Shown: piece by piece, positions 1 to 64,000 of the stretch
Position numbering within the stretch: position 1 is the stretch's first letter
How the letters are laid out: each line of letters begins with the position of its first letter
DNA from: Peribacillus muralis
GTDB taxonomy: Bacteria > Bacillota > Bacilli > Bacillales > DSM-1321
Reading direction: 5' to 3'
DNA length: 64,000 bases
Assembly: GCF_001645685.2 (NCBI RefSeq)
Contig: NZ_CP017080.1
Span: 1,106,001 to 1,170,000, forward strand
Made by a program: the position numbers and the translations under genes
Notes under the pieces: model-generated
What the model was told of the DNA's origin: nothing
Seen by the model: the letters and a program-made list of their open reading frames with translations, nothing else
Database searches by the model: none

Positions 1-1
1 T

Positions 2-271
2 CGAAGGGCACGCGGGTTGGTGAACCACTTTATAACGGAATATGATCATGCTGCACCAGCCGCTTACCCACATATCCATCACATGACTAAGCAATTACGA
101 AAAGTGGCAGCGCAAAAAGGCAATCCTGAATATATGGCTTTGTGGGCAGGACAAGGGTATAAACTTAGCAAGGAAATACCGGCTTCTGAATTGGTGGAGC
201 TTCTTGTGGAAGAACTTAAATCAGTAAGGGGGGTGTATGGAGATGGAGATAAGAAGGTTATTCATGAATGA
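2..271 (+). CDS. Nitronate monooxygenase, C-terminal fragment (cut by window start)
   Basis: Only the last 89 codons are present; the reading frame is already open at base 2 and the start lies outside the window. The visible sequence begins RRARGLVNHF, then has a PYPH-type stretch (AYPHIHHMTKQLRKVAA) and a WAGQGYKL motif, which is the conserved C-terminal signature of nitronate monooxygenase (2-nitropropane dioxygenase) flavoproteins. These FMN enzymes oxidise propionate 3-nitronate and related nitronates in the cytoplasm. The stop overlaps the start of the downstream acetyltransferase, so the two are probably cotranscribed. The family call is from the tail only; a related FMN enzyme of the same family cannot be excluded. 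Confidence 0.8.
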   Translation, partial: RRARGLVNHFITEYDHAAPAAYPHIHHMTKQLRKVAAQKGNPEYMALWAGQGYKLSKEIPASELVELLVEELKSVRGVYGDGDKKVIHE

Positions 272-698
272 ATCACCACCGTTGCATCTGTTGCTGTTGG
301 CAGATCCATCAAGGGAATTGGTAGAGGACTATTTGAAAAAAGGAATATGCTTCGTTGGTGAGCGAAATAACCAAATCCTCGGCGTGTATGTTTTGCTGCA
401 AGTAGGACCGGAATCAATGGAGATAAAAAACATCGCAGTGGATGAAAATCATCATGGAAGAGGAATCGGTAGACAATTGATTGGACATGCCATCAGCTAT
501 GCAAAGGAACAAGGGTATAAAACGGTGGAAATCGGTACGGGGAATTCAAGTATTGGACAGCTTGCCCTTTATCAAAAATGCGGATTCAGGATAATTGCCG
601 TTGATCGCGATTTTTTTACTAAACATTATGACGAAGAATTGTATGAAAATGGAATTCAGTGCCAGGATATGGTTCGCTTGTCTCGAAGCATTCGGTGA
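237..698 (+). CDS. GNAT family N-acetyltransferase
   Basis: The 153-residue protein has the GNAT acetyl-CoA fold signature: a beta-strand IKNIAVDENHHGRGIGRQLI (residues about 61-80) containing the R/Q-x-x-G-x-G/A pyrophosphate loop (GRGIGRQL), followed by an amphipathic helix and the Y-x-K-x-GF motif YQKCGFR. GNAT enzymes transfer acetyl groups to amines of small molecules or proteins; the substrate cannot be read from the sequence. It overlaps the upstream nitronate monooxygenase gene by 35 bases, which suggests translational coupling. The Shine-Dalgarno AAGGGGG (about 226-233) is only a few bases before the ATG at 237, so the in-frame ATG at 243 may be the true start. Confidence 0.88.
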   Translation: MEMEIRRLFMNESPPLHLLLLADPSRELVEDYLKKGICFVGERNNQILGVYVLLQVGPESMEIKNIAVDENHHGRGIGRQLIGHAISYAKEQGYKTVEIGTGNSSIGQLALYQKCGFRIIAVDRDFFTKHYDEELYENGIQCQDMVRLSRSIR

Positions 699-842
699 AT
701 GTGATTTGAAATGAATTATCAAAATCCAACGGTCAGTGAGGGAAATAAGGTTATACCTTTCGCCAAGCTTAGAATACACATGGAGGGGAATACTGAAATT
801 TCTTGGAGTGATGAGATTTTGTTGGGAATATGACTTATTTTG

Positions 843-866
843 GGCGAATTCATAAATGAATTCGCC
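843..866 (+). terminator. Perfect hairpin, probable terminator
   Basis: GGCGAATTCA, a TAAA loop and TGAATTCGCC form a perfect 10-bp stem with a 4-base loop, followed by a short T-rich run. It lies about 145 bases after the acetyltransferase stop. The T-tract is weak, so termination is an inference from the hairpin. Confidence 0.5.
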
Positions 867-1254
867 TTTGTCAATTTATTGGACGGACATGTTTAAGGGG
901 TAATATTAATTGCTTGAATTAGAGCTTGGTTTTTAAAGCTAAATAATGGAAGAAGTAATGGTTCCTTAATCATGTAAGCAGATGGTTAATAAGCCTCCTA
1001 ATGTATGACCGCAGTTTTCGAATTGGATGGTCTTGATTAGGTGAAAAAAGCGATAAAGGTAAACGGTGAATGCTGGGAACATCTTGTGGTTATATATGGA
1101 TTTATTGTTTATATTTGAAATTTTTGGAGCTGTGTTTTCCTTCTAAACTACCTGCTTAATATTTAAAAAAAACGTTGATTCTTTAATTATGTTGCCATTC
1201 ACGTTATTATGGATTAGCTTTTAACGAATAGATGAATTAAGAAAGGAGGGCAAA
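867..1254. other. Intergenic region before bcrC
   Basis: This AT-rich stretch contains no convincing gene. I looked for the ECF-type -35/-10 pair (TGAAAC about 16 bases from CGTC) that controls bcrC in B. subtilis and found no acceptable match; the bcrC promoter therefore was not identified. Confidence 0.5.
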
Positions 1255-1818
1255 ATGAATTACGAGTTATTTCAAGCCGTTCATCGGCATGCAGGCCACC
1301 ATCTTTTCATGGATGGCTTTATGGTATTCATTACTGAGAAAGCATTGATCATATATGCCATAGCTTTACTTCTCATGTGGTTTTTGGGCAGTAGGATATA
1401 TAAAAAAACGGTACTTTTGGCAGCACTGACAGGATTTTTAGGTTTACTCCTTAATTTAATAATTAGTAAGATTTATTTTGAGCCGCGCCCGTTCGTTACC
1501 CATTTGGTTGATGTGTTGATCTATCATACCGCAGATGCTTCGTTCCCAAGTGATCACACGACAGGTGCTTTTTCACTCGCCTTTGCTGTTTTATTTCGTC
1601 ACCGTAAGATAGGTTTAGGTATGCTTTTATTAGCGGTTTTAACAGGGATTTCACGCATTTATGTCGGTCATCATTATCCAATTGATGTGATGGGCAGTAT
1701 AGTTGTGGGTATGTTGGTCAGTGTGTTTATTTATAAAACCAGTTCATTTCTTGAACAAATTCTACAATCAATCATTGACATTTATTATCGGGTTGCACAA
1801 TTTCCGCAAAAAAAATAA
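1255..1818 (+). CDS. bcrC: Undecaprenyl-diphosphatase BcrC (PAP2 family)
   Basis: This membrane phosphatase removes the terminal phosphate from undecaprenyl pyrophosphate on the outer face of the membrane, recycling the lipid carrier for peptidoglycan and teichoic acid synthesis; in Bacillus it also protects against bacitracin. The 187-residue protein shows the three PAP2 phosphatase motifs in order: KIYFEPRP (K-x6-RP), FPSDHTTG (PSGH-like) and SRIYVGHHYPIDV (SR-x5-H-x3-D), within about five or six hydrophobic segments. The start is preceded by AAAGGAGGG at a suitable distance. Length matches the Bacillus BcrC/YwoA family (about 190 residues). It stands alone, with a terminator downstream at 1965. 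Confidence 0.9.
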   Translation: MNYELFQAVHRHAGHHLFMDGFMVFITEKALIIYAIALLLMWFLGSRIYKKTVLLAALTGFLGLLLNLIISKIYFEPRPFVTHLVDVLIYHTADASFPSDHTTGAFSLAFAVLFRHRKIGLGMLLLAVLTGISRIYVGHHYPIDVMGSIVVGMLVSVFIYKTSSFLEQILQSIIDIYYRVAQFPQKK

Positions 1819-2364
1819 TGCAACCACTTATTGTAAATAATTCAAGGGGAAGGTGATTACTGAGTTCTATAATAGACTACTTGAACCGCATTGTAGGACT
1901 AATCATATTTTAACGTAATTCGTGTTCCATTTTCCAACGACCCTATCTGGAAAAGAACCGGTCCAATAAAGGCAGATTCCCTAAGTGGAACTGCCTTTAT
2001 TATGTTTCTCTATTAACCTGAAAAAGGAGCCTATCAGCGAATCTGTTCATTTTAGCGTAAAATGCTAACCAAAGTTGATAGAGTGATTGATATTTGACAA
2101 CCTTAACGTAAATATATATGATGTGGAGGTTATTTGAAGAGGTTGCTTTGATATGGAGGGCTCCTGTGAAAGAAACACGATTGTGCTCCAAAAATGTGCA
2201 CATGCGTTTCTTAATAGAGGGCCTATTCGGTTTGTATTCTAAAATTGTCGGAATAATCTCACTTAGTGTATTCGAACTAATTTCTATTGGAACAGGACAA
2301 CGAACTTGTATGCTAATAGAGTATTGTGACGAATAAATATAATTTTGGAGGAGGGAGAAATTAA
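1819..2364. other. Intergenic region between bcrC and the SEDS gene
   Basis: It holds the terminator at 1965-2001 and otherwise no supported gene. A 72-codon open frame at 2118-2336 has no recognisable protein features and no ribosome binding site of its own, so it was not called. Confidence 0.5.
1965..2001 (+). terminator. Hairpin terminator after bcrC
   Basis: AATAAAGGCAG and CTGCCTTTATT form an 11-bp stem, extended inside by TTCC/GGAA; the A-rich and T-rich ends would allow termination from either strand. Confidence 0.7.
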
Positions 2365-3525
2365 TTGAAAAGAAATGATGTACAGTTGGATTATATATTG
2401 TTGATCACTTTACTCTTTTTATTTATATATAGCTTATTTGCTGTCTATAGTGGATCTGGACAATATGAAACCCAAGACCCTTATTATTTTTTGAAGCGGC
2501 AAGTGATTTGGTACATTATTGGAATAGGTGTAATGGTAGTTGTAGCATCTTTTGATTTTGAGTTGTTAGAAAGATGGGCAGCGCCCCTTTATGCTTTAGG
2601 AATGGGATTATTATTGCTGGTACACTTTTTTGGAACGTTCAAAAACGGAGCTATCCGATGGATAAGTATTGGACCAATGGAGTTGCAGCCGTCAGAGTTT
2701 ATGAAAGTGTTTCTGATTTTATATTTAGCCGTAGTATTAAAACGTTTTGCAAATCGAAAGCTATCCTTTAAAGAGAGTATTCCAACTACGTTAAAAGTAC
2801 TCTTGTTAACAATCGCACCATTCTATTTAATCTTGGTGCAGCCTGACTTAGGATCTGCACTTGTAATCGCAGCAATTGCTTTTAGTTTAATTCTTGCTTC
2901 TGGGATTGCTTACCGATTATTGATAATTTTAGTTTTTGGCTTCATGGCTTTAATAGGCTTTCTTTTTTATTTACACAATAATTTTTATGATATGTTCATA
3001 AAATTCATCAAGCCCCATCAATTGGAACGGATTTATGGCTGGCTAAGCCCTGATGAGTTTGCCTCAAGCTATGGTTATCAACTAAAACAAGCCCTTCTGG
3101 GAATTGGGTCAGGTCAAATGTTTGGAAATGGTTTTAATCAGGGAAGTCAGGTGCAAAGTGGAAGGATACCTGAAGCTCACACTGATTTCATCTTTTCCGT
3201 CATTGGAGAAGAATTCGGATTTATTGGTGCAGCCATTCTGATAAGCCTGTATTTCATCTTGCTTTATCGAATAACGATCATTGCATTTAATTCCAATAAT
3301 ATATTTGGCTACTTTATATGTGGTGGAGTGATTGGGTTAATATCATTTCAGGTTTTCCAAAATATCGCTATGACGATCGGCTTAATGCCAGTTACTGGAA
3401 TTGCCTTGCCGCTTCTAAGTTATGGTGGGAGTGCATTGATAACCAATATGATGGCCCTAGGATTAGTATTCAGTGTCAATTTACGTTCCAAGAAATATAT
3501 GTTCAGTAAGAGTGGAAATTTGTGA
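2365..3525 (+). CDS. SEDS family peptidoglycan polymerase (FtsW/RodA/SpoVE)
   Basis: SEDS proteins are membrane glycosyltransferases that polymerise lipid II into glycan strands with a partner class B PBP. The 386-residue protein has about ten hydrophobic segments and the family signatures NGAIRWISIGPMELQPSEFMK (residues about 92-112; the PSE motif), QPDLGSAL (residues about 152-159), an extracellular loop with the conserved EAHTDFIFSVIGEEFGF motif, and GIALPLLSYGGSAL near the C-terminus. It starts with TTG, supported by GGAGGAGGG eight or so bases upstream. It could be a RodA-like elongation enzyme or an extra paralogue; these subfamilies cannot be separated by eye. Nearby envelope genes (bcrC, LCP) fit a cell-wall role. 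Confidence 0.9.
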   Translation: MKRNDVQLDYILLITLLFLFIYSLFAVYSGSGQYETQDPYYFLKRQVIWYIIGIGVMVVVASFDFELLERWAAPLYALGMGLLLLVHFFGTFKNGAIRWISIGPMELQPSEFMKVFLILYLAVVLKRFANRKLSFKESIPTTLKVLLLTIAPFYLILVQPDLGSALVIAAIAFSLILASGIAYRLLIILVFGFMALIGFLFYLHNNFYDMFIKFIKPHQLERIYGWLSPDEFASSYGYQLKQALLGIGSGQMFGNGFNQGSQVQSGRIPEAHTDFIFSVIGEEFGFIGAAILISLYFILLYRITIIAFNSNNIFGYFICGGVIGLISFQVFQNIAMTIGLMPVTGIALPLLSYGGSALITNMMALGLVFSVNLRSKKYMFSKSGNL

Positions 3526-3670
3526 ATTATCTTACGACGTATAAGTCACTTGTTGATTGAGGAAAAAATTACCGGGTGCGAAGAAATGAATTTTCGGAGC
3601 AGGCATATGAATGTGAAAATGGAGGTAGTCCTTGTATTTATTATTTGAAGGAACAACTATGGGCAAAGTG

Positions 3671-3699
3671 TTGACATTTTGTCAATCTTACTATATGTT
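3671..3699 (+). promoter_or_regulatory. Palindromic operator overlapping a putative promoter of the XRE-DUF1232 gene
   Basis: TTGACATTTTGTCAA (3671-3685) is a perfect inverted repeat, TTGACA-N3-TGTCAA. Its left half is a consensus -35, and TATGTT lies exactly 17 bases further on (3694-3699) as a plausible -10. The same 15-mer occurs twice before the LCP gene (5059 and 5140). A repressor bound here would block RNA polymerase; the XRE protein encoded just downstream is the obvious candidate, but that is inference. Confidence 0.75.
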
Positions 3700-3870
3700 A
3701 AATGTAATGATATGCAGGATCTCTTCTTTTCTATACTGTTCCTATGGCAAGACACATATGAAATCAGTCCTCTAGCACCATGTTGACATCATATAAGGAT
3801 AATTAGGAAACAGGTTTTATCACATATAGTTCTTCACCGGACTCTCAATGGAAAGGAAGGAAAAACGATA

Positions 3871-4515
3871 ATGTCTGAAGTCAATCATAAAAGTGAACTT
3901 GGTTTTAAATTGAAAAGCTTATTGAAAGAACGATCATTATCAATGCGAAAACTTAGTGAACTTACTGATATTGATACAGCAACAATTTCGCGGATAATTA
4001 ACGGTAAACGAAAAGCCAAGCCAGAGCATATACAGCAATTTTCTAAGGCTTTAGGAGTTCCCTTCTCAGAATTGCTTACTGCAGCGGGCTATGATATTGA
4101 AGAGAAAGAGGATAAGATGAATTCAGATATTCACACTTCTGTTGAGAGCATCCAAACTATCCTTGAATCCGCTAACTTATATGATAAAAATTTTTCTATA
4201 GCAAGTGTAGAAAAAAAACTGGCTATTTATGAAGAGCTCACACAATCAGAAGAAGGAAAAGACACGATACTTAATAGATTTGCGGACAAGGTTCAGAAGG
4301 TAGGAAGTATTGGTCCATTTATTAGTCATTTGAAGGAGATGTATGAAAGATTCCGACTTAAAAATGGCACTCCAGCTGAACTCACTTTAATTGGAAGTGC
4401 ACTTATATATTTCATATTACCAGTGGATGTTATTCCGGATTATACATTTCCGATTGGTTACTTAGATGACGCCATGGCTGTACAACTGGTGATGAATTTA
4501 ATCTCAATTAAATAA
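3871..4515 (+). CDS. XRE family transcriptional regulator with C-terminal DUF1232-like domain
   Basis: Residues about 10-65 form a lambda-repressor-type helix-turn-helix (MRKLSELTDIDTATISRIINGKR...LGVPFSELL). A helical linker follows, and the C-terminus carries GSALIYFILPVDVIPDYTFPIGYLDDAMAV, matching the DUF1232/YkvA-type hydrophobic hairpin, whose hallmark is the D-x-IPD core. The combination suggests a DNA-binding protein with a membrane-associating or sensory tail. The ATG follows GGAAGGAAAAACGATA. A palindrome overlapping its own putative promoter recurs upstream of the downstream LCP gene, so autoregulation and control of LCP are likely but unproven. A terminator follows at 4638. The ligand or signal is unknown. 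Confidence 0.85.
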   Translation: MSEVNHKSELGFKLKSLLKERSLSMRKLSELTDIDTATISRIINGKRKAKPEHIQQFSKALGVPFSELLTAAGYDIEEKEDKMNSDIHTSVESIQTILESANLYDKNFSIASVEKKLAIYEELTQSEEGKDTILNRFADKVQKVGSIGPFISHLKEMYERFRLKNGTPAELTLIGSALIYFILPVDVIPDYTFPIGYLDDAMAVQLVMNLISIK

Positions 4516-4637
4516 AGACTTTTCAATGGAAGGTTTTTGCAAGTTGGAGTTTCAAAATATCAAGGGAATTGAATCCACTCATAATCACCTTCATTTTTTT
4601 CTTTATAATAGTAAAGAGAAAAAATTGTTCATTATAA

Positions 4638-4678
4638 AAAAGGCAATAGGAACGGACGGCCCACTCCTATTGCCTTTT
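4638..4678 (+). terminator. Terminator after the XRE-DUF1232 gene
   Basis: AAAAGGCAATAGGA pairs perfectly with TCCTATTGCCTTTT (14 bp) around a 13-base loop, ending in a T-run. Confidence 0.85.
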
Positions 4679-4679
4679 G

Positions 4680-5058
4680 TCATGCTCTTTGGACGGCGTT
4701 AGTTACAGATGATTTATTAAGTACCGATGAAAAAACCTATATAAAGGTAAAAATCGTATATTATAGAAGAAACTCGTCAAATAAGCCATTATTCGAGAAA
4801 ATAAAAACTATAAGTTAACTAATCCATATATAATTCCTTATAGGAACTTCAACTTTAGGCGCATATTTTGATACATCTTGAACCGGATGATGAAGCCTTT
4901 GGTCCATTTATCTCTCGAATCCTGAAGGGGATTGTGGTTCGTTATTGAATAAACTAAAACTATGAGAACGAAAATAGTAGGTTATCTAAGAAAAATGAAG
5001 GCTTACATTCTTATTCTGATTCTGAATGATGTATGGAAAACCTTTTGTGGTTTTTTTG
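4680..5058. other. Gene-free region with a possible coding relic
   Basis: No complete gene is visible. From about 4859 to 4949 a short open frame reads like a protein C-terminus (IHLEPDDEAFGPFISRILK... then stop), with a GPFIS-x-LK-like string resembling one in the XRE protein. It has no start codon or ribosome binding site and may be the remnant of a lost gene. Confidence 0.3.
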
Positions 5059-5087
5059 TTGACATTTTGTCAAATAAAACTTATGTT
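5059..5087 (+). promoter_or_regulatory. Palindromic operator-promoter, distal copy upstream of the LCP gene
   Basis: TTGACATTTTGTCAA at 5059-5073 with TATGTT (5082-5087) exactly 17 bases after the TTGACA. Both palindrome and -10 are identical to the element before the XRE-DUF1232 gene. Confidence 0.75.
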
Positions 5088-5139
5088 GAATAAAGTGGAA
5101 TATAAAAAAATAAATTTAGGAGTCAGTCTGCATAATGTG

Positions 5140-5168
5140 TTGACATTTTGTCAATTAATCGATGATAA
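5140..5168 (+). promoter_or_regulatory. Palindromic operator-promoter, proximal copy upstream of the LCP gene
   Basis: TTGACATTTTGTCAA at 5140-5154. At 17-base spacing the -10 would be TGATAA (5163-5168), with the better-looking AT-rich GATAAAAT immediately beyond. It lies 66 bases downstream of the distal copy, giving a tandem arrangement. Confidence 0.7.
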
Positions 5169-5379
5169 AATGCGACACTGGGGATGGACGCCGCTTGTTT
5201 AACAGCCATGAGCCAATAAGGTGTAATTCTAAAGAAGTATCATGGCAACAGCGCCATAACGGTGGGAAGATACGGAAACTAAGTGGGAATAAGTCGAATA
5301 TGTGGGAATGACCAAGTCGGTTCTATCATAAGAATCCATCGATATACTGCATATATCATATTTGTGGAAGAGGGAATGA

Positions 5380-6333
5380 ATGTACATGAAAAAGAACGGA
5401 TACAAAAAAAACAGATTTAGAATTCTCATTTTTACCGTGATCGCTTGTTTACTTTTGGGAGGAACTTATATTTATTCCCAATTCTATGATTTTACCAGTC
5501 ATACATTTCGTGAACTCGAAAGGGGAAGTAAATCCAATAAAAGAGAACAAATGATATCTCCTTTAAAAGATAATATTTCGATTTTAATCATAGGTGAAGA
5601 CACGAGTGAGACAAGAGAAAATGGTGATGGAACGAATGCTCGCTCAGATGCATTGTTACTTGCTACAATCAATAAACAGGATACGGCAATCAATCTCGTA
5701 AGCATCCCACGTGATACTAGAATGTATATACCGATTAAAGATAAGGAAGACAAAATTGCCCATGCGCATGCCTTTGGCGGTATAGAAGGTACAATAGATA
5801 CAGTTGAAAATTTTTTGGACGTACCTGTCGATTACTATATTAAATTTAATTTTGATTCATTTCTCAGTCTAATAGATACTATTGGAGGGATTGACGTTGA
5901 TGTCCCCGTCACTTTTACGGAACAAGATAGTCAAGATAAGGCAGGTGCCATTCATTTAGAAAAAGGGCATCAACATCTTAGTGGCGAGCAGGCTTTAGCA
6001 CTAACTAGAACACGTAAGATTGATAATGATTTTTTTCGCGGGCAACGTCAGCAATTGGTGATTGAAGCAATTGGAAAAAAAGTTTTATCCTTAAATTCAA
6101 TAGGGAAAATGAATGACATATTGGATGAAGTAGGTCCGCATACTTCTACAAATCTATCTGCAAAAAATATCCTGACCATTGCAAGTACGCTTATGGGTAA
6201 AAATATCGAATTTAACAAGCAACAAATTAAATGTAATGATGAATATATAAACGGAATTTATTATGCAATACCCGATATTGAGAATGTCAAAGAAATATCA
6301 CGGGAAATCAACCAAGTTTTACAAGAAAAATAA
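5380..6333 (+). CDS. LytR-CpsA-Psr (LCP) family cell-wall ligase
   Basis: LCP enzymes attach wall teichoic acid or other glycopolymers from undecaprenyl phosphate carriers to peptidoglycan outside the membrane. The 317-residue protein has a basic N-terminus and one transmembrane anchor (residues about 14-33), then the LCP domain: ARSDALLLATINK (pyrophosphate-binding R and D), LVSIPRDTRMYIP, the conserved D and G of DTIGGIDVDVP, and LTRTRKIDNDFFRGQRQQ. ATG at 5380 is close to the SD AGAGGG; the in-frame ATG at 5386 has better spacing. Two copies of the TTGACA-N3-TGTCAA element lie in the 320 bases upstream, suggesting control together with the XRE-DUF1232 regulator. Confidence 0.9.
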   Translation: MYMKKNGYKKNRFRILIFTVIACLLLGGTYIYSQFYDFTSHTFRELERGSKSNKREQMISPLKDNISILIIGEDTSETRENGDGTNARSDALLLATINKQDTAINLVSIPRDTRMYIPIKDKEDKIAHAHAFGGIEGTIDTVENFLDVPVDYYIKFNFDSFLSLIDTIGGIDVDVPVTFTEQDSQDKAGAIHLEKGHQHLSGEQALALTRTRKIDNDFFRGQRQQLVIEAIGKKVLSLNSIGKMNDILDEVGPHTSTNLSAKNILTIASTLMGKNIEFNKQQIKCNDEYINGIYYAIPDIENVKEISREINQVLQEK

Positions 6334-6685
6334 GTATTGGTTTTTTGTAACGAGCGACCGCCTGGCCTGGCGGAACATACCGACCGGATAAGGAATAACT
6401 GATATCACGAGGATAGTTTCGTCTTAGCAATAGGGGGCCGCATTCATAAAAGAGCGTTACACCCCTAAATCCAATTCTTGCAACTTTGCCATAAATACAT
6501 CCTCGACCTGTTAAAAGAAGATTGCTGAAACTAGCCAATGGAAAGACTGCAAATGTTGGAGGGATGATCCTTCCAACTTCCGTCCAACATTCAAGAATGT
6601 ATAACAGCCAACTATTTTGCTCAGGTATGGTGTTATAATCGTAAGCAAATTAAAGCATGGATACATGGCAATGGCTCCTGCCATT
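6334..6685. other. Intergenic region between the LCP gene and the MarR gene
   Basis: The two genes converge here. I see no gene and no convincing hairpin terminator in this stretch. Confidence 0.4.
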
Positions 6686-7102
6686 TCAATTTCTTATATT
6701 ATTGAGAATTTTAAGGACAGTCTGGAAAAATAACTCCTGTTCTTCTTCCGTGATGCCCTCCAAGGCTTTTCCTTCAATCTTTTCTGCGATTTTAAGGCAT
6801 TTTGTATGTACTTCCTTGCCCCGGGGAGTCAGTTCAATTCTTTTTTCCTGTTCATCTTTTCCTGGTACTTGCTTAATCATGCTATTTTGTTCCATGCTGT
6901 TGACTGAACGGGTGATGATGACACTATCTACATCCAGGTAATTACAAATATCGGGTATGGTGGAATACCCACAGTTTTTTAAATAATTCAAAATTGTCCA
7001 CTGATTATGATAAATTTCAAGGGAGGTAATTTGCTCATTCATTTTACTGACTAATGATCGGGAAACTTGTAAATATTGATGAAATAATTGAGTAGGGTTC
7101 AT
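6686..7102 (-). CDS. MarR family transcriptional regulator
   Basis: The 138-residue protein has the winged-helix MarR layout: an N-terminal dimerisation helix, NQWTILNYLKNCGYSTIPDICNYLDVDSVIITRSVNSMEQNSMIKQV (helix-turn-helix, residues about 36-82), the wing GKDEQEKRIELTPRGKEVH, and a long C-terminal helix. The wing arginine and the LT-x-x-G-x-E/K motif are typical. The ATG at 7102 is chosen because AAGGAG precedes it by six bases; a longer open frame reaches 7135 without such a site. MarR proteins repress nearby genes in response to small molecules; no divergent target gene is evident, so its regulon is unknown. Confidence 0.88.
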   Translation of the reverse strand: MNPTQLFHQYLQVSRSLVSKMNEQITSLEIYHNQWTILNYLKNCGYSTIPDICNYLDVDSVIITRSVNSMEQNSMIKQVPGKDEQEKRIELTPRGKEVHTKCLKIAEKIEGKALEGITEEEQELFFQTVLKILNNIRN

Positions 7103-7449
7103 ATGATTCTCCTTTATAATGGTCGACCAATCCATTATATTCTTTAATTCTTAAAAGTCTATTGTAAAGAATCATTCATTTCAGTCAATGTTTATTTTTG
7201 GAATAAAGGCACGAAAGGGAGAGGGGAATGGTGGGATAATTGGATTTTTTGGGAGTGCAATCGACCCTGAACCATTACAAAATATAGCTTAAGGATATGA
7301 AAACTGGAAAAAAAGCTAGCGAATTTTATTTTAAAATGTTGTATTTGGATATTTGGGCGGGGAGGGAGTAATACAAGCTGGCTGGCATTCTTGTATGGTT
7401 GTAGGAAACGAAGGGGCATACCGGACAGAAAGTCTGACCTTAAACCAAA
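7103..7449. other. Intergenic region upstream of the MarR gene
   Basis: No gene is supported; the open frames here lack ribosome binding sites and protein-like composition. Confidence 0.4.
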
Positions 7450-7472
7450 AACCAGCCTGTATACGGCTGGTT
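7450..7472 (-). terminator. Terminator of the small acidic/basic protein gene
   Basis: AACCAGCC/GGCTGGTT form an 8-bp stem; on the minus strand it is followed by a run of five T, on the plus strand by TTATGTTTTT, so it may work in both directions. Confidence 0.7.
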
Positions 7473-7483
7473 ATGTTTTTATA

Positions 7484-7687
7484 TTAAAATTTCTCGCTTG
7501 TGGAGCGATTCTTCGTTTCTTTTTTATTTCGTTCTTCTTGTCGTTCATATTTAATTTCATCGATGGGTAAATCTTCAATGGGCATGACAACTTGGTCACG
7601 TTCCAGCTGCTTTTCTTGATTTTCTTTGAATGCCTTGGATTTATCATTACGCTCTTCAAGATATTTTTCCTTATCTTTGTTATCCAT
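7484..7687 (-). CDS. Small highly charged hypothetical protein
   Basis: This 67-residue protein is almost entirely hydrophilic (rich in K, E, R, D) with no membrane segment or known motif; the centre, VVMPIEDLPIDEIKYERQEER, is the only region with conserved-looking hydrophobics. The start ATG is preceded by GGAGGGATAGGCT, a good ribosome binding site, and a terminator follows at 7450-7472, so it looks like an independent gene. I recognise the style of small Bacillaceae proteins of unknown function but cannot name it. Confidence 0.7.
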   Translation of the reverse strand: MDNKDKEKYLEERNDKSKAFKENQEKQLERDQVVMPIEDLPIDEIKYERQEERNKKETKNRSTSEKF

Positions 7688-7816
7688 AGCCTATCCCTCC
7701 ATCTCTTTGTACCTCTTTTTCCCTAAATTCAAGAAAATAAAACGTATAGGCGAAATATATGTGACTCCGTTTCATAAATATAGGGAGAACAAGAAAGAGC
7801 AAGGAGGGTTTGCTCA

Positions 7817-8860
7817 GTGAATGCTGCTGTTTTTTTTCGCTGGTTTTGGAGATTTCTTTTTCTCTTGGGCATAATAATCGTTATTCCCTATTCATGGGCT
7901 TTGATTTTGGCGCTACTCACTGCGATTCTTTTGGATGGAATGGTCCGGATGATGAGTGAAACGGCTAAGCTGCATCGCCTATGGGCCGTCTTGATTTCAT
8001 TCGTTTTATATGTAGGCGGCCTACTAGGTATCACCTATTTCTCCTTTTCGGTATTGATCAAAAAAATCATGGTCTATTCCGAGGGATTTCCTGGATTGAT
8101 ACGTGAAATGTATTTGACGGCGATATTGCCTGTCATAAGGCAATGGGAACAATATTCCCAAACGTTGCCGCCAAATCTCATTCAATCTGTAGAACAAACG
8201 ATGGAAAAGAGCGTCAAGGCTCTTGAGGGGTTCACAGAGGGATTCGTTCAGGATATGGTCCAGTTCGTTACGCTAATTCCGGGTTTATTCATTGATTTCC
8301 TCATTTATTTAATCGCTTTATTCTTGATCAGCCTGGAATTGCCTAAGTTAAAGAAAAAGGCAATGCAATACTTAAAAACGTCCACCTTCCAAAAGATATC
8401 GTTAGTTTATCATGATTTAAGCATGGCAGCAGTTGGCTTCATCAAGGCACAGGTTTTATTGAGTTTAATTACATTCATTATGGCATATGGCGGGCTATGG
8501 CTATTGAATGTGAGATATGCAATCCCGCTGGCTTTGTTAATTGTTGTTGTGGACATTCTCCCGATATTGGGTACGGGATCTGTCCTCGTTCCTTGGGCAG
8601 TCATTGTTTGGGCACAAGGAAATCACCATTTTGGGATTGGTCTGGTTATCTTGTTCTTGGTCATTACCATTATTAGAAGGATTATAGAACCAAAAATCTA
8701 CTCAGCAAATATGGGGTTGTCCCCATTGGCTTCGTTGATCAGTCTTTATTTAGGGTTTAAAATGCTAGGATTCATCGGACTTTTCCTTGGACCTTCGCTT
8801 GTGATCGTTTATGAGACGTTAAAGAAGGCAGGTGTCATCAAATCCAACTTTAAATTGTGA
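7817..8860 (+). CDS. AI-2E family membrane transporter (YtvI/YdbI type)
   Basis: The 347-residue protein has the AI-2E (PerM) topology: hydrophobic hairpins at the N-terminus, a central soluble stretch (residues about 90-160), and a C-terminal block of membrane segments containing VVDILPILGTGSVLVPWAVI and IIRRIIEPKIYSANMGLSPLASLISLYLG, the conserved family signatures (PxxG and the EP-x-x/GL-x-P region). Members export small solutes or ions (Na+/Li+-proton antiport or autoinducer-2) and some Bacillus paralogues are sporulation associated. Start is GTG at 7817 behind AAGGAGGG. The substrate cannot be predicted. Confidence 0.87.
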   Translation: MNAAVFFRWFWRFLFLLGIIIVIPYSWALILALLTAILLDGMVRMMSETAKLHRLWAVLISFVLYVGGLLGITYFSFSVLIKKIMVYSEGFPGLIREMYLTAILPVIRQWEQYSQTLPPNLIQSVEQTMEKSVKALEGFTEGFVQDMVQFVTLIPGLFIDFLIYLIALFLISLELPKLKKKAMQYLKTSTFQKISLVYHDLSMAAVGFIKAQVLLSLITFIMAYGGLWLLNVRYAIPLALLIVVVDILPILGTGSVLVPWAVIVWAQGNHHFGIGLVILFLVITIIRRIIEPKIYSANMGLSPLASLISLYLGFKMLGFIGLFLGPSLVIVYETLKKAGVIKSNFKL

Positions 8861-8883
8861 AAGAAAGGCTAGAGGTGTTTCGC

Positions 8884-9063
8884 ATGATTTCTTTTATTGG
8901 ACATATCTCTTACCGCTTTGCCTTGGCCATGGCAATGATGGCAGTCACGGGAAAAGAATTGCAGATAGCGGGTTCTCCCTTTCCCTTTGCAGTGCTGACA
9001 GATGGTTATCAGTTTCATGATTCTTCGCTCCTTCATAAATATTGCTTTCCCCTAACAGTATGA
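8884..9063 (+). CDS. Possible small open reading frame after the AI-2E gene
   Basis: A 59-codon frame (MISFIGHISYRFALAM...) begins after AGAGGTGTTTCGC, a moderate ribosome binding site, 23 bases past the transporter stop. The N-terminal half is hydrophobic. No family is recognised and composition alone does not prove it is expressed; it may also be a chance frame. Confidence 0.3.
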   Translation: MISFIGHISYRFALAMAMMAVTGKELQIAGSPFPFAVLTDGYQFHDSSLLHKYCFPLTV

Positions 9064-9162
9064 AACAATAAAGGTTGAACTATACTCGCTGTATTCATTC
9101 AATCTTGATGGGGTTAATTTGTTTATAATATGCTGTTTATCACTTCATGTACCAAATAAACG

Positions 9163-9208
9163 AAAATACCCCCCGTGCCTCAACAAAATGAGGCATGGGG
9201 GGTATTTT
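9163..9208. terminator. Bidirectional terminator before the first CorC-type gene
   Basis: AAAATACCCCCC-G-TGCCTCA pairs with TGAGGCA-T-GGGGGGTATTTT around a short loop; A- and T-tracts flank both sides. It serves the minus-strand CNNM/CorC gene, whose stop overlaps it, and the plus-strand genes. Confidence 0.85.
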
Positions 9209-10557
9209 CATGAAACGATTTCTGTTTGCGAGATCATCGGAAATTCTTTTACTTCACTTACAATTTTTGCTGGTTTATATATTTCAATATAGCGAATATG
9301 GTGATCTTCCATTTCTTTTATCCTAAAGTTATAAGGTCCAAAAGTTAGGACATCACCTTGCTTTGCTTCGTAATTCTCGGTAAGGATCCATCCGCCCATC
9401 GTATCGATGTCTTCATCATTAATATCCAGACCAAGTAAATCATTCATTTCACTGACCAATACCTTTGCATCGATTATATAATGATCTTCTTTTATTTTAC
9501 GCACATCAGGCACTTCATCCAGGTCAAATTCATCCCGAATATCGCCAACGATTTCTTCAAGGATATCTTCAACTGTCACCAGGCCTGATGTCCCGCCATA
9601 TTCATCCATGAGGATAGCCATATGAATTCGTTCTTTTTGCATTTTTAACAATAAATCGTGAATCGGTATGCTGTCAATGACGCGTATGATCGGACGAACA
9701 TATCTGTTGATCGTTGCGGCCGTGTGATTGCTTTTGTCAATCATTTCAGTGAAGAGTTCCTTGATATTGACCATACCGATGACATGATCTTTATCGCCAT
9801 CAATGACAGGATAACGGGTAAAGTTGTCTTCCGCCATGACGGTGAAAAACTGTTCAATCGTATCATCCTTGGATATCGTAGCGATTTCAGTACGCGGAAC
9901 CATGATTTCTTTTGCTATCCTATCATCGAATTCAAAGATTTTATTCACGTATTTAAACTCAGATTGGTTAATTTCGCCACTTTTATAGCTTTCGGAAACG
10001 ATGATACGCAGCTCTTCTTCTGTATGAGCCAAATCATGTTCAGAAACTGCTTTTAATCCTAGCATTTTTGTCAGCGCCCTTGCGGAGCCATTCAGTACCC
10101 AGATGAACGGATACATGATTTTGTTAAACCATATTAAAGGTTTGGAAACCAATAACGTAACCTGCTCCGCTTTTTGAATCGCCAATGTTTTCGGTGCCAG
10201 TTCCCCAACGACGACATGTATGAACGTTATGGAAGAAAAGGCAATCGCAACTGAGAGTATATGTGAAGCAGAATGAAGATTTAATTGAATTAAAAGTGGT
10301 CGCAAAATGTTTTCAACCGTCGGTTCTCCAAGGAACCCCAGCCCTAAGGCAGTGACGGTAATGCCGAGCTGGCAAGTCGAAAGGTATTCATCAAGATTGG
10401 ATATGACCTTCCTTGCTGAAAGAGCATTTGGATTTCCTTCTTCAATTAATTGATCGACCCTCGTGCTTCTCACTTTAACGATCGCAAACTCCGTAGCGAC
10501 AAAAAATGCTGTTAAAGCAATTAAAATGGCAATGATAACCAAGTTTAATATGTCCAA
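9208..10557 (-). CDS. CNNM/CorC family (HlyC/CorC) transporter, paralogue 1
   Basis: The 449-residue protein has an N-terminal DUF21/CNNM membrane domain (residues about 1-190, with FFVATEFAIVKVRSTRVDQL and GELAPKTLAIQKAE), a CBS pair (IMVPRTEIATISKDDTIEQF... and RPIIRVIDSIPIHDLLLKMQ), the DEYGGTSGLVTVEDILEEIVGDI signature, and a C-terminal CorC_HlyC domain (DINDEDIDTMGGWI). Bacillus relatives such as MpfA/YhdP promote Mg2+ efflux. The start is TTG preceded by AAGGGAG. A close paralogue lies at 13655-14986 in the same orientation, separated by YitT, lipoprotein and DedA genes. The leader just upstream folds over its ribosome binding site. Confidence 0.9.
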   Translation of the reverse strand: MDILNLVIIAILIALTAFFVATEFAIVKVRSTRVDQLIEEGNPNALSARKVISNLDEYLSTCQLGITVTALGLGFLGEPTVENILRPLLIQLNLHSASHILSVAIAFSSITFIHVVVGELAPKTLAIQKAEQVTLLVSKPLIWFNKIMYPFIWVLNGSARALTKMLGLKAVSEHDLAHTEEELRIIVSESYKSGEINQSEFKYVNKIFEFDDRIAKEIMVPRTEIATISKDDTIEQFFTVMAEDNFTRYPVIDGDKDHVIGMVNIKELFTEMIDKSNHTAATINRYVRPIIRVIDSIPIHDLLLKMQKERIHMAILMDEYGGTSGLVTVEDILEEIVGDIRDEFDLDEVPDVRKIKEDHYIIDAKVLVSEMNDLLGLDINDEDIDTMGGWILTENYEAKQGDVLTFGPYNFRIKEMEDHHIRYIEIYKPAKIVSEVKEFPMISQTEIVS

Positions 10558-10562
10558 ATAGT

Positions 10563-10595
10563 CTCCCTTACATCGTCTCCGAGACGAATAAGGAG
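10563..10595 (-). promoter_or_regulatory. Structured leader of CNNM/CorC paralogue 1 (ribosome-binding-site hairpin)
   Basis: On the transcript CTCCTTA pairs with TAAGGGAG, which contains the Shine-Dalgarno, and between them TCGTCT-CGG-AGACGA is a perfect 6-bp hairpin. A further GGAGGTG lies just 5' of the structure and could compete for the anti-SD strand. A comparable arrangement precedes paralogue 2. This suggests translational control, possibly by Mg2+, but no known riboswitch class was recognised. Confidence 0.45.
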
Positions 10596-11153
10596 TCCAC
10601 CTCCTACATTTTTAAAATATACAAGTATATTTTTTTTGTCTTGCCAAATATTTTGGGACCAGTCAGACCTATTTATTGAATTACAGTCTCGAGTCCCGAA
10701 TAACTTTTAAGTGATGAAGAGAATCATAGTGTATGCCGATTAGCGATGCGCAGACGGGAAATAGAAGAATTCCTGCATAATGACCTGCATCCATTTAAGT
10801 ATGCACATGTCTTTTACGCAAAGCAACGTCCGTCCGTCAAAACGAACATTCTTTAATGCCCCATCAAATCACCTCAATTAATTAATTTAAATACTTTCAT
10901 TATAAAAAGAGATCATCATTCAGTCAAACTGCTTACTGCTCCTTAAATCAGGTAAATAGCTTGTAAAGAGTCAATTTGAGCTAATAATTAGCCGTTTTTG
11001 ACTGTTTTCTCTACTTTATTGCATTATATGATGGAATATTCTGAAAATGATTAGGCTGATTCATAAATAATTGCCGTTTTCATTATTTTTTGGACGACAT
11101 AATCATATCTTTAGAAGCGGGACAGGTTTTATGGCGCAGAGGAGGGGAGATTG
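10596..11153. other. Intergenic region with a coding-like relic
   Basis: An open frame runs from just after a TAA at 10701 to a TAA at 10854-10856; its only ATG is at 10746 (MRRREIEEFLHNDLHPFKYA..., 36 codons). The sequence looks protein-like but has no ribosome binding site, so it may be a decayed gene tail. The rest of the region holds no supported gene. Confidence 0.3.
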
Positions 11154-11726
11154 ATGAAAATGATGGAAAGGATGGCAGCGGTTCTTGCCGGCAGCATGCT
11201 CGTAGGGGTTGGTATCAACTTCTTTCTGATACCTTACCATTTACTGGATGGTGGCATGATCGGGATTGGGCTGATTTTTCATTACTATATCGGACTTCCA
11301 ACAGGCTTGGGGGTAATTCTGAGCAGTATTCCGCTATATATATATGCATGGTATTTTGAGAAAAAACTATTTCTGAACAGCTTGCATGGCCTGTTATTCT
11401 CTTCTTTATGCATCGATATTTTTTCCGACGCCATCACTGGGTGGAATTTACCCATTTATGTTAGTGCTGTAATTGGGGGAGCGTTGATCGGACTCGGAAT
11501 TGGCTTGATGCTTCGTTATGGAACCTCTACAGGTGGAACGGATATGCTGGCACAAATCCTTTCGAGGAAGAGCGGACTCAATGTTGGTTTACTGATTTTC
11601 TTCATTGATGGATGCGTTCTGCTTTTCGGATTGAGTGTTGTAGGGACTTCCGTTTTTCTATATTCATTTTTAACGATCATCGCAGTAGCCATGCTGACTT
11701 CAGTCACCGTGATGCGAACGGCTTAA
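11154..11726 (+). CDS. YitT family membrane protein (DUF161)
   Basis: The 190-residue protein consists mainly of five or six membrane segments with the YitT family motifs IPYHLLDGGMIGIGLIFHYY near the N-terminus and LRYGTSTGGTDMLAQIL in the middle. It lacks the soluble DUF2179 domain that follows the membrane part in full-length YitT proteins (about 280 residues), so it is a short version. The ATG at 11154 follows GGAGGGGAG; a TTG one codon earlier is less well placed. Function of the family is unknown. The lipoprotein gene follows after about 95 bases and may be cotranscribed. Confidence 0.85.
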   Translation: MKMMERMAAVLAGSMLVGVGINFFLIPYHLLDGGMIGIGLIFHYYIGLPTGLGVILSSIPLYIYAWYFEKKLFLNSLHGLLFSSLCIDIFSDAITGWNLPIYVSAVIGGALIGLGIGLMLRYGTSTGGTDMLAQILSRKSGLNVGLLIFFIDGCVLLFGLSVVGTSVFLYSFLTIIAVAMLTSVTVMRTA

Positions 11727-11820
11727 AGTTAATTTACGTATAAAAATCTGAAAAAAGGAAAGGATGGTCAATATGAATAGGGCGGATTTTTAGTCCAATA
11801 ACTGGTAAGGGGAAGTACAA

Positions 11821-12537
11821 ATGAAAAAAATCTATATGGTTTCTGCGTTGATAATTATGCTTGTGGGCTGTCAACAGAAAGAAATGCAAGAGGATAAAGA
11901 AGTGAACAGTGCCGTTCCGGAATCCATGGAAGCATCGATTGCCATTAAAGGGAGTTTGGATCAAGGAAAGGAAGTCATTCTTGAAACGACAGTGAAACAA
12001 GGGGATCAATTAGTGAATGAAGCTGATGAGGTACTGTTTGAGATAAGAAAGTCCGGACAAGATAAAAGGGAAATGCTTGATGCGAAAAATACGGGGAGCG
12101 GTAAGTATCAAGTGATGCATACATTTACGGAGCAAGGGAAATATATCGTGGTTGCCCATGTAACGGCCAAAGGGCTACATGTGATGCCTGAAAAAGAAAT
12201 TGCCATTCCAGGACATGAAGATGAAGGTGCATCAATACATCCTAGATCGGATGTATCGATTGAATTCCAAAGCAACCCTGTAAAGGCTGGAAGCAGTTCG
12301 ATTTTTGCCGCTACCGTGGAATTGGATGGAAAGCCACTGACAAATGCAGATGTGAATTTCGAGGTTTGGAAGGATGGCAGCGACGAAAGTCATTTTACTA
12401 AAGCTGAGGATGATGGAGATGGGAAATACTTAAATAAGGTATCATTCACTGAAGCAGGTACCTATAAGGTGCAGGTGCATGTTGAGAAAGACGAGGTTCA
12501 TGAGCACCAGCTGCAAACCATTCAAGTGAACAAATGA
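11821..12537 (+). CDS. Lipoprotein with two YtkA/FixH-like domains
   Basis: A signal peptide with lipobox (IIMLVGC, Cys at residue 17) predicts lipid anchoring on the outer face of the membrane. The mature 220 residues hold two similar beta-rich repeats, each ending alike: SGKYQVMHTFTEQGKYIVVAHV (about 97-118) and DGKYLNKVSFTEAGTYKVQVHV (about 200-221). This is the pattern of YtkA-like/FixH-like domains, found in extracytoplasmic proteins linked to copper handling or oxidase maturation. Start ATG follows GGGGAAGTACAA. The ligand is not predictable; there is a His-containing PGHEDEGASIHP linker that might bind metal. Confidence 0.8.
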   Translation: MKKIYMVSALIIMLVGCQQKEMQEDKEVNSAVPESMEASIAIKGSLDQGKEVILETTVKQGDQLVNEADEVLFEIRKSGQDKREMLDAKNTGSGKYQVMHTFTEQGKYIVVAHVTAKGLHVMPEKEIAIPGHEDEGASIHPRSDVSIEFQSNPVKAGSSSIFAATVELDGKPLTNADVNFEVWKDGSDESHFTKAEDDGDGKYLNKVSFTEAGTYKVQVHVEKDEVHEHQLQTIQVNK

Positions 12538-12643
12538 AACGCTATAAAATGCTTTTTTTTGAACAAATTGATTTAATAGGTTTTATCCATTATTAAAATG
12601 GGAAGAAAAAGAATAACAATACAGAAGAAAGGGTGAGATGAGC

Positions 12644-12817
12644 ATGAAGAACCGAATCATCAATAAGTATAAGGATCTCGGGATTCATATTGAAAAAACG
12701 AAGTCACGCCAGGAGATTTTCAATAATGTTTCGCAAGCAGATTCATCCTTACTCACCACAGCTGCTTTTTCGCAATTCGCCCGAAAAACGGAGACTAAAG
12801 GAATACTGATGCAATGA
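12644..12817 (+). CDS. Small hypothetical protein (57 aa)
   Basis: A 57-codon frame (MKNRIINKYKDLGIHIEKTK...) has a ribosome binding site AAAGGGTGA about seven bases before ATG 12644 (an ATG at 12638 is too close to it), and it ends immediately before a strong terminator at 12819-12850. The protein is soluble and mixed-charge with no recognised domain. Its tight fit between SD and terminator supports it as a real gene. Confidence 0.65.
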   Translation: MKNRIINKYKDLGIHIEKTKSRQEIFNNVSQADSSLLTTAAFSQFARKTETKGILMQ

Positions 12818-12818
12818 G

Positions 12819-12850
12819 AGGCCAGAGCACATATTTTCTGGTCTTTTTTT
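12819..12850 (+). terminator. Terminator of the 57-aa protein gene
   Basis: AGGCCAGA pairs with TCTGGTCT (8 bp, one G-U) around a 10-base loop and is followed by seven T. Confidence 0.85.
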
Positions 12851-12974
12851 GTGTGCATTAACTAAGGCCGTATACCGTATGGGGCAGAAAGTGAAAAACC
12901 GAATAGAACGCCATGTCCCGAATAGGATATAAGGACGAACATATTGAAATTAGTGCTAAGGGGAGTCCGATTGC

Positions 12975-13589
12975 ATGGTATCACAGCTTATAATGACGAT
13001 ATTGAATTGGTTTGCTGAAATGGGTTATATGGGGATATTGTTGGGACTGATGGTCGAAGTCATTCCAAGCGAGCTTGTTCTCGGATACGGTGGATATTTG
13101 GTGGGCCTTGGAAAAATGAATTTTTGGGGAGCCGTACTTGCAGGTGTAGCCGGTGGGACGATGGCGCAATTATTTCTATATTGGGCTGGGTACTATGGCG
13201 GGCGGCCTTTTCTTTTGAAGTATGGAAAGTATATCTTAATTAAGGAAAAGCATATTTTTATGGCTGAAGAGTGGTTTCAACGATACGGGGTAGGTGTCAT
13301 TTTCACTGCTCGATTCATCCCGGTTATCCGTCACGCGATTTCAATCCCCGCAGGTATTGCTAGAATGTCCGTATGGAAATTCAGCTTCTATACAATTGCG
13401 GCAGTGATACCCTGGACCATTTTGTTTTTATCCTTGGGAAAGATCCTCGGCGAAAATTGGCAGCAGATCAGGGAGATTACTGCGCCTTATTTAATTCCGG
13501 CAGCTGGTTTTTCCTTTGTCTGCATCATGCTTTATATCATCTGGAAAAAGAAGAGCCCCCCTCCGATCGTATCGGTCAAAAAAAAATAG
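12975..13589 (+). CDS. DedA family membrane protein
   Basis: DedA/SNARE-associated (VTT) proteins are membrane scramblases or transporters; bacterial members recycle undecaprenyl phosphate or affect membrane lipid homeostasis. The 204-residue protein contains the family landmarks EVIPSELVLGYGGYLVGLG (N-terminal re-entrant region), GGTMAQLFLYWAGYYGGRPFLLKYGKY, and FTARFIPVIRHAISIPAGIARM (F/Y-x-x-x-R and G-x-x-x-M motifs, residues about 116-137), followed by two C-terminal membrane segments and a basic tail. GGGGAG lies upstream of the ATG. Which DedA subgroup it belongs to is undetermined. Confidence 0.9.
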   Translation: MVSQLIMTILNWFAEMGYMGILLGLMVEVIPSELVLGYGGYLVGLGKMNFWGAVLAGVAGGTMAQLFLYWAGYYGGRPFLLKYGKYILIKEKHIFMAEEWFQRYGVGVIFTARFIPVIRHAISIPAGIARMSVWKFSFYTIAAVIPWTILFLSLGKILGENWQQIREITAPYLIPAAGFSFVCIMLYIIWKKKSPPPIVSVKKK

Positions 13590-13614
13590 GTCGGCTTCCT
13601 GATAAATGAATACA

Positions 13615-13651
13615 AAAAAACAGCCTCGTATTTTTTACGAGGCTGTTTTTT
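13615..13651. terminator. Bidirectional terminator between dedA and CorC paralogue 2
   Basis: AAAAAACAGCCTCGTA pairs perfectly with TACGAGGCTGTTTTTT around five T; the convergent genes share it. Confidence 0.9.
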
Positions 13652-13654
13652 CAT

Positions 13655-14986
13655 CTATCTTTGAGGAAGGTCTTCCTCAAGAGGTATCTTAACGATTTTT
13701 TTTGTCACTTCGATGGAACGAATGGCGCGATCTTCCATTTCAATCACCTTAAAGCAAAATCCATCCTTCTCCATGATGTCCCCAACAGTCACATCATAAT
13801 TTTCCGTAAGCACCCATCCGCCTATAGTGTCGACATCGTCTTCTTCCAAGTGAATGCCAAGTAAATCATTCACTTCCTTAACAAGAAGCTTCGAGTCTAA
13901 AATATAGTGGCCATCCTTAATTTTCCTGATGGAGGCGACTTCATCAATATCGAATTCGTCACGAATTTCCCCAACGATTTCCTCGAGGATATCCTCGACA
14001 GTGACAAGGCCGGAGGTACCTCCGTATTCATCCATCAAAATAGCCATATGAATGCGTTCCTTTTGCATTTTTAGCAGTAAATCGTGTATGGGTATATTTT
14101 CCATTACGCGAATGATCGGACGAGAGTAATTTTCAATCGCCTTTACTTGGATTTCCGGATTACGGATAAGATCCGAGAAAACTTCCTTCAAGTTCACTAA
14201 GCCAATGACATGATCTTTGTCACCCTCGACAACAGGATATCGTGTGTATTTCTCCAATTTTGCTACATCGACGAATTCCTGTACCGTTTCATCCTTGGAA
14301 ATGGTCAGGATTTCTGTCCTTGGAACCATGATTTCTTTGGCAACACGGTCATCGAATTCAAATATGTTGCTTACATATTTGAATTCGGATTGGTTGATCT
14401 CCCCGCTTTTATAACTATCGGAAAGGATGAAACGCAATTCTTCTTCGGTGTGGGCTATCTCACTTTCGGACGCTGGCTTGAAGCCAAATAAACCGACAAC
14501 GAAGCGGGAGGAATGATTCAATACCCAAATGAAGGGAAACGCAATCTTATGGAAAAAGATCAGCGGGCTGGCAATAGCCAGGGCCACCTGTTCCGCCTTT
14601 TGGATGGCGACGGTCTTTGGAGCCAATTCGCCTACAACCACATTCAGGAATGTTATCAGCGAAAACGATATGAAAAATGTCAAAATGCTTGTGATTTCCT
14701 GAGGGAAATGTAAGGCATTGAATAAAGGTCCGACCAATGTGAGGACGGTCGGTTGTCCGAGCCACCCCAATCCAAGGGCTGTTACTGTAATGCCGAGCTG
14801 GGTCGCGGAAAGGTATTCATCGAGATCGGATGTCACTTTCTTTGCCGCCATGGCTTTTTTGTTTCCCTCTTCAATCAATTGATCGATCCTGGAGCTGCGA
14901 ACCCTGATGATCGAAAATTCAGAAGCTACAAAAAAGGCAGTTAAAGCGATTAAAATAATGACTAATAAAAAACTTAATATGTCCAA
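13655..14986 (-). CDS. CNNM/CorC family (HlyC/CorC) transporter, paralogue 2
   Basis: The 443-residue protein has the same architecture as the gene at 9208-10557: CNNM membrane domain (FFVASEFSIIRVRSSRIDQL, GELAPKTVAIQKAEQV), CBS pair with IMVPRTEILTISKDE, the DEYGGTSGLVTVEDILEEIVGEI stretch and a C-terminal CorC_HlyC domain (DDVDTIGGWVLTENYD). The two are clearly close paralogues, identical over long runs in the CBS region. The TTG start (context CTATTTGGACATATTAA) is identical in both, although here no strong Shine-Dalgarno lies next to it. Predicted role is divalent cation (Mg2+ or Co2+) export or homeostasis. Confidence 0.9.
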   Translation of the reverse strand: MDILSFLLVIILIALTAFFVASEFSIIRVRSSRIDQLIEEGNKKAMAAKKVTSDLDEYLSATQLGITVTALGLGWLGQPTVLTLVGPLFNALHFPQEITSILTFFISFSLITFLNVVVGELAPKTVAIQKAEQVALAIASPLIFFHKIAFPFIWVLNHSSRFVVGLFGFKPASESEIAHTEEELRFILSDSYKSGEINQSEFKYVSNIFEFDDRVAKEIMVPRTEILTISKDETVQEFVDVAKLEKYTRYPVVEGDKDHVIGLVNLKEVFSDLIRNPEIQVKAIENYSRPIIRVMENIPIHDLLLKMQKERIHMAILMDEYGGTSGLVTVEDILEEIVGEIRDEFDIDEVASIRKIKDGHYILDSKLLVKEVNDLLGIHLEEDDVDTIGGWVLTENYDVTVGDIMEKDGFCFKVIEMEDRAIRSIEVTKKIVKIPLEEDLPQR

Positions 14987-14990
14987 ATAG

Positions 14991-15048
14991 TGTGGGACTC
15001 ATTGAATCGCCAATGATGCCGGACGATTTTGCTATCCCAGTCACCTCC
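14991..15048 (-). promoter_or_regulatory. Structured leader of CNNM/CorC paralogue 2
   Basis: The transcript contains GGGAGGTGACTGGGA, then AATCG/CGATT and CC/GG pairing in an inner hairpin, and finally TCCCA that can pair back to TGGGA just before the start. The order (GGAGGTG, inner hairpin, pairing arm next to the start) parallels paralogue 1, although the primary sequence differs. Regulatory function is inferred. Confidence 0.35.
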
Positions 15049-15236
15049 CAAAACCAATAATGAATGAAATGATTGTCTTTAAAAAATAAGTAGTGGTTTA
15101 TCTTGTATGAAAGTCTTCAATCTATACGGTCATTCACCTCGATCAGTAATGGAACCTTCCTATTAGTATAAGTAAACTGACGCGAATCAGTCAAAAATTT
15201 GACACTGAAAATGCAAGGAAATGAGGATATTTATTC

Positions 15237-16346
15237 TTATTTTGTTTGCAGCTGTATCGAGAAGGTCGTTAGGAAATCGGTTGAGTGACAGGATAAGGTT
15301 CCTTTATGTTTCAATACGATTTCTTTACAAACGAACAGTCCCAAACCCGTCCCCCTTTTTTTGGTGGTGATGAATGGTTCAAAAATATTCGGCAGGACTT
15401 CTTCGGGTATCTTCGGACCATTGTTGGAAATGTTCAAGGTAAGGATGCCGGGTGGGCATTCAGAGCCAGATATATATATGGCTGGGGAGGGCATCCCAGT
15501 AACTACATCAAGGGCATTTAAAATGATATTCAATAAGACTTGGCGGAATTCCTCTTCAGAACCTGTAATGACCGCATCATCGGCAACATTACAAGTAATG
15601 GAAGCATTCACTTCCAAAATGCTGGGATATAAAAATTCAATAACCTCATTAGCCAATCGGGATATGGAAAACAGTTCAGGTGGCGATTCTGAAGTTTCTT
15701 TTTTTGACATATTGAGGAATTGAGTAATCCTGTAATTGAGCTGATCCAACTCCTTGGAAATGATACCAAGATATTTAGTTTCAGGTTGTTCTGCTTGTAG
15801 CAATTGAATGAACCCCATGATGGAAGTCAGCGGATTACGGAATTCATGGACGAAGCTTGAGGTCATTTGGCCTAAAAGCGTCAAACGGTCTTTGTGATCA
15901 GGGCTGATGAATTGATAGCGCTCATCGAGCTCCTTGATTTTCAATTCGGAATAATGGGATGATGCAAACTGAATGAGTTGATCAAAGTAAATGTTGATTT
16001 GCTTTATGAGACCGGATACTTCTTCCATACTTACATTGGAATTCAAAAGGTGTTCAATGATAGTGGATCTGCCGATGCTTATAGAGGAAAAGAAAATTTC
16101 CATATTCAACTGCTTATTAGCTCGGTCAGATGCAATTTTTTTCCCAATCACCTTTAGCACATCTTCTATGTCCGTATCCGTTGTTCCAAGCTGATCGACC
16201 AATAAATTGAATATGTTTTCCACTTCCCCCTTGAAGTATCCTATATATCCATCTGGTAAATGCAGCAGCTCATCTTTCCATTTAGATATGATGGTGCCCT
16301 GTTGAGAAGATAAAAAGTGAATGGTCATTTCTCGATTAGATCCCAT
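15237..16346 (-). CDS. Sensor histidine kinase (soluble, sporulation-kinase type)
   Basis: The C-terminal half carries the kinase core: H-box LLGQMTSSFVHEFRNPLTSIMGF with the phospho-acceptor His, N-box LLNIILNALDVV, and the ATP-binding ISNNGPKIPEEVLPNIFEPFITTKKRGTGLGL (F and G2 boxes). The N-terminal 160 residues are helical, without membrane segments, reminiscent of RsbRD-type sensor regions (SSQQGTIISKWKDELLHL). Bacillus enzymes with this HEFRNPLTSI core feed the sporulation phosphorelay; no response regulator gene is adjacent, which fits. ATG at 16346 is used because GGAGGG sits five bases upstream; a longer open frame runs to 16442. Confidence 0.85.
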   Translation of the reverse strand: MGSNREMTIHFLSSQQGTIISKWKDELLHLPDGYIGYFKGEVENIFNLLVDQLGTTDTDIEDVLKVIGKKIASDRANKQLNMEIFFSSISIGRSTIIEHLLNSNVSMEEVSGLIKQINIYFDQLIQFASSHYSELKIKELDERYQFISPDHKDRLTLLGQMTSSFVHEFRNPLTSIMGFIQLLQAEQPETKYLGIISKELDQLNYRITQFLNMSKKETSESPPELFSISRLANEVIEFLYPSILEVNASITCNVADDAVITGSEEEFRQVLLNIILNALDVVTGMPSPAIYISGSECPPGILTLNISNNGPKIPEEVLPNIFEPFITTKKRGTGLGLFVCKEIVLKHKGTLSCHSTDFLTTFSIQLQTK

Positions 16347-16555
16347 TTTGCCCTCCATACTGTAGGAAAATGAATTTACTATTGACCTAGGTTTATTGAT
16401 AAAAAATGAAAGAATTTCAAAATGATTACATTTTGTGTCCATGATAACAGATTAGTGGTGTTTAGACATGTGTCAATTGGTTAGGTATTCGGCAATTAAT
16501 CGATGAATCCCTTTTTTTGAACTAGTTTTATTACAGTTATTACAAATATGAAAAT

Positions 16556-16596
16556 AAAAAAAGGAAGCCGTTAAGTTACTGACGGTTTCCTTTTTT
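16556..16596 (-). terminator. Terminator of the cation efflux gene
   Basis: AAAAAAGGAA-G-CCGT pairs with ACGG-T-TTCCTTTTTT (one G-U) across a 10-base loop, with long A and T tracts; it overlaps the 3' end of the minus-strand gene and also lies after nothing on the plus strand. Confidence 0.85.
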
Positions 16597-17463
16597 GTGG
16601 AAGGCAAAGGGCTCGATGTGAACGATTACATGCTGGATATTATATTTTTGTAATAGGTTCTCTTCAATTTTAACCGTAATATCGTGACCTTGGATAACCG
16701 TTAAGAGAGGGTTAACGTGAACGGTGGTTTCTAGCAGGATTTCACTTCCGTGCATTCGGGCCTTGATTTCACTCATGTCTTTTACACCTTCTGTCGAACT
16801 GATGGTTTGACCTATTTTTTGCAGCAGCTGATCGTCGAAGCCATCTGTTAAAGAAATGGAGGCATCACGGAAAATGCCCCAAGCCGTTTTGCAAATGATG
16901 ATGCCTACGACTGCAGCTGCTATGGCATCCAACCAAGGAATTCCAAGCTTAGTACCGAGGATCCCGATAAATGCACCGACGCTGACAAGGGCATCGGAAC
17001 GGTTATCCTGTGCAACGGCATATAGGGAGGAGCTGTTGATTTTCTTGCTTAACACTATATTGTAACGATAGATACCAAACATGAAAATAGCAGAGAAAAT
17101 GGCGACATAAGCGGTAAGCATATTGGGGACGGTCGTTGATTTTGGCTGGAAGAAGGATTCCACAGCACTGAATACAACCTGCAGGCCCACTGTGATCATG
17201 ATGAAGGCCGCGACTAAAGAAGCTATCGTTTCCGCCCGTAAATGCCCGTAGGCGTGATTACCATCTGGCGGTCTTTTGGATATCTTCAAGCCAATCAATA
17301 CGGCAATCGAGGCGATAATGTCGGTCGAATTATTCAAACCATCTGCCCAGAGGCCTTTGGAATCCCCAAAATAGCCAAACGACAATTTAAGAGCTGATAA
17401 GAAAATGTAAGCGGCAATGCTTATGTAGGCGCCTTTTTCAGCCGATATAGAATGTTTATCCAT
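16576..17463 (-). CDS. Cation diffusion facilitator family exporter (MneP/MneS-like)
   Basis: CDF proteins are dimeric metal/proton antiporters. This 295-residue protein has six membrane segments with the metal-site motifs ADGLNNSTDIIAS (TM2, residues about 40-52) and DNRSDALVSVGAF (TM5), a histidine in the intervening loop (NHAYGHLRAETI), and the C-terminal cytoplasmic ferredoxin-like domain with GHDITVKIEENL and HVIVHIEP. The D-x-x-x-D pairs lacking the usual TM2 HxxxD histidine suit Mn2+ rather than Zn2+ exporters, like B. subtilis MneP/MneS. No MntR-like operator was seen upstream. It follows directly downstream of no other gene, so it is probably monocistronic. Confidence 0.88.
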   Translation of the reverse strand: MDKHSISAEKGAYISIAAYIFLSALKLSFGYFGDSKGLWADGLNNSTDIIASIAVLIGLKISKRPPDGNHAYGHLRAETIASLVAAFIMITVGLQVVFSAVESFFQPKSTTVPNMLTAYVAIFSAIFMFGIYRYNIVLSKKINSSSLYAVAQDNRSDALVSVGAFIGILGTKLGIPWLDAIAAAVVGIIICKTAWGIFRDASISLTDGFDDQLLQKIGQTISSTEGVKDMSEIKARMHGSEILLETTVHVNPLLTVIQGHDITVKIEENLLQKYNIQHVIVHIEPFAFHKKGNRQ

Positions 17464-17774
17464 ATGTCTATCCCCTCCCGATGTAATTGGTCTTAATCAT
17501 GACTAAAGCGGTAACTGGCAATCCAAAATTGGTCTAAAGAAGTTGGATGGGGTGTATCCATTTTAATTAATCATCATGCTGTTAATGTTATTTATGGAAA
17601 CTAATAGTATATTCTAACCTAGGATCGAAAATTAAATACTTCCAAAAAAGGACCCAAAAAGGCTGAATGTAAGCAGACTCCTAATGCGTGAGGAATAGTA
17701 TTGGCTTATGGTCTGATTTTAGATTCAAGAGTTATCGGGGCTTTGTTCATTCCGTTAAAGTGGTCGATGCACTG
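17464..17774. other. Intergenic region upstream of the CDF exporter gene
   Basis: It should contain the exporter promoter; I found no recognisable operator or small gene here. Confidence 0.4.
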
Positions 17775-17809
17775 AAAAAAACCGAATTCACTAAGGAACC
17801 CGGTTTTTT
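17775..17809 (-). terminator. Terminator of the universal stress protein gene
   Basis: AAAAAACCG pairs with CGGTTTTTT, with an inner TTC/GAA pairing; T-runs on both strands. Confidence 0.8.
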
Positions 17810-17836
17810 GAGGATGGAAAATTAAATTCTTCCTAA

Positions 17837-18361
17837 TCATTTGGCTATGAATACAGAACAAGGAGCGTTTTTCGCAATCGAACTACTGGTGCTGCCGAGA
17901 AAGAATTTTTCCAGCCCGCTTTTATCGCTATTACCGACAACGATGAGGTCAGCGCCGGTTCTCCCGGCATAGTCACAAATGCTATCTGGTGCATGCCCTT
18001 CCAATATTTCGAATTTCCCCTTCACTTGGAATTCACTTAGCAGCCTCAATGTATTGCTTTCTGCATTTTGGACACTGTTCTCGACGACGGAAGGAGATGG
18101 ATTTCCTTTACGTTGTTCGGGTTGTTCAACTTCCACGACAGGGTGCGTTTGAACGGGATCTACATAAAATCCTGCAGCAGGTACGAATCCCGGAGCCGAT
18201 GCATTTCCCATGATGCGCTGTTCCACCTTATCATTTAAGACATGAACTACGGTGAGCTCAGTTTCCGGAAAAGCCTTTTTCAATGTTGCCCCGTACTCGA
18301 CAGCCCGTTTACTCTCCTCATTTCCATCAAAAGCGACGACAATATGCTTGAAGTTTTTCAT
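17837..18361 (-). CDS. Universal stress protein (UspA family)
   Basis: The protein begins with FKHIVVAFDGNEESKRAVEYG, the typical first strand and helix of the Usp fold, and ends with LIVVGNSDKSGLEKFFLGSTSSSIAKNAPCSVFIAK, matching the G-2x-G-9x-G(S/T) nucleotide-binding motif in part (GNSDKSG...LGSTSS). A central loop of about 40 residues is longer than in the minimal family. Usp proteins bind ATP or AMP and protect cells in stationary phase. ATG 18361 is preferred; an ATG three codons earlier sits almost on top of GGGGAG. Confidence 0.85.
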   Translation of the reverse strand: MKNFKHIVVAFDGNEESKRAVEYGATLKKAFPETELTVVHVLNDKVEQRIMGNASAPGFVPAAGFYVDPVQTHPVVEVEQPEQRKGNPSPSVVENSVQNAESNTLRLLSEFQVKGKFEILEGHAPDSICDYAGRTGADLIVVGNSDKSGLEKFFLGSTSSSIAKNAPCSVFIAK

Positions 18362-18635
18362 GGATACCATCTCTCCCCATTTAGTATGTCTTTAGAGGTG
18401 TTATACCCACTTTCATCAGCATTAAGCCTTTTCAGCGGTATAAAGATGTCAAATATGGGTAAAGGAAAAGATACGAGCATACTACTGAAGCTTATTTCGC
18501 GAGCCGAGTCACGAACAAATGCAAAAAGAAAGGCGAATGATCGACTGCAAAATTAATTAATCAACGAGTTTTCTTTCATAAAAAGGGTAAAATATTTTTA
18601 ATGAATATGACGCAGACGGGAAAATGGGGGTCCAA

Positions 18636-20633
18636 ATGAGAGGGTTAGTGAAATTAGGTCTAATAATTATATTGGCAGTGGTGGTTGCGGGTGCCGGTTT
18701 TCTAATATATTTCAGACAGGGTGCAGATATAAGCCAGCTCGAAAATCGTCTGCAGCAGCCAACGGGAATTTATGATCTTGACGGGAACTTAGCCAGCACG
18801 ATCACTGCCAATAAATCTGAAGGTGTGGCAATAGATGATATACCGGAACATATGAAACAGGCGGTGGTTTCCATTGAGGATCACCGTTTTTATGAACATC
18901 ATGGCATAGATTATCAAGGGATTCTGCGAGCCTTGGTTAAAAATGCGAAGGCAGGCAGTGTTGTTGAAGGGGGAAGTACGCTTACGCAACAGCTTGTAAA
19001 GATTACGATGCTGGAGTCTAATCGAACATTGAAGAGGAAAATAGAAGAATTCTTCCTTGCACAGGAAGTCGAGGATGAATATACAAAAGATGAGATTCTG
19101 GAAATGTATTTGAATCAAGTATATTTTGGCCATGGGGCATGGGGCATCAAAAAAGCCGCCAATGTTTATTTTTCCAAAGAGGTTTCAGAATTGAGTGTTG
19201 CCGAGAGTGCTTTATTGGCGGGCGTCATCAACCTGCCTTCCAAACTTGATCCGTATAAGAATTTGGACGGGGCATTGAAGCGGCGAGATCTTGTTCTTTC
19301 AAGAATGGCAGAACATGGTTATTTGACGAAGGATGAGGAGGCTTCCGCTAAAAAAGATACAGTGACACTTATAAAGGGAGAAAAGGAAACGGATCCATTA
19401 AAAGGGAAGTATCCATATTTTGTCGATCATGTGTTATCGGAGGCATCCAGTAAATACGGTATGAAGCTTGAGGATTTACTTATTAAAGGCTATAAAATAT
19501 ATACGACACTGGATCAATCCATGCAGCAGGCGACAGAATCCGTTTACGAGAATGATGCCAATTTCCCCGTGGGAACGAGTACGGAGGAAATGGTCCAAAG
19601 TGGTTCCATCCTGTTGGATCCGAAAACAGGCGGAATAAATGCACTTGTGGGCGGACGGGGAAAGCATCAATTCATGGGATATAATCGGGCCACACAGCTG
19701 AAGCGGTCTCCCGGTTCGGCCATTAAACCACTTGTTGTTTACACCCCCGCGGTGGAAGAGGGGTATGATATCACTTCTCCTTTGAAGGATGAAAAAATGA
19801 GCTTCGGTGAATATGAGCCCACAAACTTGAGCGGAGTATATAAGGGGGAGGTACCGATGTATGAAGCTGTGATGAACTCCTTGAATGTTCCAACCGTGTG
19901 GTTATTGAATGAGATCGGCATCGATAAGGGACTTGATTCGCTTAAGCGGTTTGGAATTCCGTATGAAAAGGAAGATCGGAATTTAACGCTCGCTTTAGGC
20001 GGGATGAGGAAGGGTGTATCCCCGCTGCAGATGGCTGATGCTTTTTCAGCGTTTGCAAACAACGGTGAAAGGATCGAGCCGCATGCCATTATAAAAATAG
20101 AAAATGCCGAGGGAAAAGAGGTTGCGTCCTCTAAGGAGAACAAGACGAAAGTAACCTCTAAAAGTGTCGTCGATAAAATGAATGCGATGCTGCTTGGTAC
20201 AGTCGAATATGGCACAGCGAAAAACGCAGCCGTTTCCGGTTATGAAATTGCAGGTAAAACAGGGTCAACGCAAGTTCCGATAGAAGGAGTGTCAGGCGTT
20301 AAAGATCAATGGTTCATTGGGTATACACCTTCGCTGGTAGGTGCCGTATGGGCAGGGTACGATAAGACGGATGAAAAGCATTATTTAACGACGCATAGCA
20401 GTGAGGGAAGTGCGCTCATTTTCCATAAGATAATGGCAAAAGCGCTCCAGAACCAAACGTCGCAATCTTTTAAAACACAAGACATCGGGCCGTTCATTGC
20501 TGAACAGCAAGCGATCATAGCGGAGCAAAAGGAAAAGGAAAAAGAAGATAAACGTAAGCAATATTGGATTGATAAAGGAAATGAAATAAGAGAAGGCTTG
20601 AACAAATGGAGGAACTGGGAAGTACCATGGTAA
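18636..20633 (+). CDS. Class A penicillin-binding protein (transglycosylase/transpeptidase)
   Basis: A bifunctional enzyme that polymerises glycan strands and cross-links peptides outside the membrane. After one N-terminal transmembrane anchor comes the GT51 domain, with catalytic Glu motif VVSIEDHRFYEHHGID, GGSTLTQQLVK and LEMYLNQVYFGHGAWGI; the transpeptidase domain has SPGSAIKP (SxxK serine), SLN (SxN) and AGKTGST (KTG). The C-terminus is a charged helix rich in EKEK. Length (about 665 residues) fits the Bacillus PbpF/PbpG group. ATG 18636 follows GGGGGTCCAA; an ATG four codons earlier is possible. The gene stands alone. Confidence 0.92.
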   Translation: MRGLVKLGLIIILAVVVAGAGFLIYFRQGADISQLENRLQQPTGIYDLDGNLASTITANKSEGVAIDDIPEHMKQAVVSIEDHRFYEHHGIDYQGILRALVKNAKAGSVVEGGSTLTQQLVKITMLESNRTLKRKIEEFFLAQEVEDEYTKDEILEMYLNQVYFGHGAWGIKKAANVYFSKEVSELSVAESALLAGVINLPSKLDPYKNLDGALKRRDLVLSRMAEHGYLTKDEEASAKKDTVTLIKGEKETDPLKGKYPYFVDHVLSEASSKYGMKLEDLLIKGYKIYTTLDQSMQQATESVYENDANFPVGTSTEEMVQSGSILLDPKTGGINALVGGRGKHQFMGYNRATQLKRSPGSAIKPLVVYTPAVEEGYDITSPLKDEKMSFGEYEPTNLSGVYKGEVPMYEAVMNSLNVPTVWLLNEIGIDKGLDSLKRFGIPYEKEDRNLTLALGGMRKGVSPLQMADAFSAFANNGERIEPHAIIKIENAEGKEVASSKENKTKVTSKSVVDKMNAMLLGTVEYGTAKNAAVSGYEIAGKTGSTQVPIEGVSGVKDQWFIGYTPSLVGAVWAGYDKTDEKHYLTTHSSEGSALIFHKIMAKALQNQTSQSFKTQDIGPFIAEQQAIIAEQKEKEKEDKRKQYWIDKGNEIREGLNKWRNWEVPW

Positions 20634-20696
20634 TTTAAAGACATGGAAGCTTCCTCTTCACCTGGATGATTTGCTTCATGCCATACAGAACAAAAA

Positions 20697-20740
20697 AGCC
20701 TGTTGGCAAGCTCAATCATCATCGAGTTTGCCAACAGGCT
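20697..20740. terminator. Bidirectional terminator
   Basis: AGCCTGTTGGCAA pairs with TTGCCAACAGGCT (13 bp) around a loop with further CTC/GAG pairing; it separates the PBP gene from the minus-strand small membrane peptide gene. Confidence 0.85.
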
Positions 20741-20748
20741 CTTCATCA

Positions 20749-20817
20749 TTAAAATATGAAATTTACAATGATGCCGATCACGACAATCGCACCAATTACC
20801 ATTAATATGGTTCTCAT
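20749..20817 (-). CDS. 22-residue hydrophobic membrane peptide
   Basis: The reading frame MRTILMVIGAIVVIGIIVNF (plus IF) is one predicted transmembrane helix with an N-terminal Arg. GAGGGGG lies nine bases before its ATG on the minus strand, and the stop abuts the 20697-20740 terminator, so a complete mini-gene is present. Such peptides act as membrane modulators, toxins or complex subunits; nothing assigns a function here. It is downstream of the HPr-like gene in the same orientation. Confidence 0.6.
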   Translation of the reverse strand: MRTILMVIGAIVVIGIIVNFIF

Positions 20818-20859
20818 TCTAAAAACCCCCTCTTCTATACGTAACGTAGTTGGACTCAT

Positions 20860-21168
20860 TTAAATATTGACGGTTTGGTTCGAAAGAAAACCTAATGCGT
20901 TTTCTTCATTTTCCTTACAAATATCCTGTACTTTTTCAAGCATGGCATGTACATTCTCACCTTCAAGGATGACTTTCATGTTTGCACATTCCTGAAGGAT
21001 AAGTACAAAGGATACAAATGTCGAAAGCTTTTTGGCATCGACCAATTTATGATTGCAGATAAAATATATATTTCCTTTAAATTCTTTTGTTACTTGATAT
21101 AAATTCATGATTTGACGCATGGATAATCTTTTATTTGTTTTAATGTCAGAAGAAATCACTTTATTCAT
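20860..21168 (-). CDS. Degenerate HPr-like protein
   Basis: The 102-residue product fits the HPr fold by pattern: strand VISSD, helix MRQIMNLYQVTKEF, strand GNIYFICNHKLVDAKKLSTFVSFVLIL and strand MKVILEGENVHAMLEKVQDIC. The His15 loop of genuine HPr (GIHARPA) is replaced by KRLSMRQ, so it cannot act as a phosphotransfer carrier; the region of the regulatory Ser46 is DAKKLSTFV. Similar degenerate HPr proteins occur in Bacillaceae and are of unknown, probably regulatory, role. ATG 21168 follows AAAGGAGTAAACGAC; the open frame extends farther upstream without a site. Confidence 0.75.
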   Translation of the reverse strand: MNKVISSDIKTNKRLSMRQIMNLYQVTKEFKGNIYFICNHKLVDAKKLSTFVSFVLILQECANMKVILEGENVHAMLEKVQDICKENEENALGFLSNQTVNI

Positions 21169-21360
21169 GTCGTTTACTCCTTTAGTTTTTATACTTTCGA
21201 AAAAAGCATAATCAAGATGTCGATTCAGCTGCAATTCTATAAATGAACAAGCAAGTTTGGTCTTTTTTATGTAATTGTTAGCGAGTTATGTTGTATATTT
21301 ACCCGTGTAAAAGAAATTGAAACCTATTTGGCATTTACATTTTTGAAGGGAGAAGGAACG

Positions 21361-22536
21361 ATGCTAACACTTATAAAAAATGGGGAGATTTATGGACCGG
21401 AATATATGGGTCAAAAAGATATCCTTTTGGTCGGAAGGCAAATCGGTTTCATTGAGGGTAATATTGATCGACCTGAAAATTTCGTTCAATGTGACGTGAT
21501 TGATGCGAGCGGGCAAATCGTAGTTCCGGGGTTTATAGATGCTCATGTACATATCATCGGCGGCGGCGGTGAGGGTGGCTTCAAGACGAGGACACCGGAA
21601 ATCCAATTGACGGATGCAACGCTGGCAGGGATAACGACATTGGTCGGCGTGATCGGTACGGATGGAACGACAAGGTCGATGCCGGCACTTATAGCTAAAG
21701 CAAGAGCGCTTGAAGAAGAAGGGATAAGCTCTTTCGTTCAAACTGGATCTTATCATCTTCCAGTCAAGACGTTAACCGGTTCGGTCGAGGACGATTTGAT
21801 TCTTGTGGATAAAATCATTGGTGTCGGAGAGATCGCCATTGCGGACCATCGTTCATCGCAGCCGACTGCGGCAGAGCTTGCCAAACTTGCTTCGCAGGCA
21901 CGTAATGGAGGTCTGCTTTCCGGAAAAGGGGGAATCGTGAATATTCATGTGGGCGACAGTCAAAATCTATTGAAGGTAATCGAGGAAGTCGTCGAAACAA
22001 CGGATATACCGATCACTCAGTTTTACCCGACGCATATCAATCGGAATCCGGACGTTTTCAAAGCAGGTTTGTTATATGCAAAAAAAGGCGGCTATATAGA
22101 CTTTACGACCAGTACGGTCAAGAAATTCCTGGAAGAAGGCGAAGTGAAAGCAAGTACAGCCATAAAATTGGCACTCGAAGAAGGCGTTGATATCAATCAG
22201 ATCACCTTAACTTCAGATGGGCAAGCAAGCCTTCCCGACTTCGATGATGATGGGAAACTGCAAGGATTGAGCATGGGGACGTGCATGTCCCTCTATGATT
22301 CCGTAGTCGATGCGATTCTGGCGGATGGAGTGGCAACGGCTGACGCCATGCGGGTCGTGACGGAAAACCCAGCAAATATCTTAAAGCTGGCAAATAAGGG
22401 CCAGCTTAAGGCGGGGAATGACGCGGATATCATCATAATGGATAAGCATACTTTTGAAATCGATACCGTCATCGCGATGGGACAGGTCATGGTCAAAGAG
22501 GGAGCGGCGGTCGTGAAAGGAACATTTGAAAAATAG
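21361..22536 (+). CDS. iadA: Isoaspartyl dipeptidase (beta-aspartyl-peptidase)
   Basis: This amidohydrolase-superfamily zinc enzyme cleaves isoaspartyl dipeptides formed from damaged proteins. The 391-residue protein shows GFIDAHVHIIGGGGEGG (metal-binding HxH), the Lys/Tyr/His region around SYHLPVKTLTGS and IADHRSSQPT, HVGDS, a conserved FYPTHINRN histidine, SDGQASLPDFDDDG (catalytic Asp) and the C-terminal NPANILKLANKGQLKAGNDADIIIMD. Size equals the E. coli IadA (390). The start at 21361 is preceded by GAAGGGAGAAGGAACG; an upstream in-frame start is unsupported. Confidence 0.92.
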   Translation: MLTLIKNGEIYGPEYMGQKDILLVGRQIGFIEGNIDRPENFVQCDVIDASGQIVVPGFIDAHVHIIGGGGEGGFKTRTPEIQLTDATLAGITTLVGVIGTDGTTRSMPALIAKARALEEEGISSFVQTGSYHLPVKTLTGSVEDDLILVDKIIGVGEIAIADHRSSQPTAAELAKLASQARNGGLLSGKGGIVNIHVGDSQNLLKVIEEVVETTDIPITQFYPTHINRNPDVFKAGLLYAKKGGYIDFTTSTVKKFLEEGEVKASTAIKLALEEGVDINQITLTSDGQASLPDFDDDGKLQGLSMGTCMSLYDSVVDAILADGVATADAMRVVTENPANILKLANKGQLKAGNDADIIIMDKHTFEIDTVIAMGQVMVKEGAAVVKGTFEK

Positions 22537-22585
22537 ATTTTCCCAACAAAGGAGACATCGTGTTTTAAGTTTCAGTTTGTTGACA

Positions 22586-22624
22586 AAAGGTTTCGGAATG
22601 GTCTCCCCTCCGAAACCTTTTTTT
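22586..22624 (+). terminator. Terminator of iadA
   Basis: AAAGGTTTCGGA pairs with TCCGAAACCTTT (12 bp) and is followed by seven T. Confidence 0.9.
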
Positions 22625-23213
22625 ATTGGATTTGAATAAGTTGTAGAGACAATACGTATAAAGCTGCTGGTCAATCGAGGTTCACCTGCGTTTTCACTCA
22701 GAGTGAATGGAAAGGGAAGGGGCTAGATTCCCGCTTATGAAATGTGTGTCCAACGATTAATACTTCACGAGACTATGAATGTAACAGTCAAATTTTACAA
22801 ACTGAAAGACCCATATGATGGGCGTTTTCAGGTGGGAACGAATCAGGAAATGAGGAGATGTGCATGTTCGACCAATGGACAAACAGAGGATCAGAGCAAG
22901 TTAAGGACACTTTCGTCTTAAAATACACGTAAGAAGGCAATGAGATTTCTTGAAGTTTTTCGTTTGATTTGGCATATTTTCAAAATGAAGGCGATGCAGC
23001 AGAAAAGACATGCTAAAAAAAGGTAAAATACGGAAAATTAGTTCTATTTAACATGTTATTAAAATCACCGATGTATTATCCTTTTATATAAGCAAATGAA
23101 AAAGCAATCATTCACAGCATAAAAGTCCAGAATAAAGTTTTGGGCTGTTATTTCATGACCGTTCAAATCCTAGGTAAGTTTGCGAAACAAATCTATCTAA
23201 AGGGAGAAATGAT
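22625..23213. other. Long leader region of the 2-oxoacid dehydrogenase operon
   Basis: Holds one possible small ORF (22864-22932). I looked for a sigma-L -24/-12 pair and for a catabolite-responsive element; the nearest strings do not match either consensus, so the operon promoter remains unidentified. Confidence 0.4.
22864..22932 (+). CDS. Possible 22-codon leader ORF
   Basis: ATG follows GAGGAGATGTGC, a good ribosome binding site, and reads MFDQWTNRGSEQVKDTFVLK then YT and stop. No family known and no terminator or attenuator structure next to it was found; it may be a chance frame. Confidence 0.25.
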   Translation: MFDQWTNRGSEQVKDTFVLKYT

Positions 23214-24326
23214 ATGGAAAAGACGGGAAACCCAATAATGAAAGCGCATTCAAATGGTGACGAGCCAGATATGTATCATGTATTGAATCCCGATGGAGAA
23301 ATCATCGAATCCATTGATGGAAAAATTGATAAATCACTGATGCTGAAGATGTATGAAAGCATGCTTTTACTCAGGACCTTTGACCGTAAATCAGTTAATC
23401 TCCAGCGTCAAGGAAGAATGGGGACGTATGCGCCATTCGAAGGACAGGAGGCAGCCCAGGTAGGGAGTGCATTAGCGTTGTCGGCAGGGGATTGGATGTT
23501 TCCCACATACCGTGATCATGGGGCGGCAATCATCCACGGCCAGGAATTATACCGTGTTTTCCTGTATTGGATGGCGCATTTGGACGGCTCGGTCTGTCCG
23601 GAAGGAAAGAGGATACTGCCCCCTAGTGTCCCGATTGCCACTCAAATGGTTCATGCGGTAGGAACGGCTTGGGCAAGTAAGCTGAAAGGGGAAGAGAATG
23701 TGAGCATTGCTTATTTTGGTGATGGCGCCACTTCTGAAGGGGACTTTCATGAGGCACTCAATTTTGCTGGGGTCTATAAAACCCCGACGATCTTTTTCTG
23801 CCAAAACAATGGCTACGCAATCAGTGTCCCGTTTGAAAAGCAATCCTCCTCTAAAACGATTTCCCAGCGAGCAGCCGCATATGACATTCATGGCGTCCGA
23901 GTGGATGGAAATGATATTTTTGCAGTTTGGCTGACCGTGAGGGAGGCTGTCGAAAGAGCGCTTAGCGGCCAAGGACCCACTCTGATAGAAGCGATTACTT
24001 TTCGCTATGGCGCCCATACTACGGCAGATAACCCGAACATATATCGGAACCAAGACGAAGTTTCAACATTTTGGAGGGAAAATCGAGATCCGTTAACTCG
24101 TCTTAAAAAGTTTTTGCACAGAGAAGGTCACTGGAATGAGGAGCAGGAAGACAAGACCATCAAGCAGTTCAATGAACTGATAGATACCCACCTTCAAAAA
24201 GCCGAAGCTTATCCGAAATCGTCACCTGTTGAAATGTTCGATCATGTATACGCAGGGGGGTCATGGCATCTAAAGGAACAGCAGCAAGAATTGAAGCAAA
24301 TCCTGAAGAAGGGTGTGAAAAAATGA
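23214..24326 (+). CDS. 2-oxoacid dehydrogenase E1 component, alpha subunit
   Basis: First gene of a four-gene E1alpha-E1beta-E2-E3 operon. The 370-residue protein has the thiamine diphosphate motif AYFGDGATSEGDFHEALNFAG ending in the distal NN of FFCQNN, the phosphorylation-loop-like region AHTTADNPNIYRN, and the TPP-binding region ATQMVHAVGTAWA. The N-terminal MYHVLNPDGEI and RTFDRKSVNLQRQGRMGTYAPFEGQEA resemble Gram-positive pyruvate dehydrogenase E1alpha, so pyruvate is the favoured substrate, but branched-chain 2-oxoacids are possible. The start follows AAAGGGAGAAATGAT. Two overlapping ATGA bases couple it to the next gene. Confidence 0.9.
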   Translation: MEKTGNPIMKAHSNGDEPDMYHVLNPDGEIIESIDGKIDKSLMLKMYESMLLLRTFDRKSVNLQRQGRMGTYAPFEGQEAAQVGSALALSAGDWMFPTYRDHGAAIIHGQELYRVFLYWMAHLDGSVCPEGKRILPPSVPIATQMVHAVGTAWASKLKGEENVSIAYFGDGATSEGDFHEALNFAGVYKTPTIFFCQNNGYAISVPFEKQSSSKTISQRAAAYDIHGVRVDGNDIFAVWLTVREAVERALSGQGPTLIEAITFRYGAHTTADNPNIYRNQDEVSTFWRENRDPLTRLKKFLHREGHWNEEQEDKTIKQFNELIDTHLQKAEAYPKSSPVEMFDHVYAGGSWHLKEQQQELKQILKKGVKK

Positions 24327-25309
24327 TGGGCAAAAGCGTAACGATGCTACAGGCCATTACGGAAGCAATGGATCAAAAGCTTGATCATGATGAGCGTGTC
24401 ATGATTTTGGGAGAGGACATTGGGGTGAACGGAGGGGTATTTAGGTCGACGGAAGGGCTTTATGAGAAGTATGGCAGAGATCGCGTTGTCGATACTCCGT
24501 TGGCAGAGGCTGGGATCATCGGTTCTGCCATCGGTTTATCGCTTAATGGGATGGTGCCGATAGTGGAGATTCAATTCCTTGCCTTTATTTATCCTGGATT
24601 CGAACAGCTCGTGTCACATGCAGCCCGTATGAGATATCGGACCCGTGGTCAATTCGGGGTGCCCCTGGTGATTCGTACGCCTTATGGAGCGGGAATAAGA
24701 GGTCCTGAACTTCATTCAGAGAGTGTCGAAACCTTCTTTGCCCATACCCCTGGTTTAAAGGTGGTGGCACCAAGCAATCCTTACGATGCGAAGGGGCTGC
24801 TCATTTCTGCCATTGAAGATCCTGACCCGGTCATCTTCTTGGAACCGACTAAATTATATCGGGCTTTTAAGGAGGAAGTACCGGATGAAATGTACCGAAT
24901 CCCGATCGGTCAGGCAAAAGTGGTCCAGGAGGGGAGTGATCTGACCATTTTTGCCTGGGGGGCCATGTTAAGGGAAGCGTTGAATGCTGCGAAAAAAATT
25001 GAAAAAGAAAAAGGCTGGAAGTGTGAAGTGGTCGACCTTCGTACATTGTACCCCTTGGATCGTGATACCATCGTACAGTCCATTAAAAAAACAGGTCGTG
25101 CACTGATAGTCCATGAAGCTCATAAGACAGCTGGATTAGGTGCGGAAATCATCTCCATCATTAATGATGAAGCGCTTATTTATCTGAAAGCACCGATTAA
25201 ACGTGTGACTGGATTTGATGTACCAGTGCCGCCGTTTTCCATAGAAGATCATTATCTCCCAACTGTCGAACGTGTTAAACAGGGGATAGTTGAAACGATT
25301 TCATTCTAA
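24323..25309 (+). CDS. 2-oxoacid dehydrogenase E1 component, beta subunit
   Basis: Pairs with the alpha subunit to form the E1 decarboxylase. The protein has the E1beta landmarks ILGEDIGVNGGVFRST, DTPLAEAGIIGSAIGLSLNGMVPIVEIQF (Glu that activates TPP), RTPYGAGIRGPELHSES, APSNPYDAKGLL and the C-terminal transketolase region RALIVHEAHKTAGLGAEI. The ATG at 24323 overlaps the alpha stop (ATGA); the open frame extends 60 bases upstream within the alpha gene and was ignored. Subunit type is closest to pyruvate dehydrogenase by eye. About 327 residues, a normal length. Confidence 0.9.
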   Translation: MMGKSVTMLQAITEAMDQKLDHDERVMILGEDIGVNGGVFRSTEGLYEKYGRDRVVDTPLAEAGIIGSAIGLSLNGMVPIVEIQFLAFIYPGFEQLVSHAARMRYRTRGQFGVPLVIRTPYGAGIRGPELHSESVETFFAHTPGLKVVAPSNPYDAKGLLISAIEDPDPVIFLEPTKLYRAFKEEVPDEMYRIPIGQAKVVQEGSDLTIFAWGAMLREALNAAKKIEKEKGWKCEVVDLRTLYPLDRDTIVQSIKKTGRALIVHEAHKTAGLGAEIISIINDEALIYLKAPIKRVTGFDVPVPPFSIEDHYLPTVERVKQGIVETISF

Positions 25310-25336
25310 ATGAGATTAGGAAGGGGAGGAAGATGC

Positions 25337-26617
25337 ATGATTGAATTCAAACTTCCTGATGTAGGGGAAGGAATGCATGAAGGGGAAATCATTCAATGGC
25401 TCATCAAAGAAGGGGATGCAGTGAAGCAGGACCAACCAATCGTTGAGGTGCAAACGGATAAGGTCAATGCGGAATTGACTGCACCTATAACCGGGGTTGT
25501 AAAGAATATCCTTTTTTCGGCAGGCGATACCGTTGAAGTCGGGACCACCATATTCACCATTCAGGAAGCGAACGAAATGTCTTTAACGGAAGCGGTTAGT
25601 GGTGAAAGTGATAACAGCCCCGAGCAATGTGGTGAAGAAAAACGAACAGATCGACTGCCAAGTCAATGGCAATTCGAAGCAGGACGTGCATTGGCTACAC
25701 CGTTCGTACGTCAAATGGCTAGGGAGTTGAAGGTTGATATTCAGCTGGTCAAAGGGACGGGACCTGCAGGGCGGATAATTGAAAGTGACCTGCAGCAGTT
25801 TGTAGAAGCTGATCCGGTCTTCCGGGAACATCTAAATCAAGGCGGCAATGAAACGATTCTTCGAGAGCCGGAGCCGAAAAAGAAAGCCGAACAGCCAAAG
25901 GTTGCGGGTACTGAGCCCGAGGAGCGCATCCTGCTTAAGGGGATCCGTAAGAAAATCGCTGAGCATATGGTGAAATCCGTTTCCGCCATACCTCATGTCA
26001 CCCATGTGGAAGAATTGGAAATGGATGCATTGAAGGAATTGAAGGATCAATTAAAGGCATATTCCGAAGACAAAGAAATCAAATTGACTTTTTTACCGTT
26101 TTTCGTCAAGGCCATCGTCATTGCTTTAAAGGAGTTCCAAACCTTAAATGCTTCAATAGATGAGAAGACCAATGAAATCATCTTGAAACACTATTACCAT
26201 ATAGGCATTGCTACGAATACGAACGAGGGTCTGATTGTTCCCGTCATAAAACATGCAGATCAAAAGACGATTTTCCAATTGGCTGATGAAATAAGGCAGT
26301 TGGCAACTGAAGCAAGAGAGGGAAAGCTGAGACTGGAGCAAATTACAGGAAGTACATTTACCATCAGTAATGTAGGTCCGATCGGAGGGATGCACGCGAC
26401 CCCGATCATCAATTATCCTGAAGCGGCGATATTGGCGCTGCATAAAATGGAGCCGCGCACGGTCGTTAGGGATATGGAGGGTGTTATCCGTTTGATGATG
26501 AATATGTCCTTATCCTTCGATCATCGCTTGATTGATGGGGTTACAGCTGTGCAGTTTACCAATCGGGTCAAGGAACTGCTGGAGAATCCAATTCGTTTAG
26601 TTGTGGAGATGAGATAA
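25337..26617 (+). CDS. Dihydrolipoyl acyltransferase, E2 component
   Basis: The E2 core transfers the acyl group from lipoyl to CoA. Domains in order: one lipoyl domain (residues 1-75, lipoylated Lys in VQTDKVNAE), a proline/charge-rich linker, the peripheral subunit-binding domain (LATPFVRQMARELKVD...GPAGRIIESDLQQF, about 115-155) and the catalytic CAT domain ending with LSFDHRLIDGV (active-site HR and D). About 426 residues. The true start is ATG 25337 behind AAGGGGAGGAAGATGC, 27 bases after the beginning of the open frame. Follows the E1beta gene after a 27-base gap. Confidence 0.92.
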   Translation: MIEFKLPDVGEGMHEGEIIQWLIKEGDAVKQDQPIVEVQTDKVNAELTAPITGVVKNILFSAGDTVEVGTTIFTIQEANEMSLTEAVSGESDNSPEQCGEEKRTDRLPSQWQFEAGRALATPFVRQMARELKVDIQLVKGTGPAGRIIESDLQQFVEADPVFREHLNQGGNETILREPEPKKKAEQPKVAGTEPEERILLKGIRKKIAEHMVKSVSAIPHVTHVEELEMDALKELKDQLKAYSEDKEIKLTFLPFFVKAIVIALKEFQTLNASIDEKTNEIILKHYYHIGIATNTNEGLIVPVIKHADQKTIFQLADEIRQLATEAREGKLRLEQITGSTFTISNVGPIGGMHATPIINYPEAAILALHKMEPRTVVRDMEGVIRLMMNMSLSFDHRLIDGVTAVQFTNRVKELLENPIRLVVEMR

Positions 26618-28041
26618 TGGTAGTAGGGGAAGTTGCTGTAGAAACCGATGTTTTAATCATGGGAGGCGGTCCGGGGGGGTATACTGCGGCAATCCGTCTC
26701 GGACAGTTAGGGAAAACGGTCGTCCTTGTTGAAAAGGATAGGCTCGGAGGAGTTTGCCTCAATAGGGGATGCATCCCTTCCAAGGCTCTGATACACACGG
26801 CTGACCAATTTCAAAAGCTTAGCGATTTAGGGAGAATGGGGATCAAGCTTCCTCAGGAAAGTATCAAGATGGATCTTAATGTTTGGCAGGATTGGAAGGG
26901 TGGAGTCATTTCCCGGTTGACTCAGGGGATAGCCCATTTGTGTAAAGAAAATGGAGTAACCGTGGTTCAAGGTGAAGCGACCTTTTTATCGGATGACCGG
27001 ATCGGTGTGGAAACCGATGGAGATTTTGAAACCTACAAGTTTGAACACGCAATCATTGCGACAGGGTCCAGGCCGCTCATTCCGCCATACATCAAAGTGG
27101 ATGGAAAGTATATACTGGATTCGACTGCATCCTTGCAGCTGCAGGAAATTCCAGCTAGCCTTTCGATCATCGGCGGGGGCTATATCGGAATTGAGTTGGG
27201 CATGGCCTTTGCAAAGCTAGGCACTAACGTGACCATCATCGAGATGGCCAATCGCATTCTTCCCCAAGTTTCAGAAAACCTGGTCAAGGAGGTCATCCGT
27301 AATACGAAGAAGCTCGGAATGAATCTAATAACATCGGCCAAAGTAGAAAAGGCTAGCGTAGTCGAAGGCCAGGTGCATCTTCATATTCAATCGGAAAAAC
27401 TGGGTTCGCAAGTGATCGTCAGCGAAAAGTCGCTTGTTACAATCGGAAGAATTCCCAATACGGAAGAAATAGGTCTGAATCGGGCTGAGGTTGTGGCAGG
27501 GGAGAAGGGGCATATAACGGTTGATGTGGAATGCCGAACAAATGTGCCGCACATCTTTGCCATCGGAGACATTACGCCTGGCCCGGCTCTTGCTCATCGG
27601 GCGGCCAAACAGGGGGTGGTGGCAGCGGAAGTGATTTGTGGGATGCCTAGTGCCAATGATTCAGGCTATGTACCATATGTCATCTTCTCGGAGCCGCAAA
27701 TAGCAGGAGTGGGGATCACTCGTGAAGAGGCCGAGAGACGGGGCTACAGTGTCAAGACCGGCCAATTCCCTTTCAGCGCGAACGGCAGGGCACTTGCGAC
27801 GAATGAACCGAATGGGTTTGCTGAAGTGATCGTGGATGAGCGTAGCCACATATTGCTTGGTTTGCATTTGGTTGGTCCTGATGCCTCCAACCTGATAGGC
27901 GAAGGCGTCCTCGCCCTTGAGTTGGCGGCACGCATCGAAGACATAGCCCTTAGCATCCATCCGCATCCAACATTATCGGAGGTATGGATGGAAGCCGCGG
28001 AAGCGGCCTTAGGACATGCGATTCACATCGTGAATAATTAA
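26617..28041 (+). CDS. Dihydrolipoyl dehydrogenase, E3 component
   Basis: Reoxidises the lipoyl groups and passes electrons to NAD+. The 474-residue flavoprotein has FAD-binding GGGPGGYTAAI, the redox-active disulfide GGVCLNRGCIPSK, NAD-binding GGGYIGIELGMAF, the second FAD motif AIGDITPGPALAHRA and the C-terminal His-Glu pair HPHPTLSE. Its ATG overlaps the E2 stop by one base (TAATG). With this gene the complex is complete and the operon probably needs no other E3. No terminator was found right after it; about 330 bases of non-coding DNA follow. Confidence 0.94.
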   Translation: MVVGEVAVETDVLIMGGGPGGYTAAIRLGQLGKTVVLVEKDRLGGVCLNRGCIPSKALIHTADQFQKLSDLGRMGIKLPQESIKMDLNVWQDWKGGVISRLTQGIAHLCKENGVTVVQGEATFLSDDRIGVETDGDFETYKFEHAIIATGSRPLIPPYIKVDGKYILDSTASLQLQEIPASLSIIGGGYIGIELGMAFAKLGTNVTIIEMANRILPQVSENLVKEVIRNTKKLGMNLITSAKVEKASVVEGQVHLHIQSEKLGSQVIVSEKSLVTIGRIPNTEEIGLNRAEVVAGEKGHITVDVECRTNVPHIFAIGDITPGPALAHRAAKQGVVAAEVICGMPSANDSGYVPYVIFSEPQIAGVGITREEAERRGYSVKTGQFPFSANGRALATNEPNGFAEVIVDERSHILLGLHLVGPDASNLIGEGVLALELAARIEDIALSIHPHPTLSEVWMEAAEAALGHAIHIVNN

Positions 28042-28380
28042 AATATTCTTATTTCGCGGGGATTACCAATGTAGTCCCCTGATTTGAGTGCAATGCCAAT
28101 GGAATCAGCATTTTGACCAGTTTTACGGGTGATATGACAACGAAAAAATGACATTTGGGCATACAGGAACTGTAAGAGCTTACAATGTTTCCTCTTGTAA
28201 AACGACCCGCATATTGATATATTTTTAATTTGTGAAGAAGTGGTTTATCAAGCAAGCAGTGCAGGCTTCCACGCTTTTTCCATAACGGTTGATGAGAATC
28301 TAACCTATCAAGTCGCCATTCGCTGGTTGAATGGGGTATTTTTAGTTTTTATAGTAAACACTTATGGATGAAGGAGGCAG
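28042..28380. other. Intergenic region between the E3 gene and the permease
   Basis: No gene or clear hairpin terminator was seen; open frames are short and lack ribosome binding sites. The promoter of the permease should lie here. Confidence 0.4.
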
Positions 28381-29766
28381 ATGCAAATGGGAACAAATGG
28401 TGGATCACTTCAAAAGAGATTGCTGCCGCGGCATATTAGCATGATGGCAATGGGGGGGGCAATCGGTACCGGGATTTTTAAAGGAAGTGCCGAAACCATA
28501 TCATTAGCGGGACCGGGCGTCATTTTCACTTATATTTTTGCAGGACTATTACTTCTTGTCGTCATGGGAGCCATTGCCGAGATGGCGATCGCTTACCCGA
28601 ATACGAATATGAAGGGTTTCATTCGGAAAGCATTCGGAAAGCGCAGCTCCTTCATTATTGGCTGGATGTATTGTTTCATGTGGCTGTCCGTGTGTGTCAT
28701 CGAGATAGTGGTGGCAGGAAGCTTCTTGCAATACTGGCTCCCGGCAATTCCGCTATGGGCATTAAGCTTGGCGTGTGCAGCCTTGATCATTGGCGTCAAT
28801 ATGATGAATGTAAAAAATTATGGTGAATTCGAATTTTGGTTTGCAGGTATAAAAATTGCGATGATCATTTTATTCATTATATTGGGAGCTTGTATTTTAT
28901 TTGGAATCATCCCAAGTGGCGGAGCTAATTATCTTCAGAACTTTACAGGGCATGGCGGTTTCTTTCCTAATGGCTGGATGTCCATCTTTTCGGCATTATT
29001 GATCGTGATGTTCTCATATGGCGGTTCCGAGTTAATCGGATTGACGGTAACGGAAGCAAAGGATGCAGAGCGCGTCCTGCCGAAGGTCATCAAAAACTAT
29101 ATTTGGAGAATCGTTTTATTCTTCACTTTGCCGATACTTGTCATCTGCGGGCTGATTCCATGGGACGAGATTACCGACCAATCGAGTCCTTTTGTCCAAG
29201 TTCTATCGATGTCCGGCTTTCAGGGGTCTGCCCACATCATGAACTTCATTCTTATTACGGCTGTCTTATCCGCCGCTAATTCCGGAATATATGGTTGTAC
29301 CCGGATGCTGCATTCTTTGGCAGCAGAAGGCGAAGCGCCCAAATCGTTCTCATATGTTTCTAAAAATGGCGTTCCGATGTACAGTTTGGTGCTTAGTGCC
29401 GTTGTTTTGGTGGCCGGTTCGATGATCACCTACGTTGCACAGGATAAAGCATTTCTTTTGTTAATGGCGATACCGGGCTTTGTCGTTTCACTAGTATGGA
29501 TCAGCATTTGTTTTGCGCAGCTAAAACTTCGCCGTTCATATACTAAGATTCCGAGCTTTAAAGTGTGGGGTTTCCCATATGTAACGACATTTGCAGCCAT
29601 CACTTTAAGCATCATTACCCTCAGTTTCGTGTTTAGTGAACAGAATCGGATCAGTATTATTACGTGTCTTCTCGTGTTGGCTGCTTTAACCGTCATTTCG
29701 ATTTTCAAATTTAAAAGGGCGGATGGTGAGGAACCAACCATCATAAAAAAGGATTTGATTAAATGA
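28381..29766 (+). CDS. Amino acid permease (APC superfamily)
   Basis: The 461-residue protein has 12 predicted membrane segments and APC hallmarks: LPRHISMMAMGGAIGTGIFKGSA (the G-x-G-T-GIF substrate-binding loop, residues about 15-37), the FSYGGSELIGLTVTEAKDAERVLPKVI motif, NSGIYGCTRMLHSLAAEGEAPK and the C-terminal pair of helices. It belongs to the AAT/GABA-permease-like subgroup (B. subtilis YtnA/YbxG/RocE); substrate unknown. ATG follows GAAGGAGGCAG (a second ATG two codons later is also possible). A terminator lies at 29782. Confidence 0.9.
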   Translation: MQMGTNGGSLQKRLLPRHISMMAMGGAIGTGIFKGSAETISLAGPGVIFTYIFAGLLLLVVMGAIAEMAIAYPNTNMKGFIRKAFGKRSSFIIGWMYCFMWLSVCVIEIVVAGSFLQYWLPAIPLWALSLACAALIIGVNMMNVKNYGEFEFWFAGIKIAMIILFIILGACILFGIIPSGGANYLQNFTGHGGFFPNGWMSIFSALLIVMFSYGGSELIGLTVTEAKDAERVLPKVIKNYIWRIVLFFTLPILVICGLIPWDEITDQSSPFVQVLSMSGFQGSAHIMNFILITAVLSAANSGIYGCTRMLHSLAAEGEAPKSFSYVSKNGVPMYSLVLSAVVLVAGSMITYVAQDKAFLLLMAIPGFVVSLVWISICFAQLKLRRSYTKIPSFKVWGFPYVTTFAAITLSIITLSFVFSEQNRISIITCLLVLAALTVISIFKFKRADGEEPTIIKKDLIK

Positions 29767-29781
29767 ATCCGTATAAAAGAT

Positions 29782-29818
29782 ACGGCATGGGCGTTAGCGT
29801 CCATGCCGTTTTTTTTTC
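29782..29818 (+). terminator. Terminator after the permease
   Basis: ACGGCATGG pairs with CCATGCCGT (9 bp) followed by nine T. Confidence 0.9.
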
Positions 29819-29830
29819 CTTCCTTTTAGT

Positions 29831-30943
29831 TCAAACACTAGTCTTTTCATTGATTGCATTTTGCAAGCATGTTATGAACTTTTCATTTTCAAGCGAAGTG
29901 CCGATGGTCACACGGATAGTATCCGCATAACCAAGCAAATGACCAGAACGGGTGATGACCCCGGAAGTCAATAGCTTTTCGAAAACATCCTTGCCCGGCT
30001 GGTTAAGCTTGATCATTAAGAAATTGGCATGTGAAGGGAAGAATGACAAGCCCATCCTGGTCAGTTCGGTTTCCAAATAATTTCTTCCTTCCTCGTTCCT
30101 GCGGGCGCATTGCTCCACGAAAGTATCGTCATCCAATGAAGCGAAGGCTGCAGCCTGAGCAAGCCGGTTCGTGTTGAATGGTTCTTTCACTTTGATGAGC
30201 TCTTGGATGATGGGGGCGTCCATTATACCGTATCCGATCCTTAATGCAGCCAAGCCATGAATTTTTGAAAACGTACGTAAGATGACAAGATTTGCATGAT
30301 TATTTAAAAGTGGCAAGGTTTCCAAATAGTCTCCATCATTGACATACTCATAGTAAGCTTCGTCAACAACCAGTAAAATATGTTTCGGTACTTTCTCGAT
30401 GAAGGCTCTTAACCTTTCCTTTTGAACGATCGTTCCTGTCGGATTATTGGGATTACAGACAAATATCATTCTCGTATTTTCCGTTATGGCGTCATACATC
30501 CGCTGAAGGTCATGCACGCCATTCATGAGAGGGATCATGACAGGCGTTCCGCCGTCTATCAAAACATTCGTTTCATAACGCGGAAAGGTAACATCTGCCA
30601 TGATGACTTCATCATTTGGTTGGATATACGTTCTTGTTAATAGCCGGATCACTTCATCCGATCCATTCCCCAATATGATTTGATCTTGTTTAATGGATAA
30701 TTTCCTTGCCAGTTTTTCAGCTAATGAAGGAGCCAAGCCTTCTGGGTAAAAGGATGCTTGCTCCATTTCGGCAATCATGGCTTCCTTAGCCAGGGATGAG
30801 CAGCCGTATGGATTTTCATTGGAGGCCAATTTGACGATTGTTTCAAGGCCCAATTCGCGTTGCACCTCTTCAATCGGTTTGCCGGAAACATAAGGACGTA
30901 ATTCCTCAATCTTTTTTCGCACCGGGATTTTCTTAAAGGTCAA
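29831..30943 (-). CDS. hisC: Histidinol-phosphate aminotransferase
   Basis: A PLP-dependent class I/II aminotransferase converting imidazole acetol phosphate to histidinol phosphate; Gram-positive members may also transaminate aromatic 2-oxoacids. The 370-residue protein has ASNENPYGCS (N-terminal), LGNGSDEVI, VFVCNPNNPTGT-type motif (FVCNPNNPTG), VVDEAYYEY, the PLP-lysine motif TFSKIHGLAALRIGYGI and a C-terminal arginine motif IRVTIGTSLENEKF. TTG start with GGGGGATGCTGCA upstream. It is a lone his gene here, converging on the permease, with an Lrp regulator divergent at 31113, which hints at control by that protein. Confidence 0.9.
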   Translation of the reverse strand: MTFKKIPVRKKIEELRPYVSGKPIEEVQRELGLETIVKLASNENPYGCSSLAKEAMIAEMEQASFYPEGLAPSLAEKLARKLSIKQDQIILGNGSDEVIRLLTRTYIQPNDEVIMADVTFPRYETNVLIDGGTPVMIPLMNGVHDLQRMYDAITENTRMIFVCNPNNPTGTIVQKERLRAFIEKVPKHILLVVDEAYYEYVNDGDYLETLPLLNNHANLVILRTFSKIHGLAALRIGYGIMDAPIIQELIKVKEPFNTNRLAQAAAFASLDDDTFVEQCARRNEEGRNYLETELTRMGLSFFPSHANFLMIKLNQPGKDVFEKLLTSGVITRSGHLLGYADTIRVTIGTSLENEKFITCLQNAINEKTSV

Positions 30944-31112
30944 TGCAGCATCCCCCTTTTATTATTCTGAATTTTCTTTTTCAATGGTAATATTAATGAT
31001 AGAATATTAACTGTCAAAATTACATACAAAAAAGAACGTATTCACTGCTCACCATCCACCATATTAAAGAAATATAGACTTATATTCCTTCATTATGAAA
31101 GGCGGTCGTATC

Positions 31113-31556
31113 ATGGATGAAATAGATGTCAGTTTGCTGGAGCTTTTACAGATGAATGGACGCATGACCATTAGTGAACTATCAAAGAAATTGACCTTAA
31201 GTCGACCAAGCATTTCCGAACGGATGTATCGACTCCAGGAGAAGGGAATCATCGAGGGCTTCAGTGCAAGGGTTTCACCGACCGCAATCGGGAGAGCGGT
31301 GCTCGTTTTCATTCAAGTGAGTGAACTTAAGGTTTCCGTTTCCGACTTCGAGCAATTAGTGATAAATGATTTGGATATTATCGAATGCCATCGCGTTACG
31401 GGGACGGTGGGGTATTTTCTAAAGGCGGCTTTAGCCGATATGGACAGCATGAGATTACTCATCGATCGCTTAATTCCCTATGGGCATCTGAATACTTCCA
31501 TAGTCTTGACATCCCCTGTTCCTTCACGCTCCATCCTTCCGAAGGTCAGTGAATGA
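31113..31556 (+). CDS. Lrp/AsnC family transcriptional regulator
   Basis: The 147-residue protein has an N-terminal helix-turn-helix (LLELLQMNGRMTISELSKKLTLSRPSISERMYRLQEKGII, residues about 7-46) and a RAM ligand-binding domain (VLVFIQVS... ECHRVTGTVGYFLKAALADMDSMRLLIDRL). The ATG at 31113 (AGGCGGTCGTATC upstream) is used; an ATG six codons earlier exists. Lrp regulators control amino acid metabolism or transport; the divergent hisC and nearby permease are plausible targets. A terminator follows at 31592. Confidence 0.85.
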   Translation: MDEIDVSLLELLQMNGRMTISELSKKLTLSRPSISERMYRLQEKGIIEGFSARVSPTAIGRAVLVFIQVSELKVSVSDFEQLVINDLDIIECHRVTGTVGYFLKAALADMDSMRLLIDRLIPYGHLNTSIVLTSPVPSRSILPKVSE

Positions 31557-31591
31557 TAAGGTCGCCAGCCATTGCAGTGCTTGGCGTAATG

Positions 31592-31621
31592 AGGAACAGT
31601 GCAGATCCACTGTTCCTTTTT
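31592..31621 (+). terminator. Terminator between the Lrp gene and the CMD relic
   Basis: AGGAACAGTG pairs with CACTGTTCCT (10 bp) around CAGATC, then five T. Confidence 0.85.
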
Positions 31622-31625
31622 GGTG

Positions 31626-32021
31626 TCATTCCAATTCCATCAGTGCCCCGAAATATTGCTGGGCGGCTGTAAAGCAAATGAAGGCCAATAGTTCAGAAAT
31701 TTCTTCATCCGTAAGCGCTTCTTTCAGTACGTGGAAAAATTGTTCCCCCGTTTTTTCACGTTGGGTTAGGAATACTTCTGTAAAGCCAAGGCGCATATCT
31801 TTTATTTCAGATGCTCTTAGTGGACGGCCTTTTGCCTGACAGTACGAACAGCCGTTGCCGAATGCCAGGACCCGCCTGACATTTTCCTTTAACTCCATCA
31901 ATAGGTTCCCATCTGCAGACATACACTACGAAAGGTCTGACCATTTTTGCAAAATCTCTTCGGAATGAAATAATCGTTGAAATGGACTGGACCCAAGCTC
32001 CGAATTTTTTATTCTTGTCAT
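31626..32021 (-). pseudogene. Carboxymuconolactone decarboxylase/AhpD-like gene interrupted by an amber codon
   Basis: Read from ATG 32021 (behind AAGGGGAG) the frame gives MTRIKNSELGSSPFQRLFHS..EILQKWSDLS, then TAG at 31928-31926, and continues in the same frame to 31626 with MELKENVRRVLAFGNGCSYCQAKG (CxxC redox-type centre) and EALTDEEISELLAFICFTAAQQYFGALMELE. The N-terminus before the stop and the body after it look like parts of one about 131-residue CMD-fold protein, so a point mutation seems to have broken it. A 98-residue frame from 31922 is what an automatic call would give, but it has no ribosome binding site. Function, if any remains, is unclear. Confidence 0.75.
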
Positions 32022-32107
32022 GTTCATCTCCCCTTTAAGGTAATGAATGCGCAATTTTGATTGCGTTTGTAAAGTATTTCGGTTAAAAATAAGGAAATAT
32101 CACCCGA

Positions 32108-32485
32108 ATGAAAATTGATGAAAAAGACAGTGAAATCCTTGCAGAATTAACGGTGAATAGCCGGATCTCGATGAGGGAATTGGCTAAGGAGGTAGGTCTC
32201 TCCGCGCCCACCGTTACCGAGCGAGTCCGGCAAATGGAGTCGTTCGGCATCATTAAGGGGTACGTTGCCGAGATTGATTATAAAAAAATAGGTTTTCCCA
32301 TTGAGTGTATCGTGGAAGCAACGATAAAAAATGGGGAATATGAAAAATTCAAACAAGCTTGCTTTATGCTGAAAATTCGTGCTGAGAGTCTGGAAAAAGT
32401 GGAGGAATTCATTAATCAAACCATTCCCTTTGCAGCAACGGTGACACATGTGATCCTCTCTGAAGTTGAGCGGAAGCATGAATGA
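32108..32485 (+). CDS. lrpC: LrpC-like regulator with internal deletion in the RAM domain
   Basis: The 125-residue product matches B. subtilis LrpC closely from the start: helix-turn-helix NSRISMRELAKEVGLSAPTVTERVRQMESFGIIKGY, then IECIVEATIKNGEYEKFK and QACFMLKIRAESLEKVEEFINQTIPFAATVTHVILSE. Between FK and QACFML about 17 residues are missing that LrpC has (the strand with the FCYRI region), so the RAM ligand/dimer domain is damaged in frame. LrpC is about 144 residues. DNA binding may persist, ligand response probably not. No ribosome binding site stronger than AAATATCACCCGA precedes the ATG. Confidence 0.8.
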   Translation: MKIDEKDSEILAELTVNSRISMRELAKEVGLSAPTVTERVRQMESFGIIKGYVAEIDYKKIGFPIECIVEATIKNGEYEKFKQACFMLKIRAESLEKVEEFINQTIPFAATVTHVILSEVERKHE

Positions 32486-32503
32486 TTTTTTTTTCATCGC
32501 TTG

Positions 32504-32529
32504 TGAACGAATCCTTCATTCCAAACGTC
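32504..32529 (+). promoter_or_regulatory. sigma-Y type ECF promoter
   Basis: TGAACG (32504-32509), a 16-base spacer and CGTC (32526-32529) match the recognition sequence of B. subtilis sigma-Y (TGAACG-N16-CGTC). It lies just upstream of sigY, indicating positive autoregulation as in B. subtilis. Confidence 0.8.
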
Positions 32530-32551
32530 AAATAAATATAAAGGTTGGGAA

Positions 32552-33136
32552 ATGAGAGTGGGTGATCAATGGATGGGCGAAAAAAATCTGATTAAAGCGG
32601 CAAAAAATGGCGATGACGGAGCTTTGGCGGAATTGTTTCAAAGTTCCTATCCTTTTCTGCTTAAATATTTATTGAAATTGACCTATAATCGCCAAAATGC
32701 AGAGGACTTGGTTCAGGAGACCTATTCGAAGGCCATCGAGAATCTTTCGAGGTTCAAGGGTACTTCAAAATTTTCCACTTGGTTGATTTCCATTGCAACA
32801 CGGCTATATTTGGACCAGCAACGCAGGAGGAAACGTGAATTGAATTGGTTGAAACAAGAGCAGTCACTACGCAAGCTGAAATGGGAGGCACAAAGCAATA
32901 ACCAAGTATGGGATGATGTGATGGAAGCATTAGGACAGTTGAACGATGGTTTACGGGTTCCTGTCATATTGAAGCATTACTATGGTTTTTCTTACGAAGA
33001 AATAGGCGCGATAATCAGCATTCCGGAAGGGACGGTAAAATCCCGTGTCCATAAGGGCATCAAAACCATAAGAAAGGAGCTGGCACCGAATGAAGAAGGA
33101 TCAGTCAGGATATCCAAAACACTCAGCCAAGAATGA
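32552..33136 (+). CDS. sigY: ECF RNA polymerase sigma factor SigY
   Basis: ECF sigma factor with region 2 (LLKLTYNRQNAEDLVQETYSKAIENLSRFKGTSKFSTWLISIATR, residues about 40-88) and region 4 (VPVILKHYYGFSYEEIGAIISIPEGTVKSRVHKGIKTIRKEL, about 138-180). It is followed by a yxlC-like anti-sigma gene and two more small genes, the B. subtilis sigY-yxlC-yxlD/E layout, and has a sigma-Y promoter upstream. Start is uncertain: ATG 32552 or ATG 32573 (MGEKNLIKAAKNGD), which has GGTGATC five bases upstream and fits the family N-terminus. The 3' end overlaps yxlC by 47 bases. Confidence 0.85.
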   Translation: MRVGDQWMGEKNLIKAAKNGDDGALAELFQSSYPFLLKYLLKLTYNRQNAEDLVQETYSKAIENLSRFKGTSKFSTWLISIATRLYLDQQRRRKRELNWLKQEQSLRKLKWEAQSNNQVWDDVMEALGQLNDGLRVPVILKHYYGFSYEEIGAIISIPEGTVKSRVHKGIKTIRKELAPNEEGSVRISKTLSQE

Positions 33137-33443
33137 TCTTGTTGTTGTCGACCAATTGAATAGGAGCCTGGAGAATTTTGATGAGGCGATATCTTTTGAG
33201 ATTCCACATCCGTCGTTTTTTGAAGAGAAAATTAAAATCCAGCGTGCAGAGACTAAAAGAAAACGGCTGCGGGAATTGCTTTTTTTTACAGTAACTGCTG
33301 CAGTCATCCTATCTTTCCTGTTTTTTGCGCTATACCTTCAGCCGGAAATGTTCCTAGTGCTCCAGGTGCTGACAGTGGTTTTCATTTGTTGTTACACGGT
33401 ATACGTGAAAAGGAAGGTGAAGATGTGTCATGAGCAAACTTGA
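33090..33443 (+). CDS. yxlC: Anti-sigma-Y factor, YxlC family
   Basis: A 117-residue protein with a hydrophilic N-terminal half and two adjacent membrane segments (LRELLFFTVTAAVILSFLFFALYL and MFLVLQVLTVVFICCYTVYV) followed by a basic tail. This topology and its place directly after sigY match YxlC, the membrane protein that together with YxlD restrains sigma-Y in B. subtilis. It overlaps sigY and the next gene. ATG follows AAAGGAG at ten bases. Identification rests on synteny and topology, not a specific motif. Confidence 0.7.
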   Translation: MKKDQSGYPKHSAKNDLVVVDQLNRSLENFDEAISFEIPHPSFFEEKIKIQRAETKRKRLRELLFFTVTAAVILSFLFFALYLQPEMFLVLQVLTVVFICCYTVYVKRKVKMCHEQT

Positions 33444-33648
33444 GATATTTGCATTAATGGTCTGTGGGCTGGTGTTACTAACCCAAAGCATTTTTTTATT
33501 CATCGATGCCAGGAAGAATGGATTTAACCAATGGATTTGGGGGATTCTTGGGTTGATTCAAGCTCCGTTCCCGATCATTTTTTATTTGATCGTTAAGAAA
33601 ATCAGAAAAAAGGAAGAGGATGAATTATATGATTATCGTGACTACTAA
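33430..33648 (+). CDS. YxlD/YxlE-like small membrane protein
   Basis: A 72-residue protein with two membrane segments (IFALMVCGLVLLTQSIFLFIDA and WIWGILGLIQAPFPIIFYLIV) and a charged tail, with the PLD-nuclease N-terminal-like pattern (D-A-R-K-x-G-x-N-x-W-x-W-G) seen in YxlE and YxlD of B. subtilis. In that operon these small proteins take part in sigma-Y control. Overlaps yxlC by 14 bases; starts ATG with AAGGTGA upstream. Confidence 0.65.
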   Translation: MSKLEIFALMVCGLVLLTQSIFLFIDARKNGFNQWIWGILGLIQAPFPIIFYLIVKKIRKKEEDELYDYRDY

Positions 33649-33943
33649 TACGGTTCCTGGTAAAGAAATCAAAGATTTAAAGGGCCTTGTTAAGGGGAAC
33701 TGTGTTCAATCCAAACATATCGGAAAAGATATTCTTGCTGGATTAAGAACCATTGTCGGTGGTGAAATCAATGAGTATACCGAAATGATGAAAGAGGCCA
33801 GGCAAAAAGCTATTGGCAGGATGGTGGAAGAAGCGAAAGAAAGAGGGGCGAACGCCATTGTGGCCATGCGTTTGGAAACTTCAGCTATCATGCAAAACAC
33901 TTGTGAAATCATCGCCTATGGCACTGCCGTTCATGTGGAATGA
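33629..33943 (+). CDS. YbjQ/UPF0145 (DUF74) family protein
   Basis: A 104-residue protein with the DUF74 pattern: VTTNTVPGKEIKDLKGLVKGNCVQSKHIGKDI at the start, then GGEINEYTEMMKEARQKAIGRMVEEAKERGANAIVAMRLETSAI and EIIAYGTAVHV. Family function is unknown; members form pentamers. It is placed as the last gene of the sigY operon (start ATG 33629 preceded by GGAAGAGGATGAATTAT; an ATG at 33620 sits inside that site), an arrangement suggesting membership of the sigma-Y response. Confidence 0.8.
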   Translation: MIIVTTNTVPGKEIKDLKGLVKGNCVQSKHIGKDILAGLRTIVGGEINEYTEMMKEARQKAIGRMVEEAKERGANAIVAMRLETSAIMQNTCEIIAYGTAVHVE

Positions 33944-34008
33944 CGTGCAATGATCAAAAAAACAGGGTCATAAGTCTTGGTTCATTGAGCATATTTCTTT
34001 TTTCTGCT

Positions 34009-34027
34009 AATTATATACCGTATAATT
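34009..34027 (+). promoter_or_regulatory. Inverted repeat over the -10 region of the glutathione peroxidase gene
   Basis: AATTATA-N5-TATAATT is a perfect 7-bp inverted repeat; its right arm contains a perfect -10 (TATAAT, 34021-34026). It resembles AT-rich repressor sites but does not have the TTATAAT-N-ATTATAA spacing of a PerR box. Confidence 0.4.
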
Positions 34028-34056
34028 CCTGAGCAAGACATAAGGAGGAATGAAGC

Positions 34057-34599
34057 GTGGGTATATATGATTTTTCAGCAGAGCGAATCAATGGCAAGGA
34101 AGTTTCTTTGGAACAATATAAAGGACAGGTTCTTATTGTAGTCAATACCGCAAGTGAATGTGGTTTCACTCCGCAATATGAAGATCTTCAAAAGTTGTAT
34201 GATCGATATAAAGATAAAGGATTGAACATCTTAGGGTTTCCATGCAATCAGTTTGGCGCTCAAGAGCCTGGGCAAAATGAAGAAGTAGAGACGTTTTGTC
34301 AATTGAATTACGGTGTTAGCTTCCCTTTATTCAATAAAGTCGATGTAAGAGGAAGCCAGGCGCACCCTTTGTTTCCATATTTAACTGATCAAGCCCCGTT
34401 TACTGGACTTGAGAATAAACCTGGCGGGAAAATGCTGCAGGCAATGCTGCAAACGGAACATCCGGAATTCTTGATAGATGATTCAATTAAGTGGAATTTC
34501 ACTAAATTTCTAATCGATCGTGATGGAAATGTCGTGAAGCGCTTTGAATCGGTCGAAGCACCTTTTGAAATGGAAGGTGCTATTGAAAAGCTTTTATAG
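34057..34599 (+). CDS. Glutathione peroxidase family protein (thiol peroxidase)
   Basis: Thioredoxin-fold peroxidase reducing hydroperoxides, probably with thioredoxin or bacillithiol rather than glutathione. The peroxidatic Cys is in VVNTASECGFTPQYEDLQKLY (residues about 29-49), with the second motif ILGFPCNQFGAQEPG, and the C-terminal WNFTKFLIDRDGNVV. It uses Cys in place of Sec. Start is GTG 34057, seven bases after AAGGAGGAA. Length 180 residues is about 20 more than B. subtilis BsaA, due to an insert around APFTGLENKPGG. A terminator follows at 34655. Confidence 0.9.
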   Translation: MGIYDFSAERINGKEVSLEQYKGQVLIVVNTASECGFTPQYEDLQKLYDRYKDKGLNILGFPCNQFGAQEPGQNEEVETFCQLNYGVSFPLFNKVDVRGSQAHPLFPYLTDQAPFTGLENKPGGKMLQAMLQTEHPEFLIDDSIKWNFTKFLIDRDGNVVKRFESVEAPFEMEGAIEKLL

Positions 34600-34654
34600 C
34601 CCTTGTTACGTAATTGAATCTGGATATTATACGACATGCTTTAGACGAACTTGA

Positions 34655-34704
34655 AATACCGCTTATATGTTAGACACAAAACTAACATGTAAGCGGTATT
34701 TTTT
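34655..34704. terminator. Strong bidirectional-looking terminator after the glutathione peroxidase gene
   Basis: AATACCGCTTA and ATGTTAG pair with CTAACAT and TAAGCGGTATT (19-bp stem with one mismatch, 8-base loop), then six T. Confidence 0.85.
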
Positions 34705-34936
34705 CTGCCGGGAATTTCCTGTTTCATTGCACGGCAGGCACTTATCTTTCCGGAGGCTATCGGGAAGTCTCCTCTGCACGCGATTTTTCCAACAATCTGG
34801 CGACTGACTATATTCCAGAAGTTAATAGTGGATTGTACTCTGTGAAAAATCATTGGAATGCGAGTTTACCTTGAATAGGCTTATGGAATAATGGGTACAG
34901 GTAATAATGAATTTTAAAAGGATGGGGTGAGATGTA
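34705..34936. other. Gap before the catalase-like gene
   Basis: No gene is seen; the upstream promoter region of the catalase-related gene lies here. Confidence 0.3.
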
Positions 34937-35869
34937 ATGGAGGGAAAGGACAATTCAAAACCTGAGCTAGCCAGTGAAGCGGTGGATGCGATTGAAAAAG
35001 TAGTTGGAACATATCCAGGCTACCGGCGGGCACATGCGAGGGGATATGTGTATAAGGGGGTTTTTACCCCGAACGGAAAAGCATCGACGCTTACTGTTGC
35101 TGCCCATCTTCAGGATGAAGCCGTACCTGTGGTCATCCGGTTTTCGAATAGCTCACCGGTCCCGAGTCATCCTGATGCACATTCACCTGTAAAGGGCATG
35201 GCCGTCAAATTCCAATTGCCAGGCGGGGGGGAAACAGACCTCATTACGGTGACCATTCCGCTCTTCTTTGCGAAAACACCTGAGGCTTTCGTTGATATCG
35301 CCCACTTTATCAAAACTGCAAAAGACGGTTTTCCTAATCTGAAAGAGTTGGGGGGAATCCTGTTGAAATACCCGGAGAGCAAGGCAGGTCTGCAGATGCT
35401 TAAAGAAATGCGTTCTCCAGCCAGCTTCGCAACGTGTCAATATTACTCCATACATGCTTTTTACTTCATGAACGCACAAGGAAGGCGTCAGGCGATCAAG
35501 TATGAGTGGGTGCCCGATGCCGGCCTTAGCATGCTGGAGAAGAAGGAGGCAGCCGAGCACCCTGAATATTATTTGGAAGAAGAAATGGAAGAAAGAATCA
35601 AGCAAGGACCAGTAGGTTTTAAATTGAACATTCAAATAGGAGGCGAAAAGGATCCGGCTGACGATCCGACCATCGCTTGGTCGGAAGACAAACAGGCAAT
35701 CACTGTCGGGCATTTACTAATTACTGATAAGCTGGAATCTTCTTTAGATCATCTGCTGTTTGATCCGACCAATATCCCCGAAGGAATTGAGTGTTCGAAT
35801 GATCCGATCCTGCATTTTCGCCATCGCGCATATGCCGTTTCATATGCGCGCCGGACACATGGCCAATGA
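34937..35869 (+). CDS. Catalase-related heme peroxidase (catalase family peroxidase)
   Basis: The 310-residue protein is a short catalase fold (full catalases are about 480). Visible hallmarks: distal His in RRAHARGYVYKGVF, IRFSNSSPVPSHPDAHSPVKGMAVKF (heme contact region), the conserved core ATCQYYSIHAFYFMNAQGR, and the proximal Tyr in RHRAYAVSYARR near the C-terminus. Members of this group degrade H2O2 or organic peroxides. ATG behind GGGGTGAGATGTA. Its position after a glutathione peroxidase gene suggests an oxidative-stress cluster, though a terminator separates them. Confidence 0.87.
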   Translation: MEGKDNSKPELASEAVDAIEKVVGTYPGYRRAHARGYVYKGVFTPNGKASTLTVAAHLQDEAVPVVIRFSNSSPVPSHPDAHSPVKGMAVKFQLPGGGETDLITVTIPLFFAKTPEAFVDIAHFIKTAKDGFPNLKELGGILLKYPESKAGLQMLKEMRSPASFATCQYYSIHAFYFMNAQGRRQAIKYEWVPDAGLSMLEKKEAAEHPEYYLEEEMEERIKQGPVGFKLNIQIGGEKDPADDPTIAWSEDKQAITVGHLLITDKLESSLDHLLFDPTNIPEGIECSNDPILHFRHRAYAVSYARRTHGQ

Positions 35870-35876
35870 ATGAAAA

Positions 35877-35906
35877 AGAGCAAAACCCTAAAGGGGGTTT
35901 TGCTCT
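35877..35906. terminator. Bidirectional terminator between the catalase-like gene and ubiB
   Basis: AGAGCAAAACCC pairs with GGGTTTTGCTCT (12 bp, 6-base loop). Confidence 0.9.
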
Positions 35907-35919
35907 TTCTTTCGTACGG

Positions 35920-37590
35920 TTACATTTTACCCGATCGGAAAATGGTATAAAGCATGAGCAAAAACATCAGGGTGGCAACGACAAATCCAATTTCGATCAC
36001 CGGGATTTTCCATAGCAGCAGCGTTTCCCCGCCTATCGCCGAGCCGATTATGAGGCCGACCATGATAATGCTGAAGGCAAGCAGGATGATACTGAAGGAA
36101 AGGCGGTTCGAGATTTGATCAAGCTTATGTAAAAAAACTTGAAGCTCGGGAATGTTAATATCCAAGCGCAATTTCCCTTTTTTGATGATGCCTGTCACTT
36201 CCCTGATATCCTTCGGAAGTTCAGCGATGGCTTCAGCCGACTCGATAAATTGGCTCCAGGTATTCCTTGCAATATTTTTCGGATTGTAGCGTTCCTTGAA
36301 AAGCCTTTCCCCAAAAGGTTCGGCTGCCTTCATGATGCTGAAATGTGGATCCAGCTCCTCGACTATTGCCTCCATCGTAAGCAAAGCCTTCCCGAGCATG
36401 GTGAATTCCGGGGGGATTTGGATATGATGCCGATTGGCCACCGTGAACAGATCATTGACCGCTCCGCCTAAGCTTATTTGACTTAATGGGATATCATAAT
36501 ATTTATTTCGCAGTTCATCGATATCCCCCCTCAAGGAAGCCATATTCGTTTCGTCCGTCAGAAGCCCCATATCGGAAAGCGTTTTGATCAATCCATTGGT
36601 GCTACCGCGTTTCAGATTGATGACAAGCGAGGCGAACTGATATTTCATTTCGTCCTCCAATCGTCCCACCATTCCGAAATCCATGAGTGTGACGACATTC
36701 CCTGGCAAAATGATGATATTGCCAGGGTGGGGATCGCCATGATAAAAACCATCGATCAAAATTTGCTGAAGCAGCGAATTCGCTAATCTTTCGGCGATTA
36801 TCCGTCGATCATATCCTTCCTCATCAAGCTGTTTATAGTGATTGATCTTAATACCTTGGATGAAATCCATCGTTAGGATTCTTTTGGTCGAATACTCCCA
36901 ATGAATTCTTGGTATTTTCAGCCCCTGATCATGGATGAATTTCTTGGCTATCCTCTCCCCATTGCGGCCCTCTGCATTATAATCGAGTTCTGCGCGAAGT
37001 GATTTAGCGAATTCATCAATCATTTTCCTGATTTGGTAGCGCCTTGCCCAGGAAATGCGCGCTTCCATCAGTCTTGCCAAATCATCGAGGATTTCCAAAT
37101 CCGTTTCCACTTTCGGCAAAATATCGGGACGCTGGACTTTGATTGCTACGACTTCCTGTGACGGAAGCCGTGCAGCATGTACCTGTCCAATCGATGCGGT
37201 TGCAAGCGGTTTTTGTTGGAATTCAAGAAAAAGGTTTTCCAAAGAGTCACCCAATTCTGCTTCAACTATTTTGCGTACCTTATCAAAAGGAAAGGGGGTA
37301 ACCTGGTCCTGCAGTTTTTCCAGTTCGCGGACAATTTCTTCCGGAACGAAATCACGCCGAGTACTTGCAATCTGTCCAAGTTTAATGAAAGTGGGACCAA
37401 GGCTTTGTAAGATCGTCTGCAACCGCTCACCAATCGAGCGGAGGTTCAGGTTTTCATCGGGCTGGAGGTTCGATGCTGCCTTGCTTTCCGATAACCCGAG
37501 ACGGTAGATGAAGTATCCAAAGCCATTTTTCAAAAAGGCATTAATGATTTCTTGGTAACGATGTGCGTGTTTCAGTCGTTTGCCAAACAT
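35920..37590 (-). CDS. ABC1/UbiB family atypical protein kinase
   Basis: UbiB/ADCK proteins are atypical kinase-like ATPases linked to quinone biosynthesis or lipid handling. The 556-residue protein has the family KxGQ motif GPTFIKLGQIASTR (residues about 65-78), the A-rich nucleotide loop ATASIGQVHAARL, VAIKVQRP (Lys), HGDPHPGN catalytic loop and DFGMVG, and ends with two transmembrane helices (about 505-552). Transcribed toward the catalase terminator, it lies 16 bases downstream of the phasin-like gene, so the two form an operon. Confidence 0.9.
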   Translation of the reverse strand: MFGKRLKHAHRYQEIINAFLKNGFGYFIYRLGLSESKAASNLQPDENLNLRSIGERLQTILQSLGPTFIKLGQIASTRRDFVPEEIVRELEKLQDQVTPFPFDKVRKIVEAELGDSLENLFLEFQQKPLATASIGQVHAARLPSQEVVAIKVQRPDILPKVETDLEILDDLARLMEARISWARRYQIRKMIDEFAKSLRAELDYNAEGRNGERIAKKFIHDQGLKIPRIHWEYSTKRILTMDFIQGIKINHYKQLDEEGYDRRIIAERLANSLLQQILIDGFYHGDPHPGNIIILPGNVVTLMDFGMVGRLEDEMKYQFASLVINLKRGSTNGLIKTLSDMGLLTDETNMASLRGDIDELRNKYYDIPLSQISLGGAVNDLFTVANRHHIQIPPEFTMLGKALLTMEAIVEELDPHFSIMKAAEPFGERLFKERYNPKNIARNTWSQFIESAEAIAELPKDIREVTGIIKKGKLRLDINIPELQVFLHKLDQISNRLSFSIILLAFSIIMVGLIIGSAIGGETLLLWKIPVIEIGFVVATLMFLLMLYTIFRSGKM

Positions 37591-37605
37591 TCAAGTACCT
37601 CCAGG

Positions 37606-37908
37606 TCATGGTTGTGTCTTTTGGTTTTGCTGCTCTAAAATGGTAATGCGACGCTCCAATTCCCGAACTTCTTCTTTCGTTGCCAAGTTTAGTCCGCTGA
37701 TTGCTTGATTGACTTTAAGCTTGACGGATTCATCCAGTTGTTTTTGTGCTTGTTCCCCTTTTTCCACCCACTGCTTAATCAGAACCTTAGAGTCTTCTTT
37801 ACTGATATCGCCTTTTTTCACAAGCGAGTCCACTGCTTTTTCAATTTGTTCCTTCGTAGCAGCGGCAGCTCCCAAACCTAAAGAGAACACATTTTTTAAT
37901 AAGTCCAT
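37606..37908 (-). CDS. Phasin-like protein (PhaF/phasin family)
   Basis: A 100-residue, largely helical protein: a short hydrophobic N-terminus (LLKNVFSLGLGAAAATKEQIEKAVDSLVKKGDISKEDSKVLIKQWVEKGEQ) and a predicted coiled-coil C-terminus (ATKEEVRELERRITILEQQ). The pattern is that of small phasin/PHA-granule-associated family proteins frequently found next to ubiB in Bacillaceae. The ATG is preceded by CACGGAGGGATGAAAA. The physiological role is unclear; PHA granule association should not be assumed. Confidence 0.7.
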   Translation of the reverse strand: MDLLKNVFSLGLGAAAATKEQIEKAVDSLVKKGDISKEDSKVLIKQWVEKGEQAQKQLDESVKLKVNQAISGLNLATKEEVRELERRITILEQQNQKTQP

Positions 37909-38106
37909 TTTTCATCCCTCCGTGAATTGTTTACTTTGCGGGCCTGATTCATTCTTGTTGTTTCTTTTATCATACATCATTCAAGGCCACTTCAAAAATA
38001 TAATGGGTCCCCAGATTGTTGAGAATCACGGAAGCCAGCGTTTGAAGTGAAGGGGATTGGATATTATGATAGGGAAAAGTAAGTTAGCGAAAGGAAGGAT
38101 GAAAGT

Positions 38107-38856
38107 ATGGGCTTCTCAAATAAAACAGTGATCGTCACGGGCGCTTCAAATGGAATAGGGAGGGGCGTGGCAAAGGGATATGCACAAAGTGGTGCATCGG
38201 TCGTTCTGGCGGATACGGACGAGCAGGAGGGCCTTCGGTATGCAGAGGAGCTTAAAGGTAACGGGCATGAAGCTATGTTCGTTAAAACCGATGTTCGGAA
38301 TGAGGCTGAGATCCGTCATTTGATGGATGTGACGCTAAAAGCCTATAAGACCATAGATATATTAATCAACAATGCCGGAAAGGCTTTATTCAAACCAGTA
38401 TATGAACTGACGCTTGCGGAATGGGACGATATGATGAATACGAATTTACGCAGTGTTTTTCTTTGCTCCAGGGAAGCGGCAAAAGCGATGCGGGGTAATG
38501 AAATGGGCGGGGCGATCATCAATTTAGCCTCAACAAGAGCCATCATGTCAGAGCCTGATTCGGAATCCTATGCTGCCACGAAAGGGGGGATCGTTGCACT
38601 GACCCATGCATTTGCCGCATCTTTAAGCAAAGAGAAAATTACCGTTAATTCGATTTCTCCTGGATGGATTGAAACGGGCGATTATGATGCACTTAGGGAA
38701 ATGGATCATCAACAGCATTTTTCCAATCGGGTCGGCAAACCTGAAGATATAGCAAGGGCCTGTCTTTACTTGACGGCAACGGAAAATGATTTCGTTACGG
38801 GCGTCAACCTTATCGTCGATGGAGGGATGACCAGAAAGATGATGTACGAAGAGTGA
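38107..38856 (+). CDS. SDR family NAD(P)-dependent oxidoreductase
   Basis: The 249-residue protein has the classical SDR pattern: VTGASNGIGRGVAKGYA (TGxxxGIG cofactor loop, residues about 10-26), ADTDEQEG after the second strand (Asp, favouring NAD+), ILINNAGKA (NNAG), the catalytic Ser in INLASTRAI with Tyr-x-x-x-Lys in SYAATKGG, and SPGWIETGDY. The C-terminus ends VNLIVDGGMTRKMMYEE. ATG follows AAAGGAAGG. The substrate cannot be read from sequence. Confidence 0.9.
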   Translation: MGFSNKTVIVTGASNGIGRGVAKGYAQSGASVVLADTDEQEGLRYAEELKGNGHEAMFVKTDVRNEAEIRHLMDVTLKAYKTIDILINNAGKALFKPVYELTLAEWDDMMNTNLRSVFLCSREAAKAMRGNEMGGAIINLASTRAIMSEPDSESYAATKGGIVALTHAFAASLSKEKITVNSISPGWIETGDYDALREMDHQQHFSNRVGKPEDIARACLYLTATENDFVTGVNLIVDGGMTRKMMYEE

Positions 38857-38858
38857 GT

Positions 38859-39089
38859 TCATTTTCTCCGATAGAGATATTGCAGCTCAGTTCCAAGCTC
38901 CCTGTTGAGCAGACGTTCCATTTCTTCGAGCTCTTCAATGCCGATTGGGGCATCGGCTGCGGTCCAGTGAATCGTGTAAACAAAATAGTAATCTCTTATC
39001 TTTCGAAAAATGACGGGAGAGTTCGGGAATTGATCAAAAATTGCCTTGATATTATATCTTCTCATATAGGACCATTTAACAAGCTGCAT
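38859..39089 (-). CDS. Small hypothetical protein downstream of the AIM24 gene
   Basis: A 76-residue protein, MQLVKWSYMRRYNIKAIFDQ..., ends with EELEEMERLLNRELGTELQYLYRRK, a charged helix; no family is recognised. Start choice matters: AAAGGATGG lies six bases before ATG 39089, whereas the longer open frame (to 39140) starts inside a 12-bp hairpin. It is co-oriented with and follows the AIM24 gene closely, so it likely belongs to the same operon. Confidence 0.6.
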   Translation of the reverse strand: MQLVKWSYMRRYNIKAIFDQFPNSPVIFRKIRDYYFVYTIHWTAADAPIGIEELEEMERLLNRELGTELQYLYRRK

Positions 39090-39114
39090 AGAGAACCATC
39101 CTTTATGGAATCGA

Positions 39115-39143
39115 TCAATGGCTGCCTTGATGGCAGCCATTGA
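39115..39143 (-). terminator. Perfect 12-bp hairpin between the AIM24 gene and the small protein gene
   Basis: TCAATGGCTGCC and GGCAGCCATTGA form a perfect 12-bp stem with a 5-base loop. No T-run follows, so it may attenuate, stabilise an mRNA end or simply separate translation units. Confidence 0.45.
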
Positions 39144-39150
39144 ACGGACC

Positions 39151-39942
39151 TTATTTATCGTTGAATAAATTGAATAAACCCTTAGCTACACTGCCTTCTT
39201 CAGAAGATCCCCCGTTTTGGGGCGCTGCTGCAAAGACGCGGCTTGCAAGGCGGCTGAAAGGTAATGATTGCACCCAGACGGTTCCAGGTCCTTTCAATGT
39301 GGCGAAGAATAACCCTTCGCCCCCGAATAAAGCGGTCTTCACGCCTTTCACGAATTCGATATTATAATCTACCCCGCCAGTCATGGCGACTAAACACCCC
39401 GTATCGACCCGGAGAATCTCACCTGCAACCAATTCTTTTTTATGGATCGTGCCGCCAGCATGGACGAAGGTCATTCCGTCACCTTCGAGCTTTTGCATGA
39501 TGAAGCCTTCGCCGCCAAAAAAGCCCGTTCCTATTTTTCTCTGAAACTCGATTCCAATCGATACTCCTTTTGCTGCCGCCAGAAAGGCATCCTTCTGGCA
39601 AATGACTTTACCGCCGAGCTCGCTTAAGTCCAATGGAATGATTTTTCCCGGGTAAGGCGAGGCGAAGGAGGCATGCCGTTTATCTCGCCCTTCATTCGTG
39701 AACGCTGTCATGAACAGGCTCTCCCCGGTTAGTAGCCTTTTGCCCGCACCAAATAATTTGCCCATCATTCCGCCGTCACTATTTCGTGACCCATCACCAA
39801 AGATGGTTTCCAGCTTGATTTGATCTTCCATCATCATCAAGCTCCCAGCTTCGGCCACCACCGTTTCCTGTGGATCCAATTCAACCTCGACGAACTGCAT
39901 GTCATCACCATATATTTTAAAATCGATTTCATGATTATTCAT
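39151..39942 (-). CDS. AIM24/TIGR00266 family protein
   Basis: The 263-residue protein matches the AIM24/TIGR00266 pattern: [24 protein letters not shown] (residues about 16-39), [47 protein letters not shown] and [12 protein letters not shown]. Members form double beta-helix-like structures; function in bacteria is unclear. A glycine/serine-rich tail and a final NLFNDK follow. The gene is first of a probable two-gene unit. The ATG follows GGGAGGAATGGGAA. Confidence 0.85.
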
Positions 39943-40156
39943 TTCCCATTCCTCCCATCATTCTTTTTTCATTGTAAAAGATAATCTTGCAACCTGCCAA
40001 TATTTTTCAAGCTGCCTGACTTTTTTCCGTTATCAGGGAGAAAATAAGTGGGGAGAAGGCAGTTCAGTTCGCCAGGGTTTTTAAATAGAATAAGTTAGGG
40101 TATTAATAGAAAGAAGAGATGGAGATAGGAACAAACTTTTAAAAGGGGTGTTTTAC

Positions 40157-40624
40157 ATGTTAGTGAAGGATTTCATGATCCGGGAAGTATACGTTGCCCG
40201 TCCTGATTTTACCTTGAAGGAAATTTTGCGAACCTTGATCGAAAATAAAGTGGGCGGGGTCCCGGTCGTCGATGAACACGATAAGCTATTGGGAATGGTG
40301 ACGGATGGGGATATCCTTCGTTATTTGACACCTGCAGAAGAAGCCATCAAGGGATATTTCACATATATCACAGTCATTCCAGGTGAGGAATTGGATGAAA
40401 AGGTCCGATCCAAAATGAACGATAAAGCCTCACAAATCATAAAAAATAAAAGGATCACAAAGCTGTCTCCGGAAGATCCTTTAGATGAAATGATAAAGGT
40501 GCTTTCCAAGCATCATTTCAAGAAAATCCCGGTCGTCGACAAAGATGATAAAGTCGTCGGCATCATCAGCAGGGGAGATGCACTGCGGGCCCTATATAAG
40601 GAATTCGTTCACAAGCTGGAATAG
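40157..40624 (+). CDS. Tandem CBS domain protein
   Basis: The 155-residue protein is essentially two CBS domains: LVKDFMIREVYVARPDFTLKEILRTLIENKVGGVPVVDEHDKLLGMVTDGDILRYL (about 2-60) and KLSPEDPLDEMIKVLSKHHFKKIPVVDKDDKVVGIISRGDALRAL (about 100-145). CBS pairs sense adenine nucleotides or metal status and regulate partners; no partner gene is adjacent. The start ATG 40157 has AAGGGGTGTTTTAC upstream; a GTG three codons before lies in the same site. A hairpin terminator follows at 40642. Confidence 0.85.
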   Translation: MLVKDFMIREVYVARPDFTLKEILRTLIENKVGGVPVVDEHDKLLGMVTDGDILRYLTPAEEAIKGYFTYITVIPGEELDEKVRSKMNDKASQIIKNKRITKLSPEDPLDEMIKVLSKHHFKKIPVVDKDDKVVGIISRGDALRALYKEFVHKLE

Positions 40625-40641
40625 GGCAATTTGCATGAAAA

Positions 40642-40665
40642 GGCCTGCTCTAAATCGAGCAGGCC
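40642..40665. terminator. Bidirectional terminator between the CBS gene and the PBP gene
   Basis: GGCCTGCTC pairs with GAGCAGGCC (9 bp); the T-run is best on the minus strand, where it closes the PBP gene. Confidence 0.8.
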
Positions 40666-40673
40666 CAGGTGAA

Positions 40674-42788
40674 TTATTGAGTGTCTTCCGCTTTCTTGTC
40701 TGGATCGGACTTACCTTTTGCTCGATCTTCCTTTATTTTAAAGTAGGCGTCCATTACTTGCTCTCCGATCCGTTTGTTGATATCGTCAGCTGGCTTGCCT
40801 TGATATACCCATGGCACGACGACGGAGAATGCCACTTCCGGATTATTGTTAGGTGCATACCCTGCAAGCGTCAAATTGATGGTCGGGACGGGAGCACTGT
40901 ATTGACTCCTCCGCGGACCGTCGTAATAGGCTTCCGCGGTTCCCGTTTTCGCTGCAGCCCGATAGGATTTTCCGCCAAAATACTTATATGCCGTTCCGCC
41001 TGGCTCCTGGGCAACCTGCCGGAAACCTTCCTGGACACGCTGAATCCAAACATCCTTACCGCCCAATTCGTTCAGCACTTTCGGGCTCATCGATTTAAAG
41101 ACGCTGCCCAACTGATTGTGTTCGTCGGAAGGATTCCGGATTTCCTTGACCATCCGCGGCTCGAGCCTTTTACCGCCATTTGCAATCGTCGATGCGTATT
41201 GTGCCAACTGCATCGGGGTATACGTATCATACTGCCCGATCGATAAATCCAGCAGCAATCCATCCGTTGACATATCGACTCCTTTAAACCCGACCGATTC
41301 ATTCGGCAGGTCGATGCCAGTGCGGACACCCAATCCGAATTGGGCATAATGATTGCGCATGATCGCATAAGCTTCCCGGTTGATCCCGAGCGGCCGATTC
41401 GGTATATAATGCCCGCCGGCAATCTTGATCGCCGTCATGAACATATAGACATTCGACGATTTCTTTAACGCGGAGACATCCGTTACATACCCTAAATCAC
41501 TATAAGAGCCTTTCTTTGGAGCGCCCGCTAAATCGAGTTTCCTGTCAAAAAAAGCAGACCCGGGTGAAATGGCTCCCGTCTGGTAGCCCGTGTATACCGT
41601 GGCCCCTTTAACGGATGATCCTATCGTATAGGAGGTCGTAATGTTCCCGAGGGCGAAATCGTTCATTTCGGTCAAGCCGGTTTCACTGTTGCGTCCATAT
41701 TGCCGGCCCGCCATCGTGAGCACCTCGCCTGTGTTCGGGTCCATCAAGACGACGAAGGCGCGATCCAAAAGGTAGGTATTCCCCCTGGCTTTGGCCCTCC
41801 ATAGTTCACTCTCGATGATTTTTTCGACCTTTTGCTGCAATTCCATATCAATTGACAGGATCAAGTCTTTTCCGCTTTGCCCTTCCGTGAGGGTATTCGT
41901 TTGGATGACTTCCCCTTTGCTCATCACATTTTCAACCCGCGTCTTTTGACCACGCAGCACATCTTCATATTGTTTTTCAATATAACTTTTACCGACCCTG
42001 TCATTCCTGGTGTAATCGCGTGCGAGATAATAGTCGATATTCTCACTCGGAATCCCTTCTTCGGAGGAAGAGACCTTGCCAAGCACCGAGCGAAGGGTTT
42101 CGTCATACTTATAGGTCCTTTCCCAGTCCGTCGTTACGTCCACACCTGGCATTTCATCCAAATGCTCACTGACCCTGGCGAATTCTTTTGTGGAGACATC
42201 TTTGTTCTTCACGATCGACGGTGTGAGGGCATAGCCGCTATTGAATTCCCGGAATATGGCTATCACTTCCAATTCATCCTTGGTGAATTCCTTGATATTC
42301 TCCTCGGTGACACGCTCGAGCTGAAGCTTGTATAAATTCTTTTGTTCTAATTTCTTTTCGGTTACCTTCCGTCTTTCGGACTTGGTGATCAATGCCTCGG
42401 CTTCTTTCGGATGCTTTAAGATCCAAAAATCCTTTTTATCCGGTATTGTTACCTTTTTCGTATCTTTTTCGATCAAGGTAGCAAGAATCTCCGCCGTCTT
42501 CACCATATCGGGAGTTTTCGTATTTGGGTATTTCGTATAAGTAATGGCATTGCGCGGCTCATTATCAACGACCGGATTAAAATTGCGGTCATACATCTTC
42601 CCACGTGGAACAGGGGTATTGGCCACATCGTTTTCCGTTCGGTCGACTTCGCGAAGGTAATCATCCCCATACACGATCTGGACGATGCCAAGCCGGATTA
42701 TTAAGCTTGAAAATAATATGAATATTAAAAAGAACATGAAGTTCAGTCGGAAAGGAATTGGGGTTTTTTTCTTCTTTTCTTTGGCCAT
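40674..42788 (-). CDS. pbpA: Class B penicillin-binding protein 2A (PbpA/PbpH type)
   Basis: A transpeptidase for peptidoglycan cross-linking in lateral wall elongation. The 704-residue protein starts with a basic segment and one membrane anchor, has the PBP dimerisation region beginning with VPRGKMYDRN, then the transpeptidase domain with SSVKG (SxxK serine), KKSSN (SxN) and AKTGTAE (KTG). B. subtilis PbpA and PbpH have about 716 residues. ATG 42788 follows AAAGGAATGTTACTG; an ATG three codons upstream lies in the same site. It would work with a SEDS protein such as that at 2365, though they are distant. Confidence 0.9.
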   Translation of the reverse strand: MAKEKKKKTPIPFRLNFMFFLIFILFSSLIIRLGIVQIVYGDDYLREVDRTENDVANTPVPRGKMYDRNFNPVVDNEPRNAITYTKYPNTKTPDMVKTAEILATLIEKDTKKVTIPDKKDFWILKHPKEAEALITKSERRKVTEKKLEQKNLYKLQLERVTEENIKEFTKDELEVIAIFREFNSGYALTPSIVKNKDVSTKEFARVSEHLDEMPGVDVTTDWERTYKYDETLRSVLGKVSSSEEGIPSENIDYYLARDYTRNDRVGKSYIEKQYEDVLRGQKTRVENVMSKGEVIQTNTLTEGQSGKDLILSIDMELQQKVEKIIESELWRAKARGNTYLLDRAFVVLMDPNTGEVLTMAGRQYGRNSETGLTEMNDFALGNITTSYTIGSSVKGATVYTGYQTGAISPGSAFFDRKLDLAGAPKKGSYSDLGYVTDVSALKKSSNVYMFMTAIKIAGGHYIPNRPLGINREAYAIMRNHYAQFGLGVRTGIDLPNESVGFKGVDMSTDGLLLDLSIGQYDTYTPMQLAQYASTIANGGKRLEPRMVKEIRNPSDEHNQLGSVFKSMSPKVLNELGGKDVWIQRVQEGFRQVAQEPGGTAYKYFGGKSYRAAAKTGTAEAYYDGPRRSQYSAPVPTINLTLAGYAPNNNPEVAFSVVVPWVYQGKPADDINKRIGEQVMDAYFKIKEDRAKGKSDPDKKAEDTQ

Positions 42789-43032
42789 CAGTAACATTCC
42801 TTTCTAGTAAAAGTAAAAAATAAGAAAATTCCTATCTCCAATGATATATAAAATTAACTTATTTTACTATGCTTTATCCGTAAATTTATCTATATTTCCA
42901 AAGAATTGTTAAATAGTCATAAAATTCCTAGTAATCTTGCGATTGGGAAAATTGATATAATAGAAACTTTAAAAAGACTGAAAGGCGGTATTTGATAGAG
43001 TGGGCTGCTTTATGGATGGGTGTAACGAAAAA

Positions 43033-43089
43033 AGGAGCTTAACGGATGGGGAGGTCGCTGAAAAATGAGCGTCGAATCTTAAGCTCCAA
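43033..43089 (-). terminator. Terminator at the end of the yppC operon
   Basis: GGAGCTTAA pairs with TTAAGCTCC around a long inner region with its own hairpin (CGCTC/GAGCG type); on the minus strand six T follow. Confidence 0.75.
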
Positions 43090-43098
43090 CATAATCAT

Positions 43099-43509
43099 TT
43101 AATTGACTTCATAATGCTTGGTGGGAGTTTGAGCGGAAACACTGATGATTTCTTTGAAATATCCGCATAACCCGAGCCATTTTTCAGGATAAATATAGAT
43201 GAAGCGCTCCAACGTTTCCATGGAGTGCAGCACAAGGCAATCGATTTGGACGGTTTCTTTCTTCTGTAAATGGAGTAGCAGCTCATGCGGAATCGTGTAA
43301 TAGAGATGGAGCTGATAAGGATTTAGTATGACCGGGGAAATATTTTTTTCATCCATATATTTGTCCGTCACGATCTTTTGGATTGTAAAGCTTTCGCTCA
43401 TATGCAATTCCCCGATCGTGTAGTTCGGATTCAGTAGTACGATGCCTCTCATTTGCTTCACCCATTCTTTTTGTAACCATTCTTGCCAAATCGAGTATGG
43501 GATATTCAA
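43099..43509 (-). CDS. Hypothetical protein downstream of yppC
   Basis: A 136-residue soluble protein. It reads like one compact domain (VLLNPNYTIGELHMSESFTIQKIVTDKYM, IPHELLLHLQKKETVQIDCLVLH, FIYIYPEKWLGLCGYFKEII). No family is recognised. TTG at 43509 has no clear ribosome binding site; an internal ATG (MRGIVLLNP, preceded by GGGTGAAGCAA) is a better start for a shorter protein. It lies 19 bases after the yppC stop in the same orientation, with the operon terminator right behind it. Confidence 0.5.
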   Translation of the reverse strand: MNIPYSIWQEWLQKEWVKQMRGIVLLNPNYTIGELHMSESFTIQKIVTDKYMDEKNISPVILNPYQLHLYYTIPHELLLHLQKKETVQIDCLVLHSMETLERFIYIYPEKWLGLCGYFKEIISVSAQTPTKHYEVN

Positions 43510-43528
43510 AGTAAGAGGCTTCGTCTTG

Positions 43529-44644
43529 TTAAAAAAGGGCTTTCAGTTCGTTGATGGCTTTAAGATGTTTGACATTTTCAAGCACCTTTTGGGTCAAATC
43601 GACCTTTTTAATAATCGGTAAGTCTTGTAAATCCTCGATAAAGCTTTCCTTTGTATACCAATCATTCATTGGAAGAGGAAAGAAAGGCTGATCTGTCCAT
43701 GCCTCTTGAAGGATGGGACTATAGACCTTTTCATCTTTTGCAAATGGATCGGAGGAGTAGATGCTTTCCCAGTAATCCATTCTCGAGCCAGTGTGTGGAA
43801 CATCGATTGTAAATTCTTCAACACCATGTAAAACGGACGGATGCAGAAAAAGAAGCTCATAAAGAAATTTTCCCGTTTCAATTCGCTGTTTTGGGTCGGC
43901 AAAGCGTTCAACGGTTAGGCCAGTCAAGGAACGGATGCTGTCTTGCTCATTTCCGAAAGGGAAGATTACTTTCGTGAAGCCTAAAAATTCCTGCAGTTGA
44001 AAATCAATCCTTTGGAGGATTTTGCCATGACGGGTACGTTTCAACACCCGTTCTTGAATCATTCTTTGCTCATTGATGATAAGCGCTGTCGTTAAAAGGG
44101 GCGAATGGGGTTCTTTTATGAAAGATTCCCAAATCGGGGCCATGAATCTTGATATATGGAAGACGGGGAAATACTTTTTTAATCGAAGCTCCTTTTGTTT
44201 GGAATGTTCATATAGAAGGAGCTGTGGAAAGGCATCGGCAAATATCGCTGAATTGGCGCGCTCCAGGAAAAGGAAAAAATTCTGCCGTTCCGCTTGGCTA
44301 AGCAGCTGGGTCATGGACGAGCCTTTCAAGTCGGTCATATGGTATCCGCCATTCCTCGAAACCATATGTGCCAAAAAAGCCCAATGAACCTCGGGGTTAC
44401 GATGGTAATAGGCAAGATAAGCTTGCGTTCTCGTCAAATTATTACGGTTCAAGGCAACCGTTTCGGTCCGGATGCTTTTTACAAGAGCGGTTTCCTCAGG
44501 GAAAAATGCCTTTGACTCCGTTTCAGGCTGAAAAAGTTCTTTTTGTAATTGAGTTTTTAGCAGACCGAATTTTTCAGGATCGATGATGGGCTTCGATTTG
44601 CCTGGGGATGTTCCGAACAGCTTCTGTACAAATTGGTAGAGCAT
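43529..44644 (-). CDS. yppC: YppC-like DUF2515 protein
   Basis: The 371-residue soluble protein has the DUF2515 pattern: NNLTRTQAYLAYYHRNPEVHWAFLAHMVSRNGGYHMTDLKG, LERANSAIFADAFPQLLLYEHSK and PHTGSRMDYWESIYSSDPFAK. B. subtilis YppC (about 320 residues) is the assumed homologue. Function unknown. ATG 44644 is preferred, since GTGGTGATCGC with the anti-SD-matching GGTGATC precedes it; the open frame begins eight codons earlier. Operon with the following hypothetical gene. Confidence 0.75.
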   Translation of the reverse strand: MLYQFVQKLFGTSPGKSKPIIDPEKFGLLKTQLQKELFQPETESKAFFPEETALVKSIRTETVALNRNNLTRTQAYLAYYHRNPEVHWAFLAHMVSRNGGYHMTDLKGSSMTQLLSQAERQNFFLFLERANSAIFADAFPQLLLYEHSKQKELRLKKYFPVFHISRFMAPIWESFIKEPHSPLLTTALIINEQRMIQERVLKRTRHGKILQRIDFQLQEFLGFTKVIFPFGNEQDSIRSLTGLTVERFADPKQRIETGKFLYELLFLHPSVLHGVEEFTIDVPHTGSRMDYWESIYSSDPFAKDEKVYSPILQEAWTDQPFFPLPMNDWYTKESFIEDLQDLPIIKKVDLTQKVLENVKHLKAINELKALF

Positions 44645-44741
44645 GCGATCACCACGAGTGTTTTTCACTCATTATATGCAATGCGATCAAGAAAGGGCTT
44701 TGCATGTGCAACGCCCTCATGTTGATTGCTGATGAATTTTT

Positions 44742-44915
44742 TCATCTTTTATTTTTCTTCTTCTTTTCCCTGTTCAATAAAATATAATAAACTATCCAGA
44801 AAAGTAACACGGGAGTGAAGGATAACGGCCTGTATTGAACCGGTACGGCGAATAAGATGAAAATGGATAGAAATAAAAACGGTACCGCCAGGAGTATATA
44901 TTTTCTCCAATCCAT
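44742..44915 (-). CDS. Small membrane protein (57 aa)
   Basis: MDWRKYILLAVPFLFLSIFI... contains two hydrophobic segments and a basic tail ending NREKKKKNKR. AGGAGG is nine bases before ATG 44915, an excellent ribosome binding site, and the frame runs 57 codons. It is upstream of and in line with yppC (97 bases), so probably cotranscribed. No family is recognised. It was found by reading the minus strand and is missed by longer-ORF tracks. Confidence 0.65.
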   Translation of the reverse strand: MDWRKYILLAVPFLFLSIFILFAVPVQYRPLSFTPVLLFWIVYYILLNREKKKKNKR

Positions 44916-45071
44916 AAGCTAAAACCTCCTTACGCTATGTCATTCTTATAAGAATAAAGGATTATTCCGCAATAATCTAGAAAAGTCACAATTGACAAAA
45001 ATATACTCACGTAGTAATCTTTAAACACGAGTAAAAAATTACCATTAATTATGAAAAAGGAGGCGAACGTC

Positions 45072-45152
45072 ATGACTAAATCCGTTAAGCAAATAAATGC
45101 TTCAATTGAATATTTTCATACGTCCGCCTGCCCTGATCACATGTCTTTCTAG
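45072..45152 (+). CDS. Leader peptide before the bmrCD-type operon
   Basis: A 26-codon frame (MTKSVKQINASIEYFHTSAC..., ending DHMSF) follows AAAGGAGGCGAACGTC, one of the strongest ribosome binding sites in the window. It precedes two hairpin terminators and a YheI/YheH-type ABC transporter operon. In B. subtilis the homologous bmrCD genes are controlled by a leader peptide (BmrB) through attenuation induced by ribosome-targeting drugs; this ORF occupies that place. AGGCGAACGT of the SD region can pair with ACGTCCGCCT inside the ORF (9 of 10). Confidence 0.7.
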   Translation: MTKSVKQINASIEYFHTSACPDHMSF

Positions 45153-45159
45153 ACAAAAG

Positions 45160-45182
45160 ATCGAAATGAAGCCCTTCGATCA
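45160..45182 (+). promoter_or_regulatory. Hairpin after the leader peptide (candidate antiterminator part)
   Basis: GATCGAA and TTCGATC form a perfect 7-bp stem immediately after the leader-peptide stop. It could pair alternatively with the following terminators, but that is inference. Confidence 0.35.
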
Positions 45183-45186
45183 TTTT

Positions 45187-45224
45187 AAAGCGCAGGTTGT
45201 CGACTTTTCGCGGCCTGCGCCTTT
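45187..45224 (+). terminator. First attenuator hairpin upstream of bmrC
   Basis: AAAG-CGCAGG pairs with CCTGCG-C-CTTT (10 bp with one bulged C); the T-tract is interrupted. Confidence 0.6.
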
Positions 45225-45245
45225 ATATGTGTTCTTACGCATCTA

Positions 45246-45277
45246 AAAAAGCTTCCGCTAATCGGCGGAGGCTTTTT
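45246..45277 (+). terminator. Second attenuator terminator upstream of bmrC
   Basis: AAAAAGCTTCCGC pairs with GCGGAGGCTTTTT (13 bp, one G-U, 6-base loop) and ends in five T, an efficient intrinsic terminator placed between the leader peptide and the transporter genes. Confidence 0.85.
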
Positions 45278-45334
45278 GGCATTGGGGAATTGAGGAGCAT
45301 AAGTATCCTTTCCATACGATAGATAGGAGGAAAC

Positions 45335-45415
45335 ATGAATGAGACAAAATACTTTGGGAGCCATACAGCAGCCAGGAGATCCAGAAAGCGGTTAGCGAAA
45401 GGACATAGGTTTTGA
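45335..45415 (+). CDS. Second small ORF, directly upstream of bmrC
   Basis: A 26-codon frame (MNETKYFGSHTAARRSRKRL...) with AGGAGG four bases before its ATG, ending 18 bases before the bmrC start. It encodes a very basic peptide. It lies past the second terminator, so it is made only on read-through and may couple translation to bmrC or be a second control peptide. Confidence 0.5.
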   Translation: MNETKYFGSHTAARRSRKRLAKGHRF

Positions 45416-45433
45416 CAAAAGGGAGGGGAATCC

Positions 45434-47185
45434 ATGTTTGCGATTTTTAAGAAGCTGTCCTGGTTCTTTAAAGAACAGTGGAAGCGTTATACCTGGGCCA
45501 TTTTATTTTTGTGCCTGGTGAATATTTTGGAGGTTATTCCGCCAAAACTCGTCGGGAATGCCATCGATGATATGAACAATGGTGACATGACGCAAGAGAC
45601 CATCATGAAATACGTTATTTATTTGCTGCTCGTGCTGTGCGGCAGCTACCTGTTCGGGTACTTATGGAGCTATCTGTTATTTGGTGGCGGAAACTTGGTT
45701 GAACGAAAACTAAGGTCAGGGTTCATGGGCCACTTACTGAAAATGTCACCGACTTTTTATGAGAAAAACCGGACAGGTGATTTAATGGCGAGGGCTACCA
45801 ATGATTTAAAGGCCATATCGCTTACTGCTGGTTTTGGGATATTGACGCTCGTTGACTCGGTGCTGTTCACCATGACGGTCGTGGTCATGATGGGTGTTAC
45901 CATCAGTTGGGAGTTGACGATTGCCGCGGTGCTGCCGCTCCCGATCATGGCAGTGATGATGCAAATCTACGTCAAAAAAATATACAGGCGCTTTACGGAT
46001 GCACAGGCAGCCTTTGGTACGTTAAATGACAAGGTCCTGGAATCGATTTCCGGTGTCCGCGTCATCCGTGCCTATGTCCAGGAGCGGGAGGATGAAAAGC
46101 GATTTGATGAAATGACAGAGGATGTCTATCGTAAAAACCTTGCCGTGGCAAGAATTGATGCCCTCTTTGATCCGACGATCTCAATCATTATCGGCATCAG
46201 CTATTTAATCGGTTTGGGATATGGGGCCTATCTTGTTTTCCAACAGTCCATAACGCTTGGCGGGCTTGTTTCGTTCAATGTGTACCTTGGCATGTTAATT
46301 TGGCCGATGATCGCAGTGGGAGAACTGATCAATGTCATGCAAAGGGGAAATGCTTCGCTTGACCGCGTTCAAGATACGCTTTCATATGAAAGGGATGTGA
46401 AAAATCCATTGGGGCTGGAAAGTATTCCGAACCCGGAAGATATCTCTTTTCAACAAGTGTTTTTTACATATCCATCTTCATCGGTCGTGAATCTAGCCAA
46501 TATTTCCGTCCAACTGGAACGTGGGCAAACATTAGGGATCGTAGGGAAAACAGGAAGCGGAAAAACGACCTTCGTGAAGCAATTCCTCAGGGAATATCCT
46601 TTAGGTAAAGGGGAAATCTCCTTTGCAGGCAAACCGTTGGAGCAATTGGATATTGCAGAAATTCGCACGTGGATCGGCTATGTTCCACAGGACCATTTTT
46701 TATTCTCCAAGTCTGTACGAGAAAATATCTTATTCGGCAAAATGGATGCAACTGAAGACGAACTGGCCGAAGCGATCAGGCTTGCCGACTTTGAGAAGGA
46801 CGTAATGATGCTACCAAACCGGCTGGAAACGCTCGTTGGCGAAAAGGGTGTCGCTCTTTCCGGAGGCCAAAAGCAAAGGATTTCGATTGCGAGGGCATTG
46901 ATCAAAAATCCGGAAATCCTTATCTTGGATGATTCCTTATCAGCCGTGGACGCGAAAACGGAAACGACGATCATCGAAAATATCCAAAATGAACGGGCAG
47001 GTAAAACGACCATCATTACGACGCATCGTTTATCAGCCGTTCAGCACGCCGATATGATCATCGTGTTGGATAACGGAGAAATCATCGAAGAGGGAACCCA
47101 TGAAGATTTACTGCAACAAGATGGCTGGTATAGGGAGCAATACGAGCGGCAGCAGGTTGACGAAGGAACGGAGGTGGGGGCATGA
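45434..47185 (+). CDS. bmrC: Multidrug ABC transporter half, BmrC (YheI) type
   Basis: One half of a heterodimeric exporter. The 583-residue protein has an ABC-type membrane domain with six segments (residues about 1-320) and a nucleotide-binding domain with VGKTGSGKTTFVK (Walker A), IGYVPQDHFLFS (Q-loop), ALSGGQKQRISIARAL (signature), ILILDDSLSAVD (Walker B; the catalytic Glu position is Asp, as expected for a degenerate site) and TTHRLSAV. ATG follows AAAAGGGAGGGGAATCC. It overlaps the partner gene by four bases. Exports drugs, probably inducible by translation inhibitors through the leader. Confidence 0.92.
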   Translation: MFAIFKKLSWFFKEQWKRYTWAILFLCLVNILEVIPPKLVGNAIDDMNNGDMTQETIMKYVIYLLLVLCGSYLFGYLWSYLLFGGGNLVERKLRSGFMGHLLKMSPTFYEKNRTGDLMARATNDLKAISLTAGFGILTLVDSVLFTMTVVVMMGVTISWELTIAAVLPLPIMAVMMQIYVKKIYRRFTDAQAAFGTLNDKVLESISGVRVIRAYVQEREDEKRFDEMTEDVYRKNLAVARIDALFDPTISIIIGISYLIGLGYGAYLVFQQSITLGGLVSFNVYLGMLIWPMIAVGELINVMQRGNASLDRVQDTLSYERDVKNPLGLESIPNPEDISFQQVFFTYPSSSVVNLANISVQLERGQTLGIVGKTGSGKTTFVKQFLREYPLGKGEISFAGKPLEQLDIAEIRTWIGYVPQDHFLFSKSVRENILFGKMDATEDELAEAIRLADFEKDVMMLPNRLETLVGEKGVALSGGQKQRISIARALIKNPEILILDDSLSAVDAKTETTIIENIQNERAGKTTIITTHRLSAVQHADMIIVLDNGEIIEEGTHEDLLQQDGWYREQYERQQVDEGTEVGA

Positions 47186-49200
47186 AGGTCGTGAAAAAAC
47201 TATTTCATTATGCTGCCCTTTATAAAAAATTGATCATCTGCGCCTTGATCATGCTAACACTTTCGGTAGCAGCCGATTTAACGGGTCCGTTCGTTGCCAA
47301 GAAAATCATCGATTCACATATACTCGGCATCGAAACGTCCTGGCATGAAACGGAAAAAGGAAAAGACGCTGTTAAATATGAGGGTAATTGGTATAAACGT
47401 GCGGATTACTTTACTGAAGGAGAGAAGAAAGGCAGGGAAGTCCATGTCTTCCAGGTCGGCAATCAATTTGTCTTCGTAAATGAAGCAGTACCTATCGATG
47501 GGCGCAGAGCTTTGGAAGGCCAAACGTTAATCATCAACAAAGACGGTAAAGAGCACGAAGCTCAAATAAAGAAATTGACCAGTCAGGAAGTGATGGGATT
47601 TTACCAGCCTGAAATACCGCGCATCATTAAGCTAGTCGCTTTTTACTTCGGGCTTGTCATCCTTTCTTCCATTTTTCAATATGGGCAAAGTTTTTATTTG
47701 CAGAAAGCGGCAAACCGGATCATTCAAAGAATGCGGAACGATATTTTCACACATATTTCCCGTTTACCGATTCGGTATTTCGATAATATGCCAGCGGGGA
47801 AAGTGGTAGCCAGGATCACTAATGATACAGAGGCGATCAGGGAATTGTATGTAACGGTGCTCGCCAGCTTCTTTTCGAGCACGATTAACATCATCGGCGT
47901 TCTTATCGCTTTATTCATTCTGGATGCACGTGCAGGTACGATGGGGCTTTTACTTATTCCGATCATCGTTATCTGGACGAAGGTATATCGTAAATTCGCC
48001 TCGAAGTACAATCACATCATCCGCGAGCGGATTAGTGATATTAATGGGATGATCAATGAATCGATTTCCGGAATGAGCATCATCCAGGCATTTGGACGTG
48101 AAAAGGAGACGAAGCAATCCTTTGAAAATTTGAACCGGGAGCATTATTCCTATCAAAATAAAATGCTGCATTTAAATTCATTGACCGGCGGGAACTTGAT
48201 CGGTGTCATTAAGGTGTTGGCGTTAATTGCATTCGTCTGGTATTTCGGTGGGATGTCCTTGACAGCAAGCTCGGCGATTTCATTAGGGATGATGTATGCG
48301 ATCGTCGATTTGATCAGCCGCCTGCTGCATCCACTTCACGGAATCGTCAATCAATTCGCCAATCTCGAACAGGCACTTGTTGCAGGGGAACGGGCGTTCA
48401 GCTTATTGGATGAGCATGGGTTGGCAGTCAGTGATGAAAGCATGGCCAGATACAAAGGGAATGTAGAATTCGAACATGTTTCTTTTGGTTATAAGGAAAA
48501 TGAATATGTGTTACAAGACATTACCTTTTCAGCTAAGCAAGGGGAAACGGTAGCATTGGTCGGCCATACAGGATCGGGTAAAAGCTCGATCATGAATTTA
48601 TTGTTCCGTTTTTATGACAGCAGTGAAGGGAAAATCAAAATAGACGGAAAGGATATATTGGATATCCCTCACCAAACACTAAGGGAACATATGGGAATCG
48701 TCCTTCAAGATCCTTATTTATTCACTGGCACCATCGCTTCCAATATCAGTCTCGATCATGACGGCATCACGAGGGAAATGGTCGAAAAGTCATTAAAGGA
48801 TGTTGGCGGGGATAAAGTGCTGAAGCATCTTCCTTTAGGGCTGGATGAACCGGTTATCGAAAAAGGCGGAACACTGTCTTCCGGACAGCGCCAGCTAATT
48901 TCCTTCGCACGTGCTCTGGCATTCAATCCGGCTATTTTAATTTTGGATGAGGCAACTGCAAGCATCGACACTGAAACCGAAGCAATTATCCAGCAGGGGA
49001 TGGAAGTGCTGAAAAAAGGAAGAACGACCTTCATCATTGCACATAGACTTTCCACGATTAAAAATGCCGATCAAATCCTAGTCCTCGATAAAGGCCGGAT
49101 TGCCGAGAAGGGGACTCACGAGGAATTAATGGAATTGCAAGGGAAATACTATCAAATGTATGAACTGCAGATTGGTCCGCATAAAGGGATGGCAGGGTGA
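47182..49200 (+). CDS. bmrD: Multidrug ABC transporter half, BmrD (YheH) type
   Basis: Partner of BmrC. The 672-residue protein differs by a hydrophilic insert of about 100 residues between the first two membrane segments (residues about 45-145), the extracellular domain typical of BmrD. Nucleotide-binding domain: VGHTGSGKSSIM, GIVLQDPYLFTGTI, LSSGQRQLISFARAL (signature with SSGQ), ILILDEATASID with canonical Glu, and AHRLSTI. One consensus site from BmrD and one degenerate site from BmrC, as known for this pair. Start ATG overlaps the bmrC stop (ATGA). Confidence 0.93.
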   Translation: MKVVKKLFHYAALYKKLIICALIMLTLSVAADLTGPFVAKKIIDSHILGIETSWHETEKGKDAVKYEGNWYKRADYFTEGEKKGREVHVFQVGNQFVFVNEAVPIDGRRALEGQTLIINKDGKEHEAQIKKLTSQEVMGFYQPEIPRIIKLVAFYFGLVILSSIFQYGQSFYLQKAANRIIQRMRNDIFTHISRLPIRYFDNMPAGKVVARITNDTEAIRELYVTVLASFFSSTINIIGVLIALFILDARAGTMGLLLIPIIVIWTKVYRKFASKYNHIIRERISDINGMINESISGMSIIQAFGREKETKQSFENLNREHYSYQNKMLHLNSLTGGNLIGVIKVLALIAFVWYFGGMSLTASSAISLGMMYAIVDLISRLLHPLHGIVNQFANLEQALVAGERAFSLLDEHGLAVSDESMARYKGNVEFEHVSFGYKENEYVLQDITFSAKQGETVALVGHTGSGKSSIMNLLFRFYDSSEGKIKIDGKDILDIPHQTLREHMGIVLQDPYLFTGTIASNISLDHDGITREMVEKSLKDVGGDKVLKHLPLGLDEPVIEKGGTLSSGQRQLISFARALAFNPAILILDEATASIDTETEAIIQQGMEVLKKGRTTFIIAHRLSTIKNADQILVLDKGRIAEKGTHEELMELQGKYYQMYELQIGPHKGMAG

Positions 49201-49265
49201 AGAAATCATTAACCAATCAGGAAATAATGATGGGTGTGCCAATTTGGCACACTCAAGCATATTAC

Positions 49266-49294
49266 TTGATAATAGTAATCATTACGATTAATAT
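49266..49294 (+). promoter_or_regulatory. sigma-A promoter with Zur-type box before rpmE2
   Basis: TTGATA (49266-49271), 17-base spacer, TAATAT (49289-49294). Between them TAGTAAT-C-ATTACGA (49273-49287) matches the Zur consensus TCGTAAT-N-ATTACGA at 13 of 14 defined positions. Zinc-bound Zur would repress the gene. Confidence 0.8.
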
Positions 49295-49323
49295 ATAGTT
49301 ATACTAACAATGAGGTGATAATA

Positions 49324-49572
49324 GTGAAACAAAATATTCATCCTGATTATCAACAAGTAGTTTTTATGGATACGAACAGTGGATATAAATTTTTGACGGG
49401 TTCAACGAAAAAATCGGACGAAACAATCGAGTGGGAAGACGGTCAAACGTATCCTTTATTAAAAGTGGAGATAAGTTCGGATACACATCCTTTTTATACT
49501 GGAAAGCAAAAATTCGCTGAAAAAGGCGGACGAGTGGATCGCTTTCTGGAAAAATATAATATGAAGAAATGA
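49324..49572 (+). CDS. rpmE2: Ribosomal protein L31 type B (zinc-independent)
   Basis: Alternative L31 that replaces the zinc-containing L31 during zinc starvation so the metal can be released. The 82-residue protein has [58 protein letters not shown] and [15 protein letters not shown], the L31B signatures, and contains no cysteine, so no zinc site. GTG 49324 follows GAGGTGATAATA. Zur-type box upstream explains its control. Confidence 0.92.
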
Positions 49573-49602
49573 TGATAGAGCCATTTGTCCATGAAGTTTG
49601 TA

Positions 49603-49643
49603 GAAAAAAGGGGTCCGGATTTTAAAAATCCGGACCCTTTTTT
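49603..49643. terminator. Terminator of rpmE2
   Basis: GGGTCCGGATTTT pairs with AAAATCCGGACCC, flanked by A6 and T6. Confidence 0.9.
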
Positions 49644-49856
49644 CGCTTCACATTCATTCTATTCAGCAGGATTAACTGGTGTCTAATTTGTAAAATATGT
49701 ATTTGGATGCAGGGCTCCAAAGTAATTAACCGGGTATGCCGCGTATCCGTTTTTTTATATTCTTAATTTTGTACACTTTTGATTTCGGCCAATTTTAAGT
49801 GTAATGTATGATGTAGTGGAACGATGGGAGCGAGTACCATTTGAACAGCCAAAAAA
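49644..49856. other. Convergent intergenic region
   Basis: No gene visible between the terminators of rpmE2 and metC. Confidence 0.4.
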
Positions 49857-49898
49857 ACCGTAGATAAAAATTCGATTTTCATCGAGTTTTTCTACGGT
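49857..49898 (-). terminator. Terminator of the metI-metC operon
   Basis: ACCGTAGA pairs with TCTACGGT around a long AT-rich stem-loop (TTCGATTTT/ATCGAGTTT region); seven T follow on the minus strand. The metC stop is about 90 bases before it. Confidence 0.75.
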
Positions 49899-49990
49899 AT
49901 GGGGAACCATCGGATGGATTGATGGTCCTCCTTTGTTGTTACGGAATGAAAGGAAGGGTGCCCATTAATTTGGCGGCAATCATCCATTCA

Positions 49991-51172
49991 TCATTTTGCA
50001 GCAAGAACTCCCCCTTTGGCGATATTTACAAGAGCGGCATCGAAGTCCTTGATAAGATCATCCGGATTTTCAAGTCCCACAGAGAGACGAAGCAGGCTGT
50101 TGCTTATGCCTCGTTTATCTCTTTCATCAGCAGGCATCGCAGCGTGTGACATTTTAGCGGGATATGATAATATCGATTCGACTGCGCCAAGGCTTACGGC
50201 GAAAACTGGGAGCTCGACTGTGTTTACGAACGAACGGAAAATTTCCTCACTTGCCAATTCAAAGGAGAGGACCGCTCCAGCCCCGAGCGATTGACGCTTC
50301 TGGATGGCATGCTCGGGATGATCCGCAAGTCCAGGATAATAAACCTTTTTCACTAAGTGATGATTCTTTAAATGGGCGGCAATCTTTTCAGCCCCTCTTT
50401 GGGAATGATCCATTCTTACGGACAGGGTTTTCAGACCTCTCATGACTAGCCAGGCGTCCTGTACACCAAGAACAGCCCCGAAGGAGTTTTGGAGGGCACC
50501 GAGTCTCTGGGCCAATAAGGGATCCTTCACGACTGCAAGCCCCGCTACTACATCACTATGACCGGACAAGAACTTCGTAGCACTATGAAGGACGACATCA
50601 GCACCAAGTTTTAAAGGCTTTTGCAGTGCCGGCGTCAAGAATGTATTATCGACAAAGCTTAAGGCACCAATTTTTTTGGCGATATCACATACGGCAGAAA
50701 TATCGGTCACTTTCAATAATGGATTTGAAGGCGTTTCGATGTAAATGGCCCTCGTATTTGGCTGAACGGCTGCTTCGACGCTTTCGAGGTCCGTCATATC
50801 AACGAAGGTATGTTCAATTTTGAAACGGGTCAGTACGGTGGTGACCATCCTGAACGTTCCCCCGTACACATCTTCGGAAATGATGATATGGTCCCCGGCA
50901 GATAACAGCAGAAAAGCTGTTGAAATGGCGGCCATGCCTGATGAAAAGGCGAAGCCATGTGTGCCTTCTTCCAGTTCGGCAATGATTTCTTCCAATGCCT
51001 CGCGAGTGGGATTCCCGCTTCGGCTGTAATCATATTTGCCGAATTGATCGATATCGGATTGATGGAAAGTGGAGGCGTGCTGAATGGGAACGCTCACACC
51101 TCCAGTCGTTGCATCGAATTTATGTTGATTATGAAGCAATTTGGTTTCAAAGCTAAAATCATGATCCGTCAT
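49991..51172 (-). CDS. metC: Cystathionine beta-lyase
   Basis: PLP enzyme converting cystathionine to homocysteine in methionine synthesis. The 393-residue Cys/Met-metabolism-family protein has SRSGNPTREALE, AFSSGMAAISTAF, SEDVYGGTFRM, IETPSNPLLKVTD, VDNTFLTPALQKPL and SATKFLSGHSDVVAG with the PLP-binding lysine, plus VGLENPDDLIKDFDAAL. It is second in the metI-metC operon behind a SAM riboswitch; the ATG overlaps the metI stop by four bases. Confidence 0.9.
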   Translation of the reverse strand: MTDHDFSFETKLLHNQHKFDATTGGVSVPIQHASTFHQSDIDQFGKYDYSRSGNPTREALEEIIAELEEGTHGFAFSSGMAAISTAFLLLSAGDHIIISEDVYGGTFRMVTTVLTRFKIEHTFVDMTDLESVEAAVQPNTRAIYIETPSNPLLKVTDISAVCDIAKKIGALSFVDNTFLTPALQKPLKLGADVVLHSATKFLSGHSDVVAGLAVVKDPLLAQRLGALQNSFGAVLGVQDAWLVMRGLKTLSVRMDHSQRGAEKIAAHLKNHHLVKKVYYPGLADHPEHAIQKRQSLGAGAVLSFELASEEIFRSFVNTVELPVFAVSLGAVESILSYPAKMSHAAMPADERDKRGISNSLLRLSVGLENPDDLIKDFDAALVNIAKGGVLAAK

Positions 51173-52281
51173 CGTAGGGCCTCCCTTTTTACCTGCGCGA
51201 AGGCTTGCTGCAAGTCGGAAATCAAATCTCCGCTGTCTTCGATGCCTACGGAAAAGCGGAGCAGGCGATTACAAACCCCGTTTGCCGTCCTGACTTCAAG
51301 AGGAATATCGGCATGTGTTTGTGTGGCGGGGTAAGTGATGAAGCTTTCAACACCGCCAAGGCTTTCTGCAAACGAAATGAGTGAGAGTGATTGTAGAAAT
51401 GGGTTGACAGCGGACTCATCAATGATTCGGAATGAAATCATGCCTCCTCTTCCGGGATAAAATACGTCCGTAACACAATCATGCTCCGACAAGTATTCTA
51501 CAAGTATCTTCGCATTCTTTTCATGGCGTTCCATCCGAAGTGCAAGAGTTTTCATTCCACGCATCAATAACCATGAATCAAAGGGACTCAAAACAGCTCC
51601 TGTTCCATTGTGATGGAAGGCGAGTGATTCACATAATTCTTCTCCGCTAGCAACGATCAGTCCGGCGAGTACATCATTATGGCCGCCGAGATACTTCGTA
51701 GCACTGTGAATCACGATATCGGCGCCAAGAAGGATGGGCTGTTGAATGAGAGGCGTGTAAAACGTATTATCGACGATCAGCAATATATTGAATCGTTTGG
51801 CAAGTGTTGCAATGGCGCCAATATCCGTTTGCTGCATAAGGGGGTTAGTGGGAGTTTCGATGAAGATGGCCTTCGTGTGAGGAGTGATGGCATTCTCGAT
51901 ATCCTCCAAGCAGCAAGTGTTTACATAGTCACACTTCAATCCCCATTTCTTAAAGCCTTGTTCAAGCAGGCGATATGTACCGCCATAAAGATCTTCGCTG
52001 ACAATCCATGCATCTCCCGATTTAAAAAGCGCCAAAATTGTAGAAATGGCGGCCATTCCCGAGCTGCAGGCATATCCTTGATCCCCTTTTTCTAGATCGG
52101 CAATCGAACGTTCCAATAGTTGGCGTGTGGGATTACCTGTCCTTGTATAATCGAAACCAGTCGATTGGCCAATACCTTCGTGACGGAAGGCTGTCGAGAA
52201 GTAGACGGGAGGATTGACCGCTCCTGTCACCGTTTCACTGCGATTTCCCAATTGAGCAAGATATGTTTCAGTTTTGTACAT
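51169..52281 (-). CDS. metI: Cystathionine gamma-synthase / O-acetylhomoserine thiolyase
   Basis: First enzyme of the metI-metC pair. The 370-residue protein has LAQLGNRSETVTGAVNPPVYFSTAF at the N-terminus, TRTGNPTRQLLERSIADLEKG, SSGMAAISTILALF, VDNTFYTPLIQQPILLGAD and SATKYLGGHNDVLAG with the PLP lysine. ATG 52281 follows AAAAAGGAGCAGTGAAAATT; the longer open frame to 52365 runs into the riboswitch leader. Controlled by the upstream SAM riboswitch. MetI in B. subtilis has both gamma-synthase and thiolyase activity. Confidence 0.92.
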   Translation of the reverse strand: MYKTETYLAQLGNRSETVTGAVNPPVYFSTAFRHEGIGQSTGFDYTRTGNPTRQLLERSIADLEKGDQGYACSSGMAAISTILALFKSGDAWIVSEDLYGGTYRLLEQGFKKWGLKCDYVNTCCLEDIENAITPHTKAIFIETPTNPLMQQTDIGAIATLAKRFNILLIVDNTFYTPLIQQPILLGADIVIHSATKYLGGHNDVLAGLIVASGEELCESLAFHHNGTGAVLSPFDSWLLMRGMKTLALRMERHEKNAKILVEYLSEHDCVTDVFYPGRGGMISFRIIDESAVNPFLQSLSLISFAESLGGVESFITYPATQTHADIPLEVRTANGVCNRLLRFSVGIEDSGDLISDLQQAFAQVKREALR

Positions 52282-52313
52282 AATTTTCACTGCTCCTTTT
52301 TTGTTATAAAAAT

Positions 52314-52342
52314 AAAAAAAAGTCTTCTTTAAGAAGAAGACT
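52314..52342 (-). terminator. Riboswitch-controlled terminator of metI
   Basis: AGTCTTCTT pairs with AAGAAGACT (9 bp) with eight T on the minus strand; it forms the off-state expression platform of the SAM riboswitch. Confidence 0.85.
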
Positions 52343-52365
52343 TTGATTAAGTGAGGACGAGTCAT

Positions 52366-52482
52366 TCTTCTTATCTTCCAAGTTTAAAAACTTGTGGAAT
52401 TAGCACCTTTTCATTGGTTTGAAACAAATGAAGGTTGCTGAGGTGTCATCGGGCCGTTCCCTCTACCTCTCTCGATAAGAGT
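52366..52482 (-). promoter_or_regulatory. SAM (S-box) riboswitch of metI-metC
   Basis: The minus strand contains CTTATCGAGAGAGGTAGAGG, then GATGACACCTCAGCAACC, AAGGTGCTAATTCC and AAGATAAG closing the P1 helix with CTTATC. These are the conserved elements of the SAM-I aptamer. High S-adenosylmethionine favours the terminator at 52314. Confidence 0.95.
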
Positions 52483-52504
52483 TTAGATTATTCAATTTCT
52501 TTTG

Positions 52505-52533
52505 AATTTACTATATATACAAAAAACTGTCAA
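52505..52533 (-). promoter_or_regulatory. Promoter of metI-metC
   Basis: Consensus TTGACA (52528-52533) and TAAATT (52505-52510) at 17-base spacing on the minus strand, just upstream of the riboswitch. Confidence 0.65.
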
Positions 52534-52806
52534 GCGCAATTTGGCCGGGTATTGCTCGAATGGGCTTGGAGAAGCCAAGCGTACCAACAATTTACGCTGT
52601 AAAAAAATATCCAGTAATGCAGGAGTCCGTGAGCATCATGTGCATCATTTATGGACCCTTTAGAAAAATGAGCAGGCTTGACCGGTTTTTTTTGCTTTAA
52701 AATAATAAAGTTTGTACAATGGATGGAGAGAAAGAATATTACGACATTATTCATTTCTTATTACATAGGGTATTCGATGAATAGTGCAACCATAGGAGGA
52801 GAACAC

Positions 52807-54189
52807 ATGGAATACAGAATCGAACGAGATACGATGGGTGAAGTGAAGGTCCCTGCCGATAAATATTGGGGAGCACAGACGGAAAGAAGCCGGAACAATT
52901 TCAAAATCGGTAATGAAAGAATGCCGATTGAGTTGGTGCGTGCTTTTGCATACGTTAAGCAAGCTGCTGCAAAGGTGAACTATGATCTTGGTGATCTATC
53001 GGAAGTGAAAAAGAATGCCATCGTCAAGATATGCGGGGAAATCCTCGAAGGTACGCTCGATGAGCATTTCCCGCTTGTTGTCTGGCAAACGGGGAGCGGC
53101 ACACAAAGTAATATGAACGTGAACGAAGTGGTCGCCAATAAAGGAAATGAATGGTTAAAGGAAATGGGGGAAGCGGAAGCCCTTCACCCGAATGATGACG
53201 TTAACAAAGCCCAAAGCTCCAATGATACATTCCCGACTGCCATGCATATTGCAGCCTTCATGGAAGTTGCTGAAAAGTTGGTTCCTGCCATCAAAGTGCT
53301 AAGAGATACATTCGATGCAAAAGAAAAGGAATTTTGGGATGTCGTGAAAATCGGCCGGACACATCTTCAAGATGCAACTCCGTTAACTTTAGGACAAGAA
53401 ATATCCGGTTGGAAAGCGATGCTGGATAAAGACTTGGCGATGATCGAGGAAAGCAGCCAAAAATTATTGAATCTAGCTTTAGGCGGAACGGCTGTTGGAA
53501 CCGGAATCAATACAAAAAAAGAATTCCCGGGACTTTCCGCAAAACAAATCGCAGCGGATACAGGACATCCTTTTGTCACATCGGATAATAAGTTTCATGC
53601 ACTGACAAGCCATAATGAAATCGTATATGCCCATGGTGCATTAAAAGCATTGGCAGCGGACTTGATGAAAATAGCGAACGATGTCAGGTGGCTGGCAAGT
53701 GGCCCTAGAAGCGGAATCGGTGAAATTGCCATCCCGGAAAACGAGCCAGGCAGCTCCATCATGCCAGGCAAGGTCAATCCAACCCAAAGTGAAGCGCTTA
53801 CCATGATTGCAACACAAATCGTCGGTAACGATGCTACGATTGGTTTTGCAGCCAGCCAAGGAAATTTCGAATTGAACGTATTCAAGCCAGTGATCATCTA
53901 TAACTTCCTGCAAACGGTTAAATTATTGACGGACGGCATTCATTCCTTCAACGATAACTGTGCAGTCGGCATCACTGCCAATGAAGATAAGATTAAAGAA
54001 AATGTTGATCGTTCCCTTATGCTGGTCACAGCATTGAATCCGCACATAGGTTATGAAAAAGCAGCCAAAATTGCCAAAACTGCATTCAAGGATAACTCTA
54101 CACTAAAAGAAGCGGCGTTGAAATTGGAATTCCTAACGGAAGATGAATTCAATGCATGGGTCGACCCAGCTAACATGGTTAATAAGTAA
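52807..54189 (+). CDS. fumC: Fumarate hydratase, class II
   Basis: TCA-cycle enzyme interconverting fumarate and malate, without Fe-S cluster. The 460-residue protein starts at ATG 52807 (AGGAGGAGAACAC upstream; the open frame before it is not coding) with [67 protein letters not shown] (His region), [10 protein letters not shown] and the class signature [17 protein letters not shown] are present. A hairpin follows at 54199. Confidence 0.95.
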
Positions 54190-54198
54190 TACTCTAAT

Positions 54199-54225
54199 AC
54201 CCTCCCGCTGTTTGTTGGGGAGGGT
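54199..54225 (+). terminator. Probable terminator of fumC
   Basis: ACCCTCCC pairs with GGGAGGGT (8 bp); the following T-run is short. Confidence 0.6.
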
Positions 54226-54294
54226 GTTTCCATGTGTTAAAATGATTGATCTAACAAATACTAAGGTTCAAAGGCTGGAAATGGAGGAAACACA

Positions 54295-54537
54295 ATGTCT
54301 TTATGCCCGCTTTGCAACGGTTTGAGAAAAATCAATGTGAGTTGCCCTGAATGCGGCAATGATCTTGATGATAAAGGGAAATTCATGGATTATGCTGATG
54401 AATACAGCGCTTATATGGATATCGATACACTTAAGCTGAATGACGGATACCCTCAATCCTTACAAAAAGGTCAATGCCCACACCTCATGAAATGCCCTGA
54501 ATGCGGGCATGATGAAGTAGTATTGGTTCAAGAATAG
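54295..54537 (+). CDS. Small zinc-ribbon protein
   Basis: An 80-residue soluble protein with two N-terminal cysteine knuckles (CPLCNGL and CPECGND) and another CPECGHDEVV near the C-terminus, plus a middle QCPHLMKCPECG stretch, giving probable zinc-binding sites. Such treble-knuckle proteins occur in Bacillaceae without assigned function. ATG is preceded by TGGAGGAAACACA. It sits between fumC and msmX with a terminator behind it. Confidence 0.75.
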   Translation: MSLCPLCNGLRKINVSCPECGNDLDDKGKFMDYADEYSAYMDIDTLKLNDGYPQSLQKGQCPHLMKCPECGHDEVVLVQE

Positions 54538-54565
54538 GAGATCCTTAAATAAATCCTAGCAGCAT

Positions 54566-54597
54566 AAAAAGACCCGTTCATGTGAACGGGTCTTTTT
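54566..54597. terminator. Bidirectional terminator between the zinc-ribbon gene and msmX
   Basis: AAAAAGACCCGTTCA pairs with TGAACGGGTCTTTTT over a minimal loop; perfect 15-bp arms. Confidence 0.92.
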
Positions 54598-54600
54598 ATG

Positions 54601-55746
54601 TTAGTTGGCTGACAATTTCAAACCTTCCTGCATCTGTTCGTCCTCTTCGACAAGAATGCGTTGTTCGCTGCTCTTATCGAAAAAGTGGGCTTTATTCATA
54701 TCGAGGGCGAGCTCGATTTTTTCGCCTGCATGGATGATATTTTTGGCATCGACCCGTGCAACGAAGTCCTGTCCTTCAAGTGTGGAGTAAAGCATGATTT
54801 CCGCCCCCATCAGTTCAGCTACATCGATGTTTGTTTTGAATGTAGTGTTTAGGGAATCCGTGAAGTATTCTCCTTCATTATGGAAATCCTCCGGACGGAT
54901 GCCAAGGATGATATCTTTTCCGACATAGCCTTGATCACGCAGCATTTTCATCTTTGATGCAGGTATTTCCAACGTTTGTTCACCAATTTTAAAAGTGCCT
55001 TCTTTTAATGTCCCGGTGAAGAAGTTCATGGCAGGTGATCCGATAAAGCCTCCGACGAAAACGTTTATCGGTTTCTCATATACGTCCTTTGGTGCACCGA
55101 CCTGTTGGATGATGCCGTCCTTCATGACGACAAGTCTTGTCGCCATGGTCATCGCTTCCGTTTGGTCATGCGTGACATATATCGTTGTTGTGTCCAGGCG
55201 TTTATGTAGTTTGGCGATTTCAGCGCGCATTTGGACCCGGAGCTTTGCGTCAAGATTTGATAAGGGCTCATCCATCAAGAAAACCTTCGCGTCACGTACA
55301 ATGGCGCGGCCAAGCGCCACACGCTGGCGTTGTCCTCCTGAAAGCGCTTTAGGTTTCCTGTTTAGATATTCTTCAAGACCGAGGATTCTAGCCGCTTCAG
55401 TGACCCTTTGCTTAATTTCCGCTTTTGGCGTTTTCCTAAGTTTTAATCCAAATGCCATATTGTCATAGACGGACATATGTGGATATAGAGCATAGTTCTG
55501 GAAAACCATTGCGATATCACGATCTTTTGGCGGGACATCATTGACGCGCTTACCGTCAATAAACAAATCACCCTGTGATATGTCTTCCAGGCCGGCAATC
55601 ATCCGTAAAGTCGTCGATTTCCCGCAGCCGGAAGGTCCGACAAAAACAATGAATTCCTTATCGGCAACATGAAGGTTAAAATCCTTAACGGCTGTCACCT
55701 TTTTATCATAAATCTTGAAAATATGATCTAATACTAACTCTGCCAT
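54601..55746 (-). CDS. msmX: Multipurpose sugar ABC transporter ATPase (MsmX/UgpC family)
   Basis: Energises several carbohydrate importers that lack their own ATPase. The 381-residue protein has Walker A GPSGCGKSTTLR, Q-loop VFQNYALYPHM, signature LSGGQRQRVALGRA, Walker B VFLMDEPLSNLD and H-loop YVTHDQTEAM, followed by the C-terminal OB/MOI domain (about 235-365). ATG 55746 follows AAAGGGGGATTTTTC; the longer frame to 55785 is unsupported. No membrane partner is adjacent, as usual for MsmX. A CdaR/PucR regulator lies upstream. Confidence 0.9.
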   Translation of the reverse strand: MAELVLDHIFKIYDKKVTAVKDFNLHVADKEFIVFVGPSGCGKSTTLRMIAGLEDISQGDLFIDGKRVNDVPPKDRDIAMVFQNYALYPHMSVYDNMAFGLKLRKTPKAEIKQRVTEAARILGLEEYLNRKPKALSGGQRQRVALGRAIVRDAKVFLMDEPLSNLDAKLRVQMRAEIAKLHKRLDTTTIYVTHDQTEAMTMATRLVVMKDGIIQQVGAPKDVYEKPINVFVGGFIGSPAMNFFTGTLKEGTFKIGEQTLEIPASKMKMLRDQGYVGKDIILGIRPEDFHNEGEYFTDSLNTTFKTNIDVAELMGAEIMLYSTLEGQDFVARVDAKNIIHAGEKIELALDMNKAHFFDKSSEQRILVEEDEQMQEGLKLSAN

Positions 55747-55871
55747 GAAAAATCCCCCTTTTAAACTACTGATTACTTGTACCAATTAACTTTAGTCTAA
55801 GCTATCAGTTTAGAAAAAAGTATGGGCACATTGCACAAAAAAGGGTAATGCTCCTTTTCTTTCAGCTAGAA

Positions 55872-56759
55872 TCAATCATGCAATAAAATAAGCAAATAGG
55901 CAGTCAATGCGTGACGGAAGTTCCTTATGTCGAGCCCGGTTCTTTCGGTGAATTTGTCTATCCGGTATTGCAGGCTGTTCCGGTGTATATAAAGCTGTTT
56001 CGCGGCAAGTGTGGCATTTGAATTACACTCGATATACGTTTTGATCGTTTTGATAAGCTCCGTATCCTGCCTGGTCCTGCCAAGAACCTGATTGATATAC
56101 CACTCTATATTCGTATTAGATTGATGTTTCAATAGTAAGTGGGGGACGATATCGGCCAAGTCCGTCACCTTTAAATCCGGCAACTCGGCTTGTGCCGATT
56201 CAAAACATTTTTTCTCCTGAGTCTTGTGGTGATGAAGTTCTTGGCTCACATGGTGAAAGCGGCCGGTGAACATCCGCGTCTTTACATAAAAATCGCTTTC
56301 CAGCGTCGAGGAGATGGCAAGTAATTCTTTATTTGATAAGGCTTCAGCCTTGTTCGTTTCAATAAGGATTCCTTCCATATCATCTTCCCAAATCAAGGCA
56401 GCGTCAGATGGTACAAAGGCTAGGAAAGCATCTTCGAAATCCGCGTGGGAGAAATCATTGTGAGTGAGCTTGAAATGGATGAAGCGCACGTTTTCCCAAC
56501 TTGTCAAAGGCAACTGTGCATTCGGTTTGGTCAAAAAGGTGTTCCATGATGTATCTGTAAACGTGATGAGATTGGTTTTGTTCAAGGAAGACGGAAAAAG
56601 CAGCTCCAATATACGAATTTCCTCGGCGGAGATTTCAAAGCGGGGAATGCCGAGAATGCCTCCCATGGAGTCTTCGAACCAAGCAAATTGGGATATGTCA
56701 GCTGTTTCGACTTTTTCGGAAATCGCGTTCGGAAACTTTTGTTTAAGGTTTTCAAGCAC
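55872..56759 (-). CDS. CdaR/PucR family transcriptional regulator
   Basis: The 295-residue protein has a poorly characterised N-terminal region and a C-terminal PucR-type helix-turn-helix, ECNSNATLAAKQLYIHRNSLQYRIDKFTERTGLDIRNFRHALTAYLLILL (residues about 245-294), the typical HTH_30 motif. GTG 56759 follows GAAGGTGAAGAACA. It precedes msmX on the same strand (gap about 125 bases), so it might control msmX in response to a sugar; that is inference. Confidence 0.85.
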   Translation of the reverse strand: MLENLKQKFPNAISEKVETADISQFAWFEDSMGGILGIPRFEISAEEIRILELLFPSSLNKTNLITFTDTSWNTFLTKPNAQLPLTSWENVRFIHFKLTHNDFSHADFEDAFLAFVPSDAALIWEDDMEGILIETNKAEALSNKELLAISSTLESDFYVKTRMFTGRFHHVSQELHHHKTQEKKCFESAQAELPDLKVTDLADIVPHLLLKHQSNTNIEWYINQVLGRTRQDTELIKTIKTYIECNSNATLAAKQLYIHRNSLQYRIDKFTERTGLDIRNFRHALTAYLLILLHD

Positions 56760-56952
56760 TGTTCTTCACCTTCTTTCTTCCTATCATTATAGCGAAAAAG
56801 AATAAAGTTCAAAAGAATAGGATAGCACTGTTTTATTTCAAAAAGGAAAACTAACGTTTCTAAATGAGGGTGCAAAGAACGCCTGTGTGGTACCTCTGGA
56901 AGCGCCTTTCTGCTGGAGTATCGGGCACATCCTTTTGTCTACAAACCGAAAG
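56760..56952. other. Region upstream of the CdaR gene
   Basis: No gene is visible; the promoter of the regulator should lie here. Confidence 0.4.
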
Positions 56953-56988
56953 GGTGATACCCATCATAGATGAATGATGGGTATCACC
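56953..56988 (-). terminator. Terminator of the metNPQ-dehydrogenase operon
   Basis: GGTGATACCCATCAT pairs with ATGATGGGTATCACC (15 bp, 6-base loop). Confidence 0.85.
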
Positions 56989-56994
56989 TTTCTT

Positions 56995-58080
56995 TTAACT
57001 TGTAAGGATTTCAAGGTTTTCCATGGCAGCTTGCACTTTTTCCAGGGATATATCAGGAAAAAGGAGATGGATCGCCTCACCCTCCTTTACGGATAGGGCG
57101 GCAATTTGCTGTAGCTCCACTTCATGTTCCACGGTCAGGCCAATGTCAGATAAAGACCTCGGAAGCTTTAGAGCCTCATAGATTGGGAGTAGCTGTTTGA
57201 TATCCGAGAATTTTCCTTCTAACAACAGCTGCACTAAAATGCCATATGCCACTTTTTCCCCATGAAGTAAATGATGTGCCTGTTCGATGGAGGTCATGCC
57301 ATTATGAATCGAGTGGGCACCTGCAATTCTCAGGAACTGGTCACCGAAGCCGCCAACGAGTCCACTCGTGACGATATTCGTTTCGATTACACGCTGAAGG
57401 GCGTCTGTCCATTTTCCTTTGTTCAAATCCGCCAGGGCTTCCTCGCCATGTGTCAATAAAACTTCCTGGCATTGCCTTGCGGCTATATGTGCCAATTCAA
57501 TGCAGGCCGACTTGGAGGCGATTTTCTCGACGAGTGCATTGCCCTCATACCATTTAGCCAAGGTATCGCCAATTCCTGCCCGTAAATAGGCAATAGGGGA
57601 ATCCAAGAGTATTCCTGGCTCGATCAGTAACATCCAGGCGTTTTTTAGATGGATATCAAACCGCACATATGAACCGTTCGTATCATAAATGACACTTAAT
57701 GGCGTCCAAGCGGCACAGGTGGATGCAAGAGTTGGAATGAGGATGATATCCTTTTGGATGTGATTCCCAACTGATTTGGTGAGGTCCAGCAGTTTACCAC
57801 CACCCACTCCGATTAATGCATCCACACATTGTTCCACTGCAAACTTACTGACACGTTCAATTTCGATATCACTGCATTCCCCATCATATTTAATGTAGCT
57901 CGTTTCGACATTTTCAAATGAAGGGAAGAATGGTTCAGCAACTACCCAAGATTTGTCTCCATGAACAACAAGCACTTTACGTATATTTGCTTTATTCAGT
58001 TTTGCTTCCAGTGTATCGAGAATACTAGCCATGCAGGCATAGTAGGAGGGGCCGCTGCGTACTTCCAGTAAGGTATTCAT
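56995..58080 (-). CDS. Iron-containing alcohol dehydrogenase / glycerol-dehydrogenase-like protein
   Basis: The 361-residue protein follows the group III (GldA/EgsA-like) dehydrogenase pattern: NAD-binding GVGGGKLLDLTKSVG (residues about 91-105), PTLASTCAAWTPLSVIYD, and metal-ligand region GIGDTLAKWYEGNA, AGAHSIHNGM and HHLLHGEKVAYGILVQ with the conserved Asp and His residues. Substrate is unknown. It is the last gene of the SAM-riboswitch metNPQ operon, 75 bases behind metQ, and ends at a strong terminator, so it should be made under methionine/SAM shortage. No obvious role in methionine metabolism is established for this family. Confidence 0.8.
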   Translation of the reverse strand: MNTLLEVRSGPSYYACMASILDTLEAKLNKANIRKVLVVHGDKSWVVAEPFFPSFENVETSYIKYDGECSDIEIERVSKFAVEQCVDALIGVGGGKLLDLTKSVGNHIQKDIILIPTLASTCAAWTPLSVIYDTNGSYVRFDIHLKNAWMLLIEPGILLDSPIAYLRAGIGDTLAKWYEGNALVEKIASKSACIELAHIAARQCQEVLLTHGEEALADLNKGKWTDALQRVIETNIVTSGLVGGFGDQFLRIAGAHSIHNGMTSIEQAHHLLHGEKVAYGILVQLLLEGKFSDIKQLLPIYEALKLPRSLSDIGLTVEHEVELQQIAALSVKEGEAIHLLFPDISLEKVQAAMENLEILTS

Positions 58081-58154
58081 CGTTATTTCTCCTTCATGTA
58101 AAGGGCCTGTTCCCTAAAAAAGGGACGCAGGCCTCGAAATTATGTTTGGGTCGA

Positions 58155-58976
58155 TCACTTCATCCATTCTGGTTTTCCGAAGCCGATGAATTTGCTATCG
58201 ATCACTTTTTCAAACTCGGCGGACTTCACTACTTCTTTAATATCTTTTGCAAATTGAGCGTCTACATCCTTTGTATTCACGGCAACAACGTTTCGATACA
58301 AATCTGGCATGTTTTCCAATACAAGGGCATCCTCAAGCTTCATTTTAGCAGCAAGTGCGAAGTTCCCTGGCACCGCTGATAGGTCAACACTTTCAGTTGC
58401 CCGGGGCAATTGGGCGGATTCCAATGGTTTGAATTGGATATTTTTAGGGTTTTTTGTTACATCTTTTTCAGATATTTTTAAAGGGTCTACATCTGGGTCG
58501 ACTTCAATCAACTTTTCATCCACCAATACTTTAAGTGCACGAGCGAGGTTGACGGGGTCATTGGGCAATGCCAAGGATGAGCCGTCTTTTATTTCTTTCA
58601 ATGACTTATATTTGCTCGAATAAATTCCCATTGGTGCTGTAGGAACGATGATAAGGTCAGAGAGTTTTAATTTATTTTCTTTAGCGAAGTTATCCATATA
58701 CACTTTATGCTGGAAAAGGTTTGCGTCGATCGAGTCGTTGCCAAGCGCCTTATTCGGCTGGATATAATCGGTGAATTCAACGATTTCCACTTTGTAGCCG
58801 AGATCTTCCAGACCTGGTTTGATGGCCTCATTGACCATATCGGCATATGGTCCGGTGGTCGCCCCGATCTTCAATTCTTTTTTGTCTTCTGTTTTTGTGG
58901 ATGCATTGTCGCTTCCGCAAGCCGTCAAGCCAAGGGCAAGGGCACAGACTGATAATAACGAAGCAATTTTTTTCAT
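58155..58976 (-). CDS. metQ: Methionine ABC transporter substrate-binding lipoprotein
   Basis: Binds D/L-methionine outside the membrane for uptake by MetNP. Signal peptide and lipobox LTAC (Cys at residue 20), then ELKIGATTGPYADMVNEAIKPGLEDLGYKVEIVEFTDYIQPNKAL (NlpA fold start) and ANLFQHKVYMDNFAKENKLKL and NDPVNLARALKVL motifs. 273 residues, normal length. Follows metP by about 50 bases. Confidence 0.93.
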   Translation of the reverse strand: MKKIASLLSVCALALGLTACGSDNASTKTEDKKELKIGATTGPYADMVNEAIKPGLEDLGYKVEIVEFTDYIQPNKALGNDSIDANLFQHKVYMDNFAKENKLKLSDLIIVPTAPMGIYSSKYKSLKEIKDGSSLALPNDPVNLARALKVLVDEKLIEVDPDVDPLKISEKDVTKNPKNIQFKPLESAQLPRATESVDLSAVPGNFALAAKMKLEDALVLENMPDLYRNVVAVNTKDVDAQFAKDIKEVVKSAEFEKVIDSKFIGFGKPEWMK

Positions 58977-59026
58977 TTTGAATTCCTCCTGGATCTATAG
59001 TATGAATCATTAATAAATGAAAGGTT

Positions 59027-59695
59027 CTATCGTTTGTTTACTAAGTAAGAAGCTTTGTCACCAAGCATTTGGATGATTTGTACAAGGCAGATCAATACGA
59101 CGATCGTCGTGATCATGACCGTATTGTCATAGCGGTAATATCCAAACCTGATGGCCAGGTCACCAATCCCGCCTCCCCCGATCGTTCCTGCCATAGCCGA
59201 ATAACCGATAAGTGAAATGGTCGTTAATGTAAGCCCTTGGATGATACCCGGCTTAGCCTCTGGCAGAAGGACATCTTTAATGATCATCCATGGCGTGGCA
59301 CCAACGGCAATTGCCGCTTCAATCACTCCTTTGTCTATTTCACGCAATGCTGATTCAACAATCCTTGCAAAAAAAGGTATCGCCGAAACGGAGAGGGATA
59401 CGGAGGCCGCCCTTGGCCCTATCGTCGACCCCGTAAGGAAATCCGTTAAAGGAAGGAGGGCGACCAAGAGAATGATGAATGGGATGGACCGGACAATATT
59501 GACTACGAAGCCAAGAGAACGATTCACGACACTATTTTCGAAGAACAAGTTCCTGGTTGTCGTAAACAGTAATACACCCAGCGGTAAGCCGATAAGGAGA
59601 GCAACCGCCAGAGAAACAGCCACCATGTAAATCGTTTCAATGAATGCTTTATTAAGGTCAGGCAGGATATGGATGATGGATTCAAGCAGTGACAT
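59027..59695 (-). CDS. metP: Methionine ABC transporter permease
   Basis: The 222-residue protein has five or six membrane segments and the BPD-transporter coupling motif EAAIAVGATPWMIIKDVLLPEAKPGIIQGLTL (EAA loop). Family-typical first segment region FIETIYMVAVSLAVALLIGLPLGVLL. Forms the methionine importer with MetN and MetQ. Its start overlaps the end of metN by 14 bases. Confidence 0.92.
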   Translation of the reverse strand: MSLLESIIHILPDLNKAFIETIYMVAVSLAVALLIGLPLGVLLFTTTRNLFFENSVVNRSLGFVVNIVRSIPFIILLVALLPLTDFLTGSTIGPRAASVSLSVSAIPFFARIVESALREIDKGVIEAAIAVGATPWMIIKDVLLPEAKPGIIQGLTLTTISLIGYSAMAGTIGGGGIGDLAIRFGYYRYDNTVMITTIVVLICLVQIIQMLGDKASYLVNKR

Positions 59696-60698
59696 GTTTT
59701 AGCACCTCCACAGAGCTGGAACGATTCTTTATATAGGTCAATGCTGAATGAATCTCAGCAGCTTCGCCAATCAATTCAATGATCAATATCCCTAAAGGTA
59801 CATCCTGAATATATTCAATTTTCCCATGAAGGATATTACCCTTTACCGAATAAGCTTGAAGGGTATCCGAGAGAATCGATTCACCTGCCGTTTGCCCTTC
59901 GAATTGAATCTTTATGATCGTTCCTTTACTTTCTTCAATCAAATGTGAGGGAAGCTCAAATTCCAGTACACTGCCAATGAATTTTTTCGTTAACTCCTTT
60001 TTAGGTTGTGAAAATATTTCATAAACGGAACCCTCTTCTATTACCCGCCCATCCTGCATGACCGCGACCCTGTGGCACAGTTCCTTGACGACTTCCATTT
60101 CATGTGTAATCAACACAATGGTGATGCCAAGTTCGCGACTGATTTTCTTCAGTAACTGTAATATGGCCTTAGTCGTAGTAGGATCAAGGGCTGAAGTCGC
60201 CTCATCGCATAGCAATACAGACGGATCATTGGCTAAGGCACGGGCAATTCCGACCCGCTGCTTCTGGCCGCCGCTAAGCTGGGCCGGATAGACATCCTTT
60301 TTATCACTGAGCCCTACAATATCCAACAGTTGTAAAACACGTAACTTGATGGCTCCCTTCGATTGGTGCGCTGCCTTCAAGGCAAAAGCTACATTTTCAA
60401 AAACGGTTTTGGAGCTGACAAGGGAAAAATGCTGAAATATCATGCCGATTTTTTGACGTTGCTTCCGAAGCTCTTTGCTGGATAGAGATGTTAAGTCAAT
60501 CCCGTCAATGATGATATGTCCTCCTGTGGGACGTTCAAGCAAATTCAAGCAACGAAGTAATGAGCTTTTTCCTGCTCCGCTGTAGCCGACAATCCCATAT
60601 ACTTCTCCTTTTTGAATGGTTAAAGATACGTTATCCACTCCGATAACTCGGTTTTTCTTCGATATGTATTCCTTCCTGACTGAACGGATTTCAATCAT
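59682..60698 (-). CDS. metN: Methionine ABC transporter ATP-binding protein
   Basis: ATPase of the methionine importer. The 338-residue protein has GYSGAGKSSLLRCLN (Walker A), MIFQHFSLVSSKTV, LSGGQKQRVGIARAL (signature), VLLCDEATSALDP (Walker B) and ITHEMEVVKELCHRV, then a C-terminal NIL regulatory domain (about 260-338) that binds methionine and inhibits uptake. ATG follows AAGGGGGCAGGCTC. First gene after the SAM riboswitch. Confidence 0.93.
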   Translation of the reverse strand: MIEIRSVRKEYISKKNRVIGVDNVSLTIQKGEVYGIVGYSGAGKSSLLRCLNLLERPTGGHIIIDGIDLTSLSSKELRKQRQKIGMIFQHFSLVSSKTVFENVAFALKAAHQSKGAIKLRVLQLLDIVGLSDKKDVYPAQLSGGQKQRVGIARALANDPSVLLCDEATSALDPTTTKAILQLLKKISRELGITIVLITHEMEVVKELCHRVAVMQDGRVIEEGSVYEIFSQPKKELTKKFIGSVLEFELPSHLIEESKGTIIKIQFEGQTAGESILSDTLQAYSVKGNILHGKIEYIQDVPLGILIIELIGEAAEIHSALTYIKNRSSSVEVLKHVTA

Positions 60699-60726
60699 GA
60701 GCCTGCCCCCTTATACATAAAAAAAA

Positions 60727-60753
60727 CTGCCTCTATCATTCAGAAAGAGGCAG
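60727..60753 (-). terminator. Riboswitch-controlled terminator of metN
   Basis: CTGCCTCT pairs with AGAGGCAG (8 bp); eight T follow on the minus strand. Off-state element of the upstream SAM riboswitch. Confidence 0.85.
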
Positions 60754-60767
60754 CGAAATTATATCTC

Positions 60768-60874
60768 GTCTTATCTTTCAGAATGCAATCATCCTGCAGG
60801 AAGTGGCACCGTTCCCGATTGGGGCGGTTGCCGGACATCACAGGGCCTGATCCCTCCGTCACTCTTGATAAGTA
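60768..60874 (-). promoter_or_regulatory. SAM (S-box) riboswitch of metNPQ
   Basis: On the minus strand: CTTATCAAGAGTGACGGAGG, then GGCCCTGTGATGTCCGGCAA, CGGTGCCACTTCC and AAAGATAAG which closes P1 with CTTATC. Matches the SAM-I aptamer core; it controls methionine uptake. Confidence 0.92.
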
Positions 60875-60915
60875 AATTATTATTTTGGAATATTTCAAGT
60901 TTTTTAATATATTCT

Positions 60916-60944
60916 ATACTATTGGTTATTCACCTCATTGTCAA
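60916..60944 (-). promoter_or_regulatory. Promoter of metNPQ
   Basis: Consensus TTGACA (60939-60944) and TAGTAT (60916-60921) at 17-base spacing on the minus strand. Confidence 0.6.
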
Positions 60945-61084
60945 TGAATTCTGTGATTTTGGAATAATTTTTTTGCTTGTTTCATTATTCTTTGTCAAAT
61001 GGGGGGAATGGTAGTACATTTATTGTAACAAATAGAAAAAACTTGGATTATGACTATCTTATACAGTGAAGGATGTGCAGCTTC

Positions 61085-61900
61085 ATGATTGAAGTTAAAA
61101 CGGTAAATGATGTAGTTTGTGTGTACGGAACTCCGGGGGCCGTCAATTCGGGGATGAGCGTTTATGTTTTTCTAACGGATGGTCTTTTGATTGATACGGG
61201 CGCACAAAGTTTATTGGACGGATTGATCCCATTCTATGAGACCGCCGATTTTGATTCGGTGGCCCTTACGCATTATCATGAGGACCATACGGGAGGCGCG
61301 GCCTGGATACAGGAGCATAAAAAGGTCCCGATATTCATTCATCCGATGTCGGTTGAAGCATGTGCGAAGGATGCTGAATATCCGGCTTATCGCAAAATGT
61401 TTTGGGGGCGGCGGGATGCTTTCAAAGCAGAGCCGCTTGGTATGGCCGTTCATTCCCGGAGCCAAACATGGGAGCCGATTTACACCCCCGGTCATGCGCA
61501 TGACCATATGGTGTATCTGAATCGCAGTACGGGCATGCTTTTTTCAGGCGATCTCTTCGTCACTCCCAAAACAAAACTAGTTCTGCGGGAAGAGTCCGTT
61601 CCCGTCCTCATTAATTCCATAAAAAGCTTGCTTCAATATGACTTTGGCGAGATGTTTTGCTGCCATGCAGGTCATGTTCCGAACGGAAAGGAAATGTTCC
61701 GGAAAAAACTCGATTATTTGGAAAACCTCCGTGGAGAAATTTTGCTTTTGCATAATCAAGGACTCTCTGTTCAGGAAATCCAGGATACCTTATTACCCAA
61801 CCGTTATCCTCTTATTGAAATATCAGAGCATGAATGGGATTCGGAGCATATCATTACGTCGATTTTGAAAGAAAATGTCCTGAAGGGAAGCAACATATAA
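61085..61900 (+). CDS. MBL-fold metallo-hydrolase
   Basis: The 271-residue protein has the metallo-beta-lactamase motif ALTHYHEDHTGGAA (HxHxDH, residues about 62-75), a later histidine in YTPGHAHDHMVYL, SGDLFVT with the bridging Asp and CHAGH near the C-terminus. It probably hydrolyses a thioester, phosphoester or lactone; substrate unknown. ATG 61085 follows AAGGATGTG; an ATG four codons earlier sits within this site. The gene is alone, divergent from the met operon. Confidence 0.87.
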   Translation: MIEVKTVNDVVCVYGTPGAVNSGMSVYVFLTDGLLIDTGAQSLLDGLIPFYETADFDSVALTHYHEDHTGGAAWIQEHKKVPIFIHPMSVEACAKDAEYPAYRKMFWGRRDAFKAEPLGMAVHSRSQTWEPIYTPGHAHDHMVYLNRSTGMLFSGDLFVTPKTKLVLREESVPVLINSIKSLLQYDFGEMFCCHAGHVPNGKEMFRKKLDYLENLRGEILLLHNQGLSVQEIQDTLLPNRYPLIEISEHEWDSEHIITSILKENVLKGSNI

Positions 61901-62154
61901 ACAAATAGCCGGACAAACTGTTCAGGATGTTTTTCCGGATTAAACGTGAAATATCTTAAAGCATAAATGCTGGTTCTAGTTTTTTAACTACTTGCTGCGG
62001 TTTCTTTTTTGTAACCTCAATGGTGTGAACATCCTAAGTGGAATGGCTGGAACCAAAGAACTGAAAACGAGATGATCGATCATCTCCGCGGGCCCTGATT
62101 GTAATCCAGGAAATAATTTGATACATTTATATGGAAAACTAAATTAGTCTAGAA
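61901..62154. other. Gap before the cobalamin riboswitch
   Basis: No gene or obvious terminator of the hydrolase gene was recognised here. Confidence 0.4.
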
Positions 62155-62330
62155 ATGGGTGCGGATAAGAAATCTTCTATTTATTCGCTTAATAGGGAAG
62201 CCGGTTAAAATCCGGCGCTGTCCCGCAACTGTAAATGTGAGCGATTCGATTGATGCCACTGTTTTCTGCAATAGGAAATGGGAAGGTTCGAAAAGCGATG
62301 ATCATGAGCCAGGATACCTGCCTGTTTTTA
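62155..62330 (+). promoter_or_regulatory. Cobalamin riboswitch
   Basis: Conserved elements in order: AATAGGGAAGCCGGT, AATCCGGCGCTGTCCCGC, AACTGTAAATGTGAGC, GCCACTG, AATGGGAAGG, then CATGAGCCAGGATACCTGCC (the B12 box and closing elements). This is the AdoCbl-class riboswitch. It precedes a terminator at 62456 and an 81-residue protein gene rather than a known B12 gene. Confidence 0.92.
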
Positions 62331-62455
62331 GCACATCATCAAATGCCTACGAGGATAGGAGATGTTACGTGCGAAAATTGGCAAAAGCATGCTTTTCATT
62401 TTAAAAAATGGAAAAAACATGTTTGTTTTTTGTTATGTTTCGTTTCGTTGCGCTC

Positions 62456-62485
62456 AAACAACTTCCTTCCGGGAAGTTGTTTTTT
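62456..62485 (+). terminator. Terminator after the cobalamin riboswitch
   Basis: ACAACTTCC pairs with GGAAGTTGT (extended by further A-T pairs), followed by six T; a likely off-state element of the riboswitch. Confidence 0.85.
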
Positions 62486-62506
62486 ATTTTTTAAGGGGGA
62501 ATACAT

Positions 62507-62752
62507 ATGTTTGGAACGGTTGAATTTTTCACGGATAATCTTAAAGTTCAGGTTATGTACAATTTTTCGGGGGGAGATACGGTTTCTTTAAGCGAAAAAC
62601 GTATCAATCTCACAAGGGAAATCAATGGTCAAGCAAAAAGTCCAGCTGAAAAGGAAGCGTTTTCGCGTAATCTGGAAATCGCCTACGAAAGGGTGATCCA
62701 TGAAATGTTTGGAGGGGCAGAGGAGGTACTGTTCGAAAAAGAGCTCTCCTAA
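62507..62752 (+). CDS. Hypothetical protein behind a cobalamin riboswitch (81 aa)
   Basis: An 81-residue soluble protein with a beta-rich N-terminus (TVEFFTDNLKVQVMYNFSGGDTVSLSEKRINL) and a helical C-terminus (EAFSRNLEIAYERVIHEMFGGAEEVLFEKEL). No family recognised. AAGGGGG lies eight bases before ATG. It lies 22 bases after the riboswitch terminator and should be controlled by B12. Its stop is inside a small hairpin (GCTCTC/GAGAGC at 62743-62760). Confidence 0.65.
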   Translation: MFGTVEFFTDNLKVQVMYNFSGGDTVSLSEKRINLTREINGQAKSPAEKEAFSRNLEIAYERVIHEMFGGAEEVLFEKELS

Positions 62753-62760
62753 AAGAGAGC
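62743..62760 (-). terminator. Terminator of the 62-aa acidic protein gene
   Basis: GCTCTC pairs with GAGAGC (6 bp) and TCTTTTT follows on the minus strand. Confidence 0.55.
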
Positions 62761-62777
62761 CCTAGACATATGGTCGT

Positions 62778-62966
62778 CTATTTATTGATGTTAGGATCTG
62801 TCTCGTCATACAAATCATGTGCTTCTTCAATGTTCCGGAGGTCAGCGGCCTCATATACATTTCCGCCTGCCAATCCTTCATTGATGTACCGATCGATATC
62901 GAGGAAGGCGGAGTCCCTTCCATCATATTCGCTATCCTTTAAAAAAGTCATTTTTTCTTTATCCAA
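62778..62966 (-). CDS. Small acidic hypothetical protein
   Basis: A 62-residue acidic protein (LKDSEYDGRDSAFLDIDRYINEGLAGGNVYEAADLRNIEEAHDLYDETDP). Start TTG, behind AAGGAGGGATTTATT. A typical small conserved Bacillaceae protein; I cannot assign a function. Terminator at 62743-62760 on the same strand. Confidence 0.7.
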   Translation of the reverse strand: MDKEKMTFLKDSEYDGRDSAFLDIDRYINEGLAGGNVYEAADLRNIEEAHDLYDETDPNINK

Positions 62967-63059
62967 AATAAATCCCTCCTTGCCTTTTCATTAGTTTAGG
63001 CAAAGTAGGGATTTTTATTCCTTTTTGGATTTTCCTAAAAACAGGTTGGGCAATACGGT

Positions 63060-63263
63060 TTATTCATAAACATGATAGACCATTAAATCATGTATCATGG
63101 TTTTGAGCTTCGGTTCATCTTCTTTTGTAGGTGGATTGGCTGTCCACTCGATGGTTCCATCTTTATGATATAAGGCTTGAATCGATAGTCTGTTGAAATA
63201 AAATGAAATTTTCCATCCTGGCAGATTCTTATGCAGGGGTGCCCATTGAAAATGACTAATCAT
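63060..63263 (-). CDS. yheE: YheE-like protein (DUF5342)
   Basis: A 67-residue protein with ISHFQWAPLHKNLPGWKISFYFNR, YHKDGTIEWTANPPTKEDEPKLKTMIHDLMVYHVYE, matching the short B. subtilis YheE protein. Function unknown. ATG 63263 follows GGAGGTAATACAT; the longer open frame is unsupported. It is placed downstream of the YheC/YheD gene on the same strand, the Bacillus arrangement. Confidence 0.75.
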   Translation of the reverse strand: MISHFQWAPLHKNLPGWKISFYFNRLSIQALYHKDGTIEWTANPPTKEDEPKLKTMIHDLMVYHVYE

Positions 63264-63326
63264 ATGTATTACCTCCATATTTGCTGTCTCACATTACATT
63301 ATAATGGAAAACGGCAGCAGGAGGTG

Positions 63327-63998
63327 TTATTTTATTAACCGGTTGGAAAAAGTTAATTCTATGAAAAGGTTTTTTAAATGTAAAAGCCGATTAGCTTCTA
63401 TATCGGTTTCGTCGAACTGCATGGGTTTGGAGTTGACCTCGTAAATGAATAGAGAGCCCGATTCGTCTTCACCGATATCAATTGAAAACTCTCCGAGAAA
63501 GCCCAATTTTTTTGAAAGGATTTCTCCGCATTTTTGGGCGATTTTTGCCAATCTTAAATTCAGTTTTCTTGATTGCAGGCTCTGATAAGGATAAAGCTTG
63601 CCACCACGCGGTGTATGTGTAGTGATTTCCTGTGTTTGTGACATCCTTACAGCTTTGCCGGTTATTTTATAAAATCCTTTTTCATAATGGACGAGGACCC
63701 TGTAATCGTAACGATGACCATGAAGTTTTTTTGGTGCGATCGCCTGCTGAGCGAGGTAATTTCTTTTTAATAAGTCTTTCTTTTTTGCTTCCCAGAAAGA
63801 ATCGAAGTTCGAGAAAGATTCGCCAAGTTTTAGGCTGTTGAACAAAAGTGTATCATCCGGATTTTTGCAGATGGTATAAATACCCTTTCCTTGGCTTCCT
63901 TTACAAGGTTTTAAATAGATATGTCGGTGTGCATCAAGGAATGATTCCAGGCAATCGCGAGTTTTCAGTCTCGTTGTTGCCGGGAGGTGCTGGATGAG
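63327..63998 (-). CDS. YheC/YheD family ATP-grasp coat-associated protein, C-terminal part (cut by window end)
   Basis: The visible 223 residues start in frame at the window edge: LIQHLPATTRLKTR..., YLKPCKGSQGKGIYTI (ATP-grasp phosphate loop), DYRVLVHYEKGFYKITGKAVRM and GFLGEFSIDIGEDESGSLFIYEVNSKP (ATP-grasp Mg2+/catalytic region). These are the hallmarks of the YheC/YheD endospore coat-associated proteins. The real start lies outside. A shorter frame from 63845 would be only an internal methionine. Confidence 0.85.
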   Translation of the reverse strand, partial: LIQHLPATTRLKTRDCLESFLDAHRHIYLKPCKGSQGKGIYTICKNPDDTLLFNSLKLGESFSNFDSFWEAKKKDLLKRNYLAQQAIAPKKLHGHRYDYRVLVHYEKGFYKITGKAVRMSQTQEITTHTPRGGKLYPYQSLQSRKLNLRLAKIAQKCGEILSKKLGFLGEFSIDIGEDESGSLFIYEVNSKPMQFDETDIEANRLLHLKNLFIELTFSNRLIK

Positions 63999-64000
63999 GG

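Follow-up and report, generated by a model that had tools for sequence, protein, structure and literature searches.

A palindromic operator over the −35 element recurs with XRE-DUF1232 regulator genes beside cell wall and metal transporter genes in Bacillales

The 64,000-nucleotide stretch of Peribacillus muralis DNA analysed here (the window) includes three copies of a 15-bp palindrome, one before the gene for an XRE-type protein with a DUF1232 domain and two before the gene for an LCP (LytR-CpsA-Psr) protein. This arrangement raises the question of whether the XRE-DUF1232 protein acts on the palindrome and controls both its own gene and the LCP gene, as an earlier note on this DNA had suggested. 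The features of the region are collected in Table 1.

Table 1. Features of the XRE-LCP module and its surroundings, with positions in the window.
Feature	Position	Strand	Details
PAP2-family phosphatase gene	1255..1818	+	Possibly part of the wider neighbourhood
RodA-type SEDS glycosyltransferase gene, 386 aa	2365..3525	+	PF01098, 325.7 bits; TIGR02210 (rodA), 358.7, cut-off 336.7
Operator 1, TTGACATTTTGTCAA	3671..3685	+	Left half serves as −35 in the likely XRE promoter
−10, TATGTT	3694..3699	+	17 bp after TTGACA of operator 1 (promoter scan)
XRE-DUF1232 regulator gene, 214 aa	3871..4515	+	HTH_3 at residues 14–68, recognition helix 36–43 with Arg47 shortly behind it, DUF1232 172–203
14-bp inverted repeat, then T-rich end	4638..4678	+	Arms 4638–4651/4665–4678; probable terminator of the XRE transcript; read directly
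Operator 2, TTGACATTTTGTCAA	5059..5073	+	−35 of the likely main LCP promoter
−10, TATGTT	5082..5087	+	17 bp after TTGACA of operator 2 (promoter scan)
Operator 3, TTGACATTTTGTCAA	5140..5154	+	Weak −10 GATAAA at 18 bp, 5164–5169, by eye
LCP glycopolymer transferase gene (putative), 317 aa	5380..6333	+	PF03816, 147.7 bits; TIGR00350, 134.8, cut-off 62.3

The domains named in the earlier note were all found by profile search, namely HTH_3 (PF01381, 47 bits; cut-off 23) and DUF1232 (YkvA-like; PF06803, 43.9 bits; cut-off 23) in the XRE protein, and LytR_cpsA_psr (cut-off 24.6) in the LCP protein. The structure model of the XRE protein, compared over residues 3–78 in most cases, has a Cro/CI-type helix-turn-helix fold that resembles SinR, P22 c2 and TP901-1 CI. 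The LCP gene product is a putative glycopolymer transferase by family; its best NCBIfam equivalog is TagU, with a score below the cut-off (218.8 of 441), and tagT and tagU are LCP genes.

A RodA-type SEDS gene, which was not among the coordinates of the earlier note and scores above the cut-off of the rodA equivalog model, ends 145 bp before operator 1. No operator was found upstream of it in the window, though the gene is linked to the module. The genome includes five SEDS genes (PF01098) and five LCP genes (PF03816). The other four SEDS genes are 32–43% identical to the RodA-type gene, and the other LCP copies are 26–43% identical to the LCP of the window; thus, both genes look like accessory copies. 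In another locus, L035, a homologue of the PAP2 gene (51% identity) is separated from the RodA gene by about 3 kb. Downstream, a CNNM/CorC-family gene, which we take by family to encode a possible Mg2+ exporter, is found 2.9 kb beyond the LCP gene (9208–10557, reverse strand), and the Rfam scan revealed no riboswitch there. The riboswitches that Rfam revealed in the window are two SAM and one cobalamin, at 52368–52481 (−), 60768–60874 (−) and 62140–62339 (+).

The three palindromes are exact copies and lie where the earlier note had placed them. Its reading of their left half as a −35 element, with an identical −10 at 17 bp in two cases and a weaker one in the third, also held. The promoter scan called TTGACA-17-TATGTT at operators 1 and 2 with 10 of 12 matches each, i.e. 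promoters of the sigma-A type, and no promoter was called at operator 3. Operator 1 also scored 10/12 on the reverse strand, with an 18-bp spacer and CATAGT. Over the region, promoter-like sites numbered 13, as compared with 13.7 in shuffled sequences, and hence showed no excess; what counts as evidence is therefore the palindrome itself and the fact that it is conserved, rather than the promoter calls. Downstream of operator 1 and ahead of the XRE start, a lone half-site, TGTTGACA, is present at 3781–3788; no right half accompanies it. The inverted repeat that follows the XRE gene is perfect and is missing from the scan listing, its loop being beyond the limit of the scan. Together with its T-rich end, it indicates that the XRE and LCP genes are probably transcribed separately.

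A palindrome abundant at unrelated promoters would have spoken against a dedicated operator. The genome (5,005,145 bases in 2 contigs) includes exactly three matches to TTGACANNNTGTCAA (TTGACA-N3-TGTCAA), all of them in the module, and the control motif read backwards gave none. One copy precedes the XRE gene, a requirement for autoregulation, and the others precede a wall gene; this supports a self-regulating XRE-LCP module as a candidate.

The XRE-DUF1232 family comprises 611 proteins at E values up to 1e-15. As to a possible origin from a mobile element or phage, one match was found in plasmid records (Niallia, 44%), and none in phage records or in E. coli. For comparison, 127 loci, some of which overlap, were collected: the window, 46 loci from the genomes of relatives and 80 others, being the best 80 of 267 confirmed places. 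The gene set consisted of 133 of the 138 genes scoring >100, after removal of identical ones and any <170 aa. Loci L116 and L118 contain no gene above the family threshold, and the full-length matches G189 and G271 (2/46) were left out. Near-identical species were retained in the counts, except where the set was thinned to <70% identity.

The palindrome (class I operator) was found with at most one mismatch within 400 bp upstream of 77 of the 133 distinct genes, exact in 54 and with one mismatch in 23. For one hundred permuted palindromes, the count upstream of the same genes was 0.17 on average and at most 5. Other unlabelled ORFs in these loci carried the site in 19 of 721 cases, which may include ORFs that border the same intergenic region as XRE. 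After thinning, the site was retained by 41 of 73 genes, as compared with a permuted maximum of 2. As the sites were selected at ≤1 mismatch, conservation of the inner bases arises by construction; independent evidence comes only from the flanks, the −10 and the controls. The unselected flanks extend the operator to about 19 bp, tGTTGACA-WWW-TGTCAACa, with G before the palindrome in 59/73 sites and C after it in 56/73. A −10 with at least four of six bases at a 17-bp spacer was found in the direction of the gene at 51 of 73 sites, and in reverse at 13 of 73, the remaining 4 of the 77 sites lacking enough flank for this count. Thus, use of the operator as a −35, which the earlier note had read from three sites, appears to be a conserved design with a suitably spaced −10 in many relatives, though not at every locus. 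The regulator, the operator and LCP genes recur together across Bacillales; the earlier note had proposed to look for such pairs in other Bacillaceae.

Residue 47 of the regulator, located in the loop just after the recognition helix in the structure model, divides the family into two clades. Of the 77 genes with a class I operator, 75 encode Arg at this position; of the remaining 56, 40 encode Gln. A class I site is present within 3 kb of 84/90 Arg47 genes, in 3 of these only as a one-mismatch site outside the 400 bp upstream; none is present within 3 kb in 6/90 Arg47 loci, and none within 400 bp upstream of XRE in 15/90. Two sites within 600 bp upstream were found for 10/90 Arg47 genes. Among 42 Gln47 genes, 32 have no class I site, two have a one-mismatch site upstream, and eight have an exact site elsewhere in the locus that is in every case shared with a second regulator. 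Independent coevolution of residue 47 and the operator was considered and rejected. The tree needs a single change between Arg and Gln, and hence the match is not independent evidence; residue 47 marks the clades and is a candidate contact.

An outer frame of the operator, TGTTG-N9-CAACA, is common to both clades. It is exact in 22/90 Arg47 and 9/43 Gln47-type genes, and present with ≤1 mismatch in 62/90 and 20/43, respectively. Nine permuted frames gave no exact match and, in the Gln47-type clade, at most 3 matches with ≤1 mismatch. The inner bases of the Gln47-type sites differ, examples being TGTTGAGA..TCAACA at YtaF-type loci and TGTTGCAA..TTGCAAC at those of the NRAMP type, and in about half of the clade no site of the outer-frame type was found. 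Genes for NRAMP-family transporters adjoin XRE-DUF1232 in Gln47-type loci such as L104, L106 and L108, and a TGTTGCAAAWTTTGCAAC-like site is present in some of these loci. Within the genus (genomes G000–G035), a full-length family member is present in only 2 of 36 genomes, and the nearest neighbour in the tree is Viridibacillus; the spread of the family is patchy, perhaps owing to horizontal transfer.

The neighbours of the regulator were labelled by similarity to one or two queries per family, with which Pfam and NCBIfam scans of examples agree; the labels are family names, and the functions are putative. Within 3 kb of the 90 Arg47 genes, LCP was found in 65 cases, Mntp/YtaF in 35, SEDS in 31, MgtE in 16, PAP2 in 15 and TatC in 10 (L127, L129, L136, L138 and others), the last hinting at protein export in the same neighbourhood. 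Wall genes (LCP or RodA/FtsW-type SEDS) are present in 79 of these loci, metal transporters in 44, and 38 loci have both. In the Gln47-type clade, a metal transporter lies next to the regulator in 40 of 43 cases (Mntp 27, NRAMP 13) and wall genes do so in nine, all in loci with two regulators. As a control, 295 ORFs more than 3.5 kb away included one LCP and no SEDS or metal transporter genes. The LCP gene that the earlier note had named as the partner does recur with the regulator, but the partner set is wider and includes RodA/FtsW-type SEDS, PAP2 and Mn/Mg transporter genes. The position of related regulators next to Mg/Mn transporter genes suggests a response to metal or to envelope stress.

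Riboswitches were found in some of the related loci. M-boxes are present in 14 of the 28 XRE loci of relatives that were scanned, which had been picked partly for MgtE or RodA, and in none of the other 14. L034 and L126 have the operator, then an M-box Mg2+ riboswitch and then mgtE; L157 and L161 have an operator with one mismatch, then an M-box and rodA-mgtE. An M-box directly precedes a RodA-type SEDS gene, an unexpected target for this riboswitch, in L034, L035, L151, L157 and L161. In the window, including the RodA and LCP leaders, Rfam gave no match to the M-box (RF00380), and no Mntp, MgtE, NRAMP or TerC gene was found near the module. Thus, the link to metal comes from the relatives. 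An M-box remnant in the RodA leader of the window, at which a three-sequence alignment with L034 and L035 had hinted, was rejected, since local alignment of the leader gave scores of 26 against L035 (shuffle maximum 29) and 22 against L034 (shuffle maximum 31).

The DUF1232 part is where a signal might be perceived. The protein has a hydrophobic peak at residues 171–189 (Kyte-Doolittle value of 1.91 over 19 residues), and membrane sensing, which the earlier note had raised, is plausible. Asp186, Asp190, Asp199 and Asp200 are invariant among 57 aligned members; the structure model is poor in this loop (pLDDT <50 at 186–189 and 191–195). We tentatively propose that XRE-DUF1232 proteins could form a new class of membrane-embedded Mg2+/Mn2+-responsive repressors, in which an acidic DUF1232 hairpin with these four residues would bind the ion at the membrane face and couple metal supply to LCP/SEDS genes and to metal transporters (Mntp, NRAMP, MgtE and perhaps TerC), with one clade inclined towards each task and a common operator frame.

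The operator, its −35/−10 geometry, its rarity in the genome, its conservation with the family and the partner genes were computed directly, and we infer that XRE-DUF1232 binds the operator, dimerises, represses rather than activates, and senses the membrane or a metal. In the mechanism proposed, the protein would be a one-component dimeric repressor of the Cro/CI type. Since its operator of about 19 bp covers the −35 of a sigma-A promoter, repressor and RNA polymerase would compete for the same bases. It would repress its own gene through operator 1 and the LCP gene through operators 2 and 3, and the presence of two operators may give tighter control of the latter. The C-terminal DUF1232 hairpin would tether the protein to the membrane or insert into it, and a disturbed envelope or a disturbed supply of divalent metal (Mg2+/Mn2+) would cause release of the DNA. 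Derepression would yield more of the wall-polymer transferase here, and in relatives also of SEDS polymerases and metal transporters. On the evidence presented, this mechanism is likely.

Whether control extends beyond the XRE loci was judged from a survey of TTGACA-WWW-TGTCAA in 62 genomes that carry the family, with the genome of L130 left out. The survey gave 52 sites, of which 46 lie in XRE loci already collected (most matched by sequence, the rest by coordinates). Two of the other six precede further XRE-RodA pairs in Oceanobacillus, one precedes a frameshifted XRE copy followed by RodA, one is inside an ORF, and two lie just upstream of TerC (YkoY-family) genes in two Viridibacillus, which represent one inheritance. 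In L244 (about 3846–4466, reverse strand), a frameshifted XRE-DUF1232 copy, either a young pseudogene or an assembly error, is flanked by an exact operator and a full-length RodA gene. The 62 carrier genomes have 3 sites remote from XRE genes, as compared with 6 in 95 non-carriers; such sites are thus no commoner in carriers, which leaves control in trans weakly supported. The idea of wide control in trans is weakened accordingly, and what remains of it is a site in G061, on another contig, that precedes two SEDS genes, and the TerC pair. In L242 the palindrome (4339–4353) overlaps the 5' end of an Mn2+ riboswitch (4181–4349, reverse strand) and is not a −35; hence TerC is doubtful as a target, and the TerC sites could be there by chance.

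A different, unlinked regulator might own the palindrome, XRE-DUF1232 and LCP being merely two of its targets, and the A/T-centred palindrome does occur in genomes without a full-length family member (non-carriers). Among 101 relatives, however, it is present in 5 of 6 carriers as compared with 5 of 95 non-carriers (p = 1.8e-5). The non-carriers have six sites, two inside ORFs and four in front of genes, and the adjoining genes gave no match to the SEDS, LCP, PAP2, MgtE, YtaF or XRE queries. Moreover, the outer frame of the operator tracks the family into the Gln47 clade despite different neighbours, and an unlinked regulator is very unlikely. That the palindromes are functionless products of chance or local duplication would fit the identical centres of the three copies, but is contradicted by the permutation statistics for the full and thinned sets, by the survey of carrier genomes and by recurrence of the site in diverged loci, where the more distant flanks include no strongly conserved base; this explanation has next to no probability.

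The direction and the signal of the control are separate matters. Some XRE proteins activate, and XRE-DUF1232 bound at the −35 might bring RNA polymerase to the promoters of LCP and SEDS genes and could act differently at the doubled LCP sites; tandem sites, as before LCP here and upstream of some other Arg47 genes, would allow such mixed control. Yet the operator covers the −35, which is the occlusion geometry of Cro/CI-type repressors, and good hexamers are present at both −35 and −10 in many of the promoters, so that activation is considered unlikely. The other possibility concerns the signal: the repressor may be as proposed and respond to lipid-carrier (undecaprenyl phosphate) or wall-synthesis stress instead of metal, as a one-component counterpart of SigM. 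B. subtilis SigM controls rodA, bcrC, tagT and tagU, according to an excerpt of PMC11081497, and RodA, LCP and PAP2 genes recur here. Against this stand the Gln47-type relatives in single-regulator loci, which adjoin metal transporters in 27/30 cases and wall genes in 0/30, and the four loci in which mgtE and rodA are linked both to the operator and to M-box Mg2+ riboswitches. A lipid-carrier or wall signal is a serious possibility, if short of an even chance.

The repressor with an envelope- or metal-dependent release can be compared with known systems. SinR, ImmR, P22 c2 and TP901-1 CI are repressors with operators over promoters. XRE-DUF1232 shares with these one-component Cro/CI (XRE) proteins the HTH_3 domain, the fold and a palindrome at its own promoter, and differs in the C-terminal DUF1232 with its hydrophobic helix and in the wall and metal partners. 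By itself, an operator over a −35 is nothing unusual for a repressor, and both the repressor type and the operator-over-promoter arrangement are of known kinds. The envelope-stress regulon of B. subtilis SigM (YhdLK) overlaps in the kinds of target (rodA, tagT/tagU and bcrC, in the excerpt of PMC11081497). SigM is an ECF sigma factor with inhibitors, in contrast to a one-component regulator acting at sigma-A-type promoters with the operator in the −35. As to metals, the TerC-family proteins MeeF and MeeY support Mn-dependent LtaS, as an excerpt of PMC10550928 states. The TerC and Mn/Mg riboswitch control of exoenzymes resembles the present case in the palindrome before TerC in two Viridibacillus, one of them on an Mn2+ riboswitch, and in the M-boxes before mgtE and rodA in relatives of the module; it differs in that a DUF1232 protein regulator is here layered on top and the module of the window has no metal gene of this kind next to it.

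The earlier note knew of no description of this combination, and a literature search, in a collection without most subscription papers, likewise found none. The matches to DUF1232, in the portions of text covered, included only plant RING-finger genes and none with a helix-turn-helix, and queries for the operator, for the LCP/Xre/RodA combination and for the M-box with RodA gave no match in that collection. Thus, in the literature searched, there appears to be no description of the proposed DUF1232 sensor, of this operator or of a partner set that joins wall and metal genes. We know of no dedicated transcription factor that connects SEDS and LCP genes with Mg2+/Mn2+ homeostasis. If the proposal is true, a role could be assigned to DUF1232, so far a domain of unknown function, and a large unnamed regulator family would acquire an operator and a regulon together with a testable signal. 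The DUF1232 class would then link the supply of divalent metals directly to wall-polymer enzymes and metal transporters, and the accessory SEDS polymerases and LCP transferases of many Bacillales would be tied to Mg2+/Mn2+ homeostasis.
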